Assembly: GCF_017745095.1 (NCBI RefSeq)
Contig: NZ_JAGHZZ010000060.1
Span: forward strand, 116,387 to 180,386
Origin: Sporocytophaga sp.
Lineage (GTDB): Bacteria > Bacteroidota > Bacteroidia > Cytophagales > Cytophagaceae
Reading direction: 5' to 3'
Length of the DNA stretch: 64,000 nt
Below, one piece after another: positions 1 to 64,000 of this stretch. The notes beneath the pieces are model-generated. The model saw only the letters and a list, made by a program, of their open reading frames with translations. It made no database searches and was not told where the DNA came from. Each line of letters opens with the position of its first letter. Position 1 is the first letter of the stretch. Both the position numbers and the translations under genes were made by a program.

Positions 1-87
1 ATTAAGAATTATGTAATTCTAAACTTGCTTAAGTTGACGGCCATATCCTGAAGGAGAAGGACTTTAATTCCTCTAAGAATAACAGCT

Positions 88-2958
88 TTATCTCTTCTCA
101 AACTTTCTAACTTCAATGCCTTCTGATGTTAATATGCTCAGAAAATAAACACCTATAGGTAATGAAGATACATTGATAGGAAGTGTATTAAGGCCTTTTT
201 CTATAATATGATCTTTTGTTAAAATCTGTTTTCCTACAACATCTGATAATTCTATTAACACAGATGATTTTCCGTAAGTCACTATTTGGAGATACAATAC
301 CTCTGAAGCAGGATTTGGAAATAGGTTGATATAATCTTCATTGTCACCTTTCAGATGTATGATGAGACTATAAGTAAAAGTACCATCTTTTTCAACCATT
401 TTAAGCCTATAATAAAAACTGCTACCTCCATTCACATCTTGAAACTGATAGTGGCCAAGGCCTGTTGCAGAAACAAACCCTTTTGAGTCAAAATTAAATC
501 CATCACTACTGCTTTCAATTATAAAGCCTTCAACATTTTTTTCCAAAGCTGTGGACCAATACAAGTTTGCTACTCCATCCTGACTCACTCCTGAAAAAGA
601 TAAGAGCATTAATGGTAGCGGACAGCTCTTCTTAGCCCAGATAGGCATTCTTCCGCACGGAGCTCCATACTCAATCTCCCAATTAAAGAACGCTCCTGAT
701 TTCTTCTGATTTGGAAGAATGGTCATTACAACAGGAATGGAATAAGCTTCTTCTTCATCGCTGATTTTAAAAAAAGCTTTATCAATACCATCAATTCTTA
801 ATTCATAATTATTTCCTGGAGGAATATCAAAATTCAAGACAACTTTAGTCGGAACATCACATTGAATAGTGCCTGTTGCTGTTTGACCTGTTGCAACTCC
901 ATTCTGAAAAAGCTGAATGGTTATACTCCGAGTAAATGTATTGTTGTAACCGCAACCACCTGCATTCAATGCAGCTCTTACTTCCACTGACTTGAGTTTT
1001 ATCGGAGCTAATACATTAAATTTCCTTAATTCCTCTTGAACGGTAATATCATTATTTCCTTCAGATATATAATATTCCTGGGCTGCTCCAGCTCCGGTAG
1101 GGCCCAAAACAGTAGTTACTTTAACAGTATCTACAACATAGAACACAGTATCCTTAGTGAGTCCCGAAACAGTATAGTTGGTTCCTACATGAATAAGTGT
1201 ACCTCCGTTCTCCTCGGTAAACCAGCCATATTTCGCCGCAGCTTCAGGATTACCAACTTCAAGAGTGACAGTTGCAGGGCCAGCGTTATCACAGAAATAT
1301 TGATTTACAGGAACTTCATTCCCGATTTTTTTAATCACCACTGTATCTGTTGAGGAACAATTGGCTGTAGTTACTTTTACTACAAAAGTTCCCGGAGCAT
1401 TGGTTGTATAAACCGAATCTTTTTCTGCTGTTAACTCCACACCGTCTTTATACCAGATAAAGGAAGTTCCTGTCTTTTCTAATTTGGTATCAAGAACTGC
1501 TACCCCAGGATTACAAAGGGTTTGATCGCTACCAGCGGAAAACAGAATAACTTTGGGAGGTTGAGAAGAAATAGTAGAACAGGAAAAACCTGTTATGCCC
1601 GGAGATCCCGCTATAGCGCCATAACTAACAGAGTCTCCAGCTGTTAAACCCGGATTTCCGCCTTCTGAAACTACCTTTACTAAAGCGTTGCTAATAGAAG
1701 CAGCATTAAAACAAACGAGACCTCCACCGCCTCCACCGCCAGGACCATGTTCCGCGGCTGTAAGGCTTCCTCCGTTACCTCCTCGAGCTTGAATTGTAAG
1801 TGCTGAAGTACCGAAATCATTACATTCAATTTTAATAGAGCCACCGGCACCTCCACCGCCACCACCGTCATTTTCACCTTTTCCTCCTTGAATAAGATCG
1901 TAGTTAAAACCGATAAAACCATCAGAGATTATTTTGTTTCCATTGCCTTCAATCTTGTCAGCCTTTATCACAATGATACCACCGCCATCTCCACCTGAAT
2001 TTCCTCTATGGTTATTCTCATGTCCTGCACCACCACCACCACCAAGGAATAGACGCAAGCCTCCCATCCTGTCAAGAGCGATACCACCAGACCCATTGGA
2101 TATCACCCCACAAATTTCATTGGATATACCTATATAAGAGTTTCCTCCTCTTCCTCCGGCCCCCATATTGGAACCGCCACCTCCTCCTGCATTATGATTT
2201 AATCCACCGCCTCCTCCATTGGCAAGATTACCTGTACCTAATTCATACTGAGGATTTCTGAATTCAGTAATCCCTTCTCCTTTCCTCCCTGCCCATTGAA
2301 GGTTGGCACCATCAAGGAAAAATATACCATTTGCAAATTCATCACCTGGAGGCCCTCCCGTACCACATTCCGTAATATCTAGATTGCTGTTAGGATTCAC
2401 CGCTCCTCTGAAGCCCATACCTGTAACATCTATACTTCCTGAAAGAGACAGAGTACCATTTACCTCCATAAACAAAACCCCACCCTTGTTTCCATCCCAG
2501 GGAGCGCATGTAATCCCTCCGGCAGGAACAGTATAATTTCCAGGAGCTATAAACTTCTTTACAAGCTGTACCTTTCCATCTACAAAATAATTTCCTCCAA
2601 TGGTATTATCAAATGTAATGAGCTTTGTAGCCGCGTTGATCGCAGCAATTGAAAGGACTTCATGGAAACCTGTACTACCATAACTAATAATGTCTCCAAA
2701 AGTAGTATCCTGTGCCCAGCTTATATCAGCACCTTTCATCTGAATAAGAAGGACTTCATCCCCAACTGCAAATGATGTGACATCATCTACAATGACCTTA
2801 TTACAAGGATTAAGACAGGGATTACAGGATGGAAAATCGACCACCTTAGCATATTGATTTAAAACCAATGGTTGAGCCGAAAGAGCTTGAATAAGCGATA
2901 GGGCTGATAGAAATATTAACAGACCGCAGTTTTTTAGAAAAGCAAAATGCTTGTTCAT
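88..2958 (-). CDS. Secreted Gly-rich protein with T9SS type A sorting domain
   Basis: A 956-residue exported protein of unknown binding or structural role. Residues 1-28 form a signal peptide (hydrophobic core LLIFLSALSLIQALSA). Residues about 150-440 are extremely Gly-rich with repeated GGGGG runs, followed near 470-560 by an Ig-like stretch (SAGSDQTLC, then a Cys-bounded domain). Near 790-870 comes the FN3-like segment that often precedes a sorting domain. The last 75 residues (NLFPNPASEVLYLQI, then LSDVVGKQIL, ending GVYFLSILTSEGIEVRKFEK) match a type A T9SS C-terminal domain, so secretion and cell-surface anchoring through T9SS are expected from family knowledge. It sits alone on the minus strand at the window edge. 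The Gly-rich domain gives no functional clue; an adhesin or matrix role is only a guess. Confidence 0.85.
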   Translation of the reverse strand: MNKHFAFLKNCGLLIFLSALSLIQALSAQPLVLNQYAKVVDFPSCNPCLNPCNKVIVDDVTSFAVGDEVLLIQMKGADISWAQDTTFGDIISYGSTGFHEVLSIAAINAATKLITFDNTIGGNYFVDGKVQLVKKFIAPGNYTVPAGGITCAPWDGNKGGVLFMEVNGTLSLSGSIDVTGMGFRGAVNPNSNLDITECGTGGPPGDEFANGIFFLDGANLQWAGRKGEGITEFRNPQYELGTGNLANGGGGGLNHNAGGGGGSNMGAGGRGGNSYIGISNEICGVISNGSGGIALDRMGGLRLFLGGGGGAGHENNHRGNSGGDGGGIIVIKADKIEGNGNKIISDGFIGFNYDLIQGGKGENDGGGGGGAGGSIKIECNDFGTSALTIQARGGNGGSLTAAEHGPGGGGGGGLVCFNAASISNALVKVVSEGGNPGLTAGDSVSYGAIAGSPGITGFSCSTISSQPPKVILFSAGSDQTLCNPGVAVLDTKLEKTGTSFIWYKDGVELTAEKDSVYTTNAPGTFVVKVTTANCSSTDTVVIKKIGNEVPVNQYFCDNAGPATVTLEVGNPEAAAKYGWFTEENGGTLIHVGTNYTVSGLTKDTVFYVVDTVKVTTVLGPTGAGAAQEYYISEGNNDITVQEELRKFNVLAPIKLKSVEVRAALNAGGCGYNNTFTRSITIQLFQNGVATGQTATGTIQCDVPTKVVLNFDIPPGNNYELRIDGIDKAFFKISDEEEAYSIPVVMTILPNQKKSGAFFNWEIEYGAPCGRMPIWAKKSCPLPLMLLSFSGVSQDGVANLYWSTALEKNVEGFIIESSSDGFNFDSKGFVSATGLGHYQFQDVNGGSSFYYRLKMVEKDGTFTYSLIIHLKGDNEDYINLFPNPASEVLYLQIVTYGKSSVLIELSDVVGKQILTKDHIIEKGLNTLPINVSSLPIGVYFLSILTSEGIEVRKFEKR

Positions 2959-3421
2959 TAATCTTGAGCTTTATATATAAATGATTTTGATTGTGTATTC
3001 GAAGAAATGCGGCTTTTCTTCAATAAATACAAAATGATGAGATAATAAATAGATTAAATTATTCCTCTTTAATACTCTGAGGGGGGAAATAGTAATCAAT
3101 TTACACACTAAAAATATTTAACTATTCTGATATTTAATATAACTATATCGAAAAATTTAAAATTTTTTTTCAACATTTTCCCTCGAACACTGTAACTATT
3201 TGATTAAAAGATTTTTTAATTATTAACCAAAGTAAGCTTTTCAAAGGTATAATTCAGGAATAGGGAATAATTAACCTCAAAGAATTCAGAGGAAGTTTGA
3301 ATATTTATGCAGCATAGTTATACATGATAAATATTAACCTAAAAAAAATCCAGTTTTAATAAATCATAAAACATCAAAAAGATATTTGCATTATCTTGCT
3401 TCAACAATATAGATATACAGC
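2959..3421. other. Intergenic gap, divergent promoter region
   Basis: 463 bp of very AT-rich sequence between two divergent genes. No ORF with coding character, no tRNA fold and no clear terminator was seen. It presumably carries promoters for both neighbours, but no convincing -33/-7 pair could be assigned. Confidence 0.6.
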
Positions 3422-3907
3422 ATGAAAATTTACCTTGCCGGTCCTGACGTATTCAGGCAAAATGCAAAAGAACACTTCCATAAACTGGATACTTTTCTTT
3501 CTTCCAAAGGGCATAAAGCCTTGATTCCACTAGATAATCAGATTGACCCGACAAAAGCCGAACTTGAATGCGAACAAATCTTCAATGGAAATATCCAGAT
3601 GATTGAAATGGCAGATGTTGTGGTAGCGAATATAGATCCATTTCGGGGAGCTTGCATGGATGATGGTACTGCATTTGAAATAGGGATGGCATTCGGTAAA
3701 AAGAAAAAGATTTATGCCTACTGTACCGAACCAGAATGTACAATTCCAGAAACGACAAAAAAGATGTTTGATATCTCCAAACAACCTGAATACAGCGAAG
3801 TAGAAGATTTTGGTCACTGTGTAAACCTAATGATTCATTATGCAATAGTACAATCAGGAGGTAAAATCTTCAGAACCTTTGAAGAATGTATTGAAGCTTT
3901 GAGTTAA
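3422..3907 (+). CDS. Nucleoside 2-deoxyribosyltransferase family protein
   Basis: A 161-residue cytosolic enzyme of the nucleoside 2-deoxyribosyltransferase family, which transfers the deoxyribose of a deoxynucleoside to another base or hydrolyses it in nucleotide salvage. The N-terminus has the family opening MKIYLAGPDVFRQNA. The central MADVVVANIDPFRG followed by MDDGTAFEIGMAFGKKK is the family signature: a Rossmann-like fold with the catalytic acidic residues in D-P-F-R-G and D-D-G-T-A-F-E-I-G. Length is normal for the family. Its stop codon directly abuts the stop of the convergent MFS gene, with no spacer. Substrate preference cannot be read from sequence. Confidence 0.88.
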   Translation: MKIYLAGPDVFRQNAKEHFHKLDTFLSSKGHKALIPLDNQIDPTKAELECEQIFNGNIQMIEMADVVVANIDPFRGACMDDGTAFEIGMAFGKKKKIYAYCTEPECTIPETTKKMFDISKQPEYSEVEDFGHCVNLMIHYAIVQSGGKIFRTFEECIEALS

Positions 3908-5341
3908 TTACACTTGCTCTCCTTCATTTTCAGGAATATTGAGGTAAGACAATATTGCAGCGCCAAGAACAAACAGTGTCAAAGCATAATAAACAAAATG
4001 CATTCCATAAACTTGAGCATGATTGCTTAACTCTTTAATACCTGATGAATGAGCAATTTGCTTTCTGAATGAATACCATATAGCCGCCGCTATTGAAACT
4101 CCCATCAGTAGCCCTAGATTTCTCATAAAAGCAAGTGCACTGCTTCCCACACCTCTAAGGTGGGCGGGAGCGGAATTTAAAGCTCTGGAGCTATTGGGAG
4201 ATTGAAACAATCCAAAGCCAAGGCTAACCAAAGCGCTTCTCCATACAATCTGGTGCCAGTCCCAGTTTTCTGTAATAAATGTAAAGGAAAAATAACCTGC
4301 AGCTGTAATTATAAGACCAATTGTAGCTATAAAACGCGGACCGACTTTATCGGAAAGAAACCCTCCTATAGGAGCTATTATGCTGAGCGTCGCGGGACCT
4401 GCAAGCAAAATAAAGCCCGCCTTTTCAGGAGGGTAGTTCAAAATTTGCTGCAGGTAAAAAGGTAAAATAAAGAAGTTAGCTCCAGTGGATGTAAATGCCA
4501 GCCAGGCCGATATTATTGAATAACTATAATTTTTTCTTTTAAACAGGGCAAAGTTTAGCATAGGGACCGGGGCCTTTTTCTGCCAAAAGAAAAAACAGGT
4601 TAGAAGTATTACCCCTGCTATAAGATACATTATCACAGCCTTGTTGCTCCATCCATAAGCATCCAATGGCCCCAGATAAAGCCCAACCAGAAATAATATT
4701 GCTCCGCCAAGAAACAGTAGTGCTCCAGGATAATCGAAGTACTCCTTTTTCCTTTCAGCTCCTCCTGGAATATTTTTGAGCGTAAATATAATTGCGATGA
4801 TCCCAAGTGGAACATTTACAAAAAAAATGCTTTTCCACCCTAATGATCCCAGTAAGATTCCACCCAAAACAGGACCAAGACTATTGCCAGTAGCGACTAT
4901 CGTACCGATTAGACCTAAAGCCTTTCCACGGTCCTTGGGCTCAAAAACATTTGCAATGATCGCCGGCCCTACAGCAAACAACATGGAAGCACCTATCCCC
5001 TGAATTACCCTAAAGGCTGTCAAATACCATATACCTGGTGCAATTCCACAGAGCAAAGAACCAATAGTAAATATTGCAAATCCAGAGACATATACAGGCT
5101 TCGTTCCGATTATATCAGAGATCCTGCCCATGATCAGCAAGGTACTTGTAGTTGTAAGAAAATAAGATACCACAATCCACTGAACTGCATTACCAGCTTG
5201 AAGCTCTGTTTTAATTGTGGGAAGTGCAATATTTACAATACTTCCATCAAGTGTAGCCATTAACACACCAAATGAAACATTAGCGAGGATCAACCACTTA
5301 TTTTTGTATTTATTTTCAGGTACTTTCCCGGTATCTATCAT
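3908..5341 (-). CDS. MFS transporter, DHA2 (EmrB/QacA) type
   Basis: A 477-residue polytopic inner-membrane drug/proton antiporter of the DHA2 (14-helix) branch of the major facilitator superfamily. The first helix carries VSFGVLMATLDGSIVNIALP, typical of EmrB/QacA proteins (motif D1). Motif A is visible as GRISDIIGTKPVYVSG, and motif C as GNSLGPVLGGILLG in helix 5, which marks antiporters. Family knowledge suggests export of hydrophobic compounds; the substrate is unknown. No membrane-fusion partner lies next to it. Transcription reads in from a small DUF493 gene on the same strand, but a strong hairpin terminator lies between them, so it probably has its own promoter in 5342-5440. Confidence 0.9.
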   Translation of the reverse strand: MIDTGKVPENKYKNKWLILANVSFGVLMATLDGSIVNIALPTIKTELQAGNAVQWIVVSYFLTTTSTLLIMGRISDIIGTKPVYVSGFAIFTIGSLLCGIAPGIWYLTAFRVIQGIGASMLFAVGPAIIANVFEPKDRGKALGLIGTIVATGNSLGPVLGGILLGSLGWKSIFFVNVPLGIIAIIFTLKNIPGGAERKKEYFDYPGALLFLGGAILFLVGLYLGPLDAYGWSNKAVIMYLIAGVILLTCFFFWQKKAPVPMLNFALFKRKNYSYSIISAWLAFTSTGANFFILPFYLQQILNYPPEKAGFILLAGPATLSIIAPIGGFLSDKVGPRFIATIGLIITAAGYFSFTFITENWDWHQIVWRSALVSLGFGLFQSPNSSRALNSAPAHLRGVGSSALAFMRNLGLLMGVSIAAAIWYSFRKQIAHSSGIKELSNHAQVYGMHFVYYALTLFVLGAAILSYLNIPENEGEQV

Positions 5342-5436
5342 TTAAAAAGTATTCTACATATGATTATACACTATACTATAACTTCATAAATGGAGAAATA
5401 GCTAAACTAAAGGGAAAACCTAAAAAAAAACCTGAT

Positions 5437-5479
5437 AAAAGCAAAAAACCGTCCCTTAATGGGACGGCTTTTTGCTTTT
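5437..5479. terminator. Rho-independent terminator, bidirectional shape
   Basis: GC-rich stem CCGTCCC-TTAAT-GGGACGG flanked by A-run and T-run arms (AAAAGCAAAAAA / CTTTTTGCTTTT). It lies 3' of the minus-strand DUF493 gene, whose transcript it should end, and upstream of the MFS gene. Confidence 0.85.
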
Positions 5480-5515
5480 ATGTTAAAGTCTTTCAAATAG
5501 TCAATGTTTTAAAAT

Positions 5516-5776
5516 TTATAAGGCTACTACACCCTCAATTTTGGAAGCTTCTTTATAATAATGTATTACAGACTCTCCAGATTCAACAGCGAATGTAGAT
5601 GTAACACTCACATAGTTTCCTTTTTGTGAATATTTTTTCTCTGTAATTCTTCCCTCAAAAATATCAACCAACTCTTTTTCTTTCTCGGTAGGAACAATAA
5701 ACTTGAACATGTAAATGGATGGCCATGATAATTTTTCAAGCCTTTCCTGCAAACCTTTAAATTTCTTATCTTCCAT
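5516..5776 (-). CDS. DUF493 (YbeD-like) protein
   Basis: An 86-residue protein of the DUF493/YbeD family, a small ferredoxin-like alpha/beta fold of uncertain role, often called a regulatory ACT-like domain. Visible features: WPSIYMFKFIVPTEKEKELV near the start, then the central strand KGNYVSVTSTFAVESGESVI and the end YYKEASKIEGVVAL, all family hallmarks. Full length for the family. It is transcribed alone; the strong terminator at 5437-5479 ends its message. In some bacteria DUF493 is near lipoate genes, but no such gene is seen here. Confidence 0.85.
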   Translation of the reverse strand: MEDKKFKGLQERLEKLSWPSIYMFKFIVPTEKEKELVDIFEGRITEKKYSQKGNYVSVTSTFAVESGESVIHYYKEASKIEGVVAL

Positions 5777-5843
5777 AAATTTGGTAACTGGAACTATTAA
5801 AATTGCGTTCCAAAAAACATGCTAAAAATCGTAAAACTTTCTC

Positions 5844-6824
5844 ATGCCTGAAAGAAAATTTATTTTAAATACTTTGCTCACAGATGGAATCATTTCCACC
5901 GAAAACAAAGAAAAGCTTGAAAACTATGAGCAAACCAAGCTTTTTTCACTCTTTTGGGAAGTAAAAACAGTTTTATACCTGGGAGTATTACTTTTCTCAG
6001 CAGGAGCTGGTTTAATTATTTATTTGAATATTGACTCCATCGGCCATATTTCAATTATTTCCCTTATAGGACTGGCATGCACGGCCTGCTTCTACATTAC
6101 TTTCAAAAAAAGTGAGCCCTTTTCCTTTAATGAAATAATCAGTACCTCTCCATGGAATGATTATATATTGCTTCTCGGATGCTTGCTTTTTTTATCACTG
6201 GAAACATATCTGCAAGTCCAATACACCATATTCGGAACACAATATGGTACTGCCACTATTATCCCTACGCTCTTATTCTTCCTTCTTGCATACAGATTTG
6301 ATCATAAGGGTGTTTTAAGTATGGCAGTTACCGGTCTTGCAGGTTGGGCAGGTATAGCAGTAACTCCAAGAGCAGTATTAGATGGCCTGGACAACTTCAC
6401 TGACCATTCCTATATATGGACTGCTCTGGGTTTGGGTTGCTTTCTGAATGCCTTGGCAATTGGGTTTCAAAGGATCAATCTGAAGAATCATTTTGCATTT
6501 ACTTATCTCAACTTCGCCATTCATATTCTTTTCATAGCAACATTGTCTGGTTTATTTTTAGAAACCAATCACCTTGTCTTTATACCAGTTTTATTTGTAC
6601 TGGCAGGAGTTTATTATTTCCAGGCAAGAAAACTTGAATCTTATTATTTCCTGCTTTTCATTCTCATCTATTTATATATAGGTGTTACCTATATTATTTT
6701 TTATCTAATGTTTAAAACCGGAGCAGGCTTTGAATTAGTCTACTTTGGATTTTTCTATTTTATCGGCAGTTGTGCTATGGCAGTTTACCTAATCAAGAAT
6801 CATAAAAGTCTGTTGAAAATATGA
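5844..6824 (+). CDS. DUF2157-like polytopic membrane protein
   Basis: A 326-residue membrane protein with a short amphipathic N-terminus (residues 1-35) and about 9-10 hydrophobic segments, the first starting at VLYLGVLLFSAGAGLIIYL. The arrangement (N-terminal helical region, then a paired-helix first block and many short loops) resembles DUF2157 proteins, whose function is unknown. It overlaps the next gene by the 4 bases ATGA, so translational coupling is likely. The downstream gene has the same architecture, suggesting the pair works together or arose by duplication. Confidence 0.7.
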   Translation: MPERKFILNTLLTDGIISTENKEKLENYEQTKLFSLFWEVKTVLYLGVLLFSAGAGLIIYLNIDSIGHISIISLIGLACTACFYITFKKSEPFSFNEIISTSPWNDYILLLGCLLFLSLETYLQVQYTIFGTQYGTATIIPTLLFFLLAYRFDHKGVLSMAVTGLAGWAGIAVTPRAVLDGLDNFTDHSYIWTALGLGCFLNALAIGFQRINLKNHFAFTYLNFAIHILFIATLSGLFLETNHLVFIPVLFVLAGVYYFQARKLESYYFLLFILIYLYIGVTYIIFYLMFKTGAGFELVYFGFFYFIGSCAMAVYLIKNHKSLLKI

Positions 6825-8020
6825 TTATCTATAACAAAAAATCACTGGAAAATCTCAGACTTATTGAGCAGACTAAGATCTGGAAGGAAAAACAATTACT
6901 ATCCGAATCATTATTTGAGAAGATAAAAGGTAAATATATAAATGATCTCTATACACCCAATTTCTTTATACGGACAGGCTTATTCCTCTTCACCGCAATA
7001 CTGATTGGTGCAAGTCTTGGTCTTGTCACTCTTATAACATATGGTGATAGCGGCTCACAAACAGGCTTGTTGATCAGAATTTTGATTTATGCAATCATTA
7101 CAGGATTCACCACCGAAATCGTAATTAAAGAAAAAAAGTTTTTCAGAGCAGGTGTTGATGATGCTTTGCAATATGCAACTGTTGGTCTTCTTATTTCTGT
7201 GATCGGAATTTTCTTTGATAATTTAAATCACAATAGTGAATCTTATTATGATAATACTGACTACACAATACAGATACTTGCATTTTCTTTACCCATCCTC
7301 ATTTTCTTTGCAATACGCTATGTAGACCGCTTGCTCACAGCACTGGCATTCGGAATATTCATTTACATTGTCTTCTATATTGTATCTAATGCAGGAAATA
7401 TAGGGAAAGCAATTTGTCCTTTTGTCATATGCATTATAAGTTTTCTAATATATCAGCTCGTTAAAAAATATGGTTATGTTGAAAGAAGGCTGCTTTGGAA
7501 AGATAATTTCAATATCCTAGAACTGCTCAGTTTACTTACCTTATATCTTTCTGTTAATTACTTCGTGGTAAGGGAACTTAATGCAATATTGAATAATGAA
7601 TATTCAAGCACTCAAATACCACTTGCCTGGATATTCTACATTACTACAACTGTTATACCTTTGCTATACATTTATTTTGGTATAATAAAAAAAGACAGGC
7701 TACAACTTCAGCTAGGCATGATGCTGATTACATTGGCAGTATTTACATTTAAATATTATTTCAGTCTTGGCCATCATGAAATAACGATTACACTTGCCGG
7801 AATTATTATGATTGGTGTTGCATGGTTGGTAAATAAACTTTTGAAAACGCCTAAAGTGGGATTAACACTAGATAAGGATGTATTAGAAAAAGAATTCAAC
7901 TTAACTGATGCAGAAGCTCTGGTAATTGCAGAGACAATGGGAAAAGACTCAGCGCAACAAGATGATTTTACATTTGGAGAAGGTAATTTCGGAGGTGGTG
8001 GTTCAGGAGGGAAGTTCTGA
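6821..8020 (+). CDS. DUF2157-like membrane protein with Gly-rich tail
   Basis: A 399-residue polytopic membrane protein coupled to the preceding gene through an ATGA overlap. Residues 1-45 form a charged helical N-terminus (EKIKGKYINDLYTPNFFIRTG), followed by about 10 membrane segments from FLFTAILIGASLGLVTLITY onward. The cytosolic C-terminus has TLDKDVLEKEFNLTDAEALV and ends in a short tail GGGGSGGKF. Such Gly/Ser-rich tails with a basic end are seen on some TPM-linked membrane proteins; the function here is unknown. The weak hairpin after it (8054-8074) lacks a T-run. Confidence 0.68.
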   Translation: MIIYNKKSLENLRLIEQTKIWKEKQLLSESLFEKIKGKYINDLYTPNFFIRTGLFLFTAILIGASLGLVTLITYGDSGSQTGLLIRILIYAIITGFTTEIVIKEKKFFRAGVDDALQYATVGLLISVIGIFFDNLNHNSESYYDNTDYTIQILAFSLPILIFFAIRYVDRLLTALAFGIFIYIVFYIVSNAGNIGKAICPFVICIISFLIYQLVKKYGYVERRLLWKDNFNILELLSLLTLYLSVNYFVVRELNAILNNEYSSTQIPLAWIFYITTTVIPLLYIYFGIIKKDRLQLQLGMMLITLAVFTFKYYFSLGHHEITITLAGIIMIGVAWLVNKLLKTPKVGLTLDKDVLEKEFNLTDAEALVIAETMGKDSAQQDDFTFGEGNFGGGGSGGKF

Positions 8021-8105
8021 TTAGGGAGCAACTTAAGATAAATTTAATATAATCCCTTTGCTTTACTCAAGGGGCATTATTCAGAAACAATTAACAGAAT
8101 ATAAA

Positions 8106-8996
8106 TCAAAAAGTATTATTGGGGATAATAATCTTTACTGTTGTCCCATTTTTCTCTCCACTGGAAATAAAGAGTTCTCCCTGTAAATGCTCTACAGCGC
8201 TTTGTACAAGAAATAAGCCCATCCCACTACCTTCAGACTTTTCACTGCCTCTGAAAAACATTTCTGTAACAAGACTAAGCACTCCCTCTCTTATTCCATA
8301 TCCATTATCTGTAATAGAAAAAGTAATATGGTCAAGTGTTATATCCATCACAAAGGTAATTTCTAACCTTTCATTTCTTCCGAAAACAATACTGTTTTCA
8401 AATATCTCTCTGAAGATGACATGCAAAATATCAGGATCTGAATTGAAATCCCTGTTTTCCGGAAGTTGAGTATGAATGACCGGAAAACGATGTGAGTGAT
8501 TTTGGTAAAGTTTATCTTTAAACTCTGTGAAGAAAGTATCGAAATCTATTCTGGAGATAATGCTTTTCTCTGTTTTTAACCTCCCAAGGAATGAAAGTCC
8601 GTCCAGTAATCTGCTTAACTTGCGTAAAGTCAGTCTCATTAAATTGGACATTTCTTTAATCTCTTCCTGATCATTAGTAAGCTCTATAAGATTAAGTAGA
8701 CCTTCAGAAGTGCTTACGGGACCTTTCATATCATGAGATGCCCGATATAACAATGCATTAAGTTGGTTATTGATTGCAAGCAGTTCTATTGTACGATCAG
8801 CAACTATCTTCTCCAAAAGAAGATTCTGTTCTTTAATTTTCTCTTTGGCAAACTTAAGTTCCTGATTAAGACCACCCATATTACGCAGCGTCATTCCGAA
8901 CATATTCTCCTGAGTAGTGATATGTTCTTTAAGCCTTGCGTTTTCTTTTTGAATTTCTAAAAATTGCTGATAATCAAAAGTCTGGGTTTCCTTCAT
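8106..8996 (-). CDS. Soluble sensor histidine kinase
   Basis: A 296-residue histidine kinase without membrane segments. Residues 1-75 are a long coiled coil (QKENARLKEHITTQENMFG and onward). The HisKA H-box is RASHDMKGPVSTSEGLLNL with the phosphoacceptor at His88. The catalytic HATPase_c domain shows an N-box around IFREIFENSIVF, a G1 box ITDNGYGIREG and a G2 box SEGSGMGLFLVQSAVEHL. No sensory domain can be seen other than the coiled coil, and no response regulator lies next to it. Its HisKA and coiled-coil style matches the kinase half of the 7TMR kinase at 19023-20996. It is convergent with the DUF2157-like pair. Confidence 0.88.
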   Translation of the reverse strand: MKETQTFDYQQFLEIQKENARLKEHITTQENMFGMTLRNMGGLNQELKFAKEKIKEQNLLLEKIVADRTIELLAINNQLNALLYRASHDMKGPVSTSEGLLNLIELTNDQEEIKEMSNLMRLTLRKLSRLLDGLSFLGRLKTEKSIISRIDFDTFFTEFKDKLYQNHSHRFPVIHTQLPENRDFNSDPDILHVIFREIFENSIVFGRNERLEITFVMDITLDHITFSITDNGYGIREGVLSLVTEMFFRGSEKSEGSGMGLFLVQSAVEHLQGELFISSGEKNGTTVKIIIPNNTF

Positions 8997-9201
8997 ACAT
9001 ATCTTTAAACCAATGCTTCTAATTACTGGTTTTGTCAGGAAAAGGATTCAAAATAAATTAAAAAATGTGGATAAACTGGAGAAAAAAGAGGTGACGGACT
9101 CCCCCGTCACCAGTGTAAGCAGAGAGGAATATAATTCCGAATTGCAAAAGTAACGAATTAATCTGAATCCTATTGCCTCTTCACAACTTTTAAAAAACTC
9201 T

Positions 9202-10662
9202 ATGAATCAAGCTTTTTTAATATTCCCACATCAGTTATTCGAAATTAATTTCAACAGAAAAAAGAACCAGTTATTTTGTTTAATTGAAGAGCCCTTACTT
9301 TTTACCCAATTTAAATTTCATAAGCAAAAACTTGTATTTCACAGGGCAAGTATGAAGGCTTATGAACAACAACTTATCTCAAAGGGATTCAAATGCATAT
9401 ATTTAGAACAGGTAAAATTTTCTGATACCGAAACACTATTTAAAGAATTGATTAAAAATGAAATTACTCAGATTACTTATATAGATCCCATAGACGACTG
9501 GCTTTCAATACGGATAGAAAAAAATGCAGCTATTTATAGTATCAAGACAGTTATAGAAAATTCTCCAATGTTTCTTAATACTACCAGAAATCTTGAAGAC
9601 TATTTTTCCAATAATAGATTTCATATGGCCGATTTTTATTCTCATGAAAGAAAACGCCTGGACTTAATGATAGACAATGGAAAACCAAGAGGAGGTAAAT
9701 GGAGCTATGACAATGAAAACAGAAAAAAACTTCCTAAAAACCATAGACCTCCGATAATTCATTTTCCTCACACGAATACATTTGTAAAAGAAGCTGTTGA
9801 TTATGTAAAAAAAAATTTTGGCACCAATCCGGGAACTGCAACGCCCTTTTTATATCCCATTTCTCACGAAGAAGCTCAAACATGGCTGAACACCTTTATT
9901 AATCAAAGGTTAAATTTATTCGGCACTTACGAGGATGCAATCTCATCTAAATATCCATTTATTTATCATTCAGTCATTAGTCCACTTCTCAATTCAGGAT
10001 TGCTAACTCCGGAAGATGTTTTGGCAAAAGTTATGGAACATCAAAATGAGATTCCGATAAATGCATTAGAAGGTTTCATTAGACAAATCATTGGTTGGCG
10101 TGAATACATGAGGGCTGTATATCTATTTAAAGGAAGACATATCCGGACAGAAAATTATTTTAATCATAAAAGAAAATTGCCCCCATCATTCTGGGATGCA
10201 TCTACTGCGATCTTACCACTCGATCATACCATCTCAAATGTGCTTAGCAATTCTTATAATCATCATATAGAACGTCTTATGATAATGGGAAACTTCATGC
10301 TTCTTTGTGAAACAGATCCTGATGAAGTTTATAAATGGTTTATGGAGATGTATATTGATGCTTACGACTGGGTAATGGTACCAAATGTATATGGGATGAG
10401 CCAGTTTGCTGCTGGCCAGGTTATTACTACCAAACCATATATTTCTGGCTCAAACTACATATTAAAAATGAGCGATTATCCCCGGGGACCATGGACAGAA
10501 ATCTGGGACAGTTTGTATTGGAGATTTATTGATTTACATAAAAAGAAATTTCAAAGTAATCCAAGAATGACTTTGATGTTAAGACTACTTGATAAAAAAG
10601 ATAAACGAACTATTAAGGGGTATTATGATAAGGCTGATAAATTCTTAGAGGGCAAAGCTTAA
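9202..10662 (+). CDS. Cryptochrome/photolyase-related flavoprotein (PhrB/CryPro-like), no Fe-S cysteines
   Basis: A 486-residue protein of the prokaryotic (6-4) photolyase/FeS-BCP branch. It opens with the family N-terminus AFLIFPHQLFEINF and has the FAD-binding half with FIRQIIGWREYMRAVY, the helix NHHIERLMIMGNFMLLCETD, then YDWVMVPNVYGMSQFAAGQV and TTKPYISGSNYILKMSDY. Family knowledge: light-driven repair of (6-4) photoproducts using FAD and a second chromophore. In PhrB four cysteines hold a 4Fe-4S cluster. Here only Cys26, Cys65 and Cys369 exist, and the loop after KMSDY reads PRGPWTEIWDSLYWRF with no Cys, so a canonical cluster cannot form. Whether it repairs DNA or signals is open. A heptad repeat overlaps its stop codon. 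Confidence 0.85.
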   Translation: MNQAFLIFPHQLFEINFNRKKNQLFCLIEEPLLFTQFKFHKQKLVFHRASMKAYEQQLISKGFKCIYLEQVKFSDTETLFKELIKNEITQITYIDPIDDWLSIRIEKNAAIYSIKTVIENSPMFLNTTRNLEDYFSNNRFHMADFYSHERKRLDLMIDNGKPRGGKWSYDNENRKKLPKNHRPPIIHFPHTNTFVKEAVDYVKKNFGTNPGTATPFLYPISHEEAQTWLNTFINQRLNLFGTYEDAISSKYPFIYHSVISPLLNSGLLTPEDVLAKVMEHQNEIPINALEGFIRQIIGWREYMRAVYLFKGRHIRTENYFNHKRKLPPSFWDASTAILPLDHTISNVLSNSYNHHIERLMIMGNFMLLCETDPDEVYKWFMEMYIDAYDWVMVPNVYGMSQFAAGQVITTKPYISGSNYILKMSDYPRGPWTEIWDSLYWRFIDLHKKKFQSNPRMTLMLRLLDKKDKRTIKGYYDKADKFLEGKA

Positions 10663-10823
10663 AGCGGAAAGCGGAAAGCACAAAGCTTAAAGTAATTGCA
10701 AGGTCCCCCAATTAATAGATTTCCCTACTATATTAAGTTGTTTCAACCGGAAGTCCCCTTCCTTCAGATGAAGAATTTAACTAAATATACCTTTCGCTTT
10801 AAGCTTTCCGCTTTGTGCTTTAC
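10654..10823. repeat. Heptanucleotide repeats in inverted arms between convergent genes
   Basis: Left arm 10654-10695 reads as six 7-base units: AAAGCTT, AAAGCGG, AAAGCGG, AAAGCAC, AAAGCTT, AAAGTAA. Right arm 10794-10821 has four such units on the opposite strand (AAAGCAC, AAAGCGG, AAAGCTT, AAAGCGA read on the minus strand). About 98 bp of spacer lies between. The left arm overlaps the photolyase stop codon and the right arm ends 4 bp before the stop of the minus-strand gene. The arms can pair imperfectly as a long stem. It may act as a terminator or be a mobile or slippage-prone repeat. Confidence 0.75.
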
Positions 10824-10825
10824 CC

Positions 10826-11515
10826 TCATGCTGGAACGAAGTTCATCTTCCCCTCACTGCTTCTCACACCCACCCGACTATACTGCAAATAAATGTACCA
10901 TAAATCAAGGAATAAAGTAATTGCACATAAAGCCATCAACCCTTTATAACCGGGGATATTCCAGAAATGATTATAAATCATTGCTGAACATCCTGCAGTG
11001 CCAATCATTTTAAACCAGCCATTTGCATTGGAGATTCCAAATCCAGGTTGTCTTATAATCTGATAACAGTAAAATGCACTCATATATGTATTGATAAGAT
11101 AAGCAGAAAAGGCACCAAAGCCGTCTGTGTCATGCTCAGGAATAAGGAAATATAAACCTATCATCCAAAAGGCAAGTCCGAAAGCTGTAATTACCACTGA
11201 TTGCTTTTTAAATGGTTCAAGCTGAAATTGCTTATGACCATATTTGAAAATGCTGTAAATAATAAAGATGTCCATAAAGAACCATATCCTATACCCCCAT
11301 TGGAATAGTTCACCTAGATTTGTATGAAAGCACCAACTCCAGAGCAACTCCCATGAAAAATTGGCAACCACCGCTGCTACCGGAATTTCGACCACTTTAT
11401 GTTTAATGATATTTATAATTACAATGATGTAAACAAGAAACCAAAATATGCAGCACACCCCAAACAAGCCCAGGTCCAGAGGTGAGTACACTTCAAGATT
11501 TATTAGCTTTTCCAT
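10826..11515 (-). CDS. Seven-helix membrane protein resembling Pyr4/PaxB-type terpene cyclases
   Basis: A 229-residue protein with about seven membrane helices. The segment VVANFSWELLWSW places Glu56 near the end of a helix, and the last helix ALCAITLFLDLWYIYLQ holds Asp204. This layout resembles fungal integral-membrane meroterpenoid cyclases (Pyr4 family), in which one Glu in a W-E motif and one Asp in the last helix are essential; the Glu-Asp spacing is similar. That match is by eye and remains a hypothesis. It lies 42 bp downstream of an FAD-dependent desaturase-like gene on the same strand, so an operon acting on an isoprenoid or other lipid is plausible. It could equally be an uncharacterised 7TM protein. 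Confidence 0.5.
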   Translation of the reverse strand: MEKLINLEVYSPLDLGLFGVCCIFWFLVYIIVIINIIKHKVVEIPVAAVVANFSWELLWSWCFHTNLGELFQWGYRIWFFMDIFIIYSIFKYGHKQFQLEPFKKQSVVITAFGLAFWMIGLYFLIPEHDTDGFGAFSAYLINTYMSAFYCYQIIRQPGFGISNANGWFKMIGTAGCSAMIYNHFWNIPGYKGLMALCAITLFLDLWYIYLQYSRVGVRSSEGKMNFVPA

Positions 11516-11557
11516 AATTATAAAAGATTTAAGTAGTTAATTAAACAACACATATAG

Positions 11558-13255
11558 TTATCGTCCTGATTTTTCATAAAACCAGAACCTTATTTTATGC
11601 AGTACTTTAATTATAAATGGCTGATGATGCGACCATGGCAATCCTTTTTTGTATCTCTGCAAATCTCTCCATCGAAGTATCGCAAATATTGCTGGTTCAT
11701 GCAGGTCCCATATCTTGCACTTAGGAGCCTTTACACCGGAAGCATCCAGAATGCTATTAACTGCTCTCCTGGCAGCTTCATTAGCTCCCTCCATAGTAGC
11801 AAGATCTGTATTGGTTTTCACATAATCAGATGCAAGAAAAAAGTTGGGAATCTGAGTATATGCATATGGCCTCAAATCCCAGGTATTTGTGCAGTTGACC
11901 AACAACGGCTCTTCATTACGCATAGGGTTTTCAAACACAATATCCGGATCGATAAAAGAAGAATGCAGATAATCATCCTTTAACACTTCCTTACCATTTA
12001 CATTCAGGCTTCTTTTTAACTGCTCCCAGATCTCTTTAATAATTTCCTCTTTTGTACATTCTTTGGCAGGCTTGTTATAAAGAATTCCTGGGGTATTCCA
12101 ATCAGAAACATCTACGGATAATATACCTTTCACCTTTCCATCACCATGTTGTTTTATACTGAAGTTTTTCCAAAACTGACACTGATAAATGGAAGTAAGA
12201 GCCCATGGAGTATCTATATAAATAGAATGACCAGGAATTGATTCTATAGCGGTATTCAGGTAAAATTGGGTACCATTCATCCATGAAACATATTGACTGA
12301 GCGTTTTGAGGTAATTTAATGTAGGATCAATTTTTATAAGGTCCTGGTTAAGTAAGCTGGCCATTACCTCTACAGGCACTGCGGAAATGTAATAATCTGC
12401 AGTAAACTCTTGCTGCTTTCCATTGCAGGAAATGGTGACACTCTTAATTGCATTATCAGCACAATTAATGCTTTGAACCTTTGAATTGAATCTGTATTCA
12501 ATGCCTTTCTTTTTCAGGTATTCAAGCCATGGATCTATCCAGACTTCATTGGTAGGACCACATAACACTCGGTCACAACTAATCCCCGGCTTCGCTATAT
12601 CAAATAAAAGCTGGATAAAAATATCACCACCAGTTTTCGTACTTGCCTCTTCTGCTCTTGCCGCTACCAAGGTTCGAGTAAGGCCTTTGGCAAAAATACT
12701 TTGATAAGCAAGAGATTGCTGATCAGCATCAAGGTATTCCCACCAGCTTATCCTTTCATACTCATGTTTTCGTCTTTCTTTACAACTTGTCATTAGTTGC
12801 CAGACCTTTTTCGCAAAAAGAGCTTTTTCTTCTGTAGAGAGACCAAGGTTAAGATCCAGACCATCGGCAAGTATTTGAATAAACTCACCAAGAGATCGCG
12901 GAAATCTGGCTGGCATCAAAACAGGCTCCTTTCCAAACCTTGCCATTTGAATACGGGTGGTATCCACCAGATTATCAGCAACACCGTTTTTATTTTCACC
13001 ATAGGGAATTTCCTTCATGGTAGCAACGATGTGCTTGTAAAACCGTGGAAAAAAGCGGAAACCATGTTCTCCTGGCAGATCTTTCCGTCCATCCGTTCCG
13101 GTGTTTAGCACAGAAAGACTTCGCGCCTTACCTCCGGGAATGTCCTTGGATTCAAATACTATAACATTAAATCCTCTATTGATTAATTCATGAGCAGCGC
13201 TCAACCCCCCAATTCCTCCTCCAAGAATGATGACACTTTTCTTTTTGGGATCCAT
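11558..13255 (-). CDS. FAD-dependent oxidoreductase, phytoene desaturase/HpnE-like
   Basis: A 565-residue flavoprotein. Residues 8-37 form the dinucleotide-binding fold (VIILGGGIGGLSAAHEL, ending FESKDIPGGKARS), followed by GEHGFRFFPRFYKHIVATM, a signature of a bacterial family often annotated as hydroxysqualene dehydroxylase- or carotenoid desaturase-like. Near the C-terminus, NFFLASDYVKTNTDLATMEG and ANEAARRAVNSIL form the second FAD-binding motif. The substrate is unknown; family members act on long isoprenoids or other lipids. It is the first gene of a two-gene minus-strand unit with the small membrane protein 42 bp downstream. No phytoene or squalene synthase gene is in the window. Confidence 0.82.
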   Translation of the reverse strand: MDPKKKSVIILGGGIGGLSAAHELINRGFNVIVFESKDIPGGKARSLSVLNTGTDGRKDLPGEHGFRFFPRFYKHIVATMKEIPYGENKNGVADNLVDTTRIQMARFGKEPVLMPARFPRSLGEFIQILADGLDLNLGLSTEEKALFAKKVWQLMTSCKERRKHEYERISWWEYLDADQQSLAYQSIFAKGLTRTLVAARAEEASTKTGGDIFIQLLFDIAKPGISCDRVLCGPTNEVWIDPWLEYLKKKGIEYRFNSKVQSINCADNAIKSVTISCNGKQQEFTADYYISAVPVEVMASLLNQDLIKIDPTLNYLKTLSQYVSWMNGTQFYLNTAIESIPGHSIYIDTPWALTSIYQCQFWKNFSIKQHGDGKVKGILSVDVSDWNTPGILYNKPAKECTKEEIIKEIWEQLKRSLNVNGKEVLKDDYLHSSFIDPDIVFENPMRNEEPLLVNCTNTWDLRPYAYTQIPNFFLASDYVKTNTDLATMEGANEAARRAVNSILDASGVKAPKCKIWDLHEPAIFAILRWRDLQRYKKGLPWSHHQPFIIKVLHKIRFWFYEKSGR

Positions 13256-13885
13256 AAAAATTCAGGTTTAAAATACTTCTAATACGATGGGCCCAATTGA
13301 AAAGGCAAGAGATTACTGGCATTCTCAATAAGAACTAGATGAAGAATTCGAATAAGTCGACAAGATTAAAAAGAATGACCTATTCCTAGACAATATTTCA
13401 CATTATAATAAAAGCTAAAAAATACCCTATTTATATATACTAAGGAGTAAGAATAAGTTTAATGTATTTTAAATTATAATTCACTTTGACAAAACCGCTC
13501 CCAAAACAACTAATTGGATAAATTTTATACCTAAAACCCAAAAAATACACAAAACACAACAAACATACTTTCAAAAAATGGGTATGTCGTATATAAGAAT
13601 TCAATTTTTCATCTTACCTACCTAAAAAAATGGCCAAATTGGCTAAAATTGGCATTTTTAATTAACAGAAGTTCAGTAATTTATTAATCTCAAAAAAATT
13701 CTACTTTAAAAAATTAGGTAGTAATATGGTTTTTTACTAGTTTTAATTAAAAGTAGGTCAAATTTTTGACACAAAAAGCAACAATAAATATATTTTATAA
13801 ATTTTATACCCAAAAATTTTACTTGTTTTAAGAAAATTTACTAATTTTAGTTCACAATTAACCTTTACTAAATTTTAACTACCTT
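13256..13885. other. AT-rich intergenic region upstream of amt
   Basis: 630 bp without coding character between divergent genes. At 13631-13654 three closely spaced TTGGC-type half sites occur (TGGCCAA, AATTGGC, AATTGGC), which could bind a regulator of the ammonium transporter. Just before the gene, a TTG box near 13823 and TAATTTTAG near 13842 resemble a Bacteroidota -33/-7 pair, but the match is weak. Confidence 0.35.
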
Positions 13886-15208
13886 ATGAAAAAACTATCA
13901 ATTGTCCCATTTGCGGTATTGCTGGTTGTTACTGCACTGGCATTTGCTTTCCCGGGTGTTCCAAAATCAATCGAAACAGAAGGTCTTAACACAGGTGACA
14001 TCGCATGGATGTTGGCATCCGCAGCGCTTGTACTCCTAATGACTCCCGGACTTGCACTTTTTTATGGTGGAATGGTTAACGCGAAAAACGTAATCTCTAC
14101 CATGTTACAAAGTTTCATATGTATGGGTATCATCTCTGTACTATGGATTACAGTTGGTTTCAGCCTTGCTTTTGGTGAAGACATCGGAGGTTTTATCGGA
14201 GACCCTACCTCATTCTTTATGTTTCAGAATGTATTAGATGGGAAACCATGGCCATTAGCTGCAACTATTCCTTTGGTTCTTTTTGCCTTCTTCCAGTTAA
14301 AATTTGCGGTTATCACACCGGCATTAATAACAGGATCATTCTCTGAGAGAATCAAATTCACTTCTTATATCTTGTTTGCATGTCTTTTCAGCATGTTTAT
14401 CTATGCTCCGATTGCACACTGGACATGGCATCCTGAAGGATTCCTATTCAAAATGGGAGTTCTAGACTTTGCTGGTGGAACTGTTGTTCACATCTCTGCT
14501 GGTTGTGCTGCTCTTGCTGCTGCTATCTATTTAGGCAAGAGAAAAGAACATGTCGAACCTGCTCCTGCAAACATACCATTTGTATTACTAGGTACAGGTT
14601 TATTATGGTTCGGATGGTTCGGTTTTAACGCTGGTTCAGCTGTTGGAGCTTCTGCACTTGCTGCTTCTGCTTTCGCTACTACAAACATCGCTGCTGCTGC
14701 TGCTGGTATTGCCTGGATCTTATTTGATTCTGTTAAAGGTAAAAAACCATCTGCAATGGGATTTTGTATCGGTGTAGTTGTTGGTCTTGTAGCTATCACT
14801 CCTGCTGCTGGTTTCGTAACAATTGCATCTAGTGTTGTAATAGGTGTCGGCGCTAGCTTAATCAGTAATATCGTTGTAGGCCTTAGAGCTAAAACCGGTA
14901 TCGATGATACGCTTGATGTATTCCCTTGCCACGGTGTTGGAGGAATGAGCGGTATGCTTTTCACAGCTATTTTTGCTCATGTTGCAGTAAACTCTGCAAA
15001 CACAACAGGTAACGGCCTGGCTTTCGGTGAAACTACACTTTTCGTAACTCACCTTATCGCTTTAGGTATTGTTGTAGCATTCTCTTTCGTAGGTTCTTAT
15101 ATACTTCTTGTAGTTACTAACTTAATCGCCCCTCTAAGAGTAACAGAAGAAGAAGAAAAAGAAGGATTGGATCTTTCTCAACACGAAGAAAAAGTACTTG
15201 TGGCATAA
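13886..15208 (+). CDS. amt: Ammonium transporter Amt
   Basis: A 440-residue inner-membrane ammonium channel. Residues 1-21 form a cleavable-like hydrophobic start, then GLNTGDIAWMLASAALVLLM opens the first Amt helix. Family signatures include TPGLALFYGGMVNAKNV, WHPEGFLFKMGVLDFAGGTV with VHISAGCAALAAA next, and FPCHGVGGMSGMLFTAIFA, which contains one of the pore His residues (the other is in DFAGGTVVH). About 11 helices, normal length. No glnK/PII gene accompanies it, which is unusual for Amt. Nitrogen-dependent expression is likely from family knowledge, and the long upstream region supports regulation. Codon use is GC-richer at wobble positions than neighbours, consistent with strong expression. 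Confidence 0.95.
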   Translation: MKKLSIVPFAVLLVVTALAFAFPGVPKSIETEGLNTGDIAWMLASAALVLLMTPGLALFYGGMVNAKNVISTMLQSFICMGIISVLWITVGFSLAFGEDIGGFIGDPTSFFMFQNVLDGKPWPLAATIPLVLFAFFQLKFAVITPALITGSFSERIKFTSYILFACLFSMFIYAPIAHWTWHPEGFLFKMGVLDFAGGTVVHISAGCAALAAAIYLGKRKEHVEPAPANIPFVLLGTGLLWFGWFGFNAGSAVGASALAASAFATTNIAAAAAGIAWILFDSVKGKKPSAMGFCIGVVVGLVAITPAAGFVTIASSVVIGVGASLISNIVVGLRAKTGIDDTLDVFPCHGVGGMSGMLFTAIFAHVAVNSANTTGNGLAFGETTLFVTHLIALGIVVAFSFVGSYILLVVTNLIAPLRVTEEEEKEGLDLSQHEEKVLVA

Positions 15209-15230
15209 TACTTCTGACTTTGATAAATCA

Positions 15231-15264
15231 AAAAGCTGCCCCGGTAACGTGGCAGCTTTTTTTT
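15231..15264 (+). terminator. Rho-independent terminator after amt
   Basis: Stem AAAAGCTGCC / GGCAGCTTTT around the loop CCGGTAACGT, followed by an uninterrupted T-run. It lies 22 bp after the amt stop codon. Confidence 0.9.
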
Positions 15265-15312
15265 ATTCTTTTTAAAAACCTCACAGCAGTATTTTACTTA
15301 GTAAACAAGAAT

Positions 15313-16011
15313 TTATTTAATTTGAAATTTAACCTGAATACTTGCTGATATTTTTATTTTCTGGAACTGTAGCTCTTCATTTTTAAACTTACCATAACTC
15401 AAATCAAGACGTTCATTTGAATTGGCATACAATATCGGAGAAACAGATGCCCCCGAATCATTAACCCAAATAACCTTACCAGCTTGTTCCCCTAAAGCAC
15501 TTAAAAGATAATTTGCCTTTTCTTTCGCAACTTTTATTGCTTTTATATTCGCTTCTTTTTTCAGACTATCCATTTTCGAATGGTAAACTTTCCAAATTGA
15601 AGCATCATAGATTTTCAATTTATCCAACTGCATAAAGACCTTGCCAACAGTAGTTGCTCCATCGACTTTTAAAGTGTAATCCTTTTGACTTAACAGTTCT
15701 TTAGATCTCCATTTGATCTTCACAAAATCCGCATTTGCATCAGACAAATAGAAATTATTGAGATTAATCCCTATTTCCTTTAAAGAATTTCTAAGTTGTG
15801 CTTCCTGATGTTCCACATCTATTTTTTCTTTTCCTTCATATCGTTCTTTTATAATGATACTCAGGTAAATTTCATCCGGAACAATCTCCATTTCAGCTGT
15901 TCCAACCACATCAATATGAGGCTTCTCTTCCTGTGCAATAAGGGTCTGACCTGATGTAATGTGACCAATGAATACTGCTATTGGCACTATATACAATCTT
16001 AAATTTTTCAT
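15313..16011 (-). CDS. SIMPL (DUF541) domain exported protein
   Basis: A 232-residue periplasmic or surface protein with a signal peptide (LYIVPIAVFIGHITSGQ). The rest is a single SIMPL/DUF541 domain: HIDVVGTAEMEIVPDEIYLS is the domain start, and ANIKAIKVAKEKANYLLSAL with LGEQAGKVIWVNDSGA is the conserved middle. E. coli YggE is the best-known member and is linked to oxidative-stress tolerance; the biochemical role is not settled. Full domain length. It is transcribed alone, convergent with amt, with the amt terminator between them. Confidence 0.87.
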   Translation of the reverse strand: MKNLRLYIVPIAVFIGHITSGQTLIAQEEKPHIDVVGTAEMEIVPDEIYLSIIIKERYEGKEKIDVEHQEAQLRNSLKEIGINLNNFYLSDANADFVKIKWRSKELLSQKDYTLKVDGATTVGKVFMQLDKLKIYDASIWKVYHSKMDSLKKEANIKAIKVAKEKANYLLSALGEQAGKVIWVNDSGASVSPILYANSNERLDLSYGKFKNEELQFQKIKISASIQVKFQIK

Positions 16012-16174
16012 TTTTTTATCATTTTTCAGAAAGGTAAAATGACAGAAAAATAAATTCCACAGGAAATTAGGGAACCTCCATTATGAATAAGTAAAATGGC
16101 CAGTTCAGTGAGGCAACACAAAAAGAATTATTTGCTTTACAGATTTTTCCTAAATTTATATTCGTTTAGATTTT

Positions 16175-16996
16175 ATGAATCTTTTAAATACAACATCAAT
16201 GTTTTTGTTAAAAAGGTGGTACTTACTTCTGTCTGTTATGCTCTTTTCCAGCTGCAATTCTGTAATGGAAATGATTCCACTGGATATTGATAAAAATCTG
16301 GGAGAACAATTTTCCTATCAGATCAATGAAAGTCAATCCGAATATCCCTTCCTTGATCCTGAAAAAAATAAGGAAGTTTATGCATATGTCGAAAACATCA
16401 AAAATCAGCTGATAAATTCTGATAAAATAAAATACAAAGATCAGTTTCCCTACACCGTAAAAATTATTCAGGACGACAATACACTTAACGCATTCTGTGT
16501 AGCTGGCGGCTATATCTACGTTTACACTGGCCTAATTAAGTATGTCGATTCTGAATCTGAACTTGCAGGCGTACTTGCTCATGAGATAGCGCATGCAGAA
16601 AACAGACATACTGTAAAACAACTAGCTGAATCTTATGGCACAGGGGTAGTAATCTCCATGATATTTGGTTCGGATTACGAAGATCTCGTTAATGTTGGCC
16701 AGCAACTTCTCTCTTTAAAATTTAGCCGTGGAGATGAAAAAGAAGCTGACGAATATGCTGTTGAATACCTTTACGACACCAAATATGACCCTAGAGGAGT
16801 TGGTGGATTTTTTAAAAAGCTTATTAAAGAGGAAAAAGATCATAACGAAATTCCGGACTTTTTAAGTACTCACCCAGCTTCCCAAAACCGCATCGATGAT
16901 ATTAATTCTAAATGGAAAGAAATGGGATCTAAAGAAGGAGACACAAGTACAGTAAAGCATAAAGAAATTATAAAACTACTAAACAACAAAAATTAA
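16175..16996 (+). CDS. M48-family zinc metallopeptidase, lipoprotein
   Basis: A 273-residue (or 265 from Met9 at 16199) membrane-anchored peptidase. The lipobox LFSSC puts the acylated Cys at residue 27. The active site is HEIAH at residues 136-140, with the third zinc ligand Glu190 in SRGDEKEADEYAVEY, the M48 signature shared with BepA/LoiP-type proteases. FLSTHPASQNRI near residue 225 is the conserved tail of the family. Family knowledge points to periplasmic quality control of outer-membrane proteins. A TTTG at 16131 and TATATTCG at 16157 just upstream resemble a Bacteroidota promoter with slightly long spacing. Confidence 0.9.
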   Translation: MNLLNTTSMFLLKRWYLLLSVMLFSSCNSVMEMIPLDIDKNLGEQFSYQINESQSEYPFLDPEKNKEVYAYVENIKNQLINSDKIKYKDQFPYTVKIIQDDNTLNAFCVAGGYIYVYTGLIKYVDSESELAGVLAHEIAHAENRHTVKQLAESYGTGVVISMIFGSDYEDLVNVGQQLLSLKFSRGDEKEADEYAVEYLYDTKYDPRGVGGFFKKLIKEEKDHNEIPDFLSTHPASQNRIDDINSKWKEMGSKEGDTSTVKHKEIIKLLNNKN

Positions 16997-17027
16997 GGCT
17001 GACAAAATCAGCCTTTACTTTTTTTAC
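16995..17027 (+). terminator. Rho-independent terminator after M48 peptidase
   Basis: Stem AAGGCTGA / TCAGCCTT with loop CAAAA, followed by TACTTTTTTTAC. The first arm begins at the end of the stop codon of the peptidase gene. Confidence 0.82.
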
Positions 17028-17079
17028 AACAAAACATTTTTGTCATTTTAAGCTATTATAGAAACCAAAACCGACTAAG

Positions 17080-18135
17080 ATGAAAAAATTTTTACCAATC
17101 ATACTAGCCTGTATCGTATTTAACTCTTTAGTTTTTACTGCAACAGCACAGATTAAAAGAATCATCGGAGGAAAAAATGCAGCCAAAGGCGCTTATCCCT
17201 GGATGGTAGCTATCGGATATTCCGATGAACCCACACCCGAGAGTGCAATATACTGTGGTGGCACAATCATAAATAATGAATGGGTACTTACCGCTGCACA
17301 CTGCGTCACTGACGAGACTACTTCGACTACTACTCCATATACACCATCCCAAATCAACGTTTTTACTGATTTTTATTCTCTGACGAAGCCTGAATCAGGT
17401 TACAAGAGAATCAATGTTAAAAAGATCATTATCCACCCTACATATGATCCGGTGACCGTAGACGGAGACCTGGCACTTATCCAGCTTGAAAATCCTGTAA
17501 CGAATACTCCAGTTTCATTACCTGAACAAGATGACACTATATATACTAAAAACGGATTAACCAGTACTGTAATGGGTTGGGGATTTACACAACCTACATC
17601 TCTAGTGGCAGATACTTTACAGGAAGTGGAAGTAAAGATCATCACCAATGCTGTTTGCAACAGTGATGCTGTTTACGAAGGAGAAGTAACATCAAACATG
17701 CTTTGTGCAGGATTTCTTACCGGAGGTAAAGATGCCTGCGCCGGAGACAGCGGAGGTCCCCTCGTTTTTAAGTCTGTAAATGAAAATAAAACTATTCAGA
17801 CCGGTATTGTAAGTTGGGGTGGGGCTTGTGCTGCACCTAACCAGCCAGGAGTCTACACCAGGGTTGCAAACTATGCAGACTGGATACTCTCTAATGCAAC
17901 CATTACATCAATTGCACAGCCTAAAAGTGTAGGAACTGTAATCAATGGCTTTATGCACCTCAACTCTTCTGTATCTGAAGGAGAATATTCCATCTACGAC
18001 GTTTCTGGACGCTTGCTTTGCAAAGGAGCCATTAGTAATAACGAAGTCAACCTATCTTCTCTTAAAGATGGCCTATACATTATTCTTGTACAGGATAGAA
18101 ATCAAATGATCTCAGGTAAATTTTATAAAAATTAA
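17080..18135 (+). CDS. Trypsin-like S1 serine protease with T9SS type A domain
   Basis: A 351-residue secreted endoprotease. A signal peptide covers residues 1-24 and the mature enzyme probably starts at IIGGKNAA (28-35), the classical activation site. The catalytic triad is His74 (LTAAHC), Asp130 (GDLALIQL) and Ser224 (GDSGGP). Asp218, six residues before the Ser, predicts trypsin-like cleavage after Arg/Lys. Residues about 280-351 are a T9SS type A sorting domain (EYSIYDVSGRLL, then LKDGLYIILV), so it should be exported to the surface or released. It overlaps by one base the lipoprotein gene that follows, so the two are probably co-expressed. Confidence 0.93.
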   Translation: MKKFLPIILACIVFNSLVFTATAQIKRIIGGKNAAKGAYPWMVAIGYSDEPTPESAIYCGGTIINNEWVLTAAHCVTDETTSTTTPYTPSQINVFTDFYSLTKPESGYKRINVKKIIIHPTYDPVTVDGDLALIQLENPVTNTPVSLPEQDDTIYTKNGLTSTVMGWGFTQPTSLVADTLQEVEVKIITNAVCNSDAVYEGEVTSNMLCAGFLTGGKDACAGDSGGPLVFKSVNENKTIQTGIVSWGGACAAPNQPGVYTRVANYADWILSNATITSIAQPKSVGTVINGFMHLNSSVSEGEYSIYDVSGRLLCKGAISNNEVNLSSLKDGLYIILVQDRNQMISGKFYKN

Positions 18136-18578
18136 TGAGTAAAGTAATCTTTAAAAACTATTTAAAAGCATTCATACTATTCTTATTCGCTATAACAGCT
18201 TCTTGCAAAAAAGGACCTGCATCCACAGCAACTTCTCAGGAAAACAGTAAATACCCTGCGATACAGATAGTAAATGATTCCGCTTCGGGACTTAGAACCC
18301 CGGACTATGACATACTATCTTCAAAGATCACTAAAGACGTATTAACTATAACAGTTAAATATGGTGGTGGATGCAGGCAGCATAAGTTTGACCTAATAAG
18401 CAACGGTAAGCCTTCTGCCTCGGTTTTTGAATTGAATTTACTTCATCTTACAACAGACGATCATTGCAGAAGATTGTTATTAGATACCTTAAGGTTTGAC
18501 CTTTCTCCACTCAGAAAAATATCAAAAAATTATTCGGTTAAGATCAATCCTTATCCTCAAATCATTCCAACCAATTAA
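18135..18578 (+). CDS. Lipoprotein of unknown function
   Basis: A 147-residue lipoprotein: the lipobox ITASC places the acylated Cys at residue 24, after a basic and hydrophobic signal. The mature part contains KYGGGCRQHKFDL and TTDDHCRRLLLDTLRFDL, two short Cys-containing motifs that could form a disulfide or metal site. The family is not recognised. The start codon overlaps the stop of the trypsin-like protease (TAATG), so it may be an accessory or inhibitor of that protease; this is inference only. Confidence 0.75.
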   Translation: MSKVIFKNYLKAFILFLFAITASCKKGPASTATSQENSKYPAIQIVNDSASGLRTPDYDILSSKITKDVLTITVKYGGGCRQHKFDLISNGKPSASVFELNLLHLTTDDHCRRLLLDTLRFDLSPLRKISKNYSVKINPYPQIIPTN

Positions 18579-18639
18579 TTCCAGATTGAAATTGAAATTA
18601 ATCCCTTGCAGGACTTGTTTTGATTACAAAGGATTAATT

Positions 18640-18990
18640 ATGAAAACAAAATCCCGGGACATAGAAGAAATAGTAGCTGAGAAAGAAAGAGATGAACATC
18701 CCGGACTTTCTTCAGGATTAGGAGAAGAAGCCGGAGATTTTATGGCAGAAGCTTCTGAAGATGTAGGTGAAGAAATTCACAATGGACTGTCCTCCGGAGA
18801 AGGAGAAGAAGGAGGAGACTTTATAGGAACAGGAAAAATAAGAAACAGAAAGAATAACCCTCCAGATGGACAAGGCTCCGCAGGATCCTTACCCTATGAG
18901 ATCGATTATAATAAAATCGACACAGGCACAACGGGATCCAATATTGTCAGAGATATAAACCTGGAAAAATCAGGAAGTGGAGAAGAATAA
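18640..18990 (+). CDS. Small acidic Gly/Glu-rich protein with an internal duplication
   Basis: 116 residues from the ATG at 18640, chosen because AAAGGA lies a suitable distance upstream; the longer open frame from 18496 overlaps the lipoprotein gene. The protein is hydrophilic, without signal peptide or membrane segment. Two near copies of one unit occur: HPGLSSGLGEEAGDF and HNGLSSGEGEEGGDF, about 32 residues apart. The tail is Gly/Ser-rich. No known family is recognised. A hairpin terminator follows. It resembles small stress-type hydrophilic proteins, but this is only a resemblance. Confidence 0.6.
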   Translation: MKTKSRDIEEIVAEKERDEHPGLSSGLGEEAGDFMAEASEDVGEEIHNGLSSGEGEEGGDFIGTGKIRNRKNNPPDGQGSAGSLPYEIDYNKIDTGTTGSNIVRDINLEKSGSGEE

Positions 18991-18992
18991 TA

Positions 18993-19022
18993 GAACAGGT
19001 ATAATTACCTGTTCTTTATATT
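18993..19022. terminator. Bidirectional terminator between convergent genes
   Basis: Perfect 8-bp stem GAACAGGT / ACCTGTTC with loop ATAATT, then TTTATATTTT on the plus strand. It fills the 32-bp gap between the acidic protein and the 7TMR kinase stop codons. Confidence 0.75.
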
Positions 19023-20996
19023 TTAAGCAAAATCCAATTGTTTAATTAAAGGTATTTCAATTGTAAAGATACTCCCCTTGCCTTCAGCAGTTTCCAGACT
19101 TATTTTTCCACCCATCTTTTCAAGTGCCATTTTTACAATGTGCAGTCCTAAACCCGACCCTTCGGAAGTTGAATCAATCTTAAAAAACATTTCAAAAATC
19201 TTGTCCTTTAATGAAGAATCTACTCCAAGACCATTATCCTCAAAAACCATTGAAAGTTTTCTCCCGGATGACTTTATTATTACTTTAAAAAATGAATTTT
19301 CTTTAGAGGGGTCACTATACTTCAAACCATTCTCTACCAGGTTTTGAATCACTGATCTATAAAGAGATTTATCACCTTTCACAGGGTCCTGAACATTAAT
19401 ATCAATATAAACTGAAACATCGTGAAATAGCTCCAGATGTGAAAAGCTGTTGATAGACTCTTCTACCAGTACTTTAAAATCTATTTCTTCCTCCTTCAAT
19501 GTTGCTTGCTGAATCCTAGTAAGGGAGATTAAATCAGCGAGAAGAAGGTCTAGCCTGGTGGTGCTTTTTAAAATATGCTCAAAATACTCTTTAGCCTTTG
19601 GATCTTCTACGTCCTTTGCTCCGACCTTAGTTAGACCAATGATAGACCTTAATGGCCCTTTTATGTCATGAGAAGCCTTAAATACAAAGGTATCCAGCTT
19701 TTGAGTTCTTTCCAGTACCTTTTGCTCTAAGTCCCTGTTGACCTTACTCCTGAATTGTTCCTTTTCCTTTAAGTGATATATAAGCTGCTCTTGCATATCT
19801 TGCTTTTCTTTAAGCAAAAGTTTAACTCTTAATGCCAATGCAAGTGAGAATATAATAGCCTCCATAGCAACACCGAAATTAAGGCTGTAAACATAGAAGA
19901 TTGAAGGAGAAATAAATCTTAAATGGTCGAAAACATAGATCGTATACCCTAAGAAGAAAAATCCAAAGGCGATAACATACAAAAATGCAGGCTTATATTT
20001 TTGCCTACGCACAGCCTCTATACCAGCGGCAAAAGTAAACAGAAAAATAACCAGATCAGTAAAGGGGCAAATAAGTCTGTACAAAACCGGATGTACAAAA
20101 CTTACCAGATACAATCCCATCCTTATAAAACTCCACATGACAAGCATATTGTCAAACCAGATGGACTCTGTCTCTGTTCGCAAAAAGGCTCTACAATAAA
20201 GTATTACAAATAGGATAACAAGCAATAAAGAAAAGTCAGGCAGAAATTGATTCAATACAGGCATTTCAGGCCAAAGGTACTGAAACCCCGTTCCATCCTG
20301 AGTAGAAGCATAAATAATGATACTCATCAAATAAAAGACATAATAGAGATATGCTTTATCTTTGACAGTTATAAACATAGAGATATTATAGAGTACCATT
20401 GAGATAAGCACTCCATAAAATAGGGCCAGAAGAAAGTATTCACTCACTGCATAACCTAAGAACCGTTTTGAATTTCGGATAACCCCAATGATTCCCACGG
20501 GACCATCAGATCTTACTTTCAGATAAATTACATTAGGCTTGTTCCTGGGAAGATTGACATCAAATGCAAAGTTTTTATGTTTATAGATCTTCTTATTAAA
20601 GTTGTTTTTATCGCCCCCTTCAAATTTTTCAAAACCACCATAAGGATTAGGAACATATAGCTCAAAATCATCGATTCTAAAATCAAAAAGTTCGATTGTC
20701 CAACCGGAAGTGGCCTTCCTGTTGATCACTGTAAATTTCACCCAATAATCTGCCTTTGAATTGAGGATAGTAGCAACCATAGCAGCATTATAGGGCTCAA
20801 ATACCACATTGTGATGATCCACAATATCCCTGATTGTTACTTTTCTGCTGGTATCTTTAAAAATTTCAATTGCTCCTCCGGTAAAAACATAATCCATTTC
20901 AGGATCATTTTCACCTATCTCGATAGGCATCGAGCTATAACCTGCATATGAGATAAGATAAAGAAGGGTTAAAAGAAAAGACCTGAAAACAAACAT
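19023..20996 (-). CDS. 7TMR-DISM sensor histidine kinase
   Basis: A 657-residue membrane kinase. Residues 1-22 are a signal peptide; about 30-165 match the extracellular 7TMR-DISMED2 domain (ADYWVKFTV, then DDFELYVPN); 180-385 hold seven membrane helices of the 7TMR-DISM type; 390-435 form a coiled coil (KVNRDLEQKVLERTQKL); the H-box KASHDIKGPLRSIIG has His443. HATPase motifs are VENGLKYSDP, DNGLGVDSS and GSGLGLHIVKMAL. DISMED2 domains are thought to bind carbohydrates or similar ligands (family inference). It has no adjacent response regulator. An inverted repeat AATCGG-TGTT-CCGATT sits 5 bp upstream of the start at 21002-21017. A paralogous sensor at 43202-45085 keeps the front half but not the kinase. 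Confidence 0.92.
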   Translation of the reverse strand: MFVFRSFLLTLLYLISYAGYSSMPIEIGENDPEMDYVFTGGAIEIFKDTSRKVTIRDIVDHHNVVFEPYNAAMVATILNSKADYWVKFTVINRKATSGWTIELFDFRIDDFELYVPNPYGGFEKFEGGDKNNFNKKIYKHKNFAFDVNLPRNKPNVIYLKVRSDGPVGIIGVIRNSKRFLGYAVSEYFLLALFYGVLISMVLYNISMFITVKDKAYLYYVFYLMSIIIYASTQDGTGFQYLWPEMPVLNQFLPDFSLLLVILFVILYCRAFLRTETESIWFDNMLVMWSFIRMGLYLVSFVHPVLYRLICPFTDLVIFLFTFAAGIEAVRRQKYKPAFLYVIAFGFFFLGYTIYVFDHLRFISPSIFYVYSLNFGVAMEAIIFSLALALRVKLLLKEKQDMQEQLIYHLKEKEQFRSKVNRDLEQKVLERTQKLDTFVFKASHDIKGPLRSIIGLTKVGAKDVEDPKAKEYFEHILKSTTRLDLLLADLISLTRIQQATLKEEEIDFKVLVEESINSFSHLELFHDVSVYIDINVQDPVKGDKSLYRSVIQNLVENGLKYSDPSKENSFFKVIIKSSGRKLSMVFEDNGLGVDSSLKDKIFEMFFKIDSTSEGSGLGLHIVKMALEKMGGKISLETAEGKGSIFTIEIPLIKQLDFA

Positions 20997-21349
20997 ATAA
21001 GAATCGGTGTTCCGATTACTAAATCATTTAATAAACAATCACTTGCTAAATCTCCCCCGATCTCCCACACCACAGACCTTTTAACTGTCAAAGCATATTT
21101 TGGTAACGGGGAGCGTAATTTGAAATTGTAACATCCCTAAAGGTTTTAATATATAAGTGGATGTACGCAAAACCAGTAAAAAAGTAAAAACCTAATATAC
21201 AGGTTTAAGCGATTTTCAATAAAATTAAAGGTTTTATCTTAGTATTTCTATATATTTTTACATTTCTTCGATAAATAAACTTAATTTAAAGACATCACTT
21301 TTAGGAAATTCGCCGTTAAAAGGATTTATACAGCAGGGTAATAAACCAT
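20997..21349. other. Divergent intergenic region
   Basis: 353 bp of AT-rich DNA between the divergent 7TMR kinase and MreB-like genes. It holds the small inverted repeat at 21002-21017 next to the kinase start. Nothing else that could be assigned was seen. Confidence 0.5.
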
Positions 21350-22378
21350 ATGTTAAATTTAAATTTCAACAAAGAAAAAAGTTTCGCCATAGATCTTGGC
21401 AATAATAATACTCTTCTAACAGACAAGAATAATGTCTTATTATCAGAACCTTCCTACATTGTTTTGAACAGATACAACAATTCTCTTAAAGCTGTTGGTG
21501 GTGAGGCATATGATATGTTTGAAAAAACACATGAGAACCTAAAAGCTGTAAAACCAATGAAAGGGGGCGTAATAGCTGATTTTCATTCTGCAGAAAAAAT
21601 GCTTGGAGGACTTGTTGATAAAATTTTCCCTAGCAAATTGCCTTTCAGAGGTTTTGACCATATAATATCAGGAATCCCTTATTATGCAACAGAAGTAGAG
21701 AGAAGAGCCTTACGGGATGCACTTGAGCAATTTAATTCCAGAAAGAAATATCTTATTTTCGAGCCCTTAGCTGCGGCAATGGGCATGGGATTGAATATTG
21801 AAGAACCCGACGGAAAGTTCATTGTTGACATTGGAGGTGGTATCACAGAAATCGTTGTGATTTCCTTATCAGGTATCGTATCCTTTAATTCAATCAGAAC
21901 AGCTGGAGATACTTTTGACGAAGAAATTCAGGATCATTTCAGGAGGAATTATAATCTAGCAGTGGGACTTAAAACTGCAGAACAGATAAAGATCCGTATC
22001 GGGGCAGTTCGAGAAGATATAGACAATCCTCCTCCTCCACTCACTATCAAGGGAAAAGACCTTGTTACAGGTATTCCTATAACAAAAAAAATCGACTACA
22101 AAGAAATCTTTTCTGTTATTGATAAATCCGTTACAAAAATAGAGAATACCATCGTTCAAACCCTCGAAACTTGTCCTCCGGAACTTGCTTCCGATATCTA
22201 TTACAATGGAATTCATGTAACGGGTGGAAATGCTTTATTAAGGGGGATGAAGGAAAGATTCGAAGCCCGCATTCAAGTGCCAGTCCATATCGATTACAAT
22301 GCTTTTTTCTCGGTTAGCAAAGGGATTGCTCAAATACTTCAAAAACCTGAAAATTATAATCATGTGCTAATGGCTTAA
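21350..22378 (+). CDS. Divergent MreB-like bacterial actin
   Basis: A 342-residue actin-like ATPase of MreB type. Phosphate-1 motif AIDLGNNNTLL, the stretch AVKPMKGGVIADFHSAEKML (MreB-like IRPLKDGVIADF), phosphate-2 FIVDIGGGITEIVVI, and adenosine motif GIHVTGGNALLRGMKERF are all present, so nucleotide binding should be intact. Compared with housekeeping MreB the DLGTANT motif is altered (NNN for TAN) and no mreC/mreD follows. It is followed 59 bp later by a membrane protein with a bactofilin-like domain, hinting at a separate cytoskeletal or envelope-shape function. Known MreB polymerises under the inner membrane. Whether this paralogue polymerises is not shown. Confidence 0.85.
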   Translation: MLNLNFNKEKSFAIDLGNNNTLLTDKNNVLLSEPSYIVLNRYNNSLKAVGGEAYDMFEKTHENLKAVKPMKGGVIADFHSAEKMLGGLVDKIFPSKLPFRGFDHIISGIPYYATEVERRALRDALEQFNSRKKYLIFEPLAAAMGMGLNIEEPDGKFIVDIGGGITEIVVISLSGIVSFNSIRTAGDTFDEEIQDHFRRNYNLAVGLKTAEQIKIRIGAVREDIDNPPPPLTIKGKDLVTGIPITKKIDYKEIFSVIDKSVTKIENTIVQTLETCPPELASDIYYNGIHVTGGNALLRGMKERFEARIQVPVHIDYNAFFSVSKGIAQILQKPENYNHVLMA

Positions 22379-22437
22379 GTCGAAGCCGTTGTGAACAATG
22401 CATTCTGAGCGTAGTTTTCATCTAAACTTTAATAAAG

Positions 22438-23652
22438 ATGAAACTACTCTCTTTAATCATCCTGGTTTTCAACCTTACTATTTTATTCTTCCCTCTATTA
22501 TCCCCTTACTCCAATCCTGCCCTTGCCGGTGATTATAAAAGTGGAAATGTCGTTATCATTGACACTTCCACAAGTAGGGATCAATATGTTTCCTCCAAAA
22601 AACTTGTTTCCAAAGCCGTTATAAAAGGAGACTTATATGCTGCTGCTCAAAGCATTTCAATTGAAGACACCATAAACGGAGACCTGGTAACTGCATCTGA
22701 AACAATAGATGTTAAAAGTGTATTGAACGATGATTTCAGAGCTGCTGCAAGAAACATCAACATCAACAGTACCATTAAAGGAGATGTGATACTATTCGGA
22801 AACGAAGTATATATCAGTAAAGGCAGTATAATATATGGTGATCTTACTATATATGCAGGAAGCATATTCTGTGAAGGAACCATCAAAGGTAATCTTATCA
22901 TTAAAGGTGGGACCATATCTCTAGGTGGAAACATTGATGGTAATACTAGAATTGAAGGAGGGAAACTTAGAATCAATGGAGTATTGAATGGACGAGCTCA
23001 GATTGCAGCACAAAATTTTACAGTTGGTTCCAGTGCATTTTTTAAGGGTAATGTCAGATACTGGAAGGAAGGAGGACCGCTAAAAGTTTCCCCAAAAGTT
23101 CATTCTGCTCGCTTTGATTACGACAATTCTTTAGCAACACATAATCATAAGAATGATACTTCATACCGATCAGGACTCATCTTTTTGATCTGGCATATCC
23201 TTTTTGCGATATTGATGTTTATCCTTCTCACATACATTTGGCCCATATCTTTTCAAAGCACTGGAGTATACCTCGCTAAGACGCCAGTAAAAAGCCTGGG
23301 TTATGGACTTGTATACTTCATATTATTTCCATTCGCAATTTTTCTGCTATTTATAAGTATTATAGGCATACCAATCGCAGTGCTTCTATTTTTTCTTTAC
23401 CTATTTAGTATTTCCTGCGGACTAGTCGTTACATCGCTTGCCATCGCCAATTTTGCCAATTATAAACTACAGAAACACTGGAGTAAATGGATGCTTTTAT
23501 TAACCGCCATTATTGTCCTTATATTACTCCATGTGATCCTACTGATTCCATTTATAGGATTCCTGATCATTGCTCTTCTTACTTGTGCAGCTTATGGAGG
23601 ATTGCTTTTAAAATTCATCGATAAGAGAAAACAGGCGAGGGTTAGTTTTTAA
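22438..23652 (+). CDS. Exported bactofilin-like (polymer-forming) domain membrane protein
   Basis: A 404-residue protein. Residues 1-30 are a signal peptide or anchor; about 50-210 form a right-handed beta-helix-like repeat (KGDLYAAAQSISIEDTINGD, then GDLTIYAGSIFCEGTIKGNL, LIIKGGTISLGGNIDGNT), the pattern of bactofilin/polymer-forming cytoskeletal domains. About 235-395 contain four to five membrane helices (LIFLIWHILFAILMFILLTY and others). The signal sequence would place the beta-helix outside the cytosol, unlike true bactofilins. It is likely co-transcribed with the MreB-like gene 59 bp upstream. A terminator follows. Function is unknown; scaffolding of the envelope is an inference. Confidence 0.75.
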   Translation: MKLLSLIILVFNLTILFFPLLSPYSNPALAGDYKSGNVVIIDTSTSRDQYVSSKKLVSKAVIKGDLYAAAQSISIEDTINGDLVTASETIDVKSVLNDDFRAAARNININSTIKGDVILFGNEVYISKGSIIYGDLTIYAGSIFCEGTIKGNLIIKGGTISLGGNIDGNTRIEGGKLRINGVLNGRAQIAAQNFTVGSSAFFKGNVRYWKEGGPLKVSPKVHSARFDYDNSLATHNHKNDTSYRSGLIFLIWHILFAILMFILLTYIWPISFQSTGVYLAKTPVKSLGYGLVYFILFPFAIFLLFISIIGIPIAVLLFFLYLFSISCGLVVTSLAIANFANYKLQKHWSKWMLLLTAIIVLILLHVILLIPFIGFLIIALLTCAAYGGLLLKFIDKRKQARVSF

Positions 23653-23672
23653 TAAGAAAAAATCCATATAAA

Positions 23673-23697
23673 AAAGGAGCTCCAAGGAGCTCCTTTC
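23673..23697. terminator. Bidirectional terminator
   Basis: Perfect stem AAAGGAGCTCC / GGAGCTCCTTT with a 2-base centre (AA), between the bactofilin-like gene and the convergent HdeD gene. A-run and T-run flank the stem. Confidence 0.8.
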
Positions 23698-23753
23698 AAT
23701 CTAAAATCTTATATACATTACTATAAATAATATTCACTCTAGAAGATGCAACT

Positions 23754-24299
23754 CTAAAATGCAATCCTTTTATGAGTAATAGCATTAATAATATAATACA
23801 ATCCAAATACCATAGCAAAGATTCCAACAACGAAAGTAAGTGCAATTGCCGAAGAAACTGGTGAATACAATATCCAGAAAGCAAACATAATAGCCAATAT
23901 TCCAAATACCAATCCCACCCACCAGCTTTTCACTTCAGACCTGTAAGCAATGGAAGTAGATATCTGAAGAGCCCCTCCAAAGAATATCCAGAAGCCCACC
24001 ATTATTGGAAATATTACAGCTGTCATAAATGGATACGACAATAATACTATTCCGAATATAATATCCAGAATACCTTCAGCAAGAGCCCAGCCCCAACCAT
24101 TAACCCTATGATTGACAATAGCAGCAATAGTTGTAATAAAACCAGTCACTAACGTAGTAATACCAACATAAATTGCAAATGTAAGTATTGTCGCAATCGG
24201 GTAAAACAAAGCTACAACACCCAACAGAATAAGAACGAGTCCTTTTAAGGCAGCCATCCACCGTGCCCTTCTCTCATATCTCGATACAGAAGTCTCCAT
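23754..24299 (-). CDS. HdeD/DUF308 family membrane protein
   Basis: A 181-residue inner-membrane protein with six hydrophobic segments arranged as three helix pairs, typical of HdeD/DUF308: ALKGLVLILLGVVALFYP, GWALAEGILDIIFGIVLLSY and WWVGLVFGILAIMFAFWILY are three copies of the family repeat (G-I-L-x-I-x-G-I-x-L). E. coli HdeD is linked to acid stress; the mechanism is unknown. A basic N-terminus YERRARWM precedes the first helix. Convergent with the bactofilin-like gene. Confidence 0.88.
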   Translation of the reverse strand: METSVSRYERRARWMAALKGLVLILLGVVALFYPIATILTFAIYVGITTLVTGFITTIAAIVNHRVNGWGWALAEGILDIIFGIVLLSYPFMTAVIFPIMVGFWIFFGGALQISTSIAYRSEVKSWWVGLVFGILAIMFAFWILYSPVSSAIALTFVVGIFAMVFGLYYIINAITHKRIAF

Positions 24300-24586
24300 A
24301 ATATCAGTTCTTAGTACACAATAATTTTTTCAATTAGTCACACTATATTATTATTAAAAATATGGACTTTAATTAAGTTCAGATATCAAGACAAATCTTC
24401 TCTGGGATAAATATAAACTGTCCTGTTTTTTAGGCATTCGGAACATTCGCATAAAAAATACCAAATAAAAATGCACAAAAATTAGTTCATAAAATCTTCA
24501 ATAATTATCCCTTAGACAAATTGAGGAACGGAATAAAAAGTCATTGATGTTATCGAATTGTAAGTTTAAATTAAAACAAAACGACA

Positions 24587-25483
24587 ATGCGATATATAAT
24601 GGTTATTTTGCTGGCTGCGGGGATATGGAACGTTTCAGTAGCGCAGGAATATGTTTGTACAGAAAAAGAATCTGGTGAGTCCAGAATGTCAGGTGACAAA
24701 TCTAAACCAGATGAACTCCAGTATGACGAATACGACTATAATATAAATGATGACCAGCTCGATGAGCAGGACAGACAATATGATTATAGCAGCACAGGTG
24801 AAAACTATAACGATGCTTATCAGTTCGAATCATCCGAAAGTGAAGACGTGGACATGAATGACGAAATGCTTGAAGACACTTCTGCAGCATGCCCAAGCGG
24901 TTCATCTATGCTGAATGATACTTCATCTTTTGAAGAATCAGCCAGTACTGCAGGAGGAGACACTTCTCTATTTATGGAAGAAGACTATGCAGATAACAGC
25001 GATCAGGCTATGACAAGCGAAGAGGAACTTGTAACTACAAGTGGCGAAATGACTGAAGCTACCGAAACCGTAACTTATAAGAAGAAAGAGAAAGAGCATC
25101 AGTCAAAATTCAGAAATATTGTGGAAGCTCCTTTCAAAGTCGCTACAACTATAGTCAGTGAAACAGGTGAAGGTATTGCACGTATTGCTTACTCACCAGT
25201 AAAAGGTATAACCAAGCTTTTCAGAGGTGAACCTAAGGATCAGTACAACAAAAAATATAGAGAAAGTGTCGTTGAAAATCCATCACAACCTGTTGAAAAA
25301 ACAGAATATTATTATGAAGAAGAAGCAAAAACTCCAATGAATGAAGGATATGATGCTTCAAGCGAATATAATTTCGACAGCAACGACAATGTTGAAATTG
25401 AGCGCGATAGAAATAAAGATGTGGAAATAAATTCTGATTCTCCTTATCAGGATGAAAGCGATGTAGAAATTCATAATTATTAA
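24587..25483 (+). CDS. Secreted acidic low-complexity protein
   Basis: A 298-residue protein with a signal peptide (IMVILLAAGIWNVSVAQ). Residues 30-150 are very rich in Asp, Glu, Tyr, Ser and Asn (YDEYDYNINDDQLDEQD and similar), and 240-298 are similar. Between them lies a more ordered basic part (residues about 165-225: KKKEKEHQSKFRNIVEAPF, TTIVSETGEGIARIAYSPV, KGITKLFRGE). No known domain is recognised. Two Cys follow the signal region (EYVCTE, AACPSG). It has its own terminator and stands alone between promoters of opposite strands. A cell-envelope or cation-binding role is possible but unsupported. Confidence 0.65.
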   Translation: MRYIMVILLAAGIWNVSVAQEYVCTEKESGESRMSGDKSKPDELQYDEYDYNINDDQLDEQDRQYDYSSTGENYNDAYQFESSESEDVDMNDEMLEDTSAACPSGSSMLNDTSSFEESASTAGGDTSLFMEEDYADNSDQAMTSEEELVTTSGEMTEATETVTYKKKEKEHQSKFRNIVEAPFKVATTIVSETGEGIARIAYSPVKGITKLFRGEPKDQYNKKYRESVVENPSQPVEKTEYYYEEEAKTPMNEGYDASSEYNFDSNDNVEIERDRNKDVEINSDSPYQDESDVEIHNY

Positions 25484-25505
25484 TACTAAGAAGAATTTCT
25501 AACAA

Positions 25506-25538
25506 GTAAAAAGCCCTCGAAAGTCGAGGGCTTTTTAC
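25506..25538. terminator. Bidirectional terminator
   Basis: Stem GTAAAAAGCCCTCGA / TCGAGGGCTTTTTAC with loop AAG, placed between the acidic protein and the convergent msrB gene. Both arms carry the A/T runs needed for each direction. Confidence 0.9.
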
Positions 25539-25557
25539 TTACAAAAATATTTACCCT

Positions 25558-26058
25558 TTACTTCTCTTTAAATGGGACAAACTCCATAGATACAGAATTG
25601 ACGCAATGCCTTAAATTTTTAGCTGTAAATCCCTCCCCCTCAAAAACATGACCTAGATGAGCTTTACAATTAGCACAAATAATTTCAACTCTCATTCCAT
25701 CCGGATCAGGAATTCTTTCTACAGCACCTGGAATTTCATCATCAAAACTTGGCCACCCACAAAAAGAATCGAACTTATCTTTAGATCTATATAGAGGAGC
25801 ATTACACCTTTTACAGATATAAGTTCCCTCTTCTTTGTTTTTGTAATATTTACCTGTAAAAGGTCTTTCCGTGCCTTTATGCACTATAACCCTTTCTTCT
25901 TCAGGATTCAAAGCATTAAACTGGGAAGAATCTTTAGCCACATGGAACTTTTCTAACCCCACAGATTTTTCATTTGTATTCATAGATTTATTCTGAGAAC
26001 AGGATGAAACATAAAACAACAACATATTGCTAAGCAAAAGAAAAACACATTTCTTCAT
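25558..26058 (-). CDS. msrB: Peptide methionine-R-sulfoxide reductase, lipoprotein form
   Basis: A 166-residue MsrB that reduces methionine-R-sulfoxide in damaged proteins. A lipobox YVSSC puts the acylated Cys at residue 20, so it should act in the periplasm or at the membrane, not in the cytosol. Zinc ligands are Cys82/Cys85 (CKRC) and Cys128/Cys131 (CANC); the catalytic Cys152 lies in RHCVNSVSM. Cys100 in SFCGWPSF may be the resolving or structural residue. No MsrA domain is fused or adjacent. The electron donor in the periplasm is not evident. Confidence 0.92.
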   Translation of the reverse strand: MKKCVFLLLSNMLLFYVSSCSQNKSMNTNEKSVGLEKFHVAKDSSQFNALNPEEERVIVHKGTERPFTGKYYKNKEEGTYICKRCNAPLYRSKDKFDSFCGWPSFDDEIPGAVERIPDPDGMRVEIICANCKAHLGHVFEGEGFTAKNLRHCVNSVSMEFVPFKEK

Positions 26059-26197
26059 ATCAAAAAGATGTTAATTACAATATAAAACTTTTTGAGATAG
26101 CTTTTCTTATGTCGTCTTTCTAATTTTAAAACAAAATAGTGCTTCTAAATATTGAATTGCATTTTGATTTTCACCTTCATTTAATTTAAAATAAAAA

Positions 26198-28693
26198 GTG
26201 AGTCCAATTGATCTTCCGATTCAGGAAATTATTCCGGATATAAAAGATAAATTAAATCTTAATACTACCCTGATATTACAAGCTCCTCCAGGAGCAGGAA
26301 AGAGTACAGTTCTTCCGCTTGCTTTGTATAATGAACCTTGGCTCAACGGCAAAAAGATCCTTATGCTGGAGCCAAGAAAACTGGCTGCCAGGGCCGTAGC
26401 CGCGAGGATGGCTCAGCACTTAGATGAAGATGTTGGAAAAACGGTTGGATATCGTGTACGTTTTGACAATAAGGTAAGTAAAGACACAAGGATTGAAGTA
26501 CTTACAGAGGGAATTCTAACCAGAATGATTCAGCAGGACAATTCTCTTGAAAATGTAGGTCTTGTTATTTTCGACGAATTTCACGAAAGAAGCCTTCATG
26601 CAGACCTTGCCCTGGCACTTTGCAGAGAAGTACAGACTGTACTTAGAGAAGATCTGCGCATCTTGATCATGTCTGCGACATTAAATGGTGATCAGCTATC
26701 TTCTTTATTGGGCAAGGCTCCAATACTCTCCAGCAGTGGCAGGCAACACCCGGTTACAATTAATTATATTTCTCCTGATAATGACCTATCTATTCCTCAG
26801 CAGACATCAAAAGCCATAAAGAAAATATTATCGATTCATGACGATGGCGATGTACTTGTATTCTTGCCTGGGACAGGCGAAATACTTAAAACCTTAGACT
26901 CGCTAAGTGAAGATTTGAGAGGTATAAAAATATTGCCATTGTACGGTGACCTTCCTCTACAAAAGCAACAAGAAGCTTTATCTCCTGATTCCAATGGCTA
27001 TAGAAAAATAATACTGGCTACATCTATTGCAGAAACCAGCTTAACAATAGAAGGCATAAAAATCGTTGTAGATAGTGGATTTTCAAGGGCTCCCAAGTTT
27101 GATCCCAAAACCGGTTTAACCAAACTCGAAACAATACCAGTCACTAAAGATGCTGCCGAACAAAGAGCTGGAAGAGCCGGAAGACTTGGGCCGGGAATAT
27201 GTTATAGGCTATGGTCACAACCATCTCATCAATATCTTCAGGACCAGAGAACACCCGAAATCCTTGAAGCAGATTTAAGCCCCACCATGCTGGAACTGAT
27301 AAACTGGGGAGTAAGGGACATTAACAATCTTTCCTTCCTCACTGCTCCACCGCAGGGTTCCGTAAAGCAAGCCAAAGAGCTTTTAAAAAATATTGATGCA
27401 ATTGATGATCAGGAAAAGATCACTGAAAGAGGAAAAGAAATTATTAAATTACCAACTCATCCAAGAATTGCTCACCTTCTGATAGAAGGTAAACATAAAG
27501 GTCTCTTACCATTAGCTTCCGATCTTGCGGCCATTCTTGAAGAGAGGGATCCTTTGCGCAAAGAAGCTGGAAGCAACATGGTGATAAGAATAGAGGCTCT
27601 GAGAAGGTGGCGCAATAAGGAATATACAGATGCAGAAAAAAATGTCCTTGAAAGAATTGAACGTATAGCTTCTTCCTGGAGAAAAACATTTAATATCAAT
27701 GCTGACAACTCAGCTGTAGATGCAACTTCTGTTGGAGAACTGATAGCAGATGCATATCCTGAAAGAATTGCTATTAAAAAAGATTCCGCCAATAATTCCT
27801 ACAGACTGGCTAACGGAAGATCCGCAAGGCTTGGAGAATATGATCCTTTAAATACTGAAAACTGGCTTGCCATTGCACATCTCGATGCAGGTATCGGTGA
27901 AGGCAAAATTTTTCTTGCAGCACCAGTTAACCCTGACGATCTGGATCATCTTAAAAAGAACAAAAGAGCGGTAGGTTGGGATAAAAATAAGGGCATGATG
28001 ATCGCCCGAAATGAGATTAAGATTGGAGAAATTATAGTCAGCTCTAGTCCGCTTAAAAACATTCCTGATGAAGAACTATCTGAAATGTTAAGTTCCGTTA
28101 TCAAATCAGAAGGCAAAGATCTCCTTTCTTGGTCGGAAGAAACTGATGAATTAATGGCAAGGTTGTTGAGTCTTCACCTATGGAGGAATACAGAACCCTG
28201 GCCTGAAATGACCCGAAAGTACATTACAGATAATGCCGAAGAATGGATTGCTCCTTATCTTCAGAATCTCAGAAAAAAAGAAGATTTCAAAAAACTTGAT
28301 GTAAATGGAATCATTTCAGGAATAGTTCCCTGGGATCTGTTTCAAAAACTAGATCATCTCGCACCATCACATATCAAAGTACCCAGTGGCTCACTTATCA
28401 AACTTCAATACAAGGAAGATGGAGCACCACCAGTACTAGCAGTAAGACTTCAGGAAGTCTTTGGATTACTTGATTCCCCTGTGGTTAATGAAGGAAGAAA
28501 TAAAGTAATTCTGCATTTGTTATCTCCAGGATATAAGCCTGTTCAAATAACGCAGGATTTAAAAAGTTTCTGGCAAAACACTTATCAGGAAGTGAGGAAA
28601 GAACTAAGAATGAGATATCCAAAACATCACTGGCCTGAAGATCCCTGGACTGCTGAGGCTGTAAGGGGTGTTAAAAGAAGAGAACAAAAATAA
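26198..28693 (+). CDS. hrpB: ATP-dependent helicase HrpB
   Basis: An 831-residue DEAH/RHA helicase. Walker A is APPGAGKST (residues 29-37), motif II is FDEFHERS, and motif III is LIMSATLNG. Helicase C-terminal motifs follow (LATSIAETSLTIEGIKIVVD; AAEQRAGRAGRLGPG as motif VI). The C-terminal third is the HrpB-specific domain, ending KHHWPEDPWTAEAVRGVKRR, which is diagnostic. HrpB is widespread, but its cellular RNA substrate is unclear. The start is GTG at 26198, giving the family start (PIDLPIQEIIPDIKDKL). The small zinc-finger gene follows after 26 bp and is probably co-transcribed. Confidence 0.95.
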   Translation: MSPIDLPIQEIIPDIKDKLNLNTTLILQAPPGAGKSTVLPLALYNEPWLNGKKILMLEPRKLAARAVAARMAQHLDEDVGKTVGYRVRFDNKVSKDTRIEVLTEGILTRMIQQDNSLENVGLVIFDEFHERSLHADLALALCREVQTVLREDLRILIMSATLNGDQLSSLLGKAPILSSSGRQHPVTINYISPDNDLSIPQQTSKAIKKILSIHDDGDVLVFLPGTGEILKTLDSLSEDLRGIKILPLYGDLPLQKQQEALSPDSNGYRKIILATSIAETSLTIEGIKIVVDSGFSRAPKFDPKTGLTKLETIPVTKDAAEQRAGRAGRLGPGICYRLWSQPSHQYLQDQRTPEILEADLSPTMLELINWGVRDINNLSFLTAPPQGSVKQAKELLKNIDAIDDQEKITERGKEIIKLPTHPRIAHLLIEGKHKGLLPLASDLAAILEERDPLRKEAGSNMVIRIEALRRWRNKEYTDAEKNVLERIERIASSWRKTFNINADNSAVDATSVGELIADAYPERIAIKKDSANNSYRLANGRSARLGEYDPLNTENWLAIAHLDAGIGEGKIFLAAPVNPDDLDHLKKNKRAVGWDKNKGMMIARNEIKIGEIIVSSSPLKNIPDEELSEMLSSVIKSEGKDLLSWSEETDELMARLLSLHLWRNTEPWPEMTRKYITDNAEEWIAPYLQNLRKKEDFKKLDVNGIISGIVPWDLFQKLDHLAPSHIKVPSGSLIKLQYKEDGAPPVLAVRLQEVFGLLDSPVVNEGRNKVILHLLSPGYKPVQITQDLKSFWQNTYQEVRKELRMRYPKHHWPEDPWTAEAVRGVKRREQK

Positions 28694-28719
28694 AATATCC
28701 TTCGGAAGGAATTAAAACC

Positions 28720-28983
28720 ATGCAATGTATCAAATGTCAGAAAACCATTCCGGATCTGCGTCTGAAGGCTTTACCAAATGCCAAAACTTGCCTTGACTGT
28801 TCGGAAACAGCAAGAGTAGCTGGGTTTCCAATTGTTTCAGGTAAAACCACCTATTCTGAATTACAGATTGTTTCTACAGAAAAAGCAGAAGAGTTATATC
28901 AAAAACAGAACCGTACAGGAGGTGTTTCAGAAGGTGTTACATTTAAGGATAACTCTATACCTAAGCTGAGCAATCTCGAGTAA
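28720..28983 (+). CDS. DksA/TraR-type zinc finger protein
   Basis: An 87-residue protein with an N-terminal C4 zinc finger: Cys3, Cys6, Cys24 and Cys27, spaced with the sequence IPDLRLKALPNAKTC. This matches the DksA/TraR C-terminal zinc-finger signature, but the coiled-coil part of DksA is missing. The remaining 55 residues are polar and show no domain. It lies 26 bp after hrpB. DksA-like proteins act on RNA polymerase; for this short form such a role is only possible, not shown. Confidence 0.75.
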   Translation: MQCIKCQKTIPDLRLKALPNAKTCLDCSETARVAGFPIVSGKTTYSELQIVSTEKAEELYQKQNRTGGVSEGVTFKDNSIPKLSNLE

Positions 28984-29125
28984 ATTTAGTTTGTATCAGT
29001 CACAATAATTTTGGGGAACGCGTTTAAAAATTTTAAAGTATACAGATTTAGAAAAATATAATTTTACATTTTTTTGTATAGGGGTAATTACCGAATACGT
29101 TGTCATAGCTATAAATACATTTGCT

Positions 29126-29374
29126 ATGAGAAATATTAAAAAAACTGTTTATGGAATTCTTGACAAAGAAATTCTGATTCATTCAAAAAAAATTGACAGT
29201 ACTTCATCTTTTACAAAAGATCTGAAATTAACCATTATAGATTTTAATCTTTTGTTATTCAACGTAGAAAATATTTTTAAAATAGATATAGGGAATAATG
29301 AAATAACTCCGGAGTCTACAATTGACGATCTGATTTATTGCATTAACACCAAGGTAAATAATAATCAGGCATAG
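29126..29374 (+). CDS. Acyl-carrier-protein-like, no phosphopantetheine Ser
   Basis: An 82-residue protein with the four-helix layout of acyl carrier proteins: N-terminal helix (RNIKKTVYGILDKEIL), a middle segment LKLTIIDFNLLLFNVENIFK where ACP has LGADSLDTVELVMALEE, then IDIGNNEITPESTIDDLIYCI (compare the ACP end with a helix after T-V-G-D). The modified Ser of the DSL motif is missing; the position reads I-I-D-F. So it cannot carry a pantetheine arm in the usual way. It could be a degenerate ACP, a decoy or a partner-binding fold. It stands alone with its own terminator. The fold match is by eye. Confidence 0.5.
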   Translation: MRNIKKTVYGILDKEILIHSKKIDSTSSFTKDLKLTIIDFNLLLFNVENIFKIDIGNNEITPESTIDDLIYCINTKVNNNQA

Positions 29375-29379
29375 GGCCC

Positions 29380-29417
29380 AAAGTCCTGCCTGGTAATAAG
29401 CTAAGCAGGACTTTTTA
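29380..29417 (+). terminator. Rho-independent terminator
   Basis: Stem AAAGTCCTGC / GCAGGACTTT with a ~15-base loop, then TTTATTC. It lies 5 bp after the stop of the ACP-like gene. Confidence 0.82.
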
Positions 29418-29559
29418 TTCTTTTTTTGAGATAGGATTTGTACCTATTTTTGGTGAAATAATTTTAAAAAAGATTTAATTATTTTTTTGTAATTCAACAA
29501 CTATTGACTTTTTATATTCGATATAGGATTTATATAAACCATTATTTAGTCTTACTACC

Positions 29560-30501
29560 ATGATCTACGTTTTTATCATTTTCGCCATCCTGGTCCTCAT
29601 TATTTTGTTTAGTTCTTTTGTTACTGTAAAACAAGGAACAATAGGTGTAATCACTGTTTTCGGAAAATATCGCCGAATCATGTCTCCAGGATTAAACCTG
29701 AAAATCCCCTTGATTGAAACCATACACAATAGAGTATCTGTCCAGAACCATTCCGCAGAACTTGAGTTTCAAGCGACTACCATTGACCAGGCCAATGTTA
29801 ATTTTACTGCCATGTTACTATACTCAGTATTGGACCAGAAAGAAGAAACCATAAAAAATGTTGCTTTTAAATTTGTGGACCATACTAATTTCATGCAGGC
29901 ACTGATACGCACGGTAGAAGGTTCAATCAGAGGATTTGTAGCAACAAAAAAACAATCTGAAGTGCTTTCGCTCCGGAGAGAAATTGTAGAAGATGTAAAA
30001 GAACAGCTTGATGTAACCCTTGAAAGCTGGGGCTATCATTTGCTGGACCTTCAGATGAATGACATAACTTTTGATGAAGATATTATGAAATCCATGGCTC
30101 AGGTGGTTGCATCCAATAATCTTAAAGCAGCTGCTGAAAATGAGGGTCAGGCATTACTCATTACCAAAACAAAAGCAGCAGAAGCAGAAGGTAATGCTAT
30201 TAAAATTGCTGCAGAGGCAGAAAGGGAAGCATCAATGCTTCGCGGACAAGGAGTTGCCCTATTCAGACAAGAAGTAGCAAAAGGTATGACCCAGGCTGCC
30301 AAAGAAATGCAGGAAGCCAATCTTAACGCCTCACTCATTTTATTCTCGATGTGGACAGAAGCCGTAAAGCATTTTGCTGAACATGGTAAAGGAAATACAA
30401 TATTCCTTGATGGATCAACAGATAGCATGCAGAGAACTATGAAAGAACTGTTGGCAATTTCAATGGGTGATTTTAAAAATGGGAAAAATACGGATAATTA
30501 A
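29560..30501 (+). CDS. SPFH/band 7 (stomatin-like) membrane protein
   Basis: A 313-residue protein with one N-terminal membrane helix (IIFAILVLIILFSSFV), an SPFH/band 7 domain from about 25 to 190 (KQGTIGVITVFGKYRRIMSP and onward), and a long alpha-helical Ala/Glu-rich region 195-270 (TKAAEAEGNAIKIAAEAERE), as in stomatin, prohibitin and HflK/C homologues. Such proteins form ring-like oligomers on the inner membrane and scaffold proteases or other partners. No partner NfeD or protease gene is adjacent. A TATATTCG box lies at 29513, ~47 bp before the start. A strong terminator follows. Confidence 0.9.
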   Translation: MIYVFIIFAILVLIILFSSFVTVKQGTIGVITVFGKYRRIMSPGLNLKIPLIETIHNRVSVQNHSAELEFQATTIDQANVNFTAMLLYSVLDQKEETIKNVAFKFVDHTNFMQALIRTVEGSIRGFVATKKQSEVLSLRREIVEDVKEQLDVTLESWGYHLLDLQMNDITFDEDIMKSMAQVVASNNLKAAAENEGQALLITKTKAAEAEGNAIKIAAEAEREASMLRGQGVALFRQEVAKGMTQAAKEMQEANLNASLILFSMWTEAVKHFAEHGKGNTIFLDGSTDSMQRTMKELLAISMGDFKNGKNTDN

Positions 30502-30520
30502 ACCCTGAATTAAGCCCTTC

Positions 30521-30559
30521 AATAAAAAAAGCATAGGCTTAACCTATGCTTTTTTTATT
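30521..30559. terminator. Bidirectional terminator
   Basis: Long stem AATAAAAAAAGCATAGG / CCTATGCTTTTTTTATT with loop CTTAA, placed between the SPFH gene and the convergent aspartyl hydroxylase-like gene. Confidence 0.9.
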
Positions 30560-30595
30560 GAACTCTTTTTAAAACTGCTGGCTTATATCTAATTA

Positions 30596-31522
30596 CTAAA
30601 AGAAAATAAGATAAATAATAGAGCCGAAAAGAGCATATTTTACCCCATAATAAACAGTCTTGTTGTATGCCTTTATCTTTTTGCCAAGCAATCTTATCTG
30701 ATATAGATATTTGAATACTTTATTCAGATTTCCGGTTTTATCTTCTTCCTTATTCGGAGAAGCAGCGGAAGCCATAATAAACCAACCGAAGAAACTATTG
30801 AGCCACCTTCCGATTTTTAATTTCATCGGTCTTTCAATATCACAGAAAAATATCAATCTGTCTTTATCTGTAGCGTTTTCCGCATAATGAATATAGGTTT
30901 CATCAAATAAAACATCTTCACCATCTTTCCAGAAATAAGGCTGGCCATCCAGAACAAGTTCGCACTTAGGTGAATTAGGAGTAATCAGGCCAAGGTGATA
31001 CCTCAGGGAGCCAGCATAAGGATCACGATGCTCAGGAAGTTTGCTACCGGCAGGCAACACCACGAACATTGCTGCCTTTATGGAAGGAATATTTTTTACC
31101 AACTCTACAGTTTTCGGACAACACTCCAAAGCAGAAGGGTGAAAATCATTATACCATTTCAGATAAAACCTCTTCCACCCTCTTCTGAAAAATGAATTAA
31201 AACCAATGTCATTGTATTTATCAGAGCCCTTGATCAATGCGCTTCTTTCAAGACTCAAAGCTTCATCCCTGATAGTTTCCCAATTATTTTTTAAAGTCTG
31301 TAAATCTGCATACTTAGAGACCTCCAGGTATGGCCGAGCCGGTGCTGAGGAAAACACGTACATCAGAAAATTTATTGGGGCCATAAAGGTGGAGTGGTCC
31401 AACAGCTGACGAAAGAAAGTATATCTGACCTTTCCTCGATAATGAATGTACATAGAAGAAAATATCAGAACCAACAGAAATACTACTTTTCCATTGAAGA
31501 TATATTGATACCAGTTTTCCAT
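30596..31522 (-). CDS. Aspartyl/asparaginyl beta-hydroxylase-like dioxygenase, membrane-anchored
   Basis: A 308-residue protein of the aspartyl/asparaginyl beta-hydroxylase family (Fe(II)/2-oxoglutarate dioxygenase). An N-terminal helix (GKVVFLLVLIFSSMYIHY) and a C-terminal hydrophobic segment (YYGVKYALFGSIIYLIFF) flank the catalytic domain. Iron ligands appear in LPEHRDPYAGSLRYHLGL (His-x-Asp type) and in DETYIHYAENATDKDRLIFF (His), matching the family. Family members hydroxylate Asp/Asn in proteins or lipid head groups; some bacterial homologues (LpxO-like) hydroxylate lipid A. The substrate here is unknown. A candidate small RNA and terminator lie upstream (31590-31745). Confidence 0.85.
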   Translation of the reverse strand: MENWYQYIFNGKVVFLLVLIFSSMYIHYRGKVRYTFFRQLLDHSTFMAPINFLMYVFSSAPARPYLEVSKYADLQTLKNNWETIRDEALSLERSALIKGSDKYNDIGFNSFFRRGWKRFYLKWYNDFHPSALECCPKTVELVKNIPSIKAAMFVVLPAGSKLPEHRDPYAGSLRYHLGLITPNSPKCELVLDGQPYFWKDGEDVLFDETYIHYAENATDKDRLIFFCDIERPMKLKIGRWLNSFFGWFIMASAASPNKEEDKTGNLNKVFKYLYQIRLLGKKIKAYNKTVYYGVKYALFGSIIYLIFF

Positions 31523-31589
31523 AAGACAAATGTTGTAGCTTCGTGATTAAAAATGATTTAGCTAAACAATTTTCCAGGAATAATGTTTA

Positions 31590-31621
31590 CAAAAAAAGCA
31601 GATAGCTCTCACCATCTGCTT
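31590..31621 (-). terminator. Rho-independent terminator, minus strand
   Basis: On the minus strand: stem AAGCAGAT / ATCTGCTT with 10-base loop, followed by seven T. It lies ~185 bp after the stop of the type B CTD gene and ~70 bp before the hydroxylase start, so it ends either the porP/sprF-CTD transcript or the candidate small RNA, or both. Confidence 0.85.
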
Positions 31622-31745
31622 CATTTCAACCAAAAAAATTTATAATTACAAAACATTCACCCAATCCAAGCCAAAGACCTTATACAAGAAAAAATTCACA
31701 ACTGTGATTGTATAAAAAATAAGTTCGCCGATTTAAGAATTAGGG
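31590..31745 (-). ncRNA. Candidate small RNA between CTD protein and hydroxylase
   Basis: A ~155-nt stretch bounded by a promoter-like element (31752-31790, minus strand) and a strong minus-strand terminator at 31590-31621. It has no convincing ORF (only 11- and 18-codon frames). It contains a nested inverted repeat: outer TATACAA (31681-31687) and TTGTATA (31708-31714), inner TCACA-AC-TGTGA (31696-31707), which suggests a structured RNA. The alternative is that this is simply the 3' UTR of the upstream operon. Transcription is not demonstrated. Confidence 0.4.
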
Positions 31746-31751
31746 CAAATA

Positions 31752-31790
31752 TGATCATTCTACAATCAGGTACATGGAATGTAACCCCTC
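31752..31790 (-). promoter_or_regulatory. Two-box element identical to that upstream of the ECF sigma gene
   Basis: Read on the minus strand: GAGGGGTTACA (31790-31780), 14-base spacer, TTGTAGAATGATCA (31765-31752). Both boxes and the spacer length are identical to 34854-34892, while the spacer sequence is different. Conserved boxes with a non-conserved spacer of fixed length are what a sigma-factor promoter looks like. Inferred to be recognised by the neighbouring ECF sigma factor. Confidence 0.6.
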
Positions 31791-31804
31791 TTTTATAATT
31801 TTTT

Positions 31805-33760
31805 TTATTTAATTACAGTAACTACTATTTTCTGATTTTCACCGCATACAATAATATAATCTCCCATTGGTACAACTTCCCCATTATTTCCGGTACCATC
31901 CCATTCAGCAGGAGTTGGAATAGTTTTAATAAGAAGCCCGCTCATATCATAAATCTTTGTCGTCCCCGGAAATCCGATAAAATAAGAAGGCTGGGATGTT
32001 CCGGTAAAGGCAAGTACCTTTTCCGGACAAGGTTCCGCTTTCTTTACTGTAATTATATTATTACTACTTAATGCTTTGCAACCCTGGGAATCTCTGATTT
32101 CAAAATTATAGTTACCTTCTTGCACATTATTAAATATTCCGTTAGGGCTATTACTCACGACAAATCCATCTTTTATCAGATCATAGGTATACGGAAAAGC
32201 TCCATAAAGCGAATCAGGATTAAGCTTAACACTTATATTTTCATTACAAGGAGGATTAATGATTTCAACAGAGATATTTCCTACCGAAAAGCCGTCCTTA
32301 AATTCCACCGCAATATCATCAGAGTTTGAGCATCCATTTTGGTCCTTAACTGTTAATGTGTATATCCCTGTAGCCTGAACTTTAATCGAATCTGCCTTTT
32401 CACCAGTACTCCAGGTATATGACACACCTGAAGTATTTGATTTAATTATAAATGAAGATGCACATACTATAGTATCAGAACCAAGATTTATAGCAGGCAT
32501 ATCAGCTGCCTTAGAAAAATCTACAGTAATACTATCAATGGATTTGCACCCATCACCATCAATTAGAGTAAGATAATACTTTCCTGACTTATTAACTTGA
32601 ATTGTTTGTGAATGATCACCTGTTTCCCATTGATATTTATAACCAGGAGGACCGCTCAGATTAAATGGAGATAGACACAAGACAGAGGTATCCTTTCCCA
32701 GATCAAATTGAACAGGTTTTTTCAATGTGATAAAAATAGAATCTAATACAGTACAAAATTCATTGCCCGTTTTTACTGTATACAATCCCGAAGTATCCAC
32801 TGTAATAGACTTTTCTTGATTACCTGTATTCCATTGATAAAAATAGCCATCCGGAGCATTTAAAGTAATGGTATTTGTACAAATAACTGTATCATTACCA
32901 AGTATCTTTTTAGGCAAAAGATTCACTACCATAGTGTCTTGGGACAAGCATCCCATTGTATCTATCATCTTCACCCAGTATTCACCAGGCTTGTTTATGT
33001 TAATAGATTGTGAAGAATCTCCGGTATTCCAGACATAGATATTAGATTCATTGAAATAGAATGCACCTATTTCGCCTGTCTCTTCACAAATAGTAGTATC
33101 ACTTGATTCAAGTAAATTTTTCCCTTCAGTTATCGTAATTGAAAAAGTATCATTTGCCAAACAGCTTTCTGTTACAGCTTTTACTTTATATTCACCAGGC
33201 CTGCTGTTTTCAGTATTGATGGTTCCTGTAAGAGAATCAATCGCTAAACCATACGGAGTGGAAGAAAAAGTAGGAGCTAAATTATCGATAATTATAGGAA
33301 ACAAGTCTTCTTTACTCCTGCAGCTAACAATCTGAGGATAAACAACTGAAGGAAGGGCTACTGTCAGAGAAGAGACGTCCAGATAAACCGGATTTCCAAA
33401 TGTAGATGAATTATATGAGCCCAATACCATATAGCAACCCATTTTAGGATTATAAACTCTAAACTGATATTCCTCTCCATTCAAAAAGCCATCATTATAA
33501 GCATCTTTACCATATACTCTAAGAACTGAGTCCCCAGGTACTCTGGCATATCCACCACATTTAAAAAAACCTGGGGACTTACTATAAAATGCACCGAGCA
33601 ATAAGGTATCTCCCTCATACAAAGATTGAGTTGTATTTATTTCAATATCTTCGAAAATAGTAGTCTCTTGTACCGCCGTCCATGGTAATTTCTGGCTGTA
33701 TCCTACTGTTGTCGCAAATAGTATGAGATAAATCAGTATTTTGAAGAATCCTTTACTCAT
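31805..33760 (-). CDS. Surface protein with Ig-like repeats, SprB-like repeat and T9SS type B domain
   Basis: 651 residues from the ATG at 33760, chosen because it starts a clear signal peptide (FFKILIYLILFATTVGYSQ); an upstream ATG at 33832 would bury it. The middle has four to five Ig/PKD-like repeats of about 80 residues, each with a pattern such as GSDTIVC, then YTWSTGEKADSIKV, then YTLTVKDQNGC. Next is an SprB-like repeat (YGAFPYTYDLIKDG, then FEIRDSQGCKA). The end, IYDMSGLLIKTI ... WDGTGNNGEVVPMGDYIIV, is a short type B (CHU_C) T9SS sorting domain. It is in an operon with the PorP/SprF gene upstream (58-bp gap). Type B cargo commonly needs a PorP/SprF partner, so the pair fits. Confidence 0.88.
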   Translation of the reverse strand: MSKGFFKILIYLILFATTVGYSQKLPWTAVQETTIFEDIEINTTQSLYEGDTLLLGAFYSKSPGFFKCGGYARVPGDSVLRVYGKDAYNDGFLNGEEYQFRVYNPKMGCYMVLGSYNSSTFGNPVYLDVSSLTVALPSVVYPQIVSCRSKEDLFPIIIDNLAPTFSSTPYGLAIDSLTGTINTENSRPGEYKVKAVTESCLANDTFSITITEGKNLLESSDTTICEETGEIGAFYFNESNIYVWNTGDSSQSININKPGEYWVKMIDTMGCLSQDTMVVNLLPKKILGNDTVICTNTITLNAPDGYFYQWNTGNQEKSITVDTSGLYTVKTGNEFCTVLDSIFITLKKPVQFDLGKDTSVLCLSPFNLSGPPGYKYQWETGDHSQTIQVNKSGKYYLTLIDGDGCKSIDSITVDFSKAADMPAINLGSDTIVCASSFIIKSNTSGVSYTWSTGEKADSIKVQATGIYTLTVKDQNGCSNSDDIAVEFKDGFSVGNISVEIINPPCNENISVKLNPDSLYGAFPYTYDLIKDGFVVSNSPNGIFNNVQEGNYNFEIRDSQGCKALSSNNIITVKKAEPCPEKVLAFTGTSQPSYFIGFPGTTKIYDMSGLLIKTIPTPAEWDGTGNNGEVVPMGDYIIVCGENQKIVVTVIK

Positions 33761-33818
33761 TCTTTTATCATTCTTCTGTGTATTCAATACTACAGTCAAG
33801 CCATCCGATTGTAACCCT

Positions 33819-34751
33819 TTATTCCGAGTCATCTTCCTCCAACTTGTCTGGACTTCTTTTCTCTTTTATATAGAAGCCCAGTCCGATCTCGTACGTACGC
33901 AGATTAAGTCTGGCATGGGTGCTATATACCTGATAAGAAAAAAAGATGTTTAATTTATTGTCATTCAGATAAATTCCTTCGAGGCCCGCGGTTAAAGCCA
34001 TGCCATTTTTATACTGATATACTGCTCCTGCAGAGAATAATCCGCCGAGGAGCGTACCAAAATATATCTGTGGGAAGGGTCTTTCGCTGTCATTTATCGG
34101 GTTGTTTACGTACCTGATCAGCAAAGCAGATTTTAATGAAATATAGTGATTTAAATGGAAAATTTTACCACAAACAACATTATAATGTCGTGAAAGCCTT
34201 GTCACCTCATTAATTGGTACCACTCTTCCATTAGTTAACTGATTTACTGAGGCTCCGCAAAAAAACTGGTCGTTATAAAGTAATATTCCTGCATTTCCAG
34301 TACTCGTCATGGAATTCGCACCCGCGGAAAGTTGTGTGGCCCCCACTGCATAATTGAATGCTCCCAACGCTAATCCTACTGAAAGATAATTTTTCTTACC
34401 AACAGGCATATGCCAGGCATAACTAACCATTACCTGATTTTTCTTGAAGTATTGGCCTTCTGAAATGCCAATAAAACTCAGACCTACATTGTGAATGCGA
34501 TCATACTTCTGGTAAAATTTAGCCTGAGCATTCAAATAATTCATATGATTGGTTATTCCTTCATAAGCATACCCTCTGTGACCAACATTAATATCATATT
34601 TAAAATTTTCAGAACTCCTTGCAGGATTTGTCAAAGAATAAAATTCACAGAATTGATAGAGTTGAACAGGAAGAAATCTGTTCTCAGCCTGCTGTGCAAT
34701 AGAATTTAAAGACCCAAAAGTTAAAAATAAAAATATTAGATAAATCCTCAT
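33819..34751 (-). CDS. PorP/SprF family outer-membrane protein
   Basis: A 310-residue outer-membrane beta-barrel of the PorP/SprF family, which tethers T9SS type B cargo to the surface. A signal peptide (YLIFLFLTFGSLNSIAQQ) precedes the family start, FYSLTNPARSSENFKYDINV. Further family features are HNVGLSFIGISEGQYFKK, then SYAWHMPVGKKNYLSVGL and a typical end VYSTHARLNLRTYEIGLGFY. Directly downstream lies its likely cargo, and divergently an ECF sigma factor with an anti-sigma factor. A GTTAC-N18-TAG element lies upstream (34808-34833). Confidence 0.9.
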   Translation of the reverse strand: MRIYLIFLFLTFGSLNSIAQQAENRFLPVQLYQFCEFYSLTNPARSSENFKYDINVGHRGYAYEGITNHMNYLNAQAKFYQKYDRIHNVGLSFIGISEGQYFKKNQVMVSYAWHMPVGKKNYLSVGLALGAFNYAVGATQLSAGANSMTSTGNAGILLYNDQFFCGASVNQLTNGRVVPINEVTRLSRHYNVVCGKIFHLNHYISLKSALLIRYVNNPINDSERPFPQIYFGTLLGGLFSAGAVYQYKNGMALTAGLEGIYLNDNKLNIFFSYQVYSTHARLNLRTYEIGLGFYIKEKRSPDKLEEDDSE

Positions 34752-34757
34752 TTAGCT

Positions 34758-34774
34758 AGTGCTTCCAAAGCACT
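34758..34774. promoter_or_regulatory. Short inverted repeat near the porP/sprF start
   Basis: AGTGCTT-CCA-AAGCACT, a 7-bp stem placed 7 bp upstream of the porP/sprF ATG, probably in its 5' UTR. It could be an operator or an RNA hairpin affecting translation. A wider CTAGT/ACTAG pair (34754-34782) surrounds it. Confidence 0.35.
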
Positions 34775-34807
34775 TTAAAACTAGTCAAACTTTATGAAAA
34801 TTTGTCA

Positions 34808-34833
34808 CTAAATTCAATAAAATGAGTGGTAAC
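34808..34833 (-). promoter_or_regulatory. GTTAC-N18-TAG element, candidate promoter of porP/sprF
   Basis: Minus strand GTTAC (34833-34829), 18 bases, then TAG (34810-34808). The same core GTTAC-N18-TAG is inside the two longer matching elements at 34854-34892 and 31752-31790. Located ~57 bp upstream of the porP/sprF ATG. The shorter match makes it weaker than the other two. Confidence 0.4.
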
Positions 34834-34853
34834 TTTTATAAAAAAATTCCACA

Positions 34854-34892
34854 GAGGGGTTACAATTAATTCCTTAATTTGTAGAATGATCA
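34854..34892 (+). promoter_or_regulatory. Candidate autoregulated promoter of the ECF sigma gene
   Basis: GAGGGGTTACA (34854-34864), a 14-base spacer, then TTGTAGAATGATCA (34879-34892), 17 bp before the GTG start of the sigma gene. Identical boxes and spacing occur at 31752-31790 on the minus strand. ECF sigma genes often drive themselves, so this fits; the recognised -35/-10 bases cannot be fixed from two copies. The 5' UTR would be short. Confidence 0.6.
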
Positions 34893-34908
34893 GATAAAAT
34901 CCGGTTCA

Positions 34909-35508
34909 GTGGCTTACAGCAACACCTACATCCTAGAATCTATTGCAGGGAAAGATAATTCACAAATATTATCTTATCTCTACAAGACTTATTTCCCGAG
35001 GATTAAAAAATTAATTATTGAAAATTCAGGAAATTCTGAAGATGCTGAAGATATTTTCCAGGAAGCCATTGTCATTCTATACAGACAGGTGAAACTAAAC
35101 CGGTTTGATTCCACCTATGAAGTCGGAGCATTTATATATTCAGTGGCTCGGAACTTGTGGATCAATGAAGCAAAACGTAGAAAAGTAAAAGAAAAAGTAT
35201 ATAAAGAAGAATCCTCGGCAATAATCTATTCTGAGTCCGATACATTAGACCTGATGATATCAGAAGAAAGGTCTCAACTCTTAACCTCAGTACTTGGGGA
35301 GTTGGGTGATAGATGTAAAGAACTTCTTTCTTACACCATTTATCATAAAATGTCTATGAAAGAAATTTGTGAAAAAATGGGCTTTACTACTGAAAATGGA
35401 GCAAAAACCAGAAACTACAAATGCAAACAGCAGCTGATAAGCTTGCTGAAGAAAAATCCCTTAGTAAAAGAATTAATAAATCATGAGCAACCTGAGAGAC
35501 AGTTTTGA
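34909..35508 (+). CDS. ECF-type RNA polymerase sigma factor
   Basis: A 199-residue sigma-70 family factor with regions 2 and 4 only. Region 2 is visible as SEDAEDIFQEAIVILYRQ and SVARNLWINEAKRRKVKEK; region 4 as LGELGDRCKELLSYTIYH with the helix-turn-helix KMSMKEICEKMGFTTENGAK. The start is GTG at 34909. Its last 26 bases overlap the anti-sigma gene, so the two are translationally coupled, the normal arrangement for sigma and anti-sigma. Divergent to porP/sprF. Inferred regulon: itself, porP/sprF and the candidate small RNA, based on the shared element. Confidence 0.9.
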   Translation: MAYSNTYILESIAGKDNSQILSYLYKTYFPRIKKLIIENSGNSEDAEDIFQEAIVILYRQVKLNRFDSTYEVGAFIYSVARNLWINEAKRRKVKEKVYKEESSAIIYSESDTLDLMISEERSQLLTSVLGELGDRCKELLSYTIYHKMSMKEICEKMGFTTENGAKTRNYKCKQQLISLLKKNPLVKELINHEQPERQF

Positions 35509-36613
35509 GAAGATAGATGAATACCTTAACGGGGAGCTTTCCGGACACAATCTTATTGAATTTAAGGAGATGATGGAAAAGCACGAAAGTCTTGCCGAAG
35601 AGGTGCAATTGCAACAGCTTGCTAATGAAGCAATCGTAGAACTGAATCTGACTGAGCTCAGAAAAGATTTAAAACGCATCTCTTTGAAAGAAAGAACCAC
35701 CAGTCGCTACAAACTATTTGGAAGCCTTGCAGCTGCTGTTGTATTGATTTCAGGTATTACCTACTTTACGCTGTCCCCTAATGCAGATGAATTTGAAGCT
35801 GCAAATCCCCCCCTTGTAAACCCGGCTTCAAAAGAATCACCTATATCCAAAAATGCTAAACTGTCAGAAAAAATAGTAGCTACTCCTAATCACTATACTT
35901 CTGAAATTGCAACTCAAAAACAAACAAATGTTGAGAAAAAAGAGCAGGTTGCATCTTCGTCAACATCGGATCCGCAAAGATTAAAAGATTCTATAATACA
36001 ACTTCCTGCTACTATCACATATTCTAAGTCTAATAATCTGGACATAGAACAAAAGGCAGAGCAATCGAAGGAAAACAATAATCAAAACAGCGGCACGGTT
36101 CCTTGCAAAGCAGAAGCTATAGATGCTTTTATACATATTGAACCTGCTTGTAAGGACCAGAAAGGTTCAGGAAAAATTACAATTGACCTTGCTTCAGTAA
36201 AAGGTGGGAAACCTGGCTATAAGTTTTCACTTAATGGGGGCACCGAGTATCAAGAATTTCCGGTATTTGAAGAGTTAGCTTCCGGGTCAGTTCAGCTCTT
36301 AATCAAAGATGCACAAGGTTGTATATCAAAAAAACATTTGACAATACCTGAGAAAAATTGCTTTAAAGAAGTGATCATTTACCCATTAAAAGGCGAAACC
36401 TGGACAGCTCCTGTTATTTCAAAAGAAAATGTAATTACAATTAAAGATCTTCAAGGCAAAATTTTATTTGAATACAGCTATTCCGATAGTGATAACTTTA
36501 CTTGGGATGGCAAAACAAACGATGGACAAGATTTGTCAATGGGACAATACTATTATACTATTAAAGGAGATAAAGGAAATATTATTAACGGATATATTTC
36601 CATACCTCGCTAA
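35483..36613 (+). CDS. Anti-sigma factor with a type B cargo-like periplasmic half
   Basis: 376 residues, overlapping the sigma gene by 26 bp. Residues 1-75 form a cytosolic helical region (DEYLNGELSGHNLIEFKEM), as in anti-sigma factors; 77-97 is one membrane helix (LFGSLAAAVVLISGITYFTL); 100-205 is a disordered linker; 208-293 is an SprB-like repeat with Cys pairs (FIHIEPACKD, then LLIKDAQGC); 294-376 resembles a T9SS type B C-terminal domain (ITIKDLQGKILFEY, then FTWDGKTNDGQDLSMGQYYY, ending NGYISIPR). The exported protein at 31805-33760 has the same last two domains. Having one membrane anchor, this protein should hold the domain in the periplasm, where it could sense T9SS components or cargo. 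The sensing role is inference; the domain match is by eye. Confidence 0.8.
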   Translation: MSNLRDSFEKIDEYLNGELSGHNLIEFKEMMEKHESLAEEVQLQQLANEAIVELNLTELRKDLKRISLKERTTSRYKLFGSLAAAVVLISGITYFTLSPNADEFEAANPPLVNPASKESPISKNAKLSEKIVATPNHYTSEIATQKQTNVEKKEQVASSSTSDPQRLKDSIIQLPATITYSKSNNLDIEQKAEQSKENNNQNSGTVPCKAEAIDAFIHIEPACKDQKGSGKITIDLASVKGGKPGYKFSLNGGTEYQEFPVFEELASGSVQLLIKDAQGCISKKHLTIPEKNCFKEVIIYPLKGETWTAPVISKENVITIKDLQGKILFEYSYSDSDNFTWDGKTNDGQDLSMGQYYYTIKGDKGNIINGYISIPR

Positions 36614-36615
36614 CC

Positions 36616-36900
36616 TTACCACATCTCATCTATACTGCGGTCATAATTATGATAATATCTGTAATTATAAGGATAATAATTCCAACCATAACCGTAATTA
36701 TAGTTCTGGTAACCCGGGTTTGAATAAGGGTAGAATGATCCATAATCATTCCAGTACGGATCATAATTATTATAGTAAGAATACGGATAATAATCATATC
36801 CATAGCTATTTGGATATGTTCTGCCAACATAAGTTCCCGAAGAACAAGCAATCATAAAAAATATTAACAAAGAAATAATGAATAACCCCAACCGCTTCAT
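36616..36900 (-). CDS. Small Tyr/Asn-rich lipoprotein
   Basis: A 94-residue lipoprotein. The lipobox MIAC puts the acylated Cys at residue 19. The mature part is dominated by Tyr, Asn, Gly and Pro (NSYGYDYYPYSYYNNYDPYW and similar), ending in DRSIDEMW. Low-complexity Tyr-rich lipoproteins of this size are common in Bacteroidota but uncharacterised. Its stop lies 3 bp from the stop of the convergent anti-sigma gene, with no terminator between, so the two transcripts probably overlap. Confidence 0.7.
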   Translation of the reverse strand: MKRLGLFIISLLIFFMIACSSGTYVGRTYPNSYGYDYYPYSYYNNYDPYWNDYGSFYPYSNPGYQNYNYGYGWNYYPYNYRYYHNYDRSIDEMW

Positions 36901-36984
36901 AACCTTTTGTAGTTTTAGCCCTTCTTTATTTTAACAACACAATAAAATTTTTTGTGCAATAATTCGTTAGCTAGATTAAATTTA

Positions 36985-37401
36985 ATGACGTCAGAGACAA
37001 GCGTAAAAATGGAAAGTCAGGAAAGTCAATATGAAGATGAGTTTATATATATAAAAATCATTGATGGCATTATTTGCTGTGAGACCAAAAAAGAAATGGT
37101 TATCAATTACGAATTTGCCGAGCTTGCAATAAACAAAAGAATAAAGATCTGTGGAGACAAGTACTATCCATTACTCAACGATGTCCGCAAAGTAAAATAT
37201 GTTACTAAAGATGCTATGCAACTGCTTAATTCGGATAAAGGTACATGTTATCTGACAGCGGGAGCATTCATCATTAAAAGTAAAGCTCAGGAAATCTTCG
37301 GGAACTTTTTCATAAAATTTAAAACTCATAAAGTGCCTGCAAGGCTCTTTACTGACAAGACCAAAGCACTTCAGTGGCTCGAACAATATAAGGTATCATA
37401 G
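36985..37401 (+). CDS. Small soluble protein of unknown function
   Basis: 138 residues from the ATG at 36985, the first ATG; a longer frame would need TTG. The protein is soluble with an alternating alpha/beta pattern: YIKIIDGIICCETKKEMVIN, then ELAINKRIKICGDKYYPLLN, DVRKVKYVTKDAMQLLNS, and a C-terminal part ending ARLFTDKTKALQWLEQYK. The layout is similar to small STAS/SpoIIAA-like Bacteroidota proteins (strand, helix, strand, ending in a K-A-x-x-W-L helix), but the family is not firmly recognised. It stands alone, not in an operon. Confidence 0.62.
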   Translation: MTSETSVKMESQESQYEDEFIYIKIIDGIICCETKKEMVINYEFAELAINKRIKICGDKYYPLLNDVRKVKYVTKDAMQLLNSDKGTCYLTAGAFIIKSKAQEIFGNFFIKFKTHKVPARLFTDKTKALQWLEQYKVS

Positions 37402-37544
37402 ATAAAATTTAATGAAATCTTAATTACCACATAAAAAAATGGGAATGGTTTTTGAAATTAAATTTTAATACTTATATTGAAGCAAGATCATAGAATCTCT
37501 TTAATATAATTATATTTTAACCGAATATAAATCAAAGCTTAGAG

Positions 37545-37790
37545 ATGGATTTCGAAAAAATTTCAGCCGAACTCAACAATAAAACAGTAGTTGCTGTTTT
37601 TGACGAAAAAAGTGAATCGTACAAAAAGCTTGGGCTAAAATTTATTGGCAGACTGGTTGGTAGAACTAAAGTAAAAACCGGTGCCATTGCTCAAGGCGTG
37701 ATCTCAATCACAATTCTTACCCAGGATTACATTACACTTACGATCCCCTGCACAGACATTAAGTCACTCTCCGAATGGTTAATGAAATAG
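37545..37790 (+). CDS. Small protein of unknown function
   Basis: An 81-residue soluble protein (MDFEKISAELNNKTVVAVFD, then SYKKLGLKFIGRLVGRTKV, then GVISITILTQDYITLTIPC). Its pattern of helix, strands and helix suggests a compact alpha/beta domain. The family is not recognised. A hairpin terminator follows, so it is a separate unit. No adjacent gene explains its role. Confidence 0.55.
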   Translation: MDFEKISAELNNKTVVAVFDEKSESYKKLGLKFIGRLVGRTKVKTGAIAQGVISITILTQDYITLTIPCTDIKSLSEWLMK

Positions 37791-37818
37791 TCTTTAACCA
37801 TAGGTAAAAATTTTAAGG

Positions 37819-37862
37819 CCCGAAGCATTTTGATCCATCAAGTACTTCGGGTTCTTTATTTT
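37819..37862 (+). terminator. Rho-independent terminator
   Basis: Stem CCCGAAG / CTTCGGG with a ~19-base loop, then TTCTTTATTTT. Located 29 bp after the small gene ending at 37790 and before the convergent antiporter stop at 37867. Confidence 0.65.
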
Positions 37863-37866
37863 CAAA

Positions 37867-39318
37867 TCAAGAAAAATACTCTTTCAATTCGTGTACTTTC
37901 TCTTTCGCTACCAAAACCTGAATGATGTCTCCTGGCTCCAGCACTGTTCCTCCACTGGGCACAAAGTAATTATTGTCTCTTGTAATGGTGACAATCAGGT
38001 TCCCTTTCAACTGCGGAATCTGTACCAGAGATTTATTAATACTACCATGTCTTTCAGGTACACGAAGATTAATAAGTTTCATAGAACTATCTTGAGGATA
38101 ACTGAATTCAACAGGTGATTTTATTTTTGTTTTTGATGGTGCGTCAAGTTTCAGCCATTTAGCTATTGGAGATATAATCCAACCTTGAACAATAGCTGAA
38201 GACAGCACAATAAAAAACACTACATTAAATATCCAACCAGCTTCTTTTATCCCTGCCAAAAGAGGAAAGGTGGCTAGGATCACAGGTACAGCTCCTCTGA
38301 GACCAACCCAGGAGATCAAAAACTTTTCTCTGTAATTAAATTCAGACTTCGCCAACGAAATAAATACTCCTAATGGCCTTGCTACCACTATAAGAAAAAC
38401 AGACACCAGGATTCCGGTAAACATTACCGGCACCAACTTACTTGGAAATACAAGCAAACCAAGAGTAATAAACATTCCTGTTTGAGACAGCCAGGCAAGA
38501 CCATCAAAAAATCTATATATAGCTCTTTTGTGTACTACTTCATAATTATTAACTACAACCCCCGCTACATATACAGCCAGGAATCCACTTCCCTCTACCT
38601 TTGCAGTAAAGGAATATATTAATACTGAAAAAGCCAGCACAAAAACAGTGTAAAAACCTTCAATAGGAAATCTTACTCTGTTTATAATTGCCACCATTAA
38701 CCTACCTGCAGAAAAACCAATAAGGAAGCCAAGTCCCATTTGCAGAAAAAACAACTCAAAAAATTCAATATATGATGTGCTTCTATTGGTAATAAATGCA
38801 ATAAGACTTATTGTAAGGAAAATGGCCATTGGATCATTCGTTCCAGATTCAAGCTCCAGCAATGGCTTTACCTTCCCTTTCAAGTTCAAATTACTGAAGC
38901 TTAATATTGAAAATACTGCTGCTGCATCTGTTGACGAAACTACCGCACCAAGCAACAATGCCTTGGCCCATTGAAGATCAAAAAGGAAATGAACAAATGC
39001 TCCCACAGCATATGTAGTAATTAAAACTCCAAGCGTAGAAAGACTTAGAGACGACCACATCACAGGTTTGGTTTTGGACCAGTTGGTATCAAGTCCACCA
39101 GAAAAAAGTATAAATATTAATGAAATAATTCCAACATTCTGGGCTATTGAGGCATTATCAAACTCAATACCACCAGGACCTTCAGAACCGGCAAGCATAC
39201 CAATACCTATAAAGATTAATAATACAGGCATTCCAATTTTCTTTGACACTTTAGCAACAATTGTACTAATGATGATAAGGATAGATATACTAAGTAAAAT
39301 TGTTTCCAGAGAATTCAT
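37867..39318 (-). CDS. nhaP2: K+/H+ antiporter, CPA1 (NhaP2/CvrA) type with TrkA-C domain
   Basis: A 483-residue inner-membrane cation/proton antiporter. Residues 1-390 hold about 12-13 helices with family signatures: IGMLAGSEGPGGIEFDNASI, FSGGLDTNW, and GAVVSSTDAAAVFSIL with the conserved Asp, then GLRGAVPVILATFPLL. Residues 410-483 are a cytosolic TrkA-C/RCK-C domain (LVQIPQLKGNLIVTITRDNN and VLEPGDIIQVLVAKEKV), which gates the protein by nucleotides or ions in related CvrA/NhaP2. The overall layout is that of NhaP2, though E. coli NhaP2 is longer. Known role: potassium export and osmotic or alkaline stress. The gene is alone. Confidence 0.88.
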   Translation of the reverse strand: MNSLETILLSISILIIISTIVAKVSKKIGMPVLLIFIGIGMLAGSEGPGGIEFDNASIAQNVGIISLIFILFSGGLDTNWSKTKPVMWSSLSLSTLGVLITTYAVGAFVHFLFDLQWAKALLLGAVVSSTDAAAVFSILSFSNLNLKGKVKPLLELESGTNDPMAIFLTISLIAFITNRSTSYIEFFELFFLQMGLGFLIGFSAGRLMVAIINRVRFPIEGFYTVFVLAFSVLIYSFTAKVEGSGFLAVYVAGVVVNNYEVVHKRAIYRFFDGLAWLSQTGMFITLGLLVFPSKLVPVMFTGILVSVFLIVVARPLGVFISLAKSEFNYREKFLISWVGLRGAVPVILATFPLLAGIKEAGWIFNVVFFIVLSSAIVQGWIISPIAKWLKLDAPSKTKIKSPVEFSYPQDSSMKLINLRVPERHGSINKSLVQIPQLKGNLIVTITRDNNYFVPSGGTVLEPGDIIQVLVAKEKVHELKEYFS

Positions 39319-40303
39319 GAATTAAATATACTAAGCTTTTGATGATTGTTATTATTTGAAAATGCTCTTTCGGCTTATATAAAATATAGATTGAATCTAT
39401 CTGGCCCTCTAAAAGACATTCTCCAAAATTTCTATTGCATTCAAAAATTGAACTGAATAAAAACTATTAAACCAGAAAAACTTTAACTGATATGGCAAAA
39501 AAATCAAGATATCTTTAGAAGTAAAATAATATAGGAAATATACTTCCTGCACCATACCCAATAAGAGACCTGGAACTATGGCAACAAAATGAAAAGCAGA
39601 AAAAAATTGCTTTTTCAACCTAACCTATAAATGTTCAATACAATGGTAAAAAAACCTGCAGGTTATTCATTATTCTTCATCAACTAAATCATAAATATGA
39701 TTCAGCTTTTTTATAGTGCCTATAAAAGCTTATTCTCTTAGCTCTTATTTCTTTCATCATTGCCATGTTTTCTTCAATAATCATGTCAATGTTTGCTTTT
39801 TTCTGCCTAAAACCCAAACTGGATCTAAGCCAGACTAATGTTTTTAAGACCATCTTTTTCATAATGTATTTTTACGATTTTAGAACGTGGACAGTTTCAA
39901 TTTTTAATTGTTATATCCCAAGAAATCATCAATTCAACTATAGACTTTAAATATTCAACAAAAAAATGTACAGGTAAACTACCAATCTTTTATGTTTCAG
40001 ATGTTTACTTTTTCCATGTGATTTAGTATTACAAAAATTACTTTATTGCTGGCCTCCAGCTTAACATTAGGATTTTTTTTATGAATTATAATAAGGTGGA
40101 TAGGTAAAACAATTATAATTCTAATTTTAGGCACAAAAACTTTTCCTTTAAAGAATAGAATACTAGAAAGTTACAGTAATATATATAACTTTAAATCCTC
40201 TTTAATTGAAGTATGATTTAAAGTACAAATTAACCATACTTCAACAACTAGTTAGTTTAGTTTTTAATACGACAGTATAACATTTTTCAATTTCAAATAG
40301 CAT
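39319..40303. other. Long AT-rich intergenic region
   Basis: 985 bp between the antiporter (leaving) and the LuxR gene (entering). Small open frames on both strands lack coding character and Shine-Dalgarno signals. A 12-bp palindrome AACCTGCAGGTT lies at 39653-39664. A 10-bp perfect inverted repeat is noted separately at 40206-40244. No RNA gene was recognised. Confidence 0.5.
40206..40244. promoter_or_regulatory. 10-bp inverted repeat upstream of LuxR-type regulator
   Basis: TTGAAGTATG (40206-40215) and CATACTTCAA (40235-40244), a perfect inverted repeat with 19-base spacing, ending 59 bp before the start codon. The position and dyad spacing fit a regulator binding site, perhaps for autoregulation. 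There is no T-run, so a terminator is less likely. Confidence 0.4.
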
Positions 40304-41110
40304 ATGGAAAAAACAGTTTCCGATTCAATCAACAGAAAACTGGTAGACATTACCAGGAAATTCTATAATTATCCTGATGGAAAAATTAAGGGTAATCAAA
40401 GAGATTTAAACATAGCTGATTTATTAAATATAAATTCAGCTACAATAACAGGTATATACAATCATGTCAGTTGTGGTTATGATTTTTTCAGTTCTAACAC
40501 CAAGGCAATTTTAGGATTTGATCATAAAAAGTTCTTGCAAGGAAACATCCAATTTATACTTTCCTTATTGCATCCAGCGCAAAGAGATCTTTTCGACAAT
40601 GAAATCCTTCCACTACTTTTTAAGTATTATCATTTGTATTCTCAGAAAAGAAAAGTCACTGACCTTAAATTAAGTTTTACTTTAAAGATGAGAAGAAGTG
40701 ATGGCAACTATATTTGGACTTTATTAGAATTGAGGCCATTTAAAACCAACTCCAAAGGACAGCCCATTCATTCAATACTTTCAATATCTGATGTTTCTTT
40801 ATTTAAAAAAGATGAAGTAAATGAGTTTCTTGTTTGCAAAAAATCAGACGCAGGCCTGTTAAAAAAAATCTTCTCTACCAGCTTTAGCTCTACAGGTGCC
40901 AAATACAAATTTTCAAAGAGAGAACTCGAAATCATCTCTCTTCTGGCAGAAGGAAAGACAAGCAAAAAGATAGGTGAAATTCTAAATCTCAGTGTCCACA
41001 CAGTTTCTACGCACAGAAAAAATATGATTGAAAAGAGCAGTGTGCAGAACACCACTGAATTGATAAAACTGGCAACTATTAGGGGCTTAATAGAAAATTT
41101 TAATAGATAA
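40304..41110 (+). CDS. PAS-LuxR transcriptional regulator
   Basis: A 268-residue regulator. Residues about 55-165 fit a PAS-like fold (SCGYDFFSSNTKAILGFDHK, then RRSDGNYIWTLLELRPFKTN). Residues 204-268 are a LuxR/GerE helix-turn-helix (SKRELEIISLLAEGKTSKKI, then SVHTVSTHRKNMIEK). No receiver domain. Such PAS-LuxR proteins are common in Cytophagales and act as one-component sensors with unknown ligands. It faces three TonB-C proteins on the opposite strand (9-bp gap). It is preceded by a dyad that could be its own operator. Confidence 0.85.
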   Translation: MEKTVSDSINRKLVDITRKFYNYPDGKIKGNQRDLNIADLLNINSATITGIYNHVSCGYDFFSSNTKAILGFDHKKFLQGNIQFILSLLHPAQRDLFDNEILPLLFKYYHLYSQKRKVTDLKLSFTLKMRRSDGNYIWTLLELRPFKTNSKGQPIHSILSISDVSLFKKDEVNEFLVCKKSDAGLLKKIFSTSFSSTGAKYKFSKRELEIISLLAEGKTSKKIGEILNLSVHTVSTHRKNMIEKSSVQNTTELIKLATIRGLIENFNR

Positions 41111-41119
41111 TAAGGACTC

Positions 41120-41551
41120 TTATTTTAAGGAATGGTGTTTTTCAGGAAGTCTGAATATTACTGGTAATATCTGGCATCCTGAAACAGCCTCTCCATCTAT
41201 TGTGGCAGGATTCCAAGCCGGCATTAGTTTTATTACCCGCAATGCTTCCTCGTCAAAAAATATTTGCCCAGGCTCAGCTATTCTGGGATCCATTATATTT
41301 CCGTATATATCAATATCAAAGGTAACAAATACTGTATCTTCTAGCCCTTTTATCAAAGCCTCTTCCGGGTATTGGAGATTTTGCTTTAAATATATTTTCA
41401 GATTCCCTCTAAATGTGGCTGGCTTTTTCTTTTGTTTTCCTGCCGTTGATTTATATGCTTCTTTAGAATTCGAAAGCGTAATTTCAGTTGAATTATTAGC
41501 TGATGCTATTCCGGAAAATAGTATCAATGCCACAATCATCAGATTTCTCAT
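41120..41551 (-). CDS. Secreted TonB C-terminal domain protein (third of three)
   Basis: 143 residues from the ATG at 41551. A signal peptide (MIVALILFSGIASA) is followed by one TonB C-terminal domain: LKIYLKQNLQYPEEALIKGL, then VFVTFDIDIYGNIMDPRIAE, then ALRVIKLMPAWNPATIDGEA. Canonical TonB proteins have an N-terminal membrane anchor and Pro-rich linker; here both are absent, so it would be free in the periplasm or a lipid-free accessory. It is the last of three tandem paralogues on the minus strand. It lies 9 bp from the stop of the LuxR regulator. Confidence 0.8.
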   Translation of the reverse strand: MRNLMIVALILFSGIASANNSTEITLSNSKEAYKSTAGKQKKKPATFRGNLKIYLKQNLQYPEEALIKGLEDTVFVTFDIDIYGNIMDPRIAEPGQIFFDEEALRVIKLMPAWNPATIDGEAVSGCQILPVIFRLPEKHHSLK

Positions 41552-41560
41552 AAATAACAA

Positions 41561-42022
41561 TTACTTTTTACCTTTTTTAGACAGAAGAAATTCTACTGGT
41601 AACACCTTTTTACTATCAACGGGTTTGCCATCCGAATATCCAGGTTTCCAATCTGGCATTAACTGAAATACTCTCATTACTTCTTCATCAAAACCATTAC
41701 CAAGTCCTCTTACAATACGAGGATTAATAATTTTACCAGTTGAGTCTATAGTGAATTCTACAAAAACTTTTCCTTCAAGCTTATTTTTCAATCCCTCTTC
41801 CGGATACTTAATATTTTCACGAAAAAACTTTTCCAGATTGTACGGACAAACTGGTGGTCTAAAATTATCAGTATCCTCAGATTTGTTCTTTTTTTTATCA
41901 GGATAAATTCTTTCTCCTTTGGAGTTAACTATTGAACTTTCATGGACAAAATCTGATTGAGCAGATGCTATTACATTAAATGTAAGCAAAAGAAGAATTA
42001 TAAAAATATACTTAGAGATCAT
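41561..42022 (-). CDS. Secreted TonB C-terminal domain protein (second of three)
   Basis: A 153-residue paralogue of its neighbours. Signal peptide FIILLLLTFNVIASAQ, a Lys-rich linker (YPDKKKNKSED), then the domain: LEKFFRENIKYPEEGLKNKL, VFVEFTIDSTGKIINPRIVR, and VFQLMPDWKPGYSDGKPVDS. The linker is the largest difference from the other two. Nine bp separate it from the next copy, so the three are probably one operon. No ExbB/ExbD genes are adjacent. Confidence 0.8.
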   Translation of the reverse strand: MISKYIFIILLLLTFNVIASAQSDFVHESSIVNSKGERIYPDKKKNKSEDTDNFRPPVCPYNLEKFFRENIKYPEEGLKNKLEGKVFVEFTIDSTGKIINPRIVRGLGNGFDEEVMRVFQLMPDWKPGYSDGKPVDSKKVLPVEFLLSKKGKK

Positions 42023-42052
42023 TTATAAAATTAAATCAATTTATGTGAATCA

Positions 42053-42442
42053 TTAATCAGGTAATCGAAATATTAAAGGAAGCGACTTCTCACTCTTAAC
42101 AGGTTCACCTTTTTTAGTTGCAGGATTCCAGGGTGGCATTATACCTATCACTCGTAAAAATTCATTATCTAATAATTCATGCACACTCTTTACAATATGA
42201 ATATTTGAAATAATTCCATTTGTATCAACCATAAAAGTGGCGACAACTTTACCTTGAATTCCTTTATTTTGTGCTCCCCGAGGATATATTACATTTTCCC
42301 TAATATACTTCTCCAAATCTCCTTTAAATGAAGCAGGAATAATTGAATCCCCAGATACACTGTCAATCTTTGGAGATGTCTCTATTTGGCCAAATGCATT
42401 CAAAGGAAAAACAAGAGCCAGTAAAACAATTATCTTATACAT
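42053..42442 (-). CDS. Secreted TonB C-terminal domain protein (first of three)
   Basis: 129 residues from the ATG at 42442, which follows a short TTG-started extension in the same frame. Signal peptide KIIVLLALVFPLNAFGQ, then the domain LEKYIRENVIYPRGAQNKGI, VVATFMVDTNGIISNIHIVK, and VIGIMPPWNPATKKGEPVKS. It is the promoter-proximal copy of the three. The terminator at 42474-42501 lies between it and the gene upstream, so the three copies likely have their own promoter. Confidence 0.8.
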   Translation of the reverse strand: MYKIIVLLALVFPLNAFGQIETSPKIDSVSGDSIIPASFKGDLEKYIRENVIYPRGAQNKGIQGKVVATFMVDTNGIISNIHIVKSVHELLDNEFLRVIGIMPPWNPATKKGEPVKSEKSLPLIFRLPD

Positions 42443-42473
42443 ATCTGTCAAAAAATTATATACAAATATAAAC

Positions 42474-42501
42474 AGAAAAAGCAGGGCTTCCCCTGCTTTC
42501 T
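42474..42501 (-). terminator. Rho-independent terminator, minus strand
   Basis: On the minus strand: stem GCAGGGG-AAG-CCCTGC followed by TTTTTCTGTTT. It lies 47 bp after the stop of the chalcone-isomerase-like gene. Confidence 0.8.
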
Positions 42502-42511
42502 ACCACCTTAA

Positions 42512-42543
42512 CATACTTCAAACTTACAACTTAAAACTTATCA
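42512..42543 (-). repeat. Heptanucleotide repeat, single arm
   Basis: On the minus strand four 7-base units: AAGTTTT, AAGTTGT, AAGTTTG, AAGTATG. It begins directly after the stop of the chalcone-isomerase-like gene and is followed by a normal terminator. Unlike the copies at 10654 and 52273 it has no opposing arm here. Confidence 0.6.
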
Positions 42544-42547
42544 ATTC

Positions 42548-43117
42548 TCAGCCCATCATGCCTTTTTTAAGCTTTGCATCCTGAGGATCATTGCCTAACC
42601 ATATAGAATACAAAAGTTTTTTAAAATCGAGGCTTTTGACAAGAGCCTGCTCTTTATTGTTTTTATAAATCCTTAAACCTATACCAGGAAGATAAACCAA
42701 ATCAAACACGTCGCCATTATTGACATCTTCTTTAAACGCATTCATTACTGTTTCAATATTAGCTTTATTCGTCCCCCAATTACCATTGGTCACACGGTCA
42801 AATTCCGAACGCATATTCTCTTCAAGTCTTTTGCTGGTTATGAGGTCAGAGACAACATGTATTCTGATGCTCATAGGTTCATCTGCCTGAATAATTTTAT
42901 TGGCATCTTTACTTCTCTCTTTCAGATAAAGCCCACCTTCGAAAAGGTCCATGCAAAACTTCCTTCTTACTCCCCATCCGTTTAATACCAATTGCTGCTT
43001 TTCTGCCGATATATTTAAATTATCTGGCATTTTGTTATCCTTACCTTTGCTTTGAGCTTGTGGTACAATAGAGCATACCAATAATACCAGTATCAGCAGA
43101 TTTTTCAGTTTTGACAT
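42548..43117 (-). CDS. Chalcone isomerase-fold exported protein
   Basis: A 189-residue protein with a signal peptide (LLILVLLVCSIVPQAQS). The rest matches the bacterial chalcone-isomerase-like family: LVLNGWGVRRKFCMDLFEGG, LYLKERSKDANKIIQADEPM, then SIRIHVVSDLITSKRLEENM, and the end LVKSLDFKKLLYSIWLGNDP. Members of this group have the CHI fold and generally bind small or fatty-acid-like ligands; the plant catalytic activity is not expected. Its role is unknown. It is alone on the minus strand. Confidence 0.85.
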   Translation of the reverse strand: MSKLKNLLILVLLVCSIVPQAQSKGKDNKMPDNLNISAEKQQLVLNGWGVRRKFCMDLFEGGLYLKERSKDANKIIQADEPMSIRIHVVSDLITSKRLEENMRSEFDRVTNGNWGTNKANIETVMNAFKEDVNNGDVFDLVYLPGIGLRIYKNNKEQALVKSLDFKKLLYSIWLGNDPQDAKLKKGMMG

Positions 43118-43201
43118 AAAGAGGGGTTATTTTTTATTGATGCTCCTATAACCTCTTCGACATATCCATAAGTTCAATCTCGCACAAAAAGCTTCAACCT
43201 T

Positions 43202-45085
43202 TTAATCCATAATTAAAAGTTCCCAGTTTTCAATTTCTTTTATCTTAAGAGTCTTCCTTTTCTCATCCTGCCTTTGCTGTACTCTTTTTCTGAATTCCCA
43301 ACAAGTATTTTTGCCAATCTCCAGCTTCACACTTAACTCATCCAAAGTATACTTAGCCGTTTTGAGATTTGTACAGTAAAGCAGATAAAAGGCCTTATTC
43401 AAAGGAATTTTAATCCCGTGAAAGAGAGTATTAGAAGTTGGAGATTCTATGTAATTACACTTTGTACATTTTCTTGAAAAAGTTTTTTCAGAAAACTTTC
43501 CATTGTTACACTTCCTGCAAACATACCCTTCTGCCCATTTCAACTCTTCTAAATATCTGAGACATGCACTCTGATCCGGAAAGGTTGTTAAAAATTCTTC
43601 AAGAGAAATCTCTTCTGAAACTATCCTTGCCTTGCGTTCTTCCTTCACCTTGGTCTTTAGTTTCCAGTTATCCAGATCAAGCTGAATATTCATTTCAGCC
43701 AGCTTTTTAGAATACAATTCCAGTTTATCATGAGCCAAAGACAATTCATCTGTCTTCTCCTGAAGTGCTCTTGTCCGCTCTTGTACTTTCATATCCAACT
43801 CCCTATTTACTTTGCCCGCAAGCAGATTCTTCTCTTCCAATTCAACAACTAATTGGCCTTTAAGATCATTGTTTTCTTTTAAATGAATGATGATTTGTTT
43901 GTCAGCCTCATTCTTTTCTTTCCTGATCATCTTGAGCCTGTCTCCTAGTGCAAATGAAAGAATCATAGCTTCAGCAAGAATCCCATAATTAAAAACATAT
44001 ACACTAAAAATATCTGGTTCTATAATTTTATTTAACCTGAGCTGAAGGATGATCAAGGATATAAAGACTACTGTATAACCCAGTATAAAAAATCTGGCTG
44101 CCTTATAACCTTTTATATAGATATAAATAGAAATTGCATAAATCAATACAAAAGGCACTATATATAGCTCTGGCAAAGAAAATTTAGAATTTCTGAACGC
44201 TTCAATACCAACATAACAAGTATATAATATTGTAAGAAAAAGTAATGTTTTATCAGCTTGAGGAAAGTTTATTTTCAGATTTAGAAAAGCTCTTGCATAG
44301 AATACAGAACTGATAAGAAATACCAGAGGGGCAATGTAATAATAGAGATAAAGACTATCTGAAGAAAAACCTTTCCAGAAAACCTCTACTCCCAGACCAT
44401 CTTCTGTAAGAGATAGGAATATGCAAGCAACAACATAAACAGAATAAAATAAATAAACCCTCTCCTTATTGGTAATATAAAGCAGCAGGTTATAAATCAG
44501 CATTAGCAGAAGACAGCCATAATAAATACCAAGAAAGAAATACTCATATAACGCATAAGCGGTAAAGTAATGCTGAGACCTTATTTTAAATTCTAGTCCG
44601 GTATCATTAGGAGAATAAATCCTGGCATAAACTGTATAATTAGTAAGCGTAGACGGTAAGTCAAAGACGTAATTTTTATGAGGATAGCTTTTGGCCTTTT
44701 GATGAAGCAGACCTGAAGTATATTGCCTTATAACCCCCTTTTCATCCGGAATCCATACATCCAATAATTTAATGTTGGGCGTAAGACTTTCCAGCACCCA
44801 TTTTTTATCCCTTGAGGCATTATTCTTAACATGAAATCTGATCCAATAAACAGAAGAAGGATTAAAGTTTCTTAAAACTCCACTTTCTGATTTAAAAAAG
44901 GTTCCTTTTGATGCTATTTCTTCAAATGTTTTTTCACCTGAAAAATCCTCCAACCATTCAGCTTCTTTTCCCTGAATGATCAAATCTTCTGCGTGATCTG
45001 TCAGATCAATTTTTGCATAAATTTCCCCCACTGATAAAATCAGACAAGTCAGAAAAATTATAAACCTGAAAACTCGACTGCTCAT
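43202..45085 (-). CDS. 7TMR-DISM membrane sensor fused to an IS1595-type zinc ribbon and helix-turn-helix
   Basis: 627 residues from the ATG at 45085, chosen because it starts a signal peptide (FIIFLTCLILSVGEIYA); the longer frame begins with TTG. Residues 30-165 fit the 7TMR-DISMED2 domain, 185-385 hold seven helices, 388-485 a coiled coil (GKVNRELDMKVQERTRALQE). Residues 497-560 match the zinc-ribbon module of IS1595/ISXO2 transposases (FPDQSACLRYLEELKWAEGY, Cys523/526 and Cys540/543, SNTLFHGIKIPLNKAFYLLY), followed by a likely helix-turn-helix (LDELSVKLEIGKNTCWEF). No transposase catalytic domain follows. The front half is paralogous to the histidine kinase at 19023-20996. Inferred: a membrane sensor that binds DNA directly. 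Confidence 0.85.
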   Translation of the reverse strand: MSSRVFRFIIFLTCLILSVGEIYAKIDLTDHAEDLIIQGKEAEWLEDFSGEKTFEEIASKGTFFKSESGVLRNFNPSSVYWIRFHVKNNASRDKKWVLESLTPNIKLLDVWIPDEKGVIRQYTSGLLHQKAKSYPHKNYVFDLPSTLTNYTVYARIYSPNDTGLEFKIRSQHYFTAYALYEYFFLGIYYGCLLLMLIYNLLLYITNKERVYLFYSVYVVACIFLSLTEDGLGVEVFWKGFSSDSLYLYYYIAPLVFLISSVFYARAFLNLKINFPQADKTLLFLTILYTCYVGIEAFRNSKFSLPELYIVPFVLIYAISIYIYIKGYKAARFFILGYTVVFISLIILQLRLNKIIEPDIFSVYVFNYGILAEAMILSFALGDRLKMIRKEKNEADKQIIIHLKENNDLKGQLVVELEEKNLLAGKVNRELDMKVQERTRALQEKTDELSLAHDKLELYSKKLAEMNIQLDLDNWKLKTKVKEERKARIVSEEISLEEFLTTFPDQSACLRYLEELKWAEGYVCRKCNNGKFSEKTFSRKCTKCNYIESPTSNTLFHGIKIPLNKAFYLLYCTNLKTAKYTLDELSVKLEIGKNTCWEFRKRVQQRQDEKRKTLKIKEIENWELLIMD

Positions 45086-45312
45086 AAATTGCTTTTTTCT
45101 AAGATCGTTACTCCGGGATGACTTTTCATCACCATTTAACCATAAAAACTTGAATAACAGACACAAAACTAAGGTAATAAACCGTAATTTTATTCTTCAA
45201 TAACGAAGATTACCCAGCCCAAAAATATAATTTTTTATAAAAAATCTTATTTATTTCTTATTTCTCTTCCTATTCTTTGCTATCGATTACATGGTAAAAA
45301 ATTAATTATCCT

Positions 45313-47592
45313 ATGAAAAGATTATTTAAAAAGTTAACTAAAGCTGGTAATCTAGTAGTTATGGCTTTAGCATTCAGTTATCAAAATACCCAGGCGCAAA
45401 GTCAGGATCAAAAGATTGATCATCTGATATCTCAGATGTCTATTGAAGAAAAAGTAGGTCAGATGACACAAATTGACCTGAACCTGCTTGCTGTCAATGG
45501 ATACCAGAACACAGACGGTAGTCTTGATAAAGAAAAGCTTAAAAAAGCTATTCTTGAATACAAGGTGGGCTCCGTCCTTAATCCTGTTGGAAGAGCCTAT
45601 TCTGTTGAGACCTGGCATAAGATCATTACAGAAATCCAGGACTTAGCGAAAAAGACGCCTAACAAAATTCCTGTGATATATGGAATAGATGCAGTGCATG
45701 GAACAACTTTTACCCTTAATTCAACACTTTTTCCTCATAACCTGGGACTTGCAGCTACTCGAAATGAGGACCTTGCCAAACAAGGAGGAAACATAACTGC
45801 AAGAGAAGTAAGAGCTTCCGGCATCAGATGGAATTTCTCTCCTGTATTAGACGCTGGCAGACAGCCATTATGGTCAAGATTTGCAGAAACCTGGGGTGAA
45901 GATGTCTACCTTACCAAACAAATGGGAGTTGCAACCATCAAAGGTATGGAAGGCGATGGTCTTAAAAATCCTACAGCTGTAGCATCATGTATGAAGCACT
46001 TTATCGGCTATTCTGCTCCAAGAACAGGTAAGGACAGAACACCGGCTCATATTCCTGATATTATTCTCAGAGAATATTATCTGCCTCAATTTAAAGCTGC
46101 TATTGAAGCTGGTGCATCCACAGTAATGATTAACTCGGCAGAAATCAATGGCATACCAACCCATGCAAATGAATACCTTCTGAAAGAAGTGCTAAGAAAA
46201 GAACTTGGCTTTAAGGGATTAGTCGTAACAGACTGGGAAGACATTATAAGATTGCACAACAGACATATGATCGCTGCTAGTCCTAAAGAGGCAGTTAAGA
46301 TAGCTATTAATGCAGGTATTGACATGAGTATGGTACCTAATGACTATAGCTTCTTCACCTATCTGACCGAACTTGTAAAAGAAGGACAAGTAAGCATGGA
46401 AACGATTAATGCATCTGTTAAAAGAATATTAAAGCTTAAATATGATCTGGGATTATTTGACAATCCTTATCCTGAAAAATCAGCTGCCTCTTTGTTTAAC
46501 CTTCCTGAATATGGTGCAGCAGCACTGCAGGCTTCAAGAGAGTCTATAACGCTCTTAAAAAATGAAACCCTTGGAACAAGTCCGGTATTGCCTTTAAAGA
46601 AAAATGCTAAGATACTCCTTGCCGGTCCCGGAGCTGATAACCTTCCAAGTCTTCACGGATGCTGGTCTTATTCATGGCAAGGTAACAATAGCAAATACTA
46701 TCCTTCCACAACCAAAACAATTCTTCAGGCAATAGAAGAAAAAACAGGTAAAAACAATGTTACCTTTTACGGTTCAAAAGAATATAATAGCGAGGTCAAT
46801 TTTGCTACAGAATCTATTTTTAAATATGCATCATCGTTTGACTTCATTGTTCTTTGTCTTGGAGAAGATGCATATGCTGAACAGCCTGGAGCCATCGATG
46901 AATTAGCGCTTCCTGCAAATCAGTTAAATCTTGCCAAAGTAGCAATTAGCACAGGCAAGCCAGTAATTCTTATCATGACTCAAGGCAGACCTCGCGTGAT
47001 CAATACTATAGTTCCTGGTGTAAAAGGAATTATACAAGCATATTGGCCAGGTACCAAAGGTGCTGATGCAATAGCAGACGTATTGTTTGGAGATTATAAC
47101 CCTGACGGCAGATTGCCATTTACTTATCCTGCAGCCACAGGAGATCTGGTTTTGTATGATCACAAGTTTACTGAAAAAATTCAGGAAACAGCTCAAGGGT
47201 TTGAATACAATGGATACAAACCACAGTGGCCTTTCGGTTTCGGCCTTAGCTATACGACTTTTGAATACAGTCCTATTAAGGTCAACAAGAAAGAGTTTAC
47301 AGGAAATGAAACAGTAAAAATTTCAGTGGAAGTGAAAAACAGTGGGCAGATGAATGGAAAACATACTGTAGAATTATATTCGAGAGACCTGTTTGCCAGC
47401 GTCACACCTGACAACAAGCGCCTTAGAAAATTTAAAAAGGTTGCAATCAAAGCTGGAGAAACTGTCACTATAGAATTCGAACTAGACAAAAATGATCTGG
47501 CATTTGTAAATAAAAAGCTGGAGACTGTAACTGAGCCTGGTGAATTTGAGTTAATGATTGAAAATCAAAAGGTGTTAATTTCATATAAATAG
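45313..47592 (+). CDS. bglX: GH3 beta-glucosidase, exported
   Basis: A 759-residue glycoside hydrolase family 3 enzyme, which removes terminal glucose from beta-glucosides and cello-oligosaccharides. Signal peptide residues 1-29 (VVMALAFSYQNTQAQ). The N-terminal domain has KVGQMTQIDL, PVIYGIDAVHGTTFTLNSTL, and CMKHFIGY. The nucleophile Asp307 lies in KGLVVTDWED. The alpha/beta sandwich domain (FIVLCLGEDAYAEQPGAIDE) and a fibronectin-III-like C-terminal domain (VKISVEVKNSGQMNGKHTVE) follow, as in BglX. No sorting domain, so periplasmic location is likely. It fits a polysaccharide-degrading lifestyle. Divergent from the DISM-zinc-ribbon gene. Confidence 0.94.
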   Translation: MKRLFKKLTKAGNLVVMALAFSYQNTQAQSQDQKIDHLISQMSIEEKVGQMTQIDLNLLAVNGYQNTDGSLDKEKLKKAILEYKVGSVLNPVGRAYSVETWHKIITEIQDLAKKTPNKIPVIYGIDAVHGTTFTLNSTLFPHNLGLAATRNEDLAKQGGNITAREVRASGIRWNFSPVLDAGRQPLWSRFAETWGEDVYLTKQMGVATIKGMEGDGLKNPTAVASCMKHFIGYSAPRTGKDRTPAHIPDIILREYYLPQFKAAIEAGASTVMINSAEINGIPTHANEYLLKEVLRKELGFKGLVVTDWEDIIRLHNRHMIAASPKEAVKIAINAGIDMSMVPNDYSFFTYLTELVKEGQVSMETINASVKRILKLKYDLGLFDNPYPEKSAASLFNLPEYGAAALQASRESITLLKNETLGTSPVLPLKKNAKILLAGPGADNLPSLHGCWSYSWQGNNSKYYPSTTKTILQAIEEKTGKNNVTFYGSKEYNSEVNFATESIFKYASSFDFIVLCLGEDAYAEQPGAIDELALPANQLNLAKVAISTGKPVILIMTQGRPRVINTIVPGVKGIIQAYWPGTKGADAIADVLFGDYNPDGRLPFTYPAATGDLVLYDHKFTEKIQETAQGFEYNGYKPQWPFGFGLSYTTFEYSPIKVNKKEFTGNETVKISVEVKNSGQMNGKHTVELYSRDLFASVTPDNKRLRKFKKVAIKAGETVTIEFELDKNDLAFVNKKLETVTEPGEFELMIENQKVLISYK

Positions 47593-47771
47593 ACTGAATT
47601 GAGTGTTTCTTATCCTGTTCGTCTTTACATTTCAAGATTTGGTATATTCTTTGTAAAAGTCGAAAGAAACAGGCACTAATTTCGTGTTAATGGTTTAGTA
47701 GATATGAATAAACAAACGGGCAATACCCGGATTAAAATTTTATTAATAAGTAAACTAAACCTTTGAAAACT

Positions 47772-48170
47772 ATGACCACCATGAAATTAAAAGTAATCTT
47801 CAGTGCACTTATAATGAGTGCTGTCCTATTTGTTTCACAGGCCAATGCTCAGACTGACGGGCCTAAACATCCCCATAAAGGAGGAGAAAGATTTAGCCCA
47901 AAGAAACAAACTGAATGGATGAAAACAGAGCTGTCATTATCAGACGATCAGACAGCTAAAGTTGAAACCATCAATCAGAAATATTCTGACAAAAGAAAAG
48001 CAATGCATGAAGAACATCGTAAACAGATGAAAGCATTGAAAGATGAACAGGATAAAGAATTTCAAAGCGTACTAAATAAAGACCAGTATGCTAAACTCGA
48101 AGCCAAAAAAGCAGAGATGAAAGAAAAAAGAAAGCAAGCTCACAAAGAGCGTAAAGGTACCAACAAATAG
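47772..48170 (+). CDS. Spy/CpxP-like (LTXXQ) periplasmic protein
   Basis: 132 residues from the ATG at 47772. A signal peptide (VIFSALIMSAVLFVSQANAQ) precedes a charged helical protein with the Spy/CpxP-type motif LSLSDDQTAKVETINQKYS and repeated Lys/Glu-rich helices (YAKLEAKKAEMKEKRKQAHK). Similar Bacteroidota proteins are thought to be ATP-independent periplasmic chaperones. The mature protein begins with a His-rich segment (PKHPHKGGERF), which might bind metal. A strong terminator follows. No Cpx-type two-component genes are adjacent. Confidence 0.8.
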   Translation: MTTMKLKVIFSALIMSAVLFVSQANAQTDGPKHPHKGGERFSPKKQTEWMKTELSLSDDQTAKVETINQKYSDKRKAMHEEHRKQMKALKDEQDKEFQSVLNKDQYAKLEAKKAEMKEKRKQAHKERKGTNK

Positions 48171-48214
48171 TTTGAATTTTTGACGAAGTACAAAATTTGT
48201 TGTGTTTAAGTGTG

Positions 48215-48247
48215 AAGCCCCGCAAGCGAAAGCAGCGGGGCTTTTTT
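48215..48247 (+). terminator. Rho-independent terminator
   Basis: Stem AAGCCCCGC / GCGGGGCTT with an 11-base loop, then a run of T. It ends the Spy-like gene and lies before the convergent ferredoxin stop at 48268. Confidence 0.88.
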
Positions 48248-48267
48248 GTTTTATATATTAGTCACAA

Positions 48268-48582
48268 CTACTCACCCTTCAACTTAAACATCATTCCATT
48301 CAAATGGCTTCCTATTCTTATTTGACAAGCCAATCTACTCGTAGAAGAAGCATCTGGCAAAGTATCAAGCATATCCAGTTCTGTATCAGAAGGCTCTCCT
48401 AATTTTTCCAAACCTCTTTCCACCTCCACATGACATGTAGCACAAAGTGCCATTCCACCACAAGTAGCCAACACAGGATAATCTGAAGCCTTTAAGACTT
48501 CCATTAAACTCAGGTTGATATCTTCAGGAATCTCTACCTCCTGTATATTACCTTGTCTATCTTCTATTTCAAATTTTATCAT
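48268..48582 (-). CDS. [2Fe-2S] ferredoxin
   Basis: A 104-residue adrenodoxin/plant-type ferredoxin. Cluster ligands Cys41, Cys47 and Cys50 (ATCGGMALCATCH) plus Cys86 (LACQI) have the correct spacing. The conserved acidic loop GEPSDTELDMLDTL, typical of adrenodoxin-type ferredoxins, may contact a partner. It is 11 bp downstream of the ferredoxin reductase gene on the same strand, so the two form a redox pair: NADPH to FNR to ferredoxin. The final electron acceptor is not in the window. Confidence 0.93.
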   Translation of the reverse strand: MIKFEIEDRQGNIQEVEIPEDINLSLMEVLKASDYPVLATCGGMALCATCHVEVERGLEKLGEPSDTELDMLDTLPDASSTSRLACQIRIGSHLNGMMFKLKGE

Positions 48583-48593
48583 TAGAGTAAATA

Positions 48594-49598
48594 TTAAAAT
48601 GCATTGACACCATTAACAGTTGTGTATTTAAAGCTAAGCTTCTGATCAGGATAAACATATTTGAAAGCACTTTGGGCCATCAATGCTGCTTCATGGAAAC
48701 CGCACAGAATAAGCTTCAGCTTACCCGGATAGGTATTAATATCACCTATCGCAAAAACACCGGGAATATTCGTGCTATAATCAAATGTATTTACTTCAAT
48801 TGCATTTTTATCTATGTTCAATCCCCACTCTGCAATAGGTCCAAGCTTTGGACTCAAACCAAATAAAGGAATGAGATAATCCGTTTTAAGTTCGCTTACT
48901 TCTTTATCCTTCCCAATCACAGTGGCAGATTCAAGAACATTATCTCCTTTCAGCTCTTTAAGGTGAGTGTTTAATAGCAATTTAATCTTACCAGCTTTAG
49001 CAAGCTCAAAGACCTTCTCAGCACTGTCTGGTGCACCTCTGAAAGATTCATTTCTATGAACAAGCGTTACCTCTGATGCTACGTTTGACAAAAAGATAGT
49101 CCAGTCTAATGCAGAATCACCTCCACCCGCAATAATGATTTTCTTATCACGAAAGCGTTCAGGATCTTTGACCATATAATAAACACCTTTCCCTTCATAT
49201 TTTTCAAGTTTTTCAATCTCAGGTTTTCTTGGCTCAAAACACCCCAGACCACCCGCAATTACGACAGTCTTGCAGGAAATGATAGACTCATCAGAAGTTT
49301 TGATTTCGAAAGTCCCATCTTCCTTCTTTGCAAGTGTCTCAACCCTTTCACCCAACGTAAAGGTAGGTTTGAAAGGATCAATCTGTTTTTTGAGATTATC
49401 AACGAGATCCTGAGCCAAAACCTCAGGAAAGCCAGGAATATCATAAATTGGCTTCTTAGGATAAATTTCCGATAACTGTCCACCTATCTGCGGAAGTACA
49501 TCGATAAGGTGACATCGCATCTTTAATAAACCGGCTTCAAAAACAGCAAAAAGTCCGACAGGTCCGGCTCCAATGATGCATATATCTGTGTGTATCAT
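48594..49598 (-). CDS. Ferredoxin-NADP+ reductase, thioredoxin-reductase type
   Basis: A 334-residue flavoenzyme of the thioredoxin-reductase-like FNR group (as in B. subtilis YumC or Chlorobium FNR). FAD site ICIIGAGPVGLFAVFEAGLL, then QIGGQLSEIYPKKPIYDIPG; NAD(P) site IIIAGGGDSALDWTIFLSNV; FAD end motif VFAIGDINTYPGKLKLI. The redox-active CxxC of true thioredoxin reductase is missing, supporting the FNR call. It is first in a two-gene unit with the ferredoxin. FNR reduces ferredoxin with NADPH for oxygenases or assimilation. Confidence 0.92.
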   Translation of the reverse strand: MIHTDICIIGAGPVGLFAVFEAGLLKMRCHLIDVLPQIGGQLSEIYPKKPIYDIPGFPEVLAQDLVDNLKKQIDPFKPTFTLGERVETLAKKEDGTFEIKTSDESIISCKTVVIAGGLGCFEPRKPEIEKLEKYEGKGVYYMVKDPERFRDKKIIIAGGGDSALDWTIFLSNVASEVTLVHRNESFRGAPDSAEKVFELAKAGKIKLLLNTHLKELKGDNVLESATVIGKDKEVSELKTDYLIPLFGLSPKLGPIAEWGLNIDKNAIEVNTFDYSTNIPGVFAIGDINTYPGKLKLILCGFHEAALMAQSAFKYVYPDQKLSFKYTTVNGVNAF

Positions 49599-49704
49599 AA
49601 AAATTATGAATTAGGTGGATGAATTACTTATAAACAAATATGCTTAACAATAATTAGCACAACAACTATTTTAGTAAAAAAATTTCAAACCTAAATAACT
49701 TATT

Positions 49705-50136
49705 CTATTCCAAGTTATTATATATTGAATTAAGAATTCTTTTAAAGTCTTCAAAATCCTTATCTGAAAGACCTTCCCAGGCTTTTAGCCTGATTTCCGA
49801 AACCGGAGGCATCAATTCCTTAACCATTGCAAGACCTGACTCTGTAAGGTGAACAATGAAAGATCGTCTATCCTTGGCATGCATTTTACGCTCAGTTAGC
49901 CCTTTTTCACAAAGAAGATCGATTATACGAGTGAGCGTAGGAGTATCTTTAAAAAGAAGCTCTGCCAGTTCCTTTTGATTCAAATCATTATGTTCATATA
50001 AATGTCGAAGGACAAGCCACTGATCCAGAGTGACATTAAAGCTTTTCTCATTAAACTGCTGCTGCGCATATTGTTTGACTCTCCGCGCTGTGCGGTCGAG
50101 GAGAAAGGAGTACATATTACAGAGGTAGTCTTCCAT
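49705..50136 (-). CDS. MarR family transcriptional regulator
   Basis: 143 residues from the ATG at 50136 (MEDYLCNMYSFLLDRTARRV); the longer frame would add an unlikely hydrophobic start. The winged helix-turn-helix is visible: LDQWLVLRHLYEHNDLNQKE, LAELLFKDTPTLTRIIDLLC, then ERKMHAKDRRSFIVHLTESG, with the conserved D-R-R-S wing. MarR proteins usually bind palindromes in their own promoter and respond to phenolic or redox ligands. The target here is unknown. It is divergent to the two-component operon; ~200 bp of shared upstream DNA could link their control. Confidence 0.88.
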   Translation of the reverse strand: MEDYLCNMYSFLLDRTARRVKQYAQQQFNEKSFNVTLDQWLVLRHLYEHNDLNQKELAELLFKDTPTLTRIIDLLCEKGLTERKMHAKDRRSFIVHLTESGLAMVKELMPPVSEIRLKAWEGLSDKDFEDFKRILNSIYNNLE

Positions 50137-50336
50137 TTTAGTATTTTTCAAATCACAAATACTCAAAATTATTGCAAAAACCAATTTGATTACAATTCTT
50201 CAGGATTTTTTTTACAAATCAATTTGTTGCATTTGTTTCTAATTAAGTGAATTTGAGAAAAAGCTTAATCTTGAAAAGATTACCTATTCCCATTTTACTC
50301 CAGAATCATTCACTACTTTTATAAAAACGTTGCTTT

Positions 50337-51014
50337 ATGAAAATTCTGGTTATTGAAGATGAAAAAGCACTTGCAGGAAGCATTACTTCTCAACTGGAGA
50401 AGGAAGGATACCTCTGCGAAGCTGCCTACGACTATCCAAGCGGACTGGAGAAGATAATGATATACAACTATGACTGTGTTGTAGTTGATATTAATCTTCC
50501 GGGAGGAGATGGTTTTTCTTTGGTAGACAATCTAAAAAAATCTTCTTCCTCTACAGGCATAATAATTATTTCTGCAAGAAACTCTCTGGATGATAAAGTA
50601 CGGGGCTTAAACACGGGCTCAGACGATTACCTTGTAAAGCCATTTCACTTTTCTGAATTAAATGCGCGCATAAAATCTCTTCTTAGAAGAAGAAATTTCA
50701 ACGGCAGTAATGAAATCGTATTTCATGAAATCAAAGTTGATCTTAACTCCAGAAAGGTATATGTGAACAATAATGAGATTGTTCTTTACAGAAAAGAATT
50801 CGATCTGTTAATGTATTTTCTTTCTAACAAAAATCATGTGCTCACGAAAGTTGCCATTGCAGAGCATTTGTGGGGAGACAACATAGACTCGGCGGATTCA
50901 TTGGATATTGTGTATTCACACATTAAAAACTTAAGGAAAAAGCTTCTGGATAAAGGCAGCAAAGATTATATCCAGTCGGTTTACGGTATCGGATATAAAT
51001 TTGGGGAAAAATGA
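50337..51014 (+). CDS. OmpR-family response regulator
   Basis: A 225-residue two-component regulator. Receiver domain residues 1-115 with phosphoacceptor Asp51 (DCVVVDINLPGGDGF), acidic pair near IEDEKA, and Lys in DDYLVKPFHFSEL. Residues 130-223 are the OmpR/PhoB winged helix (YRKEFDLLMYFLSNKNHVLT, then VYSHIKNLRKKLLDKGSKDY). It overlaps the histidine kinase gene by ATGA, so the pair is translationally coupled. The target is unknown, though the efflux operon downstream on the other strand is a possible one. Confidence 0.93.
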   Translation: MKILVIEDEKALAGSITSQLEKEGYLCEAAYDYPSGLEKIMIYNYDCVVVDINLPGGDGFSLVDNLKKSSSSTGIIIISARNSLDDKVRGLNTGSDDYLVKPFHFSELNARIKSLLRRRNFNGSNEIVFHEIKVDLNSRKVYVNNNEIVLYRKEFDLLMYFLSNKNHVLTKVAIAEHLWGDNIDSADSLDIVYSHIKNLRKKLLDKGSKDYIQSVYGIGYKFGEK

Positions 51015-52273
51015 AACTTCTTACCAAAACAACAATCTACTATATATTAATCTCTTTAATAACCTATCTTCTTATTGCAGGAACATTCTACATTGCTGTA
51101 AAGCATTTGATCTATAAAGAAGTGGAAGAAAGGTTAAGAGCGGAGCAGCATGATTTCGAAGCCTTCGTAAAAAGGCATGGTGGTTGGGATGAAAGCTCTT
51201 ATTTTGTGGAAAATAAAATTGAAATAACAAAACTCCGCAACTTTGATCCTGTGCAAGCTGAGGATTCTTTCAAGGATACAATTTTTTATGACAAATTTGC
51301 CAGAGAGAATGTACCGTTCCGTGAACTCACTTTTTATAATAGTTTTAAAAACGACTGGTATAAAATAAGCATTCGTAAGTCACTGATAGAAACTACTGAA
51401 CTTATCAGATATATCACACTCACTATGCTCTTTCTATTAAATATAGGCCTTTCCAGCATGTTTATCTTTTTCAGAAAAATGTCAAAAAATATATGGATGC
51501 CTTTTTACAATACTCTTGATAAGGCTAAAAAATTTGATATCAAAGATGACAAAGATGTTCAGGTTTCAGAAACAAAAATCTATGAATTTAATGAACTGAA
51601 CGATGTTATTAAAAAGATGACAGGTAAAATGCGTAAAGACTATCTGAGTCTTAAAGAATATACCGAAAACGCTTCTCATGAAATTCAAACGCCACTAGCG
51701 ATTATCAATAGCAAAGTTGAAAACCTTATCCAATGTGACAATCTCACAGACAATCAGGTTTTGTGGATAGAAGAAATTCAGAATGCATGCTTAAAAATTT
51801 CTAAGATGCACAAAGCCCTTCTGCTTCTTTCAAAAATAGATAATGGGCAATACAATGCTTCAGAGCAGATAGATTTTAATGATATGATCCGCGGCAAACT
51901 GGAAGAATTTGAAGCTTTATATACACATAAAAATATCAGTATAAGTTTTATCAATAAAGGAACATTTCTGTCAAACATACATGCGGATCTTGCTGATATA
52001 TTATTAACAAATATTATCAAAAACTCCATAGTCCACAATGTATCTCATGGTGCTGTAAATATTGAAATAAAAAACACATCCATTGAGGTTTGCAATACCG
52101 GTCAACCGCTTATTACTGTTCCTGAGAAGTTATTTGAAAGATTTAAGAAAGATAAGGCTAGTGACTCTCTCGGCCTTGGTCTTTCCATTGTAAAGAAAAT
52201 TGCAGACCACTCAGGGTTGAAAGTGGAATACAGATATGGCAATTCGTTGCATAAGATGATATTATCGAAATAA
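51011..52273 (+). CDS. Sensor histidine kinase, two-component partner
   Basis: A 420-residue membrane kinase. Two helices bound a periplasmic sensor domain: YILISLITYLLIAGTFYIAV (10-30) and YITLTMLFLLNIGLSSMFIF (134-153). A HAMP-like linker precedes the HisKA H-box, ASHEIQTPLAIINSKVENL with His223. The HATPase domain shows NIIKNSIVHN as N-box and SLGLGLSIVKKIAD as G2. The G1 box is weak (EVCNTGQPL), as in small kinases of the CusS/QseC type. It is coupled by the ATGA overlap to the response regulator. A heptad repeat begins inside its stop codon. Confidence 0.92.
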   Translation: MKLLTKTTIYYILISLITYLLIAGTFYIAVKHLIYKEVEERLRAEQHDFEAFVKRHGGWDESSYFVENKIEITKLRNFDPVQAEDSFKDTIFYDKFARENVPFRELTFYNSFKNDWYKISIRKSLIETTELIRYITLTMLFLLNIGLSSMFIFFRKMSKNIWMPFYNTLDKAKKFDIKDDKDVQVSETKIYEFNELNDVIKKMTGKMRKDYLSLKEYTENASHEIQTPLAIINSKVENLIQCDNLTDNQVLWIEEIQNACLKISKMHKALLLLSKIDNGQYNASEQIDFNDMIRGKLEEFEALYTHKNISISFINKGTFLSNIHADLADILLTNIIKNSIVHNVSHGAVNIEIKNTSIEVCNTGQPLITVPEKLFERFKKDKASDSLGLGLSIVKKIADHSGLKVEYRYGNSLHKMILSK

Positions 52274-52353
52274 AGTTTTAAGTTTTAAGTTTTAAGTTGT
52301 AAGAATCCTTCGAGTTCCTTTACTTATAACTTAAAACTTAGTACTTATAACTT
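52273..52353. repeat. Heptanucleotide repeats in inverted arms between convergent genes
   Basis: Left arm 52273-52303: AAGTTTT, AAGTTTT, AAGTTTT, AAGTTGT, then AAG. Right arm 52319-52353, read on the minus strand: AAGTTAT, AAGTACT, AAGTTTT, AAGTTAT, then AAGTAAA. A 15-base spacer lies between them, so a hairpin can form. The arms overlap both stop codons (TAA at 52271-52273, and the minus-strand stop at 52345-52347). Same 7-base rhythm as the repeat at 10654-10823. Confidence 0.75.
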
Positions 52354-53484
52354 ACCATTCACCCTCAACTCCTGCCCATCTCTTATCTCCTCAGAACCTT
52401 CTTTTAGAATAACATCCCCTTTACTCAGGTCACCGAAAACTTCAACGAGTGTATCGAGTACAATCCCCTTTTTCACAGGCACCCATTCTGCTTTGTTCTT
52501 ATTATTTCTTATCACAAATACTTCTTCACTTGAATTTACAACTGCCGACTTTGGAACAAATAATGTTGCTGATGATCTCACAACAGGTATCTGAACATCC
52601 GCATACATCCCTGCTTTTAGCTCTTTAGTAATATTATTATAATCAAACTCTGCCATCATCACTCTGTTTTTATCCAGCACACTTCCTGCACTTCTTCCAA
52701 ACTTTGCTTTAAAATCCTTATCAGGAACTGCACTTACCTGAAAAGTGACCACACCTTCTTTGCTAACAGTATTGGAATACAGTTCCGGAACTGCAAGTGT
52801 AAGTCGAAGTCTGGAGTTATCTTCCAGAACAAAAAGTGGTTTAGAATTTCCATCTGTCGCCCCTGTCAATGCACCAGGACTTATATTTCTTTCTATAATT
52901 ACACCATCAAATGGTGCAGTAATAGAAAGATAATTGACCAATTCCTGTTTAGTCCTGTAATGCGAGCGTGCTGCATCCAGATTACCTTTTGCATTGAAAA
53001 CGGATGCACTGTCTGCAAACATTTTTGCTTGAGCTTGATCCAGTTCATTTAAGGCGACTGCTCCTCTTGTAGCATTCGCCTTTATCAAACGATTATATGT
53101 TAGAGATGATGCAATCAGCCTGGCTTTTGATTCCTCATAAGCACCTTCTGCTGCTGAAAGCTGACCTTTAGCCTGATCAAATTCAGCAAGTACTTCAGGA
53201 GCATCTAATTCAGCAAGAATCTGACCTTTGCGTACCTGAGAACCTCTATCTACCTTCAGCTCTTTTACAAAACCTTTTACTTTCGAATAGATACTAACCT
53301 TATTCCAGGGATGTAATTCTCCTGGTAATAGCAGCGGCTTTTCAGGCTGAAGACTCAATACTTTTGAAACCGCAACCAATGCAACTTCATCTTTGTGCAC
53401 AGACTCATTCTTCCGTTCTTCCTTGCTACATGCTGATATTAATGTAACAATTGCTATACTAAAAGCTATTCTAAACATGTTCAT
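52345..53484 (-). CDS. RND efflux membrane-fusion lipoprotein
   Basis: About 379 residues from the ATG at 53484; the next ATG at 53478 is also possible. The lipobox LISAC places a lipid-anchored Cys near residue 19. It has a barrel-sandwich domain with the lipoyl halves KGFVKELKVDRGSQVRKGQI and TAPFDGVIIERNISPGALTG, an alpha hairpin between them (QAKGQLSAAEGAYEESKARL), and a membrane-proximal end (ELRVNGKL). It links the inner-membrane pump to the outer-membrane channel. Its start overlaps the pump stop by 14 bp, so it is the third gene of the operon: channel, pump, adaptor. Confidence 0.92.
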   Translation of the reverse strand: MNMFRIAFSIAIVTLISACSKEERKNESVHKDEVALVAVSKVLSLQPEKPLLLPGELHPWNKVSIYSKVKGFVKELKVDRGSQVRKGQILAELDAPEVLAEFDQAKGQLSAAEGAYEESKARLIASSLTYNRLIKANATRGAVALNELDQAQAKMFADSASVFNAKGNLDAARSHYRTKQELVNYLSITAPFDGVIIERNISPGALTGATDGNSKPLFVLEDNSRLRLTLAVPELYSNTVSKEGVVTFQVSAVPDKDFKAKFGRSAGSVLDKNRVMMAEFDYNNITKELKAGMYADVQIPVVRSSATLFVPKSAVVNSSEEVFVIRNNKNKAEWVPVKKGIVLDTLVEVFGDLSKGDVILKEGSEEIRDGQELRVNGKL

Positions 53485-56400
53485 ATATTCCTTTTTGATA
53501 TAATTTATAGTAGGTACTTTCCGGATCTTCCGGGTCAAGAGAGATTGAATTAAATGATGCCTTTTTTTGCAATGAAACAAAAATTGCAGGCAAAATAAAC
53601 AGAGAAGCAAGTGTTGATGCTAACAACCCTCCAATAACAGCCTGTCCTAACGGAGCAACCTGATCACCTCCTTCTCCTAGTCCGCTAGCCATGGGAATCA
53701 TACCTGCAATCATTGCAATACTTGTCATGAGTATAGGTCGGATTCTGCTATTTGCAGCCAACATTGCAGCATGCGGAGCATCTTTTAATTCCAATCTGAC
53801 CTGCTCAGCATTGGTAATCATCAAAATCGCATTTGCCACAGAAACACCCACAGACATAATCAATCCCATATATGATTGCAAATTAAGAGTCGCCCCACAA
53901 GCCATCAACATTAGAAGAGCTCCCGCAACCACAGCAGGAACAGCCGACAGAATAAGTAAGGCCAGTTTAAATGATTTAAAATTAGCAGCTAGCAAAAGGA
54001 AGATAATGACAACGGCCACAAGCAGTCCCAATTGAAGACTATTCAATGTATCATTTAAAAGTTTAGTTTGCCCTTTAAGTTCCACAACCAAACCTCTCGG
54101 AAGACTACCAGCTTCTTTAATTGCCCTTTGAACTTCTTTCCCTGCTCTTCCCAGATCTGCTTTATGGAGATTTGCAGTAATTGTTACAAGTCTGTTGGGA
54201 CCAGACCGATCAAACTGACCAGGGGTTGATACTTCCGAAAATGTTGCCACATCTGAAAGCACAGGATGTAATTGATCACTAAGAAGAGGAATGTTCCCAA
54301 TATCTTCAACAGAACTCATTTCCGTTTCCGGAATCTGAACCTGTACCTGATAAGCCAAACCTTTCTTATAATCCATCCAAAGGTTTTTATCAGTGAACCT
54401 ACTTGAAGAAGTCGCAGCTACAAGTGACCTTGAAATTTGAGTAGATGTAAGGCCGAGTTGTCCGGCACGTTCTCTATCAATATTTACCTTAAGTGTAGGA
54501 TATGACATAGGCTGAGCTATCTGAACATCTCTCAAAAATGGAATAGCTTCCATATTCTTCAAAATTTTCCCTGCAAACTTATTCGCTTCTTTGATATCTT
54601 TAGATGCTACAATAACTTCTATTGGATTCGGAGAGCCCTGACTCATTATTTTATCAACCAGTTCTATTGGCTCAAAAGATATTCTTATATCCGGAAGCTG
54701 CTCTTTAACCTTTGTTCTAATACGCTCCTTTAAATCATACATATTTATATTAGCATGTTCAGAAAAAGCTACCTGCATAACAGATTCCTGAGGACCACTA
54801 TTAAAAACAAAGATATTAGAGGTACCATAGCTTGAAGGTACGGTCCCGACAAAAGCTGAAGAAATTTCCACGTTATTTGCTCCTACTTCATTCTGAATTA
54901 ATCTTAATACTTTCAGAGTTATTCTTTCCGTTTCTTCCACCCTTGTTCCATCTTTGGCTCTGATACGAAGTTGAAATTGATTACTGCTGGCTTTCGGAAG
55001 TATATCTGTTCCAATAGCATACATGCATAGCCCGATTAACAAGATGGTGGCCGAAAAATATGCTAGAGTCCATTTTACTCTATTCTTTAAAATTTTTCCC
55101 AATGAACGAATATACCTTTGCTTGAATCGTTCAAATGCGGAAGCTTTTCTCGGCCTTTCAAATCCGTCATTGATCATTGTTTTGATCTCTTCAGGATCCA
55201 GCGCTAAAGTATTTCCCTCATGACGTCCATGATGTTTGAGCAGCCAGTTTGATAAAACCGGCACCAAAGTTTGTGAAAGTATAAATGAAGCAATCATCGC
55301 AAAGCCCACTGCAAGGGAAAGGGGTAGAAACATCGACTTAGGCACTCCTACCATTATAAATGCCGGAGCAAATACGGCGAGTATACAAAACAAAATTAAT
55401 AATTTCGGAAGAGCAATTTCTTTACAAGCATCCCAGATGGCAACTGCCTTAGGCTTATTCATCTCCAGATGTTGATGAATATTCTCAATGGTGACAGTAG
55501 ATTCGTCCACCAGAACACCAATTGCCAATGCCAGGCCACTTAATGTCATAATATTTATCGTTTGTCCAAATAAATTCAGCAAAATGACTGCTGATAGAAT
55601 CGAAATCGGAATTGTCACAACGACAATAATCACACTACGCCAGTCCTTAAGAAACAACAGTACCATAAGTCCTGTAAGTACTGCTCCCAAAACACCTTCA
55701 CTGATTAGGCTTTTCAGAGCATTCAATACATAACCTGACTGATCAAATTCATACCTTACATTTACATCTTCAGGCAAAGCATTTTGAAGAGAGGGTAAAG
55801 CAGCTTTTATGTTATTTACTACTGTTAAGGTAGAGGCATCTGATTTTTTTACAACAGGAATATAAACTGCTCTTCTACCATTGACCAAAGCATAGCTTAC
55901 AGTAATATCAGATCCGTCTTCTACAATGCCTATATCACGAATGAAAACAGTCGGTCCAGCACCTACTCTTATTGGGATATTCAAAAAGTCTTCAGGGCGC
56001 TCAATCAAAGAATTCACAGGCGTCATAAGCGTTTTCTTTCCTATTCTGAGGTTACCAGCAGGAGAAGGCTGATTGTTAGCAACAACAGCTTTAATTATTT
56101 CCTCCGGAGTTAATTTATAACTCCTTACAAGATTAGGATCAATTTTGATAACAATGGATCTTTGATTTCCACCTAAAGGAGGAGGACTGGAAACGCCTTC
56201 TATCTTAGAAAACATCGGACGGACTCTTGAACTTGCAAGGTCCTGAATTTCGTTCAGAGAACTGGTTTTACTTTCAAAAACGATTTGTCCAACCGGTACC
56301 GAACTTGCATCAAACCGTATTACTTGCGGAGGCACTGTTCCTTCAGGCATATAAGCTTTTGCCCTCGAAACATTATTGGCTACCTCTCCTGCAGCCTGAG

Positions 56401-56707
56401 CCATATTGGTCCCGGGATAAAATTCAAGTTTTATAAGACACAATCCCTGTATGGTTTTCACATCAACATTTCTTATTCCAGAAACATAAAGAAAGTGATC
56501 CTGATACCTGGTTGCTATAAATGCATCCATCTCTTCTGGTGCCATACCACCATATGGTTGCACAATATAAATAGTCGGCAAATCCAGATTCGGAAATATA
56601 TCAACCGGAATTTTAAACAACGAGAGCATGGAAAAAAATCCTATTCCTATCACCATTACCAAAATGGCAATCGGGTTTCTTAGTGCTGACCTGATTAGTT
56701 GAAACAT
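53471..56707 (-). CDS. RND efflux pump, inner-membrane permease
   Basis: A 1078-residue resistance-nodulation-division transporter with 12 helices and two large periplasmic loops. Starts with FQLIRSALRNPIAILVMVIG and SLFKIPVDIFPNLDLPTIYI (MMPL/AcrB layout); the helix 4 region GLALAIGVLVDESTVTIENI holds an Asp-rich proton relay, and later SYMGLIMSVGVSVANAILMI closes the core. Similar to AcrB/MexB-like pumps of the Bacteroidota; the substrate cannot be assigned. It is the second gene of the minus-strand operon, 21 bp after the channel gene. No regulator is inside the operon. Confidence 0.93.
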   Translation of the reverse strand: MFQLIRSALRNPIAILVMVIGIGFFSMLSLFKIPVDIFPNLDLPTIYIVQPYGGMAPEEMDAFIATRYQDHFLYVSGIRNVDVKTIQGLCLIKLEFYPGTNMAQAAGEVANNVSRAKAYMPEGTVPPQVIRFDASSVPVGQIVFESKTSSLNEIQDLASSRVRPMFSKIEGVSSPPPLGGNQRSIVIKIDPNLVRSYKLTPEEIIKAVVANNQPSPAGNLRIGKKTLMTPVNSLIERPEDFLNIPIRVGAGPTVFIRDIGIVEDGSDITVSYALVNGRRAVYIPVVKKSDASTLTVVNNIKAALPSLQNALPEDVNVRYEFDQSGYVLNALKSLISEGVLGAVLTGLMVLLFLKDWRSVIIVVVTIPISILSAVILLNLFGQTINIMTLSGLALAIGVLVDESTVTIENIHQHLEMNKPKAVAIWDACKEIALPKLLILFCILAVFAPAFIMVGVPKSMFLPLSLAVGFAMIASFILSQTLVPVLSNWLLKHHGRHEGNTLALDPEEIKTMINDGFERPRKASAFERFKQRYIRSLGKILKNRVKWTLAYFSATILLIGLCMYAIGTDILPKASSNQFQLRIRAKDGTRVEETERITLKVLRLIQNEVGANNVEISSAFVGTVPSSYGTSNIFVFNSGPQESVMQVAFSEHANINMYDLKERIRTKVKEQLPDIRISFEPIELVDKIMSQGSPNPIEVIVASKDIKEANKFAGKILKNMEAIPFLRDVQIAQPMSYPTLKVNIDRERAGQLGLTSTQISRSLVAATSSSRFTDKNLWMDYKKGLAYQVQVQIPETEMSSVEDIGNIPLLSDQLHPVLSDVATFSEVSTPGQFDRSGPNRLVTITANLHKADLGRAGKEVQRAIKEAGSLPRGLVVELKGQTKLLNDTLNSLQLGLLVAVVIIFLLLAANFKSFKLALLILSAVPAVVAGALLMLMACGATLNLQSYMGLIMSVGVSVANAILMITNAEQVRLELKDAPHAAMLAANSRIRPILMTSIAMIAGMIPMASGLGEGGDQVAPLGQAVIGGLLASTLASLFILPAIFVSLQKKASFNSISLDPEDPESTYYKLYQKGIYEHV

Positions 56708-56728
56708 GTATCCTGGTTAGTTTAAAAT

Positions 56729-58111
56729 TTATTTCACCTGATTTAAAAACAATGAAAGATCTCCAGCCGCTGCGGCTTTCATGAGCAAAGCCCGCCATGC
56801 ATTGCTATAGGCAATAAAGTTATCGGCCTCTGCTCTATTGAGAGTTACAAGGCTTTGGGTGAACGTCGGCAAATCAGTCAACCCGGAGCTATACCTAGTC
56901 TGCGCCTGTTCAAAGGCTGCCCTTGCTGCTTCCAGCTGAACAGGCGACAACTGAGCCTGCTTTAATGCTACATTAAACTGCATCTCAGAATCCTTCAATT
57001 CCCGGCTCTGACGCAAGACCTGGGCATCATATAAAAGTTGATATTTATCATACTGAAACATTTCACTTTTATAATCTCGGTGAATTTTAAAGTAGCTTGT
57101 AAGATTCCACTTTAATGCCACACCAGCCAGATAATTGAATACCTGATAATCCACACCACTTGAAAAATCAGTTCTGTATTCATTTGTTTTTCTTGAGATG
57201 CCGGAGCCTCTGGCCCATGTTGTCCCGACAACAGATAAAGAAGGATAAAACGATCGTTTTATTGAAATACTTCTTGCTTTGCTTAAATCTCTGAAAGATT
57301 GATATAACCTGAGTGATGGAGCATTTTTCAGATTATCCTTATCTGTTACAATCTGATTAGGTAACTCTTTGAAAAAATTCATAGTATCGATAGAAAGAGT
57401 GTCTTTCAATTCTCCCCCGCTCAATTCCTTAAGCTTAAGCCCATAGGATAGCTCATTTCGCTGGCTCTCTAAAAGTAAAAGTTCTGCTTTGGTATATTCT
57501 GCATGCGCAAGTGAACTGTCTACTCCAGGCTTTAGACCCGCAGAAACCTTTGCATTAACAGTATTCATATAATCAGCCGCCCTTTGGAGATTATACTCCT
57601 GCACTCGTTTCAACTGTTGATTGATAAGTAAAAGAAGATATAAATCTGCGATTTTAATCTGATGCTGAAACAATTCATTTTCATAATCCTTTTCAGCTTT
57701 CGACTTCTCGGCCTTTGCAGCATTGATACCTGCTGAAACCTTTCCAAAGTTAACTACCTTCCAATCAAGGATGGCTGTTGTATAACTACCATATGCGCCC
57801 TTATATATATTATCCTGCCTTATACCACCTGATGGAGCAAAGGTAGATCCTTCGTTAGGATAAAAGGCTCCTTCAACATTATTACTTGTAGAATAAGTAT
57901 ATTGATCTGCCAATATTAAATTAGGGAGATAATCGGCACGCGCAAATCCCACCTTCTCCTGAGCGCTTCTTACTTCGTATTGCTTTGCCTTTATACCAGG
58001 ATAGGAAGACTTTGCTTTTTCAAGCAACTGATTTAGATTATAATCTTGTGCATAAGCAATACCTGGCACGACAAAAAATAATAATAAATAATGTTTCAGT
58101 ATTTTCATCAT
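56729..58111 (-). CDS. TolC-family outer-membrane efflux channel
   Basis: 461 residues from the first ATG at 58111 (a second ATG follows at once); the upstream frame would require TTG. Signal peptide LLLFFVVPGIAYAQ, then two TolC-like coiled-coil repeats: NLNQLLEKAKSSYPGIKAKQ with EKVGFARADYLPNLILADQY, and LKQAQLSPVQLEAARAAFEQ with AQTRYSSGLTDLPTFTQSLV. It forms the outer-membrane exit duct of the efflux system. It is the first gene of the operon, with pump and adaptor genes downstream. The 260-bp upstream region likely holds the operon promoter. Confidence 0.9.
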   Translation of the reverse strand: MMKILKHYLLLFFVVPGIAYAQDYNLNQLLEKAKSSYPGIKAKQYEVRSAQEKVGFARADYLPNLILADQYTYSTSNNVEGAFYPNEGSTFAPSGGIRQDNIYKGAYGSYTTAILDWKVVNFGKVSAGINAAKAEKSKAEKDYENELFQHQIKIADLYLLLLINQQLKRVQEYNLQRAADYMNTVNAKVSAGLKPGVDSSLAHAEYTKAELLLLESQRNELSYGLKLKELSGGELKDTLSIDTMNFFKELPNQIVTDKDNLKNAPSLRLYQSFRDLSKARSISIKRSFYPSLSVVGTTWARGSGISRKTNEYRTDFSSGVDYQVFNYLAGVALKWNLTSYFKIHRDYKSEMFQYDKYQLLYDAQVLRQSRELKDSEMQFNVALKQAQLSPVQLEAARAAFEQAQTRYSSGLTDLPTFTQSLVTLNRAEADNFIAYSNAWRALLMKAAAAGDLSLFLNQVK

Positions 58112-58375
58112 TATTTTACCACCTTTCAAAATAGATTTAAGACTCCTTTAATATTTAAATCAAAACTAAAGGAGGATTCTGTAAGGAATTAGGAATACTA
58201 AGATTATGCATCAAAAAAATATTTTTCAGCACTTCCTAAATGTTTCCAGAATTAAAGGAATCAAAACTGAATTATGATTCTCTTATTTGACAACATCTAT
58301 GTAGGCTCCTTTGAATAGCTACATAAGATTTCATTCATTTCTTTTATATTTATAAAAATCTAATTCTTCTACTAT

Positions 58376-59263
58376 ATGTTTAAAATCGGCATTGACCTTG
58401 GCGGTACCAAAATAGAAGCTATCATTCTAGATGATTCTTTAAAGGAAATTCTCAGAAAGAGGATTAATACTGAACAAGAAAAAGGTTATGAACACATTCT
58501 AGACAACATAGCTTCATTGTATAAAGAATGTAGCAAGGCTATCAATGAAGCCCCACATACCTTTGGAATTGGTACCCCTGGATCAGTCTCGGCCAAAACG
58601 GGGATGCTCAAAAACTCCAATACTGTTTGCCTTAATGGGAAACCATTTCTGCATGATCTTGAAAAAAGAATTGGAAGAAAAGTGGCTATAGAAAATGATG
58701 CTAATTGCTTTGCCATGGCTGAGGCTTTGAACGGAGCAGGCAGAGGCCAACCAATGGTATTCGGAGTTATCATGGGAACAGGATGTGGTGGAGGAATCGT
58801 ATACAATGGACAAGTCATACAAGGCTTGCAATCTATAGCAGGAGAATGGGGACATACCACAATAGATTATCAGAGAGGACCAAAATGTTATTGTGGCAAA
58901 CATGGCTGTGTAGAAACATTTATCTCTGGAGGTGGAGTAGAGAAGCGATATGAAGAACTTACAGGAGATAAAAAATCATTGCATGAAATCATATTATTAT
59001 ATCGTTCAGGCAATGAAAATGCAGGAATCATCATGCACAATTTTTTTGAGCATTTTGGTGTAGCGCTATCTAATGTGCTTGCAGTAATAGATCCTGATAT
59101 TGTGGTATTAGGAGGAGGTGTTTCAAATATCGAAGAACTTTATACTTTGGGAATTGAGCAAGTCAGAAAGTATCATTTCAATGACGAACTCAAAACCCAA
59201 ATTATAAAAAATCAGACAGGAGATTCTGCTGGTGTTATTGGTGCTGCCTTGATTGGTATTTAA
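58376..59263 (+). CDS. ROK-family sugar kinase
   Basis: A 295-residue ROK protein (glucokinase/fructokinase-like, similar to E. coli Mak or NagK). Phosphate-1 motif GIDLGGTKIEAIILDD; sugar site IENDANCFAMAEALNGAGRG, with the catalytic Asp in E-N-D-A-N; phosphate-2 IMGTGCGGGIVYNGQ; zinc site GPKCYCGKHGCVETFISGGG with C-x-C-x4-C; AGEWGH contributes the zinc-binding His. Adenosine motif VVLGGGVSNIEELY. No DNA-binding domain, so it is a kinase and not a repressor. The sugar is unknown; glucose or fructose is likely, consistent with the GH3 enzyme nearby. A 12-bp hairpin overlaps its stop. Confidence 0.9.
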   Translation: MFKIGIDLGGTKIEAIILDDSLKEILRKRINTEQEKGYEHILDNIASLYKECSKAINEAPHTFGIGTPGSVSAKTGMLKNSNTVCLNGKPFLHDLEKRIGRKVAIENDANCFAMAEALNGAGRGQPMVFGVIMGTGCGGGIVYNGQVIQGLQSIAGEWGHTTIDYQRGPKCYCGKHGCVETFISGGGVEKRYEELTGDKKSLHEIILLYRSGNENAGIIMHNFFEHFGVALSNVLAVIDPDIVVLGGGVSNIEELYTLGIEQVRKYHFNDELKTQIIKNQTGDSAGVIGAALIGI

Positions 59264-59283
59264 ACTTATTAAAGTTTAAATAC
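59256..59283. terminator. Long hairpin between convergent genes
   Basis: Perfect 12-bp stem GTATTTAAACTT / AAGTTTAAATAC with a 4-base loop, overlapping the stop codon of the ROK gene and lying 11 bp before the stop of the minus-strand membrane gene. AT-rich, so its strength as a terminator is uncertain. Confidence 0.55.
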
Positions 59284-59293
59284 AATTTATATA

Positions 59294-60781
59294 TTAATTT
59301 TGGCTCTTCTTTTTCACAAGAAACCTGCTATTATTATATGACTTGACAACTTCCACTCTTTCCTTGGCAACATTGTACTCCTCACTATCAGCATAGTAGT
59401 AATCATAATCCGAGTCTATCCCTGCCTTATAAGTGCCGTATTTAATCCAGGAAAGGTCCTGAGTTCTTAGATAGAAATCAAATGATGATGCAAATAGCCA
59501 ATTTGTATTCAATACAATAGGTTTTTTCTGAGGATCTTGTTTATATTGGGTTTCGAGAAAACTTATTATATCTTTGGTATCTGCATCAAACCACCATTCA
59601 GCACATGAATAAAAATTATAAGTCCTCGATAGGTTAGCAATCCCAACAAAAACAAATCCATACACAATTATTCCATATAGCAACCCTTTCTTCTCATAAA
59701 GATATTCTGCCAATCCAACAATAGAAAGTGCAAACAAAGGATAAAGAAACAATGCTGTCCTTGTTGTGAGATAGGGCGTTCCTGCAATTTTATGCTGTGC
59801 TATATTAACTATTACTGTCCCTATAAATAAAAGTGGAAAAATCTGAAAAGGTTTGGTCAACAATATGCGGTTACCTTTCCAGTAAGTTGGCAAAATCAAC
59901 AGAAAATAATACGTAAATATCGCACCCAATAAAGCGGCAATAGCGATGATCGGAATCACATAATTATTACCTCCGTAATAGTAGAAGGTATAAGTTAATA
60001 GAGACTCTATTGTATCCTTGTAAAATCCGCTTGTACCCCAATGAACAAATTGATTAGTAGCGATCATTTTCGTAATTGGCAAATAAGATAAGGCGAACAA
60101 AATCGCTGAAACTCCACCCACTATAAACATTTTATTCACTCTTCCCTCCCAAGAAACTGTTTTATACTCCAGGAGTATGAGCACAAACAAGAGGCCTGAA
60201 AAAGCTACATAAAAATTAAGTATAGTAAAATTTGTATAAACTGCTATAGCAGCAATGCCTGAAGCATAGAAAAGATTTGCCACCGAATTGGCTTCTAAAT
60301 AACAAATCATAAAATAAATTGCTGCAAACATAAAGGCAATTGACAATCCATAACCTCTTGCCAAACTAAAAAAATCAAGTAAATATTGATTACACACCAG
60401 AACAACGATCCCAAATAATACAAACGTCCAATCACTTCTCTTTTTTCTAAGAATACCAAGAACCGAAAGATAATAAACGACAAATCCTAAAATATTCGGC
60501 AATCTGACAAAGAATTGATTCCAGCCGAACAATTGAGTCGTTAATTTGATAAGCAATGTATTAACGATATGGTTATTGGGAATCGGATGTGCATATGTGA
60601 TTATATCAATTACAGACATGCTTACAAATTCCGAGCATGTCCAATTTTCATCCACTGTAATGGGAAGAATAATTGCTCTTACTATAAGATAGATAAGCAA
60701 AATAAAGCCCGGTAAGTAAATAATTGATGATTTTAAAAGAGGATTTTCAAAGGTCCTTTTTAACTGGAGAGGTTGAAGCAT
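59294..60781 (-). CDS. GT-C type membrane glycosyltransferase (GT39-like)
   Basis: A 495-residue protein with about 10-12 membrane helices. After the first helix the loop has LPITVDENWTCSEFVS, where Asp-Glu fits the catalytic acidic pair of GT-C enzymes (dolichyl- or undecaprenyl-phosphosugar donors), followed by HPIPNNHIVNTLLIKLTTQL, which is conserved in this group. The C-terminal soluble part includes SCAEWWFDADTKDIISFLE. A role in sugar transfer to lipids, proteins or polysaccharides in the periplasm is likely; the acceptor is unknown. A decayed small membrane gene follows its start side. Confidence 0.8.
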   Translation of the reverse strand: MLQPLQLKRTFENPLLKSSIIYLPGFILLIYLIVRAIILPITVDENWTCSEFVSMSVIDIITYAHPIPNNHIVNTLLIKLTTQLFGWNQFFVRLPNILGFVVYYLSVLGILRKKRSDWTFVLFGIVVLVCNQYLLDFFSLARGYGLSIAFMFAAIYFMICYLEANSVANLFYASGIAAIAVYTNFTILNFYVAFSGLLFVLILLEYKTVSWEGRVNKMFIVGGVSAILFALSYLPITKMIATNQFVHWGTSGFYKDTIESLLTYTFYYYGGNNYVIPIIAIAALLGAIFTYYFLLILPTYWKGNRILLTKPFQIFPLLFIGTVIVNIAQHKIAGTPYLTTRTALFLYPLFALSIVGLAEYLYEKKGLLYGIIVYGFVFVGIANLSRTYNFYSCAEWWFDADTKDIISFLETQYKQDPQKKPIVLNTNWLFASSFDFYLRTQDLSWIKYGTYKAGIDSDYDYYYADSEEYNVAKERVEVVKSYNNSRFLVKKKSQN

Positions 60782-61665
60782 AAAACTCTTAACTTATAAT
60801 GTATAACAAAATCTTAGAAAGATACTAATTTTTCTTGATAGCTATTCAAAAAAAACACCATTCTATAAAACTGCAAAAACTTTGGAAGGTACTAATACCC
60901 TGAGTTAGTTAAAATTAAGAAAAATAAAAAAACAAAAAAACTATTTTAAACAAGCAAGCACCGTTCTCCAATCCCCCCTCTCCGGAAGTCCCGGCTTCCT
61001 TTTGTCAAAGAACAAGGCTATATAATTACCATCCTTATCAAATATTTCAAGCGAATTAACATCTCCAAAATCTGTTGGCTTTTAACGATCCATGTACTTG
61101 AAATCCTGTCTTCTCTAAGGTGTAGATTAAACTGAGGGTCCAACACCTTATACCCTGGACTGAAAAGATTCCAAACGACAAAGATAAAAGAGAATGCAGC
61201 CAGGATAAATTTTATTTAGAATAATTCCAAACAAATCAACCAATTTTAATCTGCCTTTAATAAATTCAATTCTCGACTCTTAATATCAAAAAGTCAGAAA
61301 TACTTGAAACTGATTTTTTGGGTGTTTAAACACCATAGTCTCTATTTTAACCTAAGAAAATAAAACATTCATAGACAGGAAGATTTCCTTAGCAAAAAGC
61401 TGACTCATTTATCTAACTAATTTAAATACTATATCTAGTGCTATACAATGCACGAGACTAAGGATTCAGGAGATTCCGAAACTGAAAAAATACCGTTTTA
61501 CTTGACTTACCTTCAATTGAATTTCTTTTAACTTTGCATCCCATTGAATTTTTAGAGGGCATAAAAAATCATATTAAATCATATACTACCTGGTAGTACT
61601 CTATATATACACCTGATTTTCAGGACACCATACTATAACCTAACAGCAAATTTTACTAAATCACT
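60782..61665. other. Long intergenic region with a gene remnant
   Basis: 884 bp between the glycosyltransferase start and the SBBP-repeat gene. A decayed minus-strand gene occupies 60941-61215 (separate entry). A perfect inverted repeat TACTACC-T-GGTAGTA lies at 61584-61598, 68 bp upstream of the next gene, and may be an operator. The rest shows no coding or RNA features. Confidence 0.55.
60941..61215 (-). pseudogene. Frameshifted remnant of a small membrane protein
   Basis: On the minus strand, 61215 to 61078 encodes a hydrophobic segment (FILAAFSFIFVVWNLFSPGY) followed by KVLDPQFNLHLREDRISSTW; 61078 to 60941 in another frame encodes PTDFGDVNSLEIFDKDGNYI followed by ALFFDKRKPGLPERGDWRTV and a stop. 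The two frames join at about 61078-61080, where one base appears to be missing. There is no ATG at the start of the first frame (ATA follows a stop), so the beginning is decayed too. The protein family is not recognised. A sequencing error at one site is an alternative to true decay. Confidence 0.6.
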
Positions 61666-64000
61666 ATGAATCGTTTTTTACATCTATTGTGCTACTTTTT
61701 CCTTGCTGCATTTATTCCGATACAGGCAAGAGATTTAAGTACAATTCAAAAAGATGCTTCTCCTCTTTTCATTGAAAACAGAGGACAGCTGGCTAGCCAT
61801 GACGGAAAAGCTATGAAAGACATAAGGTATTATATGTCTGCCAAGGGCGCTCAAGTCTATTTTCTTCAGGATCGAATTGTATATTCATTCAAAAAAGAGA
61901 AGGAAGAATATTCTGAAGCCACAGGAAAATCAAATGGCCGAGCAACAGGTACGAAGTTAACTTTTGAAGAACAAACAGTAGTCCTTCATTTAAAAGGTGG
62001 AAATAAAACTCCTGAAATTCTCTCTGAGGAGAAAGCTGAATGCCATTTCAACTTCTATTATAAACATTGCCTTCAAGGCATTATAAATGTACCTGGCTAT
62101 AAAAGAATTATCTACAAAAAGATTTATCCTAATATTGATCTCGTATTTTATGCAAATGGCCAGGGAATCAAGTATGACTTTATAGTTCATCCTGGAGGAG
62201 ACCCTTCTATAATAGCAATGGAATATGAGGGTGCAGAAGGAACTGCATTAAGTAATAATGGGCAGCTTTTGATCAATCATAAGTTAGGAAAGATTGAAGA
62301 GCATAAACCATATACTTATCAGACAGTCAATGATCAAAAGATTGAAGTAGGTTCTGATTTTAAGTTAATAAATAATAAAACGGTTGGATTTAACATATCC
62401 CGTTTCAACAAAAATAAGGATCTTGTAATAGATCCTTTTGCCACTTACTATGGAGGGACCGGTTCTGATGAGGCCAAAGATATCGCCACAGACATAGCAG
62501 GCAATATATATATGGCAGGAAACACTTATAGTGATGATTTCCCAACACAAGATATATCGGGAGGATACAATCAATCTGCATTTGCCGGATATCAGGATGC
62601 CTTTATAGTTAAATTCAATAACAATGGAGTTCGCCAGTGGGCCACTTATTTTGGAGGCAATGATGATGATGCGCTGAAAGGTATCGGAGTAGATGCAAAC
62701 GGAAACATAGCAATTACAGGTTATACAACCAGTAATGACTTTCCTGTAAAAACATTGACTGGTGGCTACCAACAGTCATTTAATGATGACTATATTAAAG
62801 AAGCTTTTATTGCAAAATTCAATACAGGCGGCGCTCTTCAATGGAGCACCTACTTTGGCGGTTCAGAAGATGATGAAGGTGCTGATGTTGCCATTGATGG
62901 ATCAGGGAATATCATCGTTACAGGAACTACACAAAGCACAAACTTACCTATAAAATCCTTAACAGGAGCTCTTAATGTTTCTACTTCTTTTGGAACAGGT
63001 GATAGCTATTTCGCAAAGTTTGATGCAAACGGAGCACGTATTTGGGCAAGTTACTATGGTGGTTATTCTATTAATCCGAGCGGAATTGTTGTAGATGCGA
63101 GCAACAACTTCTGGATCACAGGAATTACATCTTATGGTTTCACAGGGAAAAGCTTATCCGGAGCATACAACCAGAGTTTAAATTTTTCTGCTACAAATTA
63201 TTATGATGCCTTCCTGATGAAATTTAACAGCAGTGCATCTTTAGTTTGGGCAACATGCTATGGTGGAAACGGAACAGAAAGTGCCGGTGGAATAGCAATT
63301 GACGCAGGTAATAACGTATTAATTACAGGTGGAACTGCAAGTACAGACTTCCCTCTTCAGAATCTTTCCGGAGCTTATAATCAGGCTACTAATGCCGGTG
63401 GTGAAAGCGATGCATTTATTGTAAAGTTTTCAAACGCAGGTGTTCGTTCATGGGCCACTTATTATGGTGGAACAGGCAATGACTATGGAACAGCTATCGC
63501 ATCTGATAAATCAAGTAATATACTTTTAGGTGGTTATTCTTCTTTAGGAAATTTACCAACACTATCTATTACAGGAGGATATAATCAAACACAAGGATCT
63601 ACTCAAGATGATGACGATGGTTTTATTCTAAAACTTAACAGTTCTGGTGCAAGACAATGGGCTACTTATTATGGAGGTAGCTATGATGACCAAATAACAG
63701 CCATTACTTCTGATGGAAATGGTAATGTCATAGCTGCTGGTTTCTCTAACAGTGAATCTTTGCCGGTTCAATCTAATGCAGGTGGTTATAGTCAGGGAAA
63801 TGATTATAGTACTAAAGCTGTCATTGTTCAGCTGTCACCTAATGGTGTTTTATCCTCCGGACAAACTGCCCAAACCATTACATTCAATACTCTTCCAGAC
63901 AGAGACTTTGACGATTATTTTACATTGAATGCAAGCTCAAGTTCAGGGCTGCCGGTAACATACACAATCTCAGGGCCAGCGCAGCTTTATAATGGAAATG
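61666..64000 (+). CDS. Giant SBBP beta-propeller-repeat secreted protein, cut by window end
   Basis: Open from the ATG at 61666 to the window end with no stop (at least 778 codons). Signal peptide CYFFLAAFIPIQARDL. Residues about 30-270 fit the DUF7948 domain (PLFIENRGQLASHDGKAMKD, then YPNIDLVFYANGQGIKYDFI). From 265 come six to seven SBBP repeats of about 65-75 residues, each with a line such as WATYYGGTGNDYGTAIASD and a strand like GNIIVTGTTQSTNLPI, giving a beta-propeller. The last part (QTITFNTLPDRDFDDYFTLN) begins an Ig-like/MBG-type domain. A T9SS sorting domain is expected beyond the window. Function is unknown; surface adhesion or carbohydrate binding is a possibility. Confidence 0.85.
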   Translation, partial: MNRFLHLLCYFFLAAFIPIQARDLSTIQKDASPLFIENRGQLASHDGKAMKDIRYYMSAKGAQVYFLQDRIVYSFKKEKEEYSEATGKSNGRATGTKLTFEEQTVVLHLKGGNKTPEILSEEKAECHFNFYYKHCLQGIINVPGYKRIIYKKIYPNIDLVFYANGQGIKYDFIVHPGGDPSIIAMEYEGAEGTALSNNGQLLINHKLGKIEEHKPYTYQTVNDQKIEVGSDFKLINNKTVGFNISRFNKNKDLVIDPFATYYGGTGSDEAKDIATDIAGNIYMAGNTYSDDFPTQDISGGYNQSAFAGYQDAFIVKFNNNGVRQWATYFGGNDDDALKGIGVDANGNIAITGYTTSNDFPVKTLTGGYQQSFNDDYIKEAFIAKFNTGGALQWSTYFGGSEDDEGADVAIDGSGNIIVTGTTQSTNLPIKSLTGALNVSTSFGTGDSYFAKFDANGARIWASYYGGYSINPSGIVVDASNNFWITGITSYGFTGKSLSGAYNQSLNFSATNYYDAFLMKFNSSASLVWATCYGGNGTESAGGIAIDAGNNVLITGGTASTDFPLQNLSGAYNQATNAGGESDAFIVKFSNAGVRSWATYYGGTGNDYGTAIASDKSSNILLGGYSSLGNLPTLSITGGYNQTQGSTQDDDDGFILKLNSSGARQWATYYGGSYDDQITAITSDGNGNVIAAGFSNSESLPVQSNAGGYSQGNDYSTKAVIVQLSPNGVLSSGQTAQTITFNTLPDRDFDDYFTLNASSSSGLPVTYTISGPAQLYNGN

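Follow-up and report, generated by a model that had tools for sequence, protein, structure and literature searches.

An anti-sigma factor whose periplasmic half resembles a surface-protein C-terminus recurs beside PorP/SprF carriers

In a 64,000-nucleotide stretch of Sporocytophaga sp. DNA (hereafter the window), we analysed a membrane anti-sigma factor whose periplasmic half is, as judged by profile comparison, a homologue of the C-terminus of the surface protein (cargo) encoded close by. The combination of an anti-sigma factor with a mimic of a cargo C-terminal domain (CTD) holds for this locus and is general. Because the mimic is homologous to the tag on the neighbouring cargo and porP is nearly always adjacent, the data suggest that cells with this module keep track of the state that their surface-protein carriers are in. 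Our leading interpretation, advanced tentatively, is that the four genes may form a trans-envelope signalling module in which the mimic monitors its cognate PorP/SprF and reports occupancy to an autoregulating sigma factor.

The group to which this organism belongs is known for gliding and cellulose breakdown. We know of no account of how bacteria with a T9SS balance the amount of each surface adhesin against that of the carrier dedicated to it. T9SS regulation, as far as we found in the published accounts, targets the machinery and not individual cargo. Cargo/carrier pairs and PorA-PorXY-SigP are already known; we found no description of an anti-sigma factor with the cargo-CTD-mimic architecture in the literature.

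Results

The locus has the gene order cargo (−), porP (−), sigma (+), anti-sigma (+). The sigma gene (34909..35508, +, GTG start) encodes an ECF sigma factor by its matches to Sigma70_r2 (PF04542; E 3.4e-10, 40 bits against a cut-off of 24) and TIGR02937 (73 bits against 42.9); region 4 models fell below cut-off in the profile search with this protein. The anti-sigma ORF (35483..36613, +, 376 aa) overlaps it. Across the 70 modules, an overlap of 4 nt between the two ORFs occurs in 42. Its coordinates and the four motifs quoted by the first-pass annotation were confirmed in the window sequence. The carrier gene (33819..34751, −) encodes a PorP/SprF-family outer-membrane protein that passes the gathering score of PF11751 (E 4.8e-22, 79.2 bits, cut-off 22.3), a model matching all 12 PorP proteins aligned, and scores 79.7 bits with TIGR03519, under its cut-off of 90.55. 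The first-pass annotation rightly placed porP between the cargo and anti-sigma genes but omitted the sigma gene, which also lies there. The cargo (31805..33760, −; possible starts at 33760 or 33832) is an exported surface protein with Ig-like stretches followed by a SprB-like domain (32027-32299, −) and a CTD (31808-32026, −). This CTD was assigned through relatives, because in profile searches the window cargo matched neither TIGR04131 nor CHU_C, and FlgD_ig only weakly (E 9.4e-4, under cut-off).

The helical N-terminal domain, the single transmembrane helix and the position of the gene directly after sigma are features of a membrane anti-sigma factor. The N-terminal domain, presumed to bind sigma (residues 1-76; 35483..35710, +), was delimited by AF2 helices (3-15, 22-33 and 35-97) and by a profile that matches the protein just downstream of sigma for 58 of 81 sigma genes in our scan. 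No N-terminal signal peptide was evident by eye; instead, an internal transmembrane segment was read from the sequence at residues ~77-97 (35711..35773, +), and in 70 homologues the hydropathy maximum begins at residue 72-104 (median 80). A disordered linker follows (residues 98-204; 35774..36094, +; pLDDT < 50), whose length, by a rough measure over the 70 homologues, has a median of about 102 residues (sd 9, range 89-126). Profiles and AF2 then place a SprB-like domain at residues 208-293 (36104..36361, +), with four Cys invariant across 11 paralogues in the same genome, and, together with a structure search, a FlgD_ig/CHU_C-like CTD mimic at residues 294-376 (36362..36610, +). The curated anti-sigma model NF052375 matched one of 13 family members (E 0.003), and no FecR/STN domain was matched at E 0.01 in the 11 paralogues or the 13 family members.

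Profile-profile comparison matched the anti-sigma CTD to the cargo CTD (P 7.6e-12) and the anti-sigma SprB-like domain to cargo residues 488-578, directly ahead of the CTD (5.2e-13), and gave no match between the anti-sigma N-terminal domain and the cargo. This bears out the earlier claim that the two proteins end in the same two domains in the same order. Single-profile matches of the window anti-sigma factor were to FlgD_ig (PF13860, residues 314-365, E 1.5e-7, 31.7 bits, above the 27-bit cut-off), CHU_C (PF13585, residues 312-374, E 3.7e-5, 24.2 bits, below 27), TIGR04131 (E 2.8e-5, 24.2 bits, cut-off 35) and, weakly, the SprB Pfam model (E 0.043). The profile check that had been proposed found similarity to both type B models, with the window copy under both cut-offs. 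Among its relatives, CHU_C at E <= 0.01 matches 10 of the 11 paralogues and 12 of the 13 proteins of the aligned family, and two, L213 (41.6 bits) and L102 (28), pass the CHU_C cut-off.

The mimic lacks a block that most cargo CTDs have. A strict PNGDG pattern was found in 0/70 anti-sigma factors vs 50/67 cargos, and a loose pattern in 1/70 vs 53/67; the block is absent from 17 of 67 cargos, the window cargo among them. W-x-G is present in 69 of 70 anti-sigma factors. All five conserved motifs of the SprB CTD are reported to be needed for secretion or carrier recognition (PMC12618676), and we infer that the PNGDG block is motif A of these. On sequence grounds, the mimic is an altered copy and not a full cargo signal; the first-pass annotation, which had the anti-sigma factor copy a type B cargo, was right about homology to the cargo C-terminus and overstated the likeness as to the PNGDG block and the type B cut-offs.

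AF2 models the window mimic as a four-stranded sheet (strands 315-321, 327-334, 354-361 and 367-374, pLDDT about 87-95); the sheet and W-x-G fit FlgD_ig as well as a type B CTD. A structure search returned PorU (Z 9.1 but rmsd 11.5) and PorZ (Z 8.4, 2.5 A over 79 residues) among its matches, but both models fall among many Ig-like folds, including streptococcal proteases at Z 7.0-8.9, where a Z under 8 may reflect a common arrangement only. Among PDB sequences, the mimic best matches the C-terminal end of GhpA, a grappling hook protein (E 1.4e-22).

Eleven such modules occur in the Sporocytophaga genome, which also encodes SprA; by eye, the sequences upstream of these modules differ. Another genome, G003, contains five. 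Across genomes we compiled 70 distinct modules (76 rows less six duplicate loci), chosen by full-length anti-sigma matches or the sigma scan, so that a full-length anti-sigma factor is present by construction whereas porP and cargo were not selected for. Counting porP within 5 kb and cargo within 6.5 kb, porP/sprF is near 66 modules, a CTD-bearing surface protein near 67 and both near 65; L163 was scored porP-positive with its porP ORF split in two, and L108 fell outside the count with porP about 6.7 kb away. The layout with a divergent upstream porP and a downstream cargo gene is found in 53 of the 70, and the cargo gene is downstream in the same orientation in 54 of the 65 complete modules. 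The carriers carry C.C in 3/66 cases and a Cys among the last 40 residues in 11/66. Pfam LRR models match nine of the 11 cargos in the Sporocytophaga genome, the window cargo being one of the two without a match; a crude LRR regular expression, which matched 1/67 cargos, was set aside in favour of the Pfam count.

In a scan with a profile built from module sigmas (best 80 loci of a capped list of matches), a porP at a distance of up to 5 kb accompanied 11 of the 12 sigma genes paired with a mimic anti-sigma factor vs 1 of 69 others. In the exception, L037, the locus is preceded by 95 bases of contig. Independence is overstated by the Fisher p of 1e-11, because the 12 mimic loci are also the closest relatives of the sigma seeds. 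Left out of the 70 were split or broken anti-sigma factors (L168, an L030 variant and pieces in G018) and variants with one domain: the SprB-like domain alone is kept in L027 and L215 and the CTD alone in L213 and L214, in each case beside porP and a CTD-bearing protein. Three proteins share a related N-terminus and carry another C-terminus (L038 trypsin-like, L051 TPR-like and below cut-off, L106 rotamase), and no porP was found near them in the flanking DNA examined. Module L207 has neither porP nor cargo within 3.6 kb upstream and 6 kb downstream. In a phylum-wide draw, with at most six candidates scored per genome, the remaining 295 genomes yielded no full-length anti-sigma match, which is weak evidence.

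We compared protein distances in the 64 of 65 complete modules that passed a length filter. Given sigma, the partial distance correlation of the anti-sigma CTD with PorP was 0.45, the highest among inter-protein pairs, and that with the cargo CTD was 0.33. All nine protein pairs were positive (permutation p 0.03 or less), as expected of co-inherited genes. The anti-CTD/PorP value was not significantly above those of anti-N/PorP, anti-SprB/PorP, cargo-CTD/PorP or anti-CTD/cargo-CTD (differences 0.09-0.13, z 1.0-1.3), and we rejected specific coevolution of the anti-sigma CTD with PorP as positive yet unspecific. Agreement with the sigma tree is lowest for the N-terminal parts of the cargos (raw r 0.26).

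A candidate autoregulated sigma promoter, GGGGTTACA-N14-TTGTAGAATGATC, lies at 34856..34891 (+), and a second copy of this promoter-like site lies just past the cargo stop codon at 31753..31788 (−). The repeat around these sites (31749-31807 and 34837-34895) looks like the inverted ends of a mobile or invertible element, a reading that we rejected. Three congeners that share the gene order retain both copies at their positions, and the conserved core resembles a promoter, so we read the repeat as a pair of promoters served by one sigma factor. Both copies can also be read as sigma-70-like, GTTACA-17-TAGAAT, and either polymerase could use the two sites; a sigma-70-like scan overall gave 22 sites vs 21.3 in shuffles. 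The promoter pattern has three matches in the genome (none for a reversed control), of which the third (G000:C29:16760-16787) was rejected as a target; it points antisense into a CRP-like gene. Of the 70 module sigma genes, 38 have a related motif upstream vs a shuffle mean of 0.8, with a pattern written after some of these sequences had been viewed, shuffles that preserve single-base content only and close orthologues counted separately; the 150-nt stretches searched, read on their other strand, gave 0/70.

Beyond the second site lies a putative sigma-dependent small RNA of ~150 nt (31595..31748, −) with a terminator-like hairpin at 31622-31595. The candidate is single-copy in the genome and has no Rfam match, and among nine 5' regions of eight nearby genes no pairing stands out (z −1.2 to 1.3). 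Covariation is slight (two-sided change in one of 27 pairs, four sequences). Mean congener identity is 87% for the candidate and for the sigma upstream stretch alike, and so conservation alone does not single it out.

Discussion

In the mechanism that we propose, the anti-sigma factor would hold the sigma factor at the inner membrane, and its SprB-like domain and type-B-like CTD, on a flexible tether of conserved length, could approach the outer membrane. There the mimic would dock on the cognate PorP/SprF, either at its periplasmic face or within its lumen, and docking would compete with, or respond to, the filling of that carrier by its own surface protein, giving an empty/filled readout. 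The dock state would decide between retention and release of sigma, by conformational change or exposure to proteolysis, and freed sigma would transcribe its own operon, usually including the downstream cargo gene; empty carriers would turn cargo synthesis on and filled carriers would turn it off. In this scheme the gene module and its conservation, the domain homology, the missing PNGDG block, the linker and the promoter-like motif are observed, and we infer sigma inhibition, PorP docking, the occupancy signal, the direction of the switch and the release step. The usual layout, with cargo in the sigma operon and porP outside it, best fits a supply gauge. Pairing between type B cargo and carrier is specific, the two partners are believed to be required in stoichiometric amounts, and modelled complexes of cognate cargo and carrier attain iPTM above 0.8 (PMC12618676). 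A disulfide bond between SprF and periplasmic GldK is reported only where SprB has been exported and loaded (PMC12635249). The wider form of this proposal, which we hold with more doubt, is that a secretion/anchoring signal captured by an anti-sigma factor serves as the carrier-occupancy gauge, that each paralogous module gauges the number of empty outer-membrane carriers of its own and adjusts the synthesis of its own cargo to it and that the modules represent a TonB-independent, T9SS-based signalling class.

Sequence features that speak for the gauge are the domain homology, the porP association, the variants, the related anti-sigma factors with another C-terminus and no porP, the conserved linker length, the promoter-like motif and the anti-CTD/PorP correlation. 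Against it we count that this correlation is unspecific and the porP association confounded by relatedness, and the L207 module without porP and cargo. Because the mimic is tethered to the inner membrane and published carriers hold cargo at the surface, it must bind another face or reach through the barrel; an unexported, tethered CTD would have to contact PorP/SprF at its periplasmic face or inside its lumen. The cargo gene of the window copy belongs to the porP operon and not to the sigma promoter, so that a supply gauge here would act via the candidate RNA or on distant genes.

The modules may instead serve cell-surface signalling, with a leucine-rich or Ig-like cargo on PorP as the receptor and ligand altering PorP and thereby the docked anti-sigma CTD, as in FecA-FecR without a TonB-dependent receptor. 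The LRR matches in nine of 11 cargos, the loose fit of cargo N-terminal parts to the sigma tree and the 11 copies with differing upstream sequences point this way, as do the binding of the FoxA signalling domain to the FoxR anti-sigma factor (PMC11637429) and the proposed relay of a surface signal to PorXY-SigP by PorA, a CTD surface protein of P. gingivalis (PMC7712824). However, two of the 11 cargos, the window's included, have no LRR match, and a ligand sensor needs no mimic of the cargo's own CTD, which points to cargo competition; we consider this explanation rather unlikely. We think it improbable that the mimic is a live export signal by which the T9SS engages and pulls the tethered anti-sigma factor, sigma release reporting translocon activity. 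The SprB-like domain with the CTD does resemble the extended type B signal, whose minimal region reaches up to 235 residues (PMC12618676), the linker of ~100 residues is flexible and SprA is present, but the PNGDG block is all but missing from the anti-sigma factors and each of the five SprB CTD motifs is required in the published work. That argument is tempered by the 17 cargos that also lack the block and by the presumptive identity of motif A.

Binding of the periplasmic domains to cargo before export (CTD-CTD or SprB-SprB), so that unexported cargo is sensed, seems to us less probable again. The two domains shared in the same order and the anti-CTD/cargo-CTD correlation would fit it, although that correlation is lower than the one with PorP (a difference that is not significant). 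To our knowledge there is no dimerising type B CTD, which also counts against it. Very improbable, in our judgement, is that the C-terminal domains represent generic Ig-like folds taken up for some other function, with a neighbourhood that reflects co-inheritance only. FlgD_ig is the best Pfam match of the window copy, many unrelated Ig-like structures match it, some with Z as high as T9SS proteins, and the modules are related by descent; against this stand the CHU_C matches in nearly all family members, the porP association in 66 of 70 modules, which come from several families, and the GhpA C-terminus as best PDB sequence match.

If the carrier-occupancy reading is true, the module would be a per-cargo feedback device present in 11 copies in one genome and a route from surface or carrier to transcription without TonB. 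The module offers a direct test of CTD contact sites on PorP/SprF.

Comparison with known systems

Like FecI-FecR-FecA and FoxI-FoxR-FoxA, the module combines an ECF sigma factor, a single-pass anti-sigma factor with a periplasmic domain and a co-encoded outer-membrane protein. Unlike them, its outer-membrane protein is a PorP/SprF carrier and not a TonB-dependent transducer, and in its periplasm it presents a CTD mimic, which gave no match to FecR/STN. With the SprB-SprF and PG1035-PorP-PorE pairs it shares the carrier family, related CTDs and adjacent genes, but it adds a sigma/anti-sigma pair whose anti-sigma CTD lacks the PNGDG block. Published carriers have the periplasmic partners PorE, PorK and GldK, whereas the partner proposed here is the anti-sigma CTD; SprF uses a Cys-X-Cys motif, which most module carriers lack. 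In Flavobacterium psychrophilum, an ECF/anti-sigma system is likewise associated with T9SS gene promoters, which are of the ECF type (SM6), but the available part of that report mentions no anti-sigma CTD and no porP/cargo module (PMC9723704). In the PorA-PorXY-SigP system of P. gingivalis, as in our proposal, an ECF sigma factor is under the influence of a protein with a CTD (PMC7712824). That protein is a surface protein of its own and works via a two-component system, whereas in the module described here the anti-sigma factor carries the CTD as part of its own chain.

A module with a cargo-related anti-sigma factor

In the window, an ECF sigma gene (34909-35508, + strand), identified by family profile matches, is overlapped at its end by the anti-sigma ORF (35483-36613, +), which encodes 376 residues. 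porP/sprF (33819-34751) and the gene for an exported protein, the window cargo (31805-33760), both lie on the - strand, opposite to sigma and anti-sigma. This placement of the cargo gene in the porP operon is a minority arrangement, common to loci L170, L176 and L180. A small, tyrosine-rich, lipoprotein-like ORF (36616-36900, -) is convergent with the anti-sigma gene, the stop codons being 2 nt apart.

The structure model of the anti-sigma factor begins with three helices, the last continuing through the TM segment. Residues 98-204 are disordered (pLDDT < 50) and are followed by two beta domains (pLDDT about 90), an SprB-like domain and then a C-terminal domain (CTD) with strands at 315-321, 327-334, 354-361 and 367-374. 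The SprB-like domain falls at 36104-36361; of its four conserved cysteines, L032, L033 and L037 each lack both C223 and C293 (A8, an alignment of 13 anti-sigma family proteins), which suggests that these two pair with each other.

Relationship to type B cargo

The first-pass annotation held that the periplasmic half of this protein copies a type B cargo. Its homology to cargo domains stood: in profile-profile comparisons, the CTD (P 7.6e-12) and the SprB-like domain (P 5.2e-13) matched between anti-sigmas and module cargos, and the anti-sigma N-terminal domain had no match in these cargos. However, the window copy scored below the cut-off for both CHU_C and TIGR04131, although above it for FlgD_ig, and lacks the PNGDG block, a P-N-G-D-type motif located early in type B CTDs. 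At E 0.01, CHU_C was the commonest family match of the anti-sigmas (10/11 paralogues in the window's genome, 12/13 in A8), alongside FlgD_ig (7/11 and 8/13) and TIGR04131 (6/13 family members). By family profiles, the anti-sigma C-terminus is thus related to the type B CTD family but is not a full member.

Searched against the PDB, the whole anti-sigma profile matched best to the C-terminus of the Aureispira grappling hook protein GhpA (E 1.4e-22), and the first two Foldseek matches, 9flw (GhpA) and 6za2 (PorU), were identical for the anti-sigma and cargo models. Structure comparison placed PorZ (Z 8.4; 2.5 A across 79 residues) and PorU (Z 9.1, rmsd 11.5) among hits that included unrelated Ig-like proteins reaching Z 8.9.

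The strict PNGDG pattern occurred in 0/70 anti-sigmas vs 50/67 cargos and a looser one in 1/70 vs 53/67; the window cargo is itself without the block. W-x-G was kept in 69/70 anti-sigmas and 65/67 cargos. Near the PNGDG position, 37/70 anti-sigmas and 0/67 cargos carried P-x-x-G-E-x-W or similar (pattern P..[GS][EDQ].[WLFVY]), with 47/70 and 9/67 for a looser version. The SprB CTD has five conserved motifs, each required for secretion or SprF recognition (PMC12618676); the PNGDG block probably corresponds to one of them, motif A.

Distribution and association with porP

The window's genome contains 11 full-length module copies, and every one of them comprises sigma, anti-sigma and porP together with a CTD-bearing protein. 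Full-length matches were found in 15/19 genomes of the family and in 10/69 genomes drawn from the order, spread over four families. Hosts among the matches listed in the sigma-seeded scan were a Sporocytophaga sp. MAG, Cytophaga aurantiaca, Xanthocytophaga flavus, Cytophagaceae and Cytophagales MAGs, two MAGs labelled Flavobacteriales and, for L032, a host doubtfully labelled Chitinophagaceae. In a congener, L168 (5297-9837, G018:C7) is a decaying copy in which both the anti-sigma and the cargo are split over separate ORFs.

The seed of the scan was a profile built from 12 sigmas of the window's genome, 11 of them module sigmas. Its best 80 loci held 81 sigma genes with E < 1e-30; porP lay within 5 kb of 11/12 whose anti-sigma has both domains and of 1/69 others (Fisher p 1.2e-11, which overstates independence because the 12 two-domain cases are also close relatives of the seed sigmas). 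The one other case, L030, has a split anti-sigma with the SprB part as a separate ORF, and the twelfth two-domain case, L037, starts 95 bases into its contig. Three checked anti-sigmas with a related N-terminus have trypsin-like, TPR-like (below cut-off) or rotamase C-termini, with no porP in the DNA examined around them. Two of these three ECF anti-sigma-like proteins are L038 (8515-9606), with its trypsin-like protease match at E 1.2e-28, and L106 (8552-11071), with its rotamase match at E 1e-21, each in the C-terminal half.

Among 70 distinct modules, 66 had porP, 67 cargo and 65 both, and in 53 porP was divergent upstream with cargo downstream in sigma orientation. Those without porP were L186, L195 and L037, all near contig ends, and L207; those without cargo were L207, L037 and, close to the end of its contig, L210. 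L207 is a real exception, with neither gene within the DNA examined around it.

Two variants each contain one of the two domains. In L027 (4683-9057) and L215 (2952-7326), the anti-sigma ends after the SprB-like domain, and a CTD-bearing protein and porP adjoin; the L027 cargo combines RCC1 repeats with a CHU_C domain (E 3.7e-24) and has porP downstream. In L213 (5486-9726) and L214 (2805-7013), the anti-sigma has the CTD without the SprB-like domain and is followed on the same strand by a CTD-bearing protein and porP. The L213 CTD exceeds the CHU_C cut-off (41.6 bits), and PNGDG is absent from both anti-sigmas and present in their cargos.

Tether, promoter-like motif and coevolution

Taking the linker as the stretch between the hydropathy maximum and a point 170 residues from the protein end, its median length in 70 homologues is 102 residues (sd 9, range 89-126); S, K, T, E and N are abundant in it. 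A GTT(T)AC-N13-19-[TCG]GTA motif occurred in the 150-nt start region of 38/70 sigma genes, counting orthologues separately and with a pattern drawn up after reading some of the scored sequences; mono-nucleotide shuffles gave a mean of 0.8 and at most 4, and the opposite strand 0/70. We read this as putative autoregulation of the sigma operon; the same regions gave no sign of such control for porP. Directly after the window cargo gene is a single-copy candidate small RNA of ~150 nt (31595-31748, -), which includes a terminator-like hairpin, recurs in three congeners and has no Rfam match; its promoter-like site (31753-31788, -) is of the type at the sigma gene.

Partial correlations of distances, given sigma, were positive for every tested pair in 64 modules (permutation p 0.002-0.03). 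Anti-CTD/PorP was highest (0.45), above cargo-CTD/PorP (0.35), anti-SprB/PorP (0.32), anti-N/PorP (0.31), anti-CTD/cargo-CTD (0.33) and anti-CTD/cargo N-terminus (0.38), by a non-significant excess (jackknife over 34 clusters, z 1.0-1.3). This result neither shows nor excludes anti-CTD/PorP contact.

Proposed mechanism and nearest known systems

Sequence analysis establishes the module, the domain homology, the missing PNGDG block, the tether and the promoter-like motif. Published work describes type B cargo and carriers as pairing specifically with some crosstalk, stoichiometric amounts being thought necessary (PMC12618676), and names periplasmic PorE and surface PG1035 as PorP partners (PMC9143113). 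An SprF-GldK disulfide forms only once SprB is exported and loaded (PMC12635249), so that the loading state of a carrier can show on its periplasmic side. FoxR is bound by the FoxA signalling domain without signal and is protected by it from proteolysis (PMC11637429). We infer that the anti-sigma CTD would replace a periplasmic partner of the PorP/SprF carrier and, seated there, report carrier loading. Where the sigma operon includes cargo but not porP, a switch that is on when carriers are empty would balance supply; the opposite sign, on with filled carriers, would tend towards runaway. The window copy, in which cargo and porP share an operon, does not directly fit this argument.

Searches of open-licence PMC papers, preprints excluded, showed no description of the anti-sigma/CTD/porP architecture among the papers listed, and within that scope we class the module as a previously undescribed form of ECF trans-envelope signalling. 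The nearest systems in these papers are PorA acting on PorXY-SigP (PMC7712824) and, in Flavobacterium psychrophilum, an ECF/anti-sigma system associated with promoters of the T9SS (PMC9723704).
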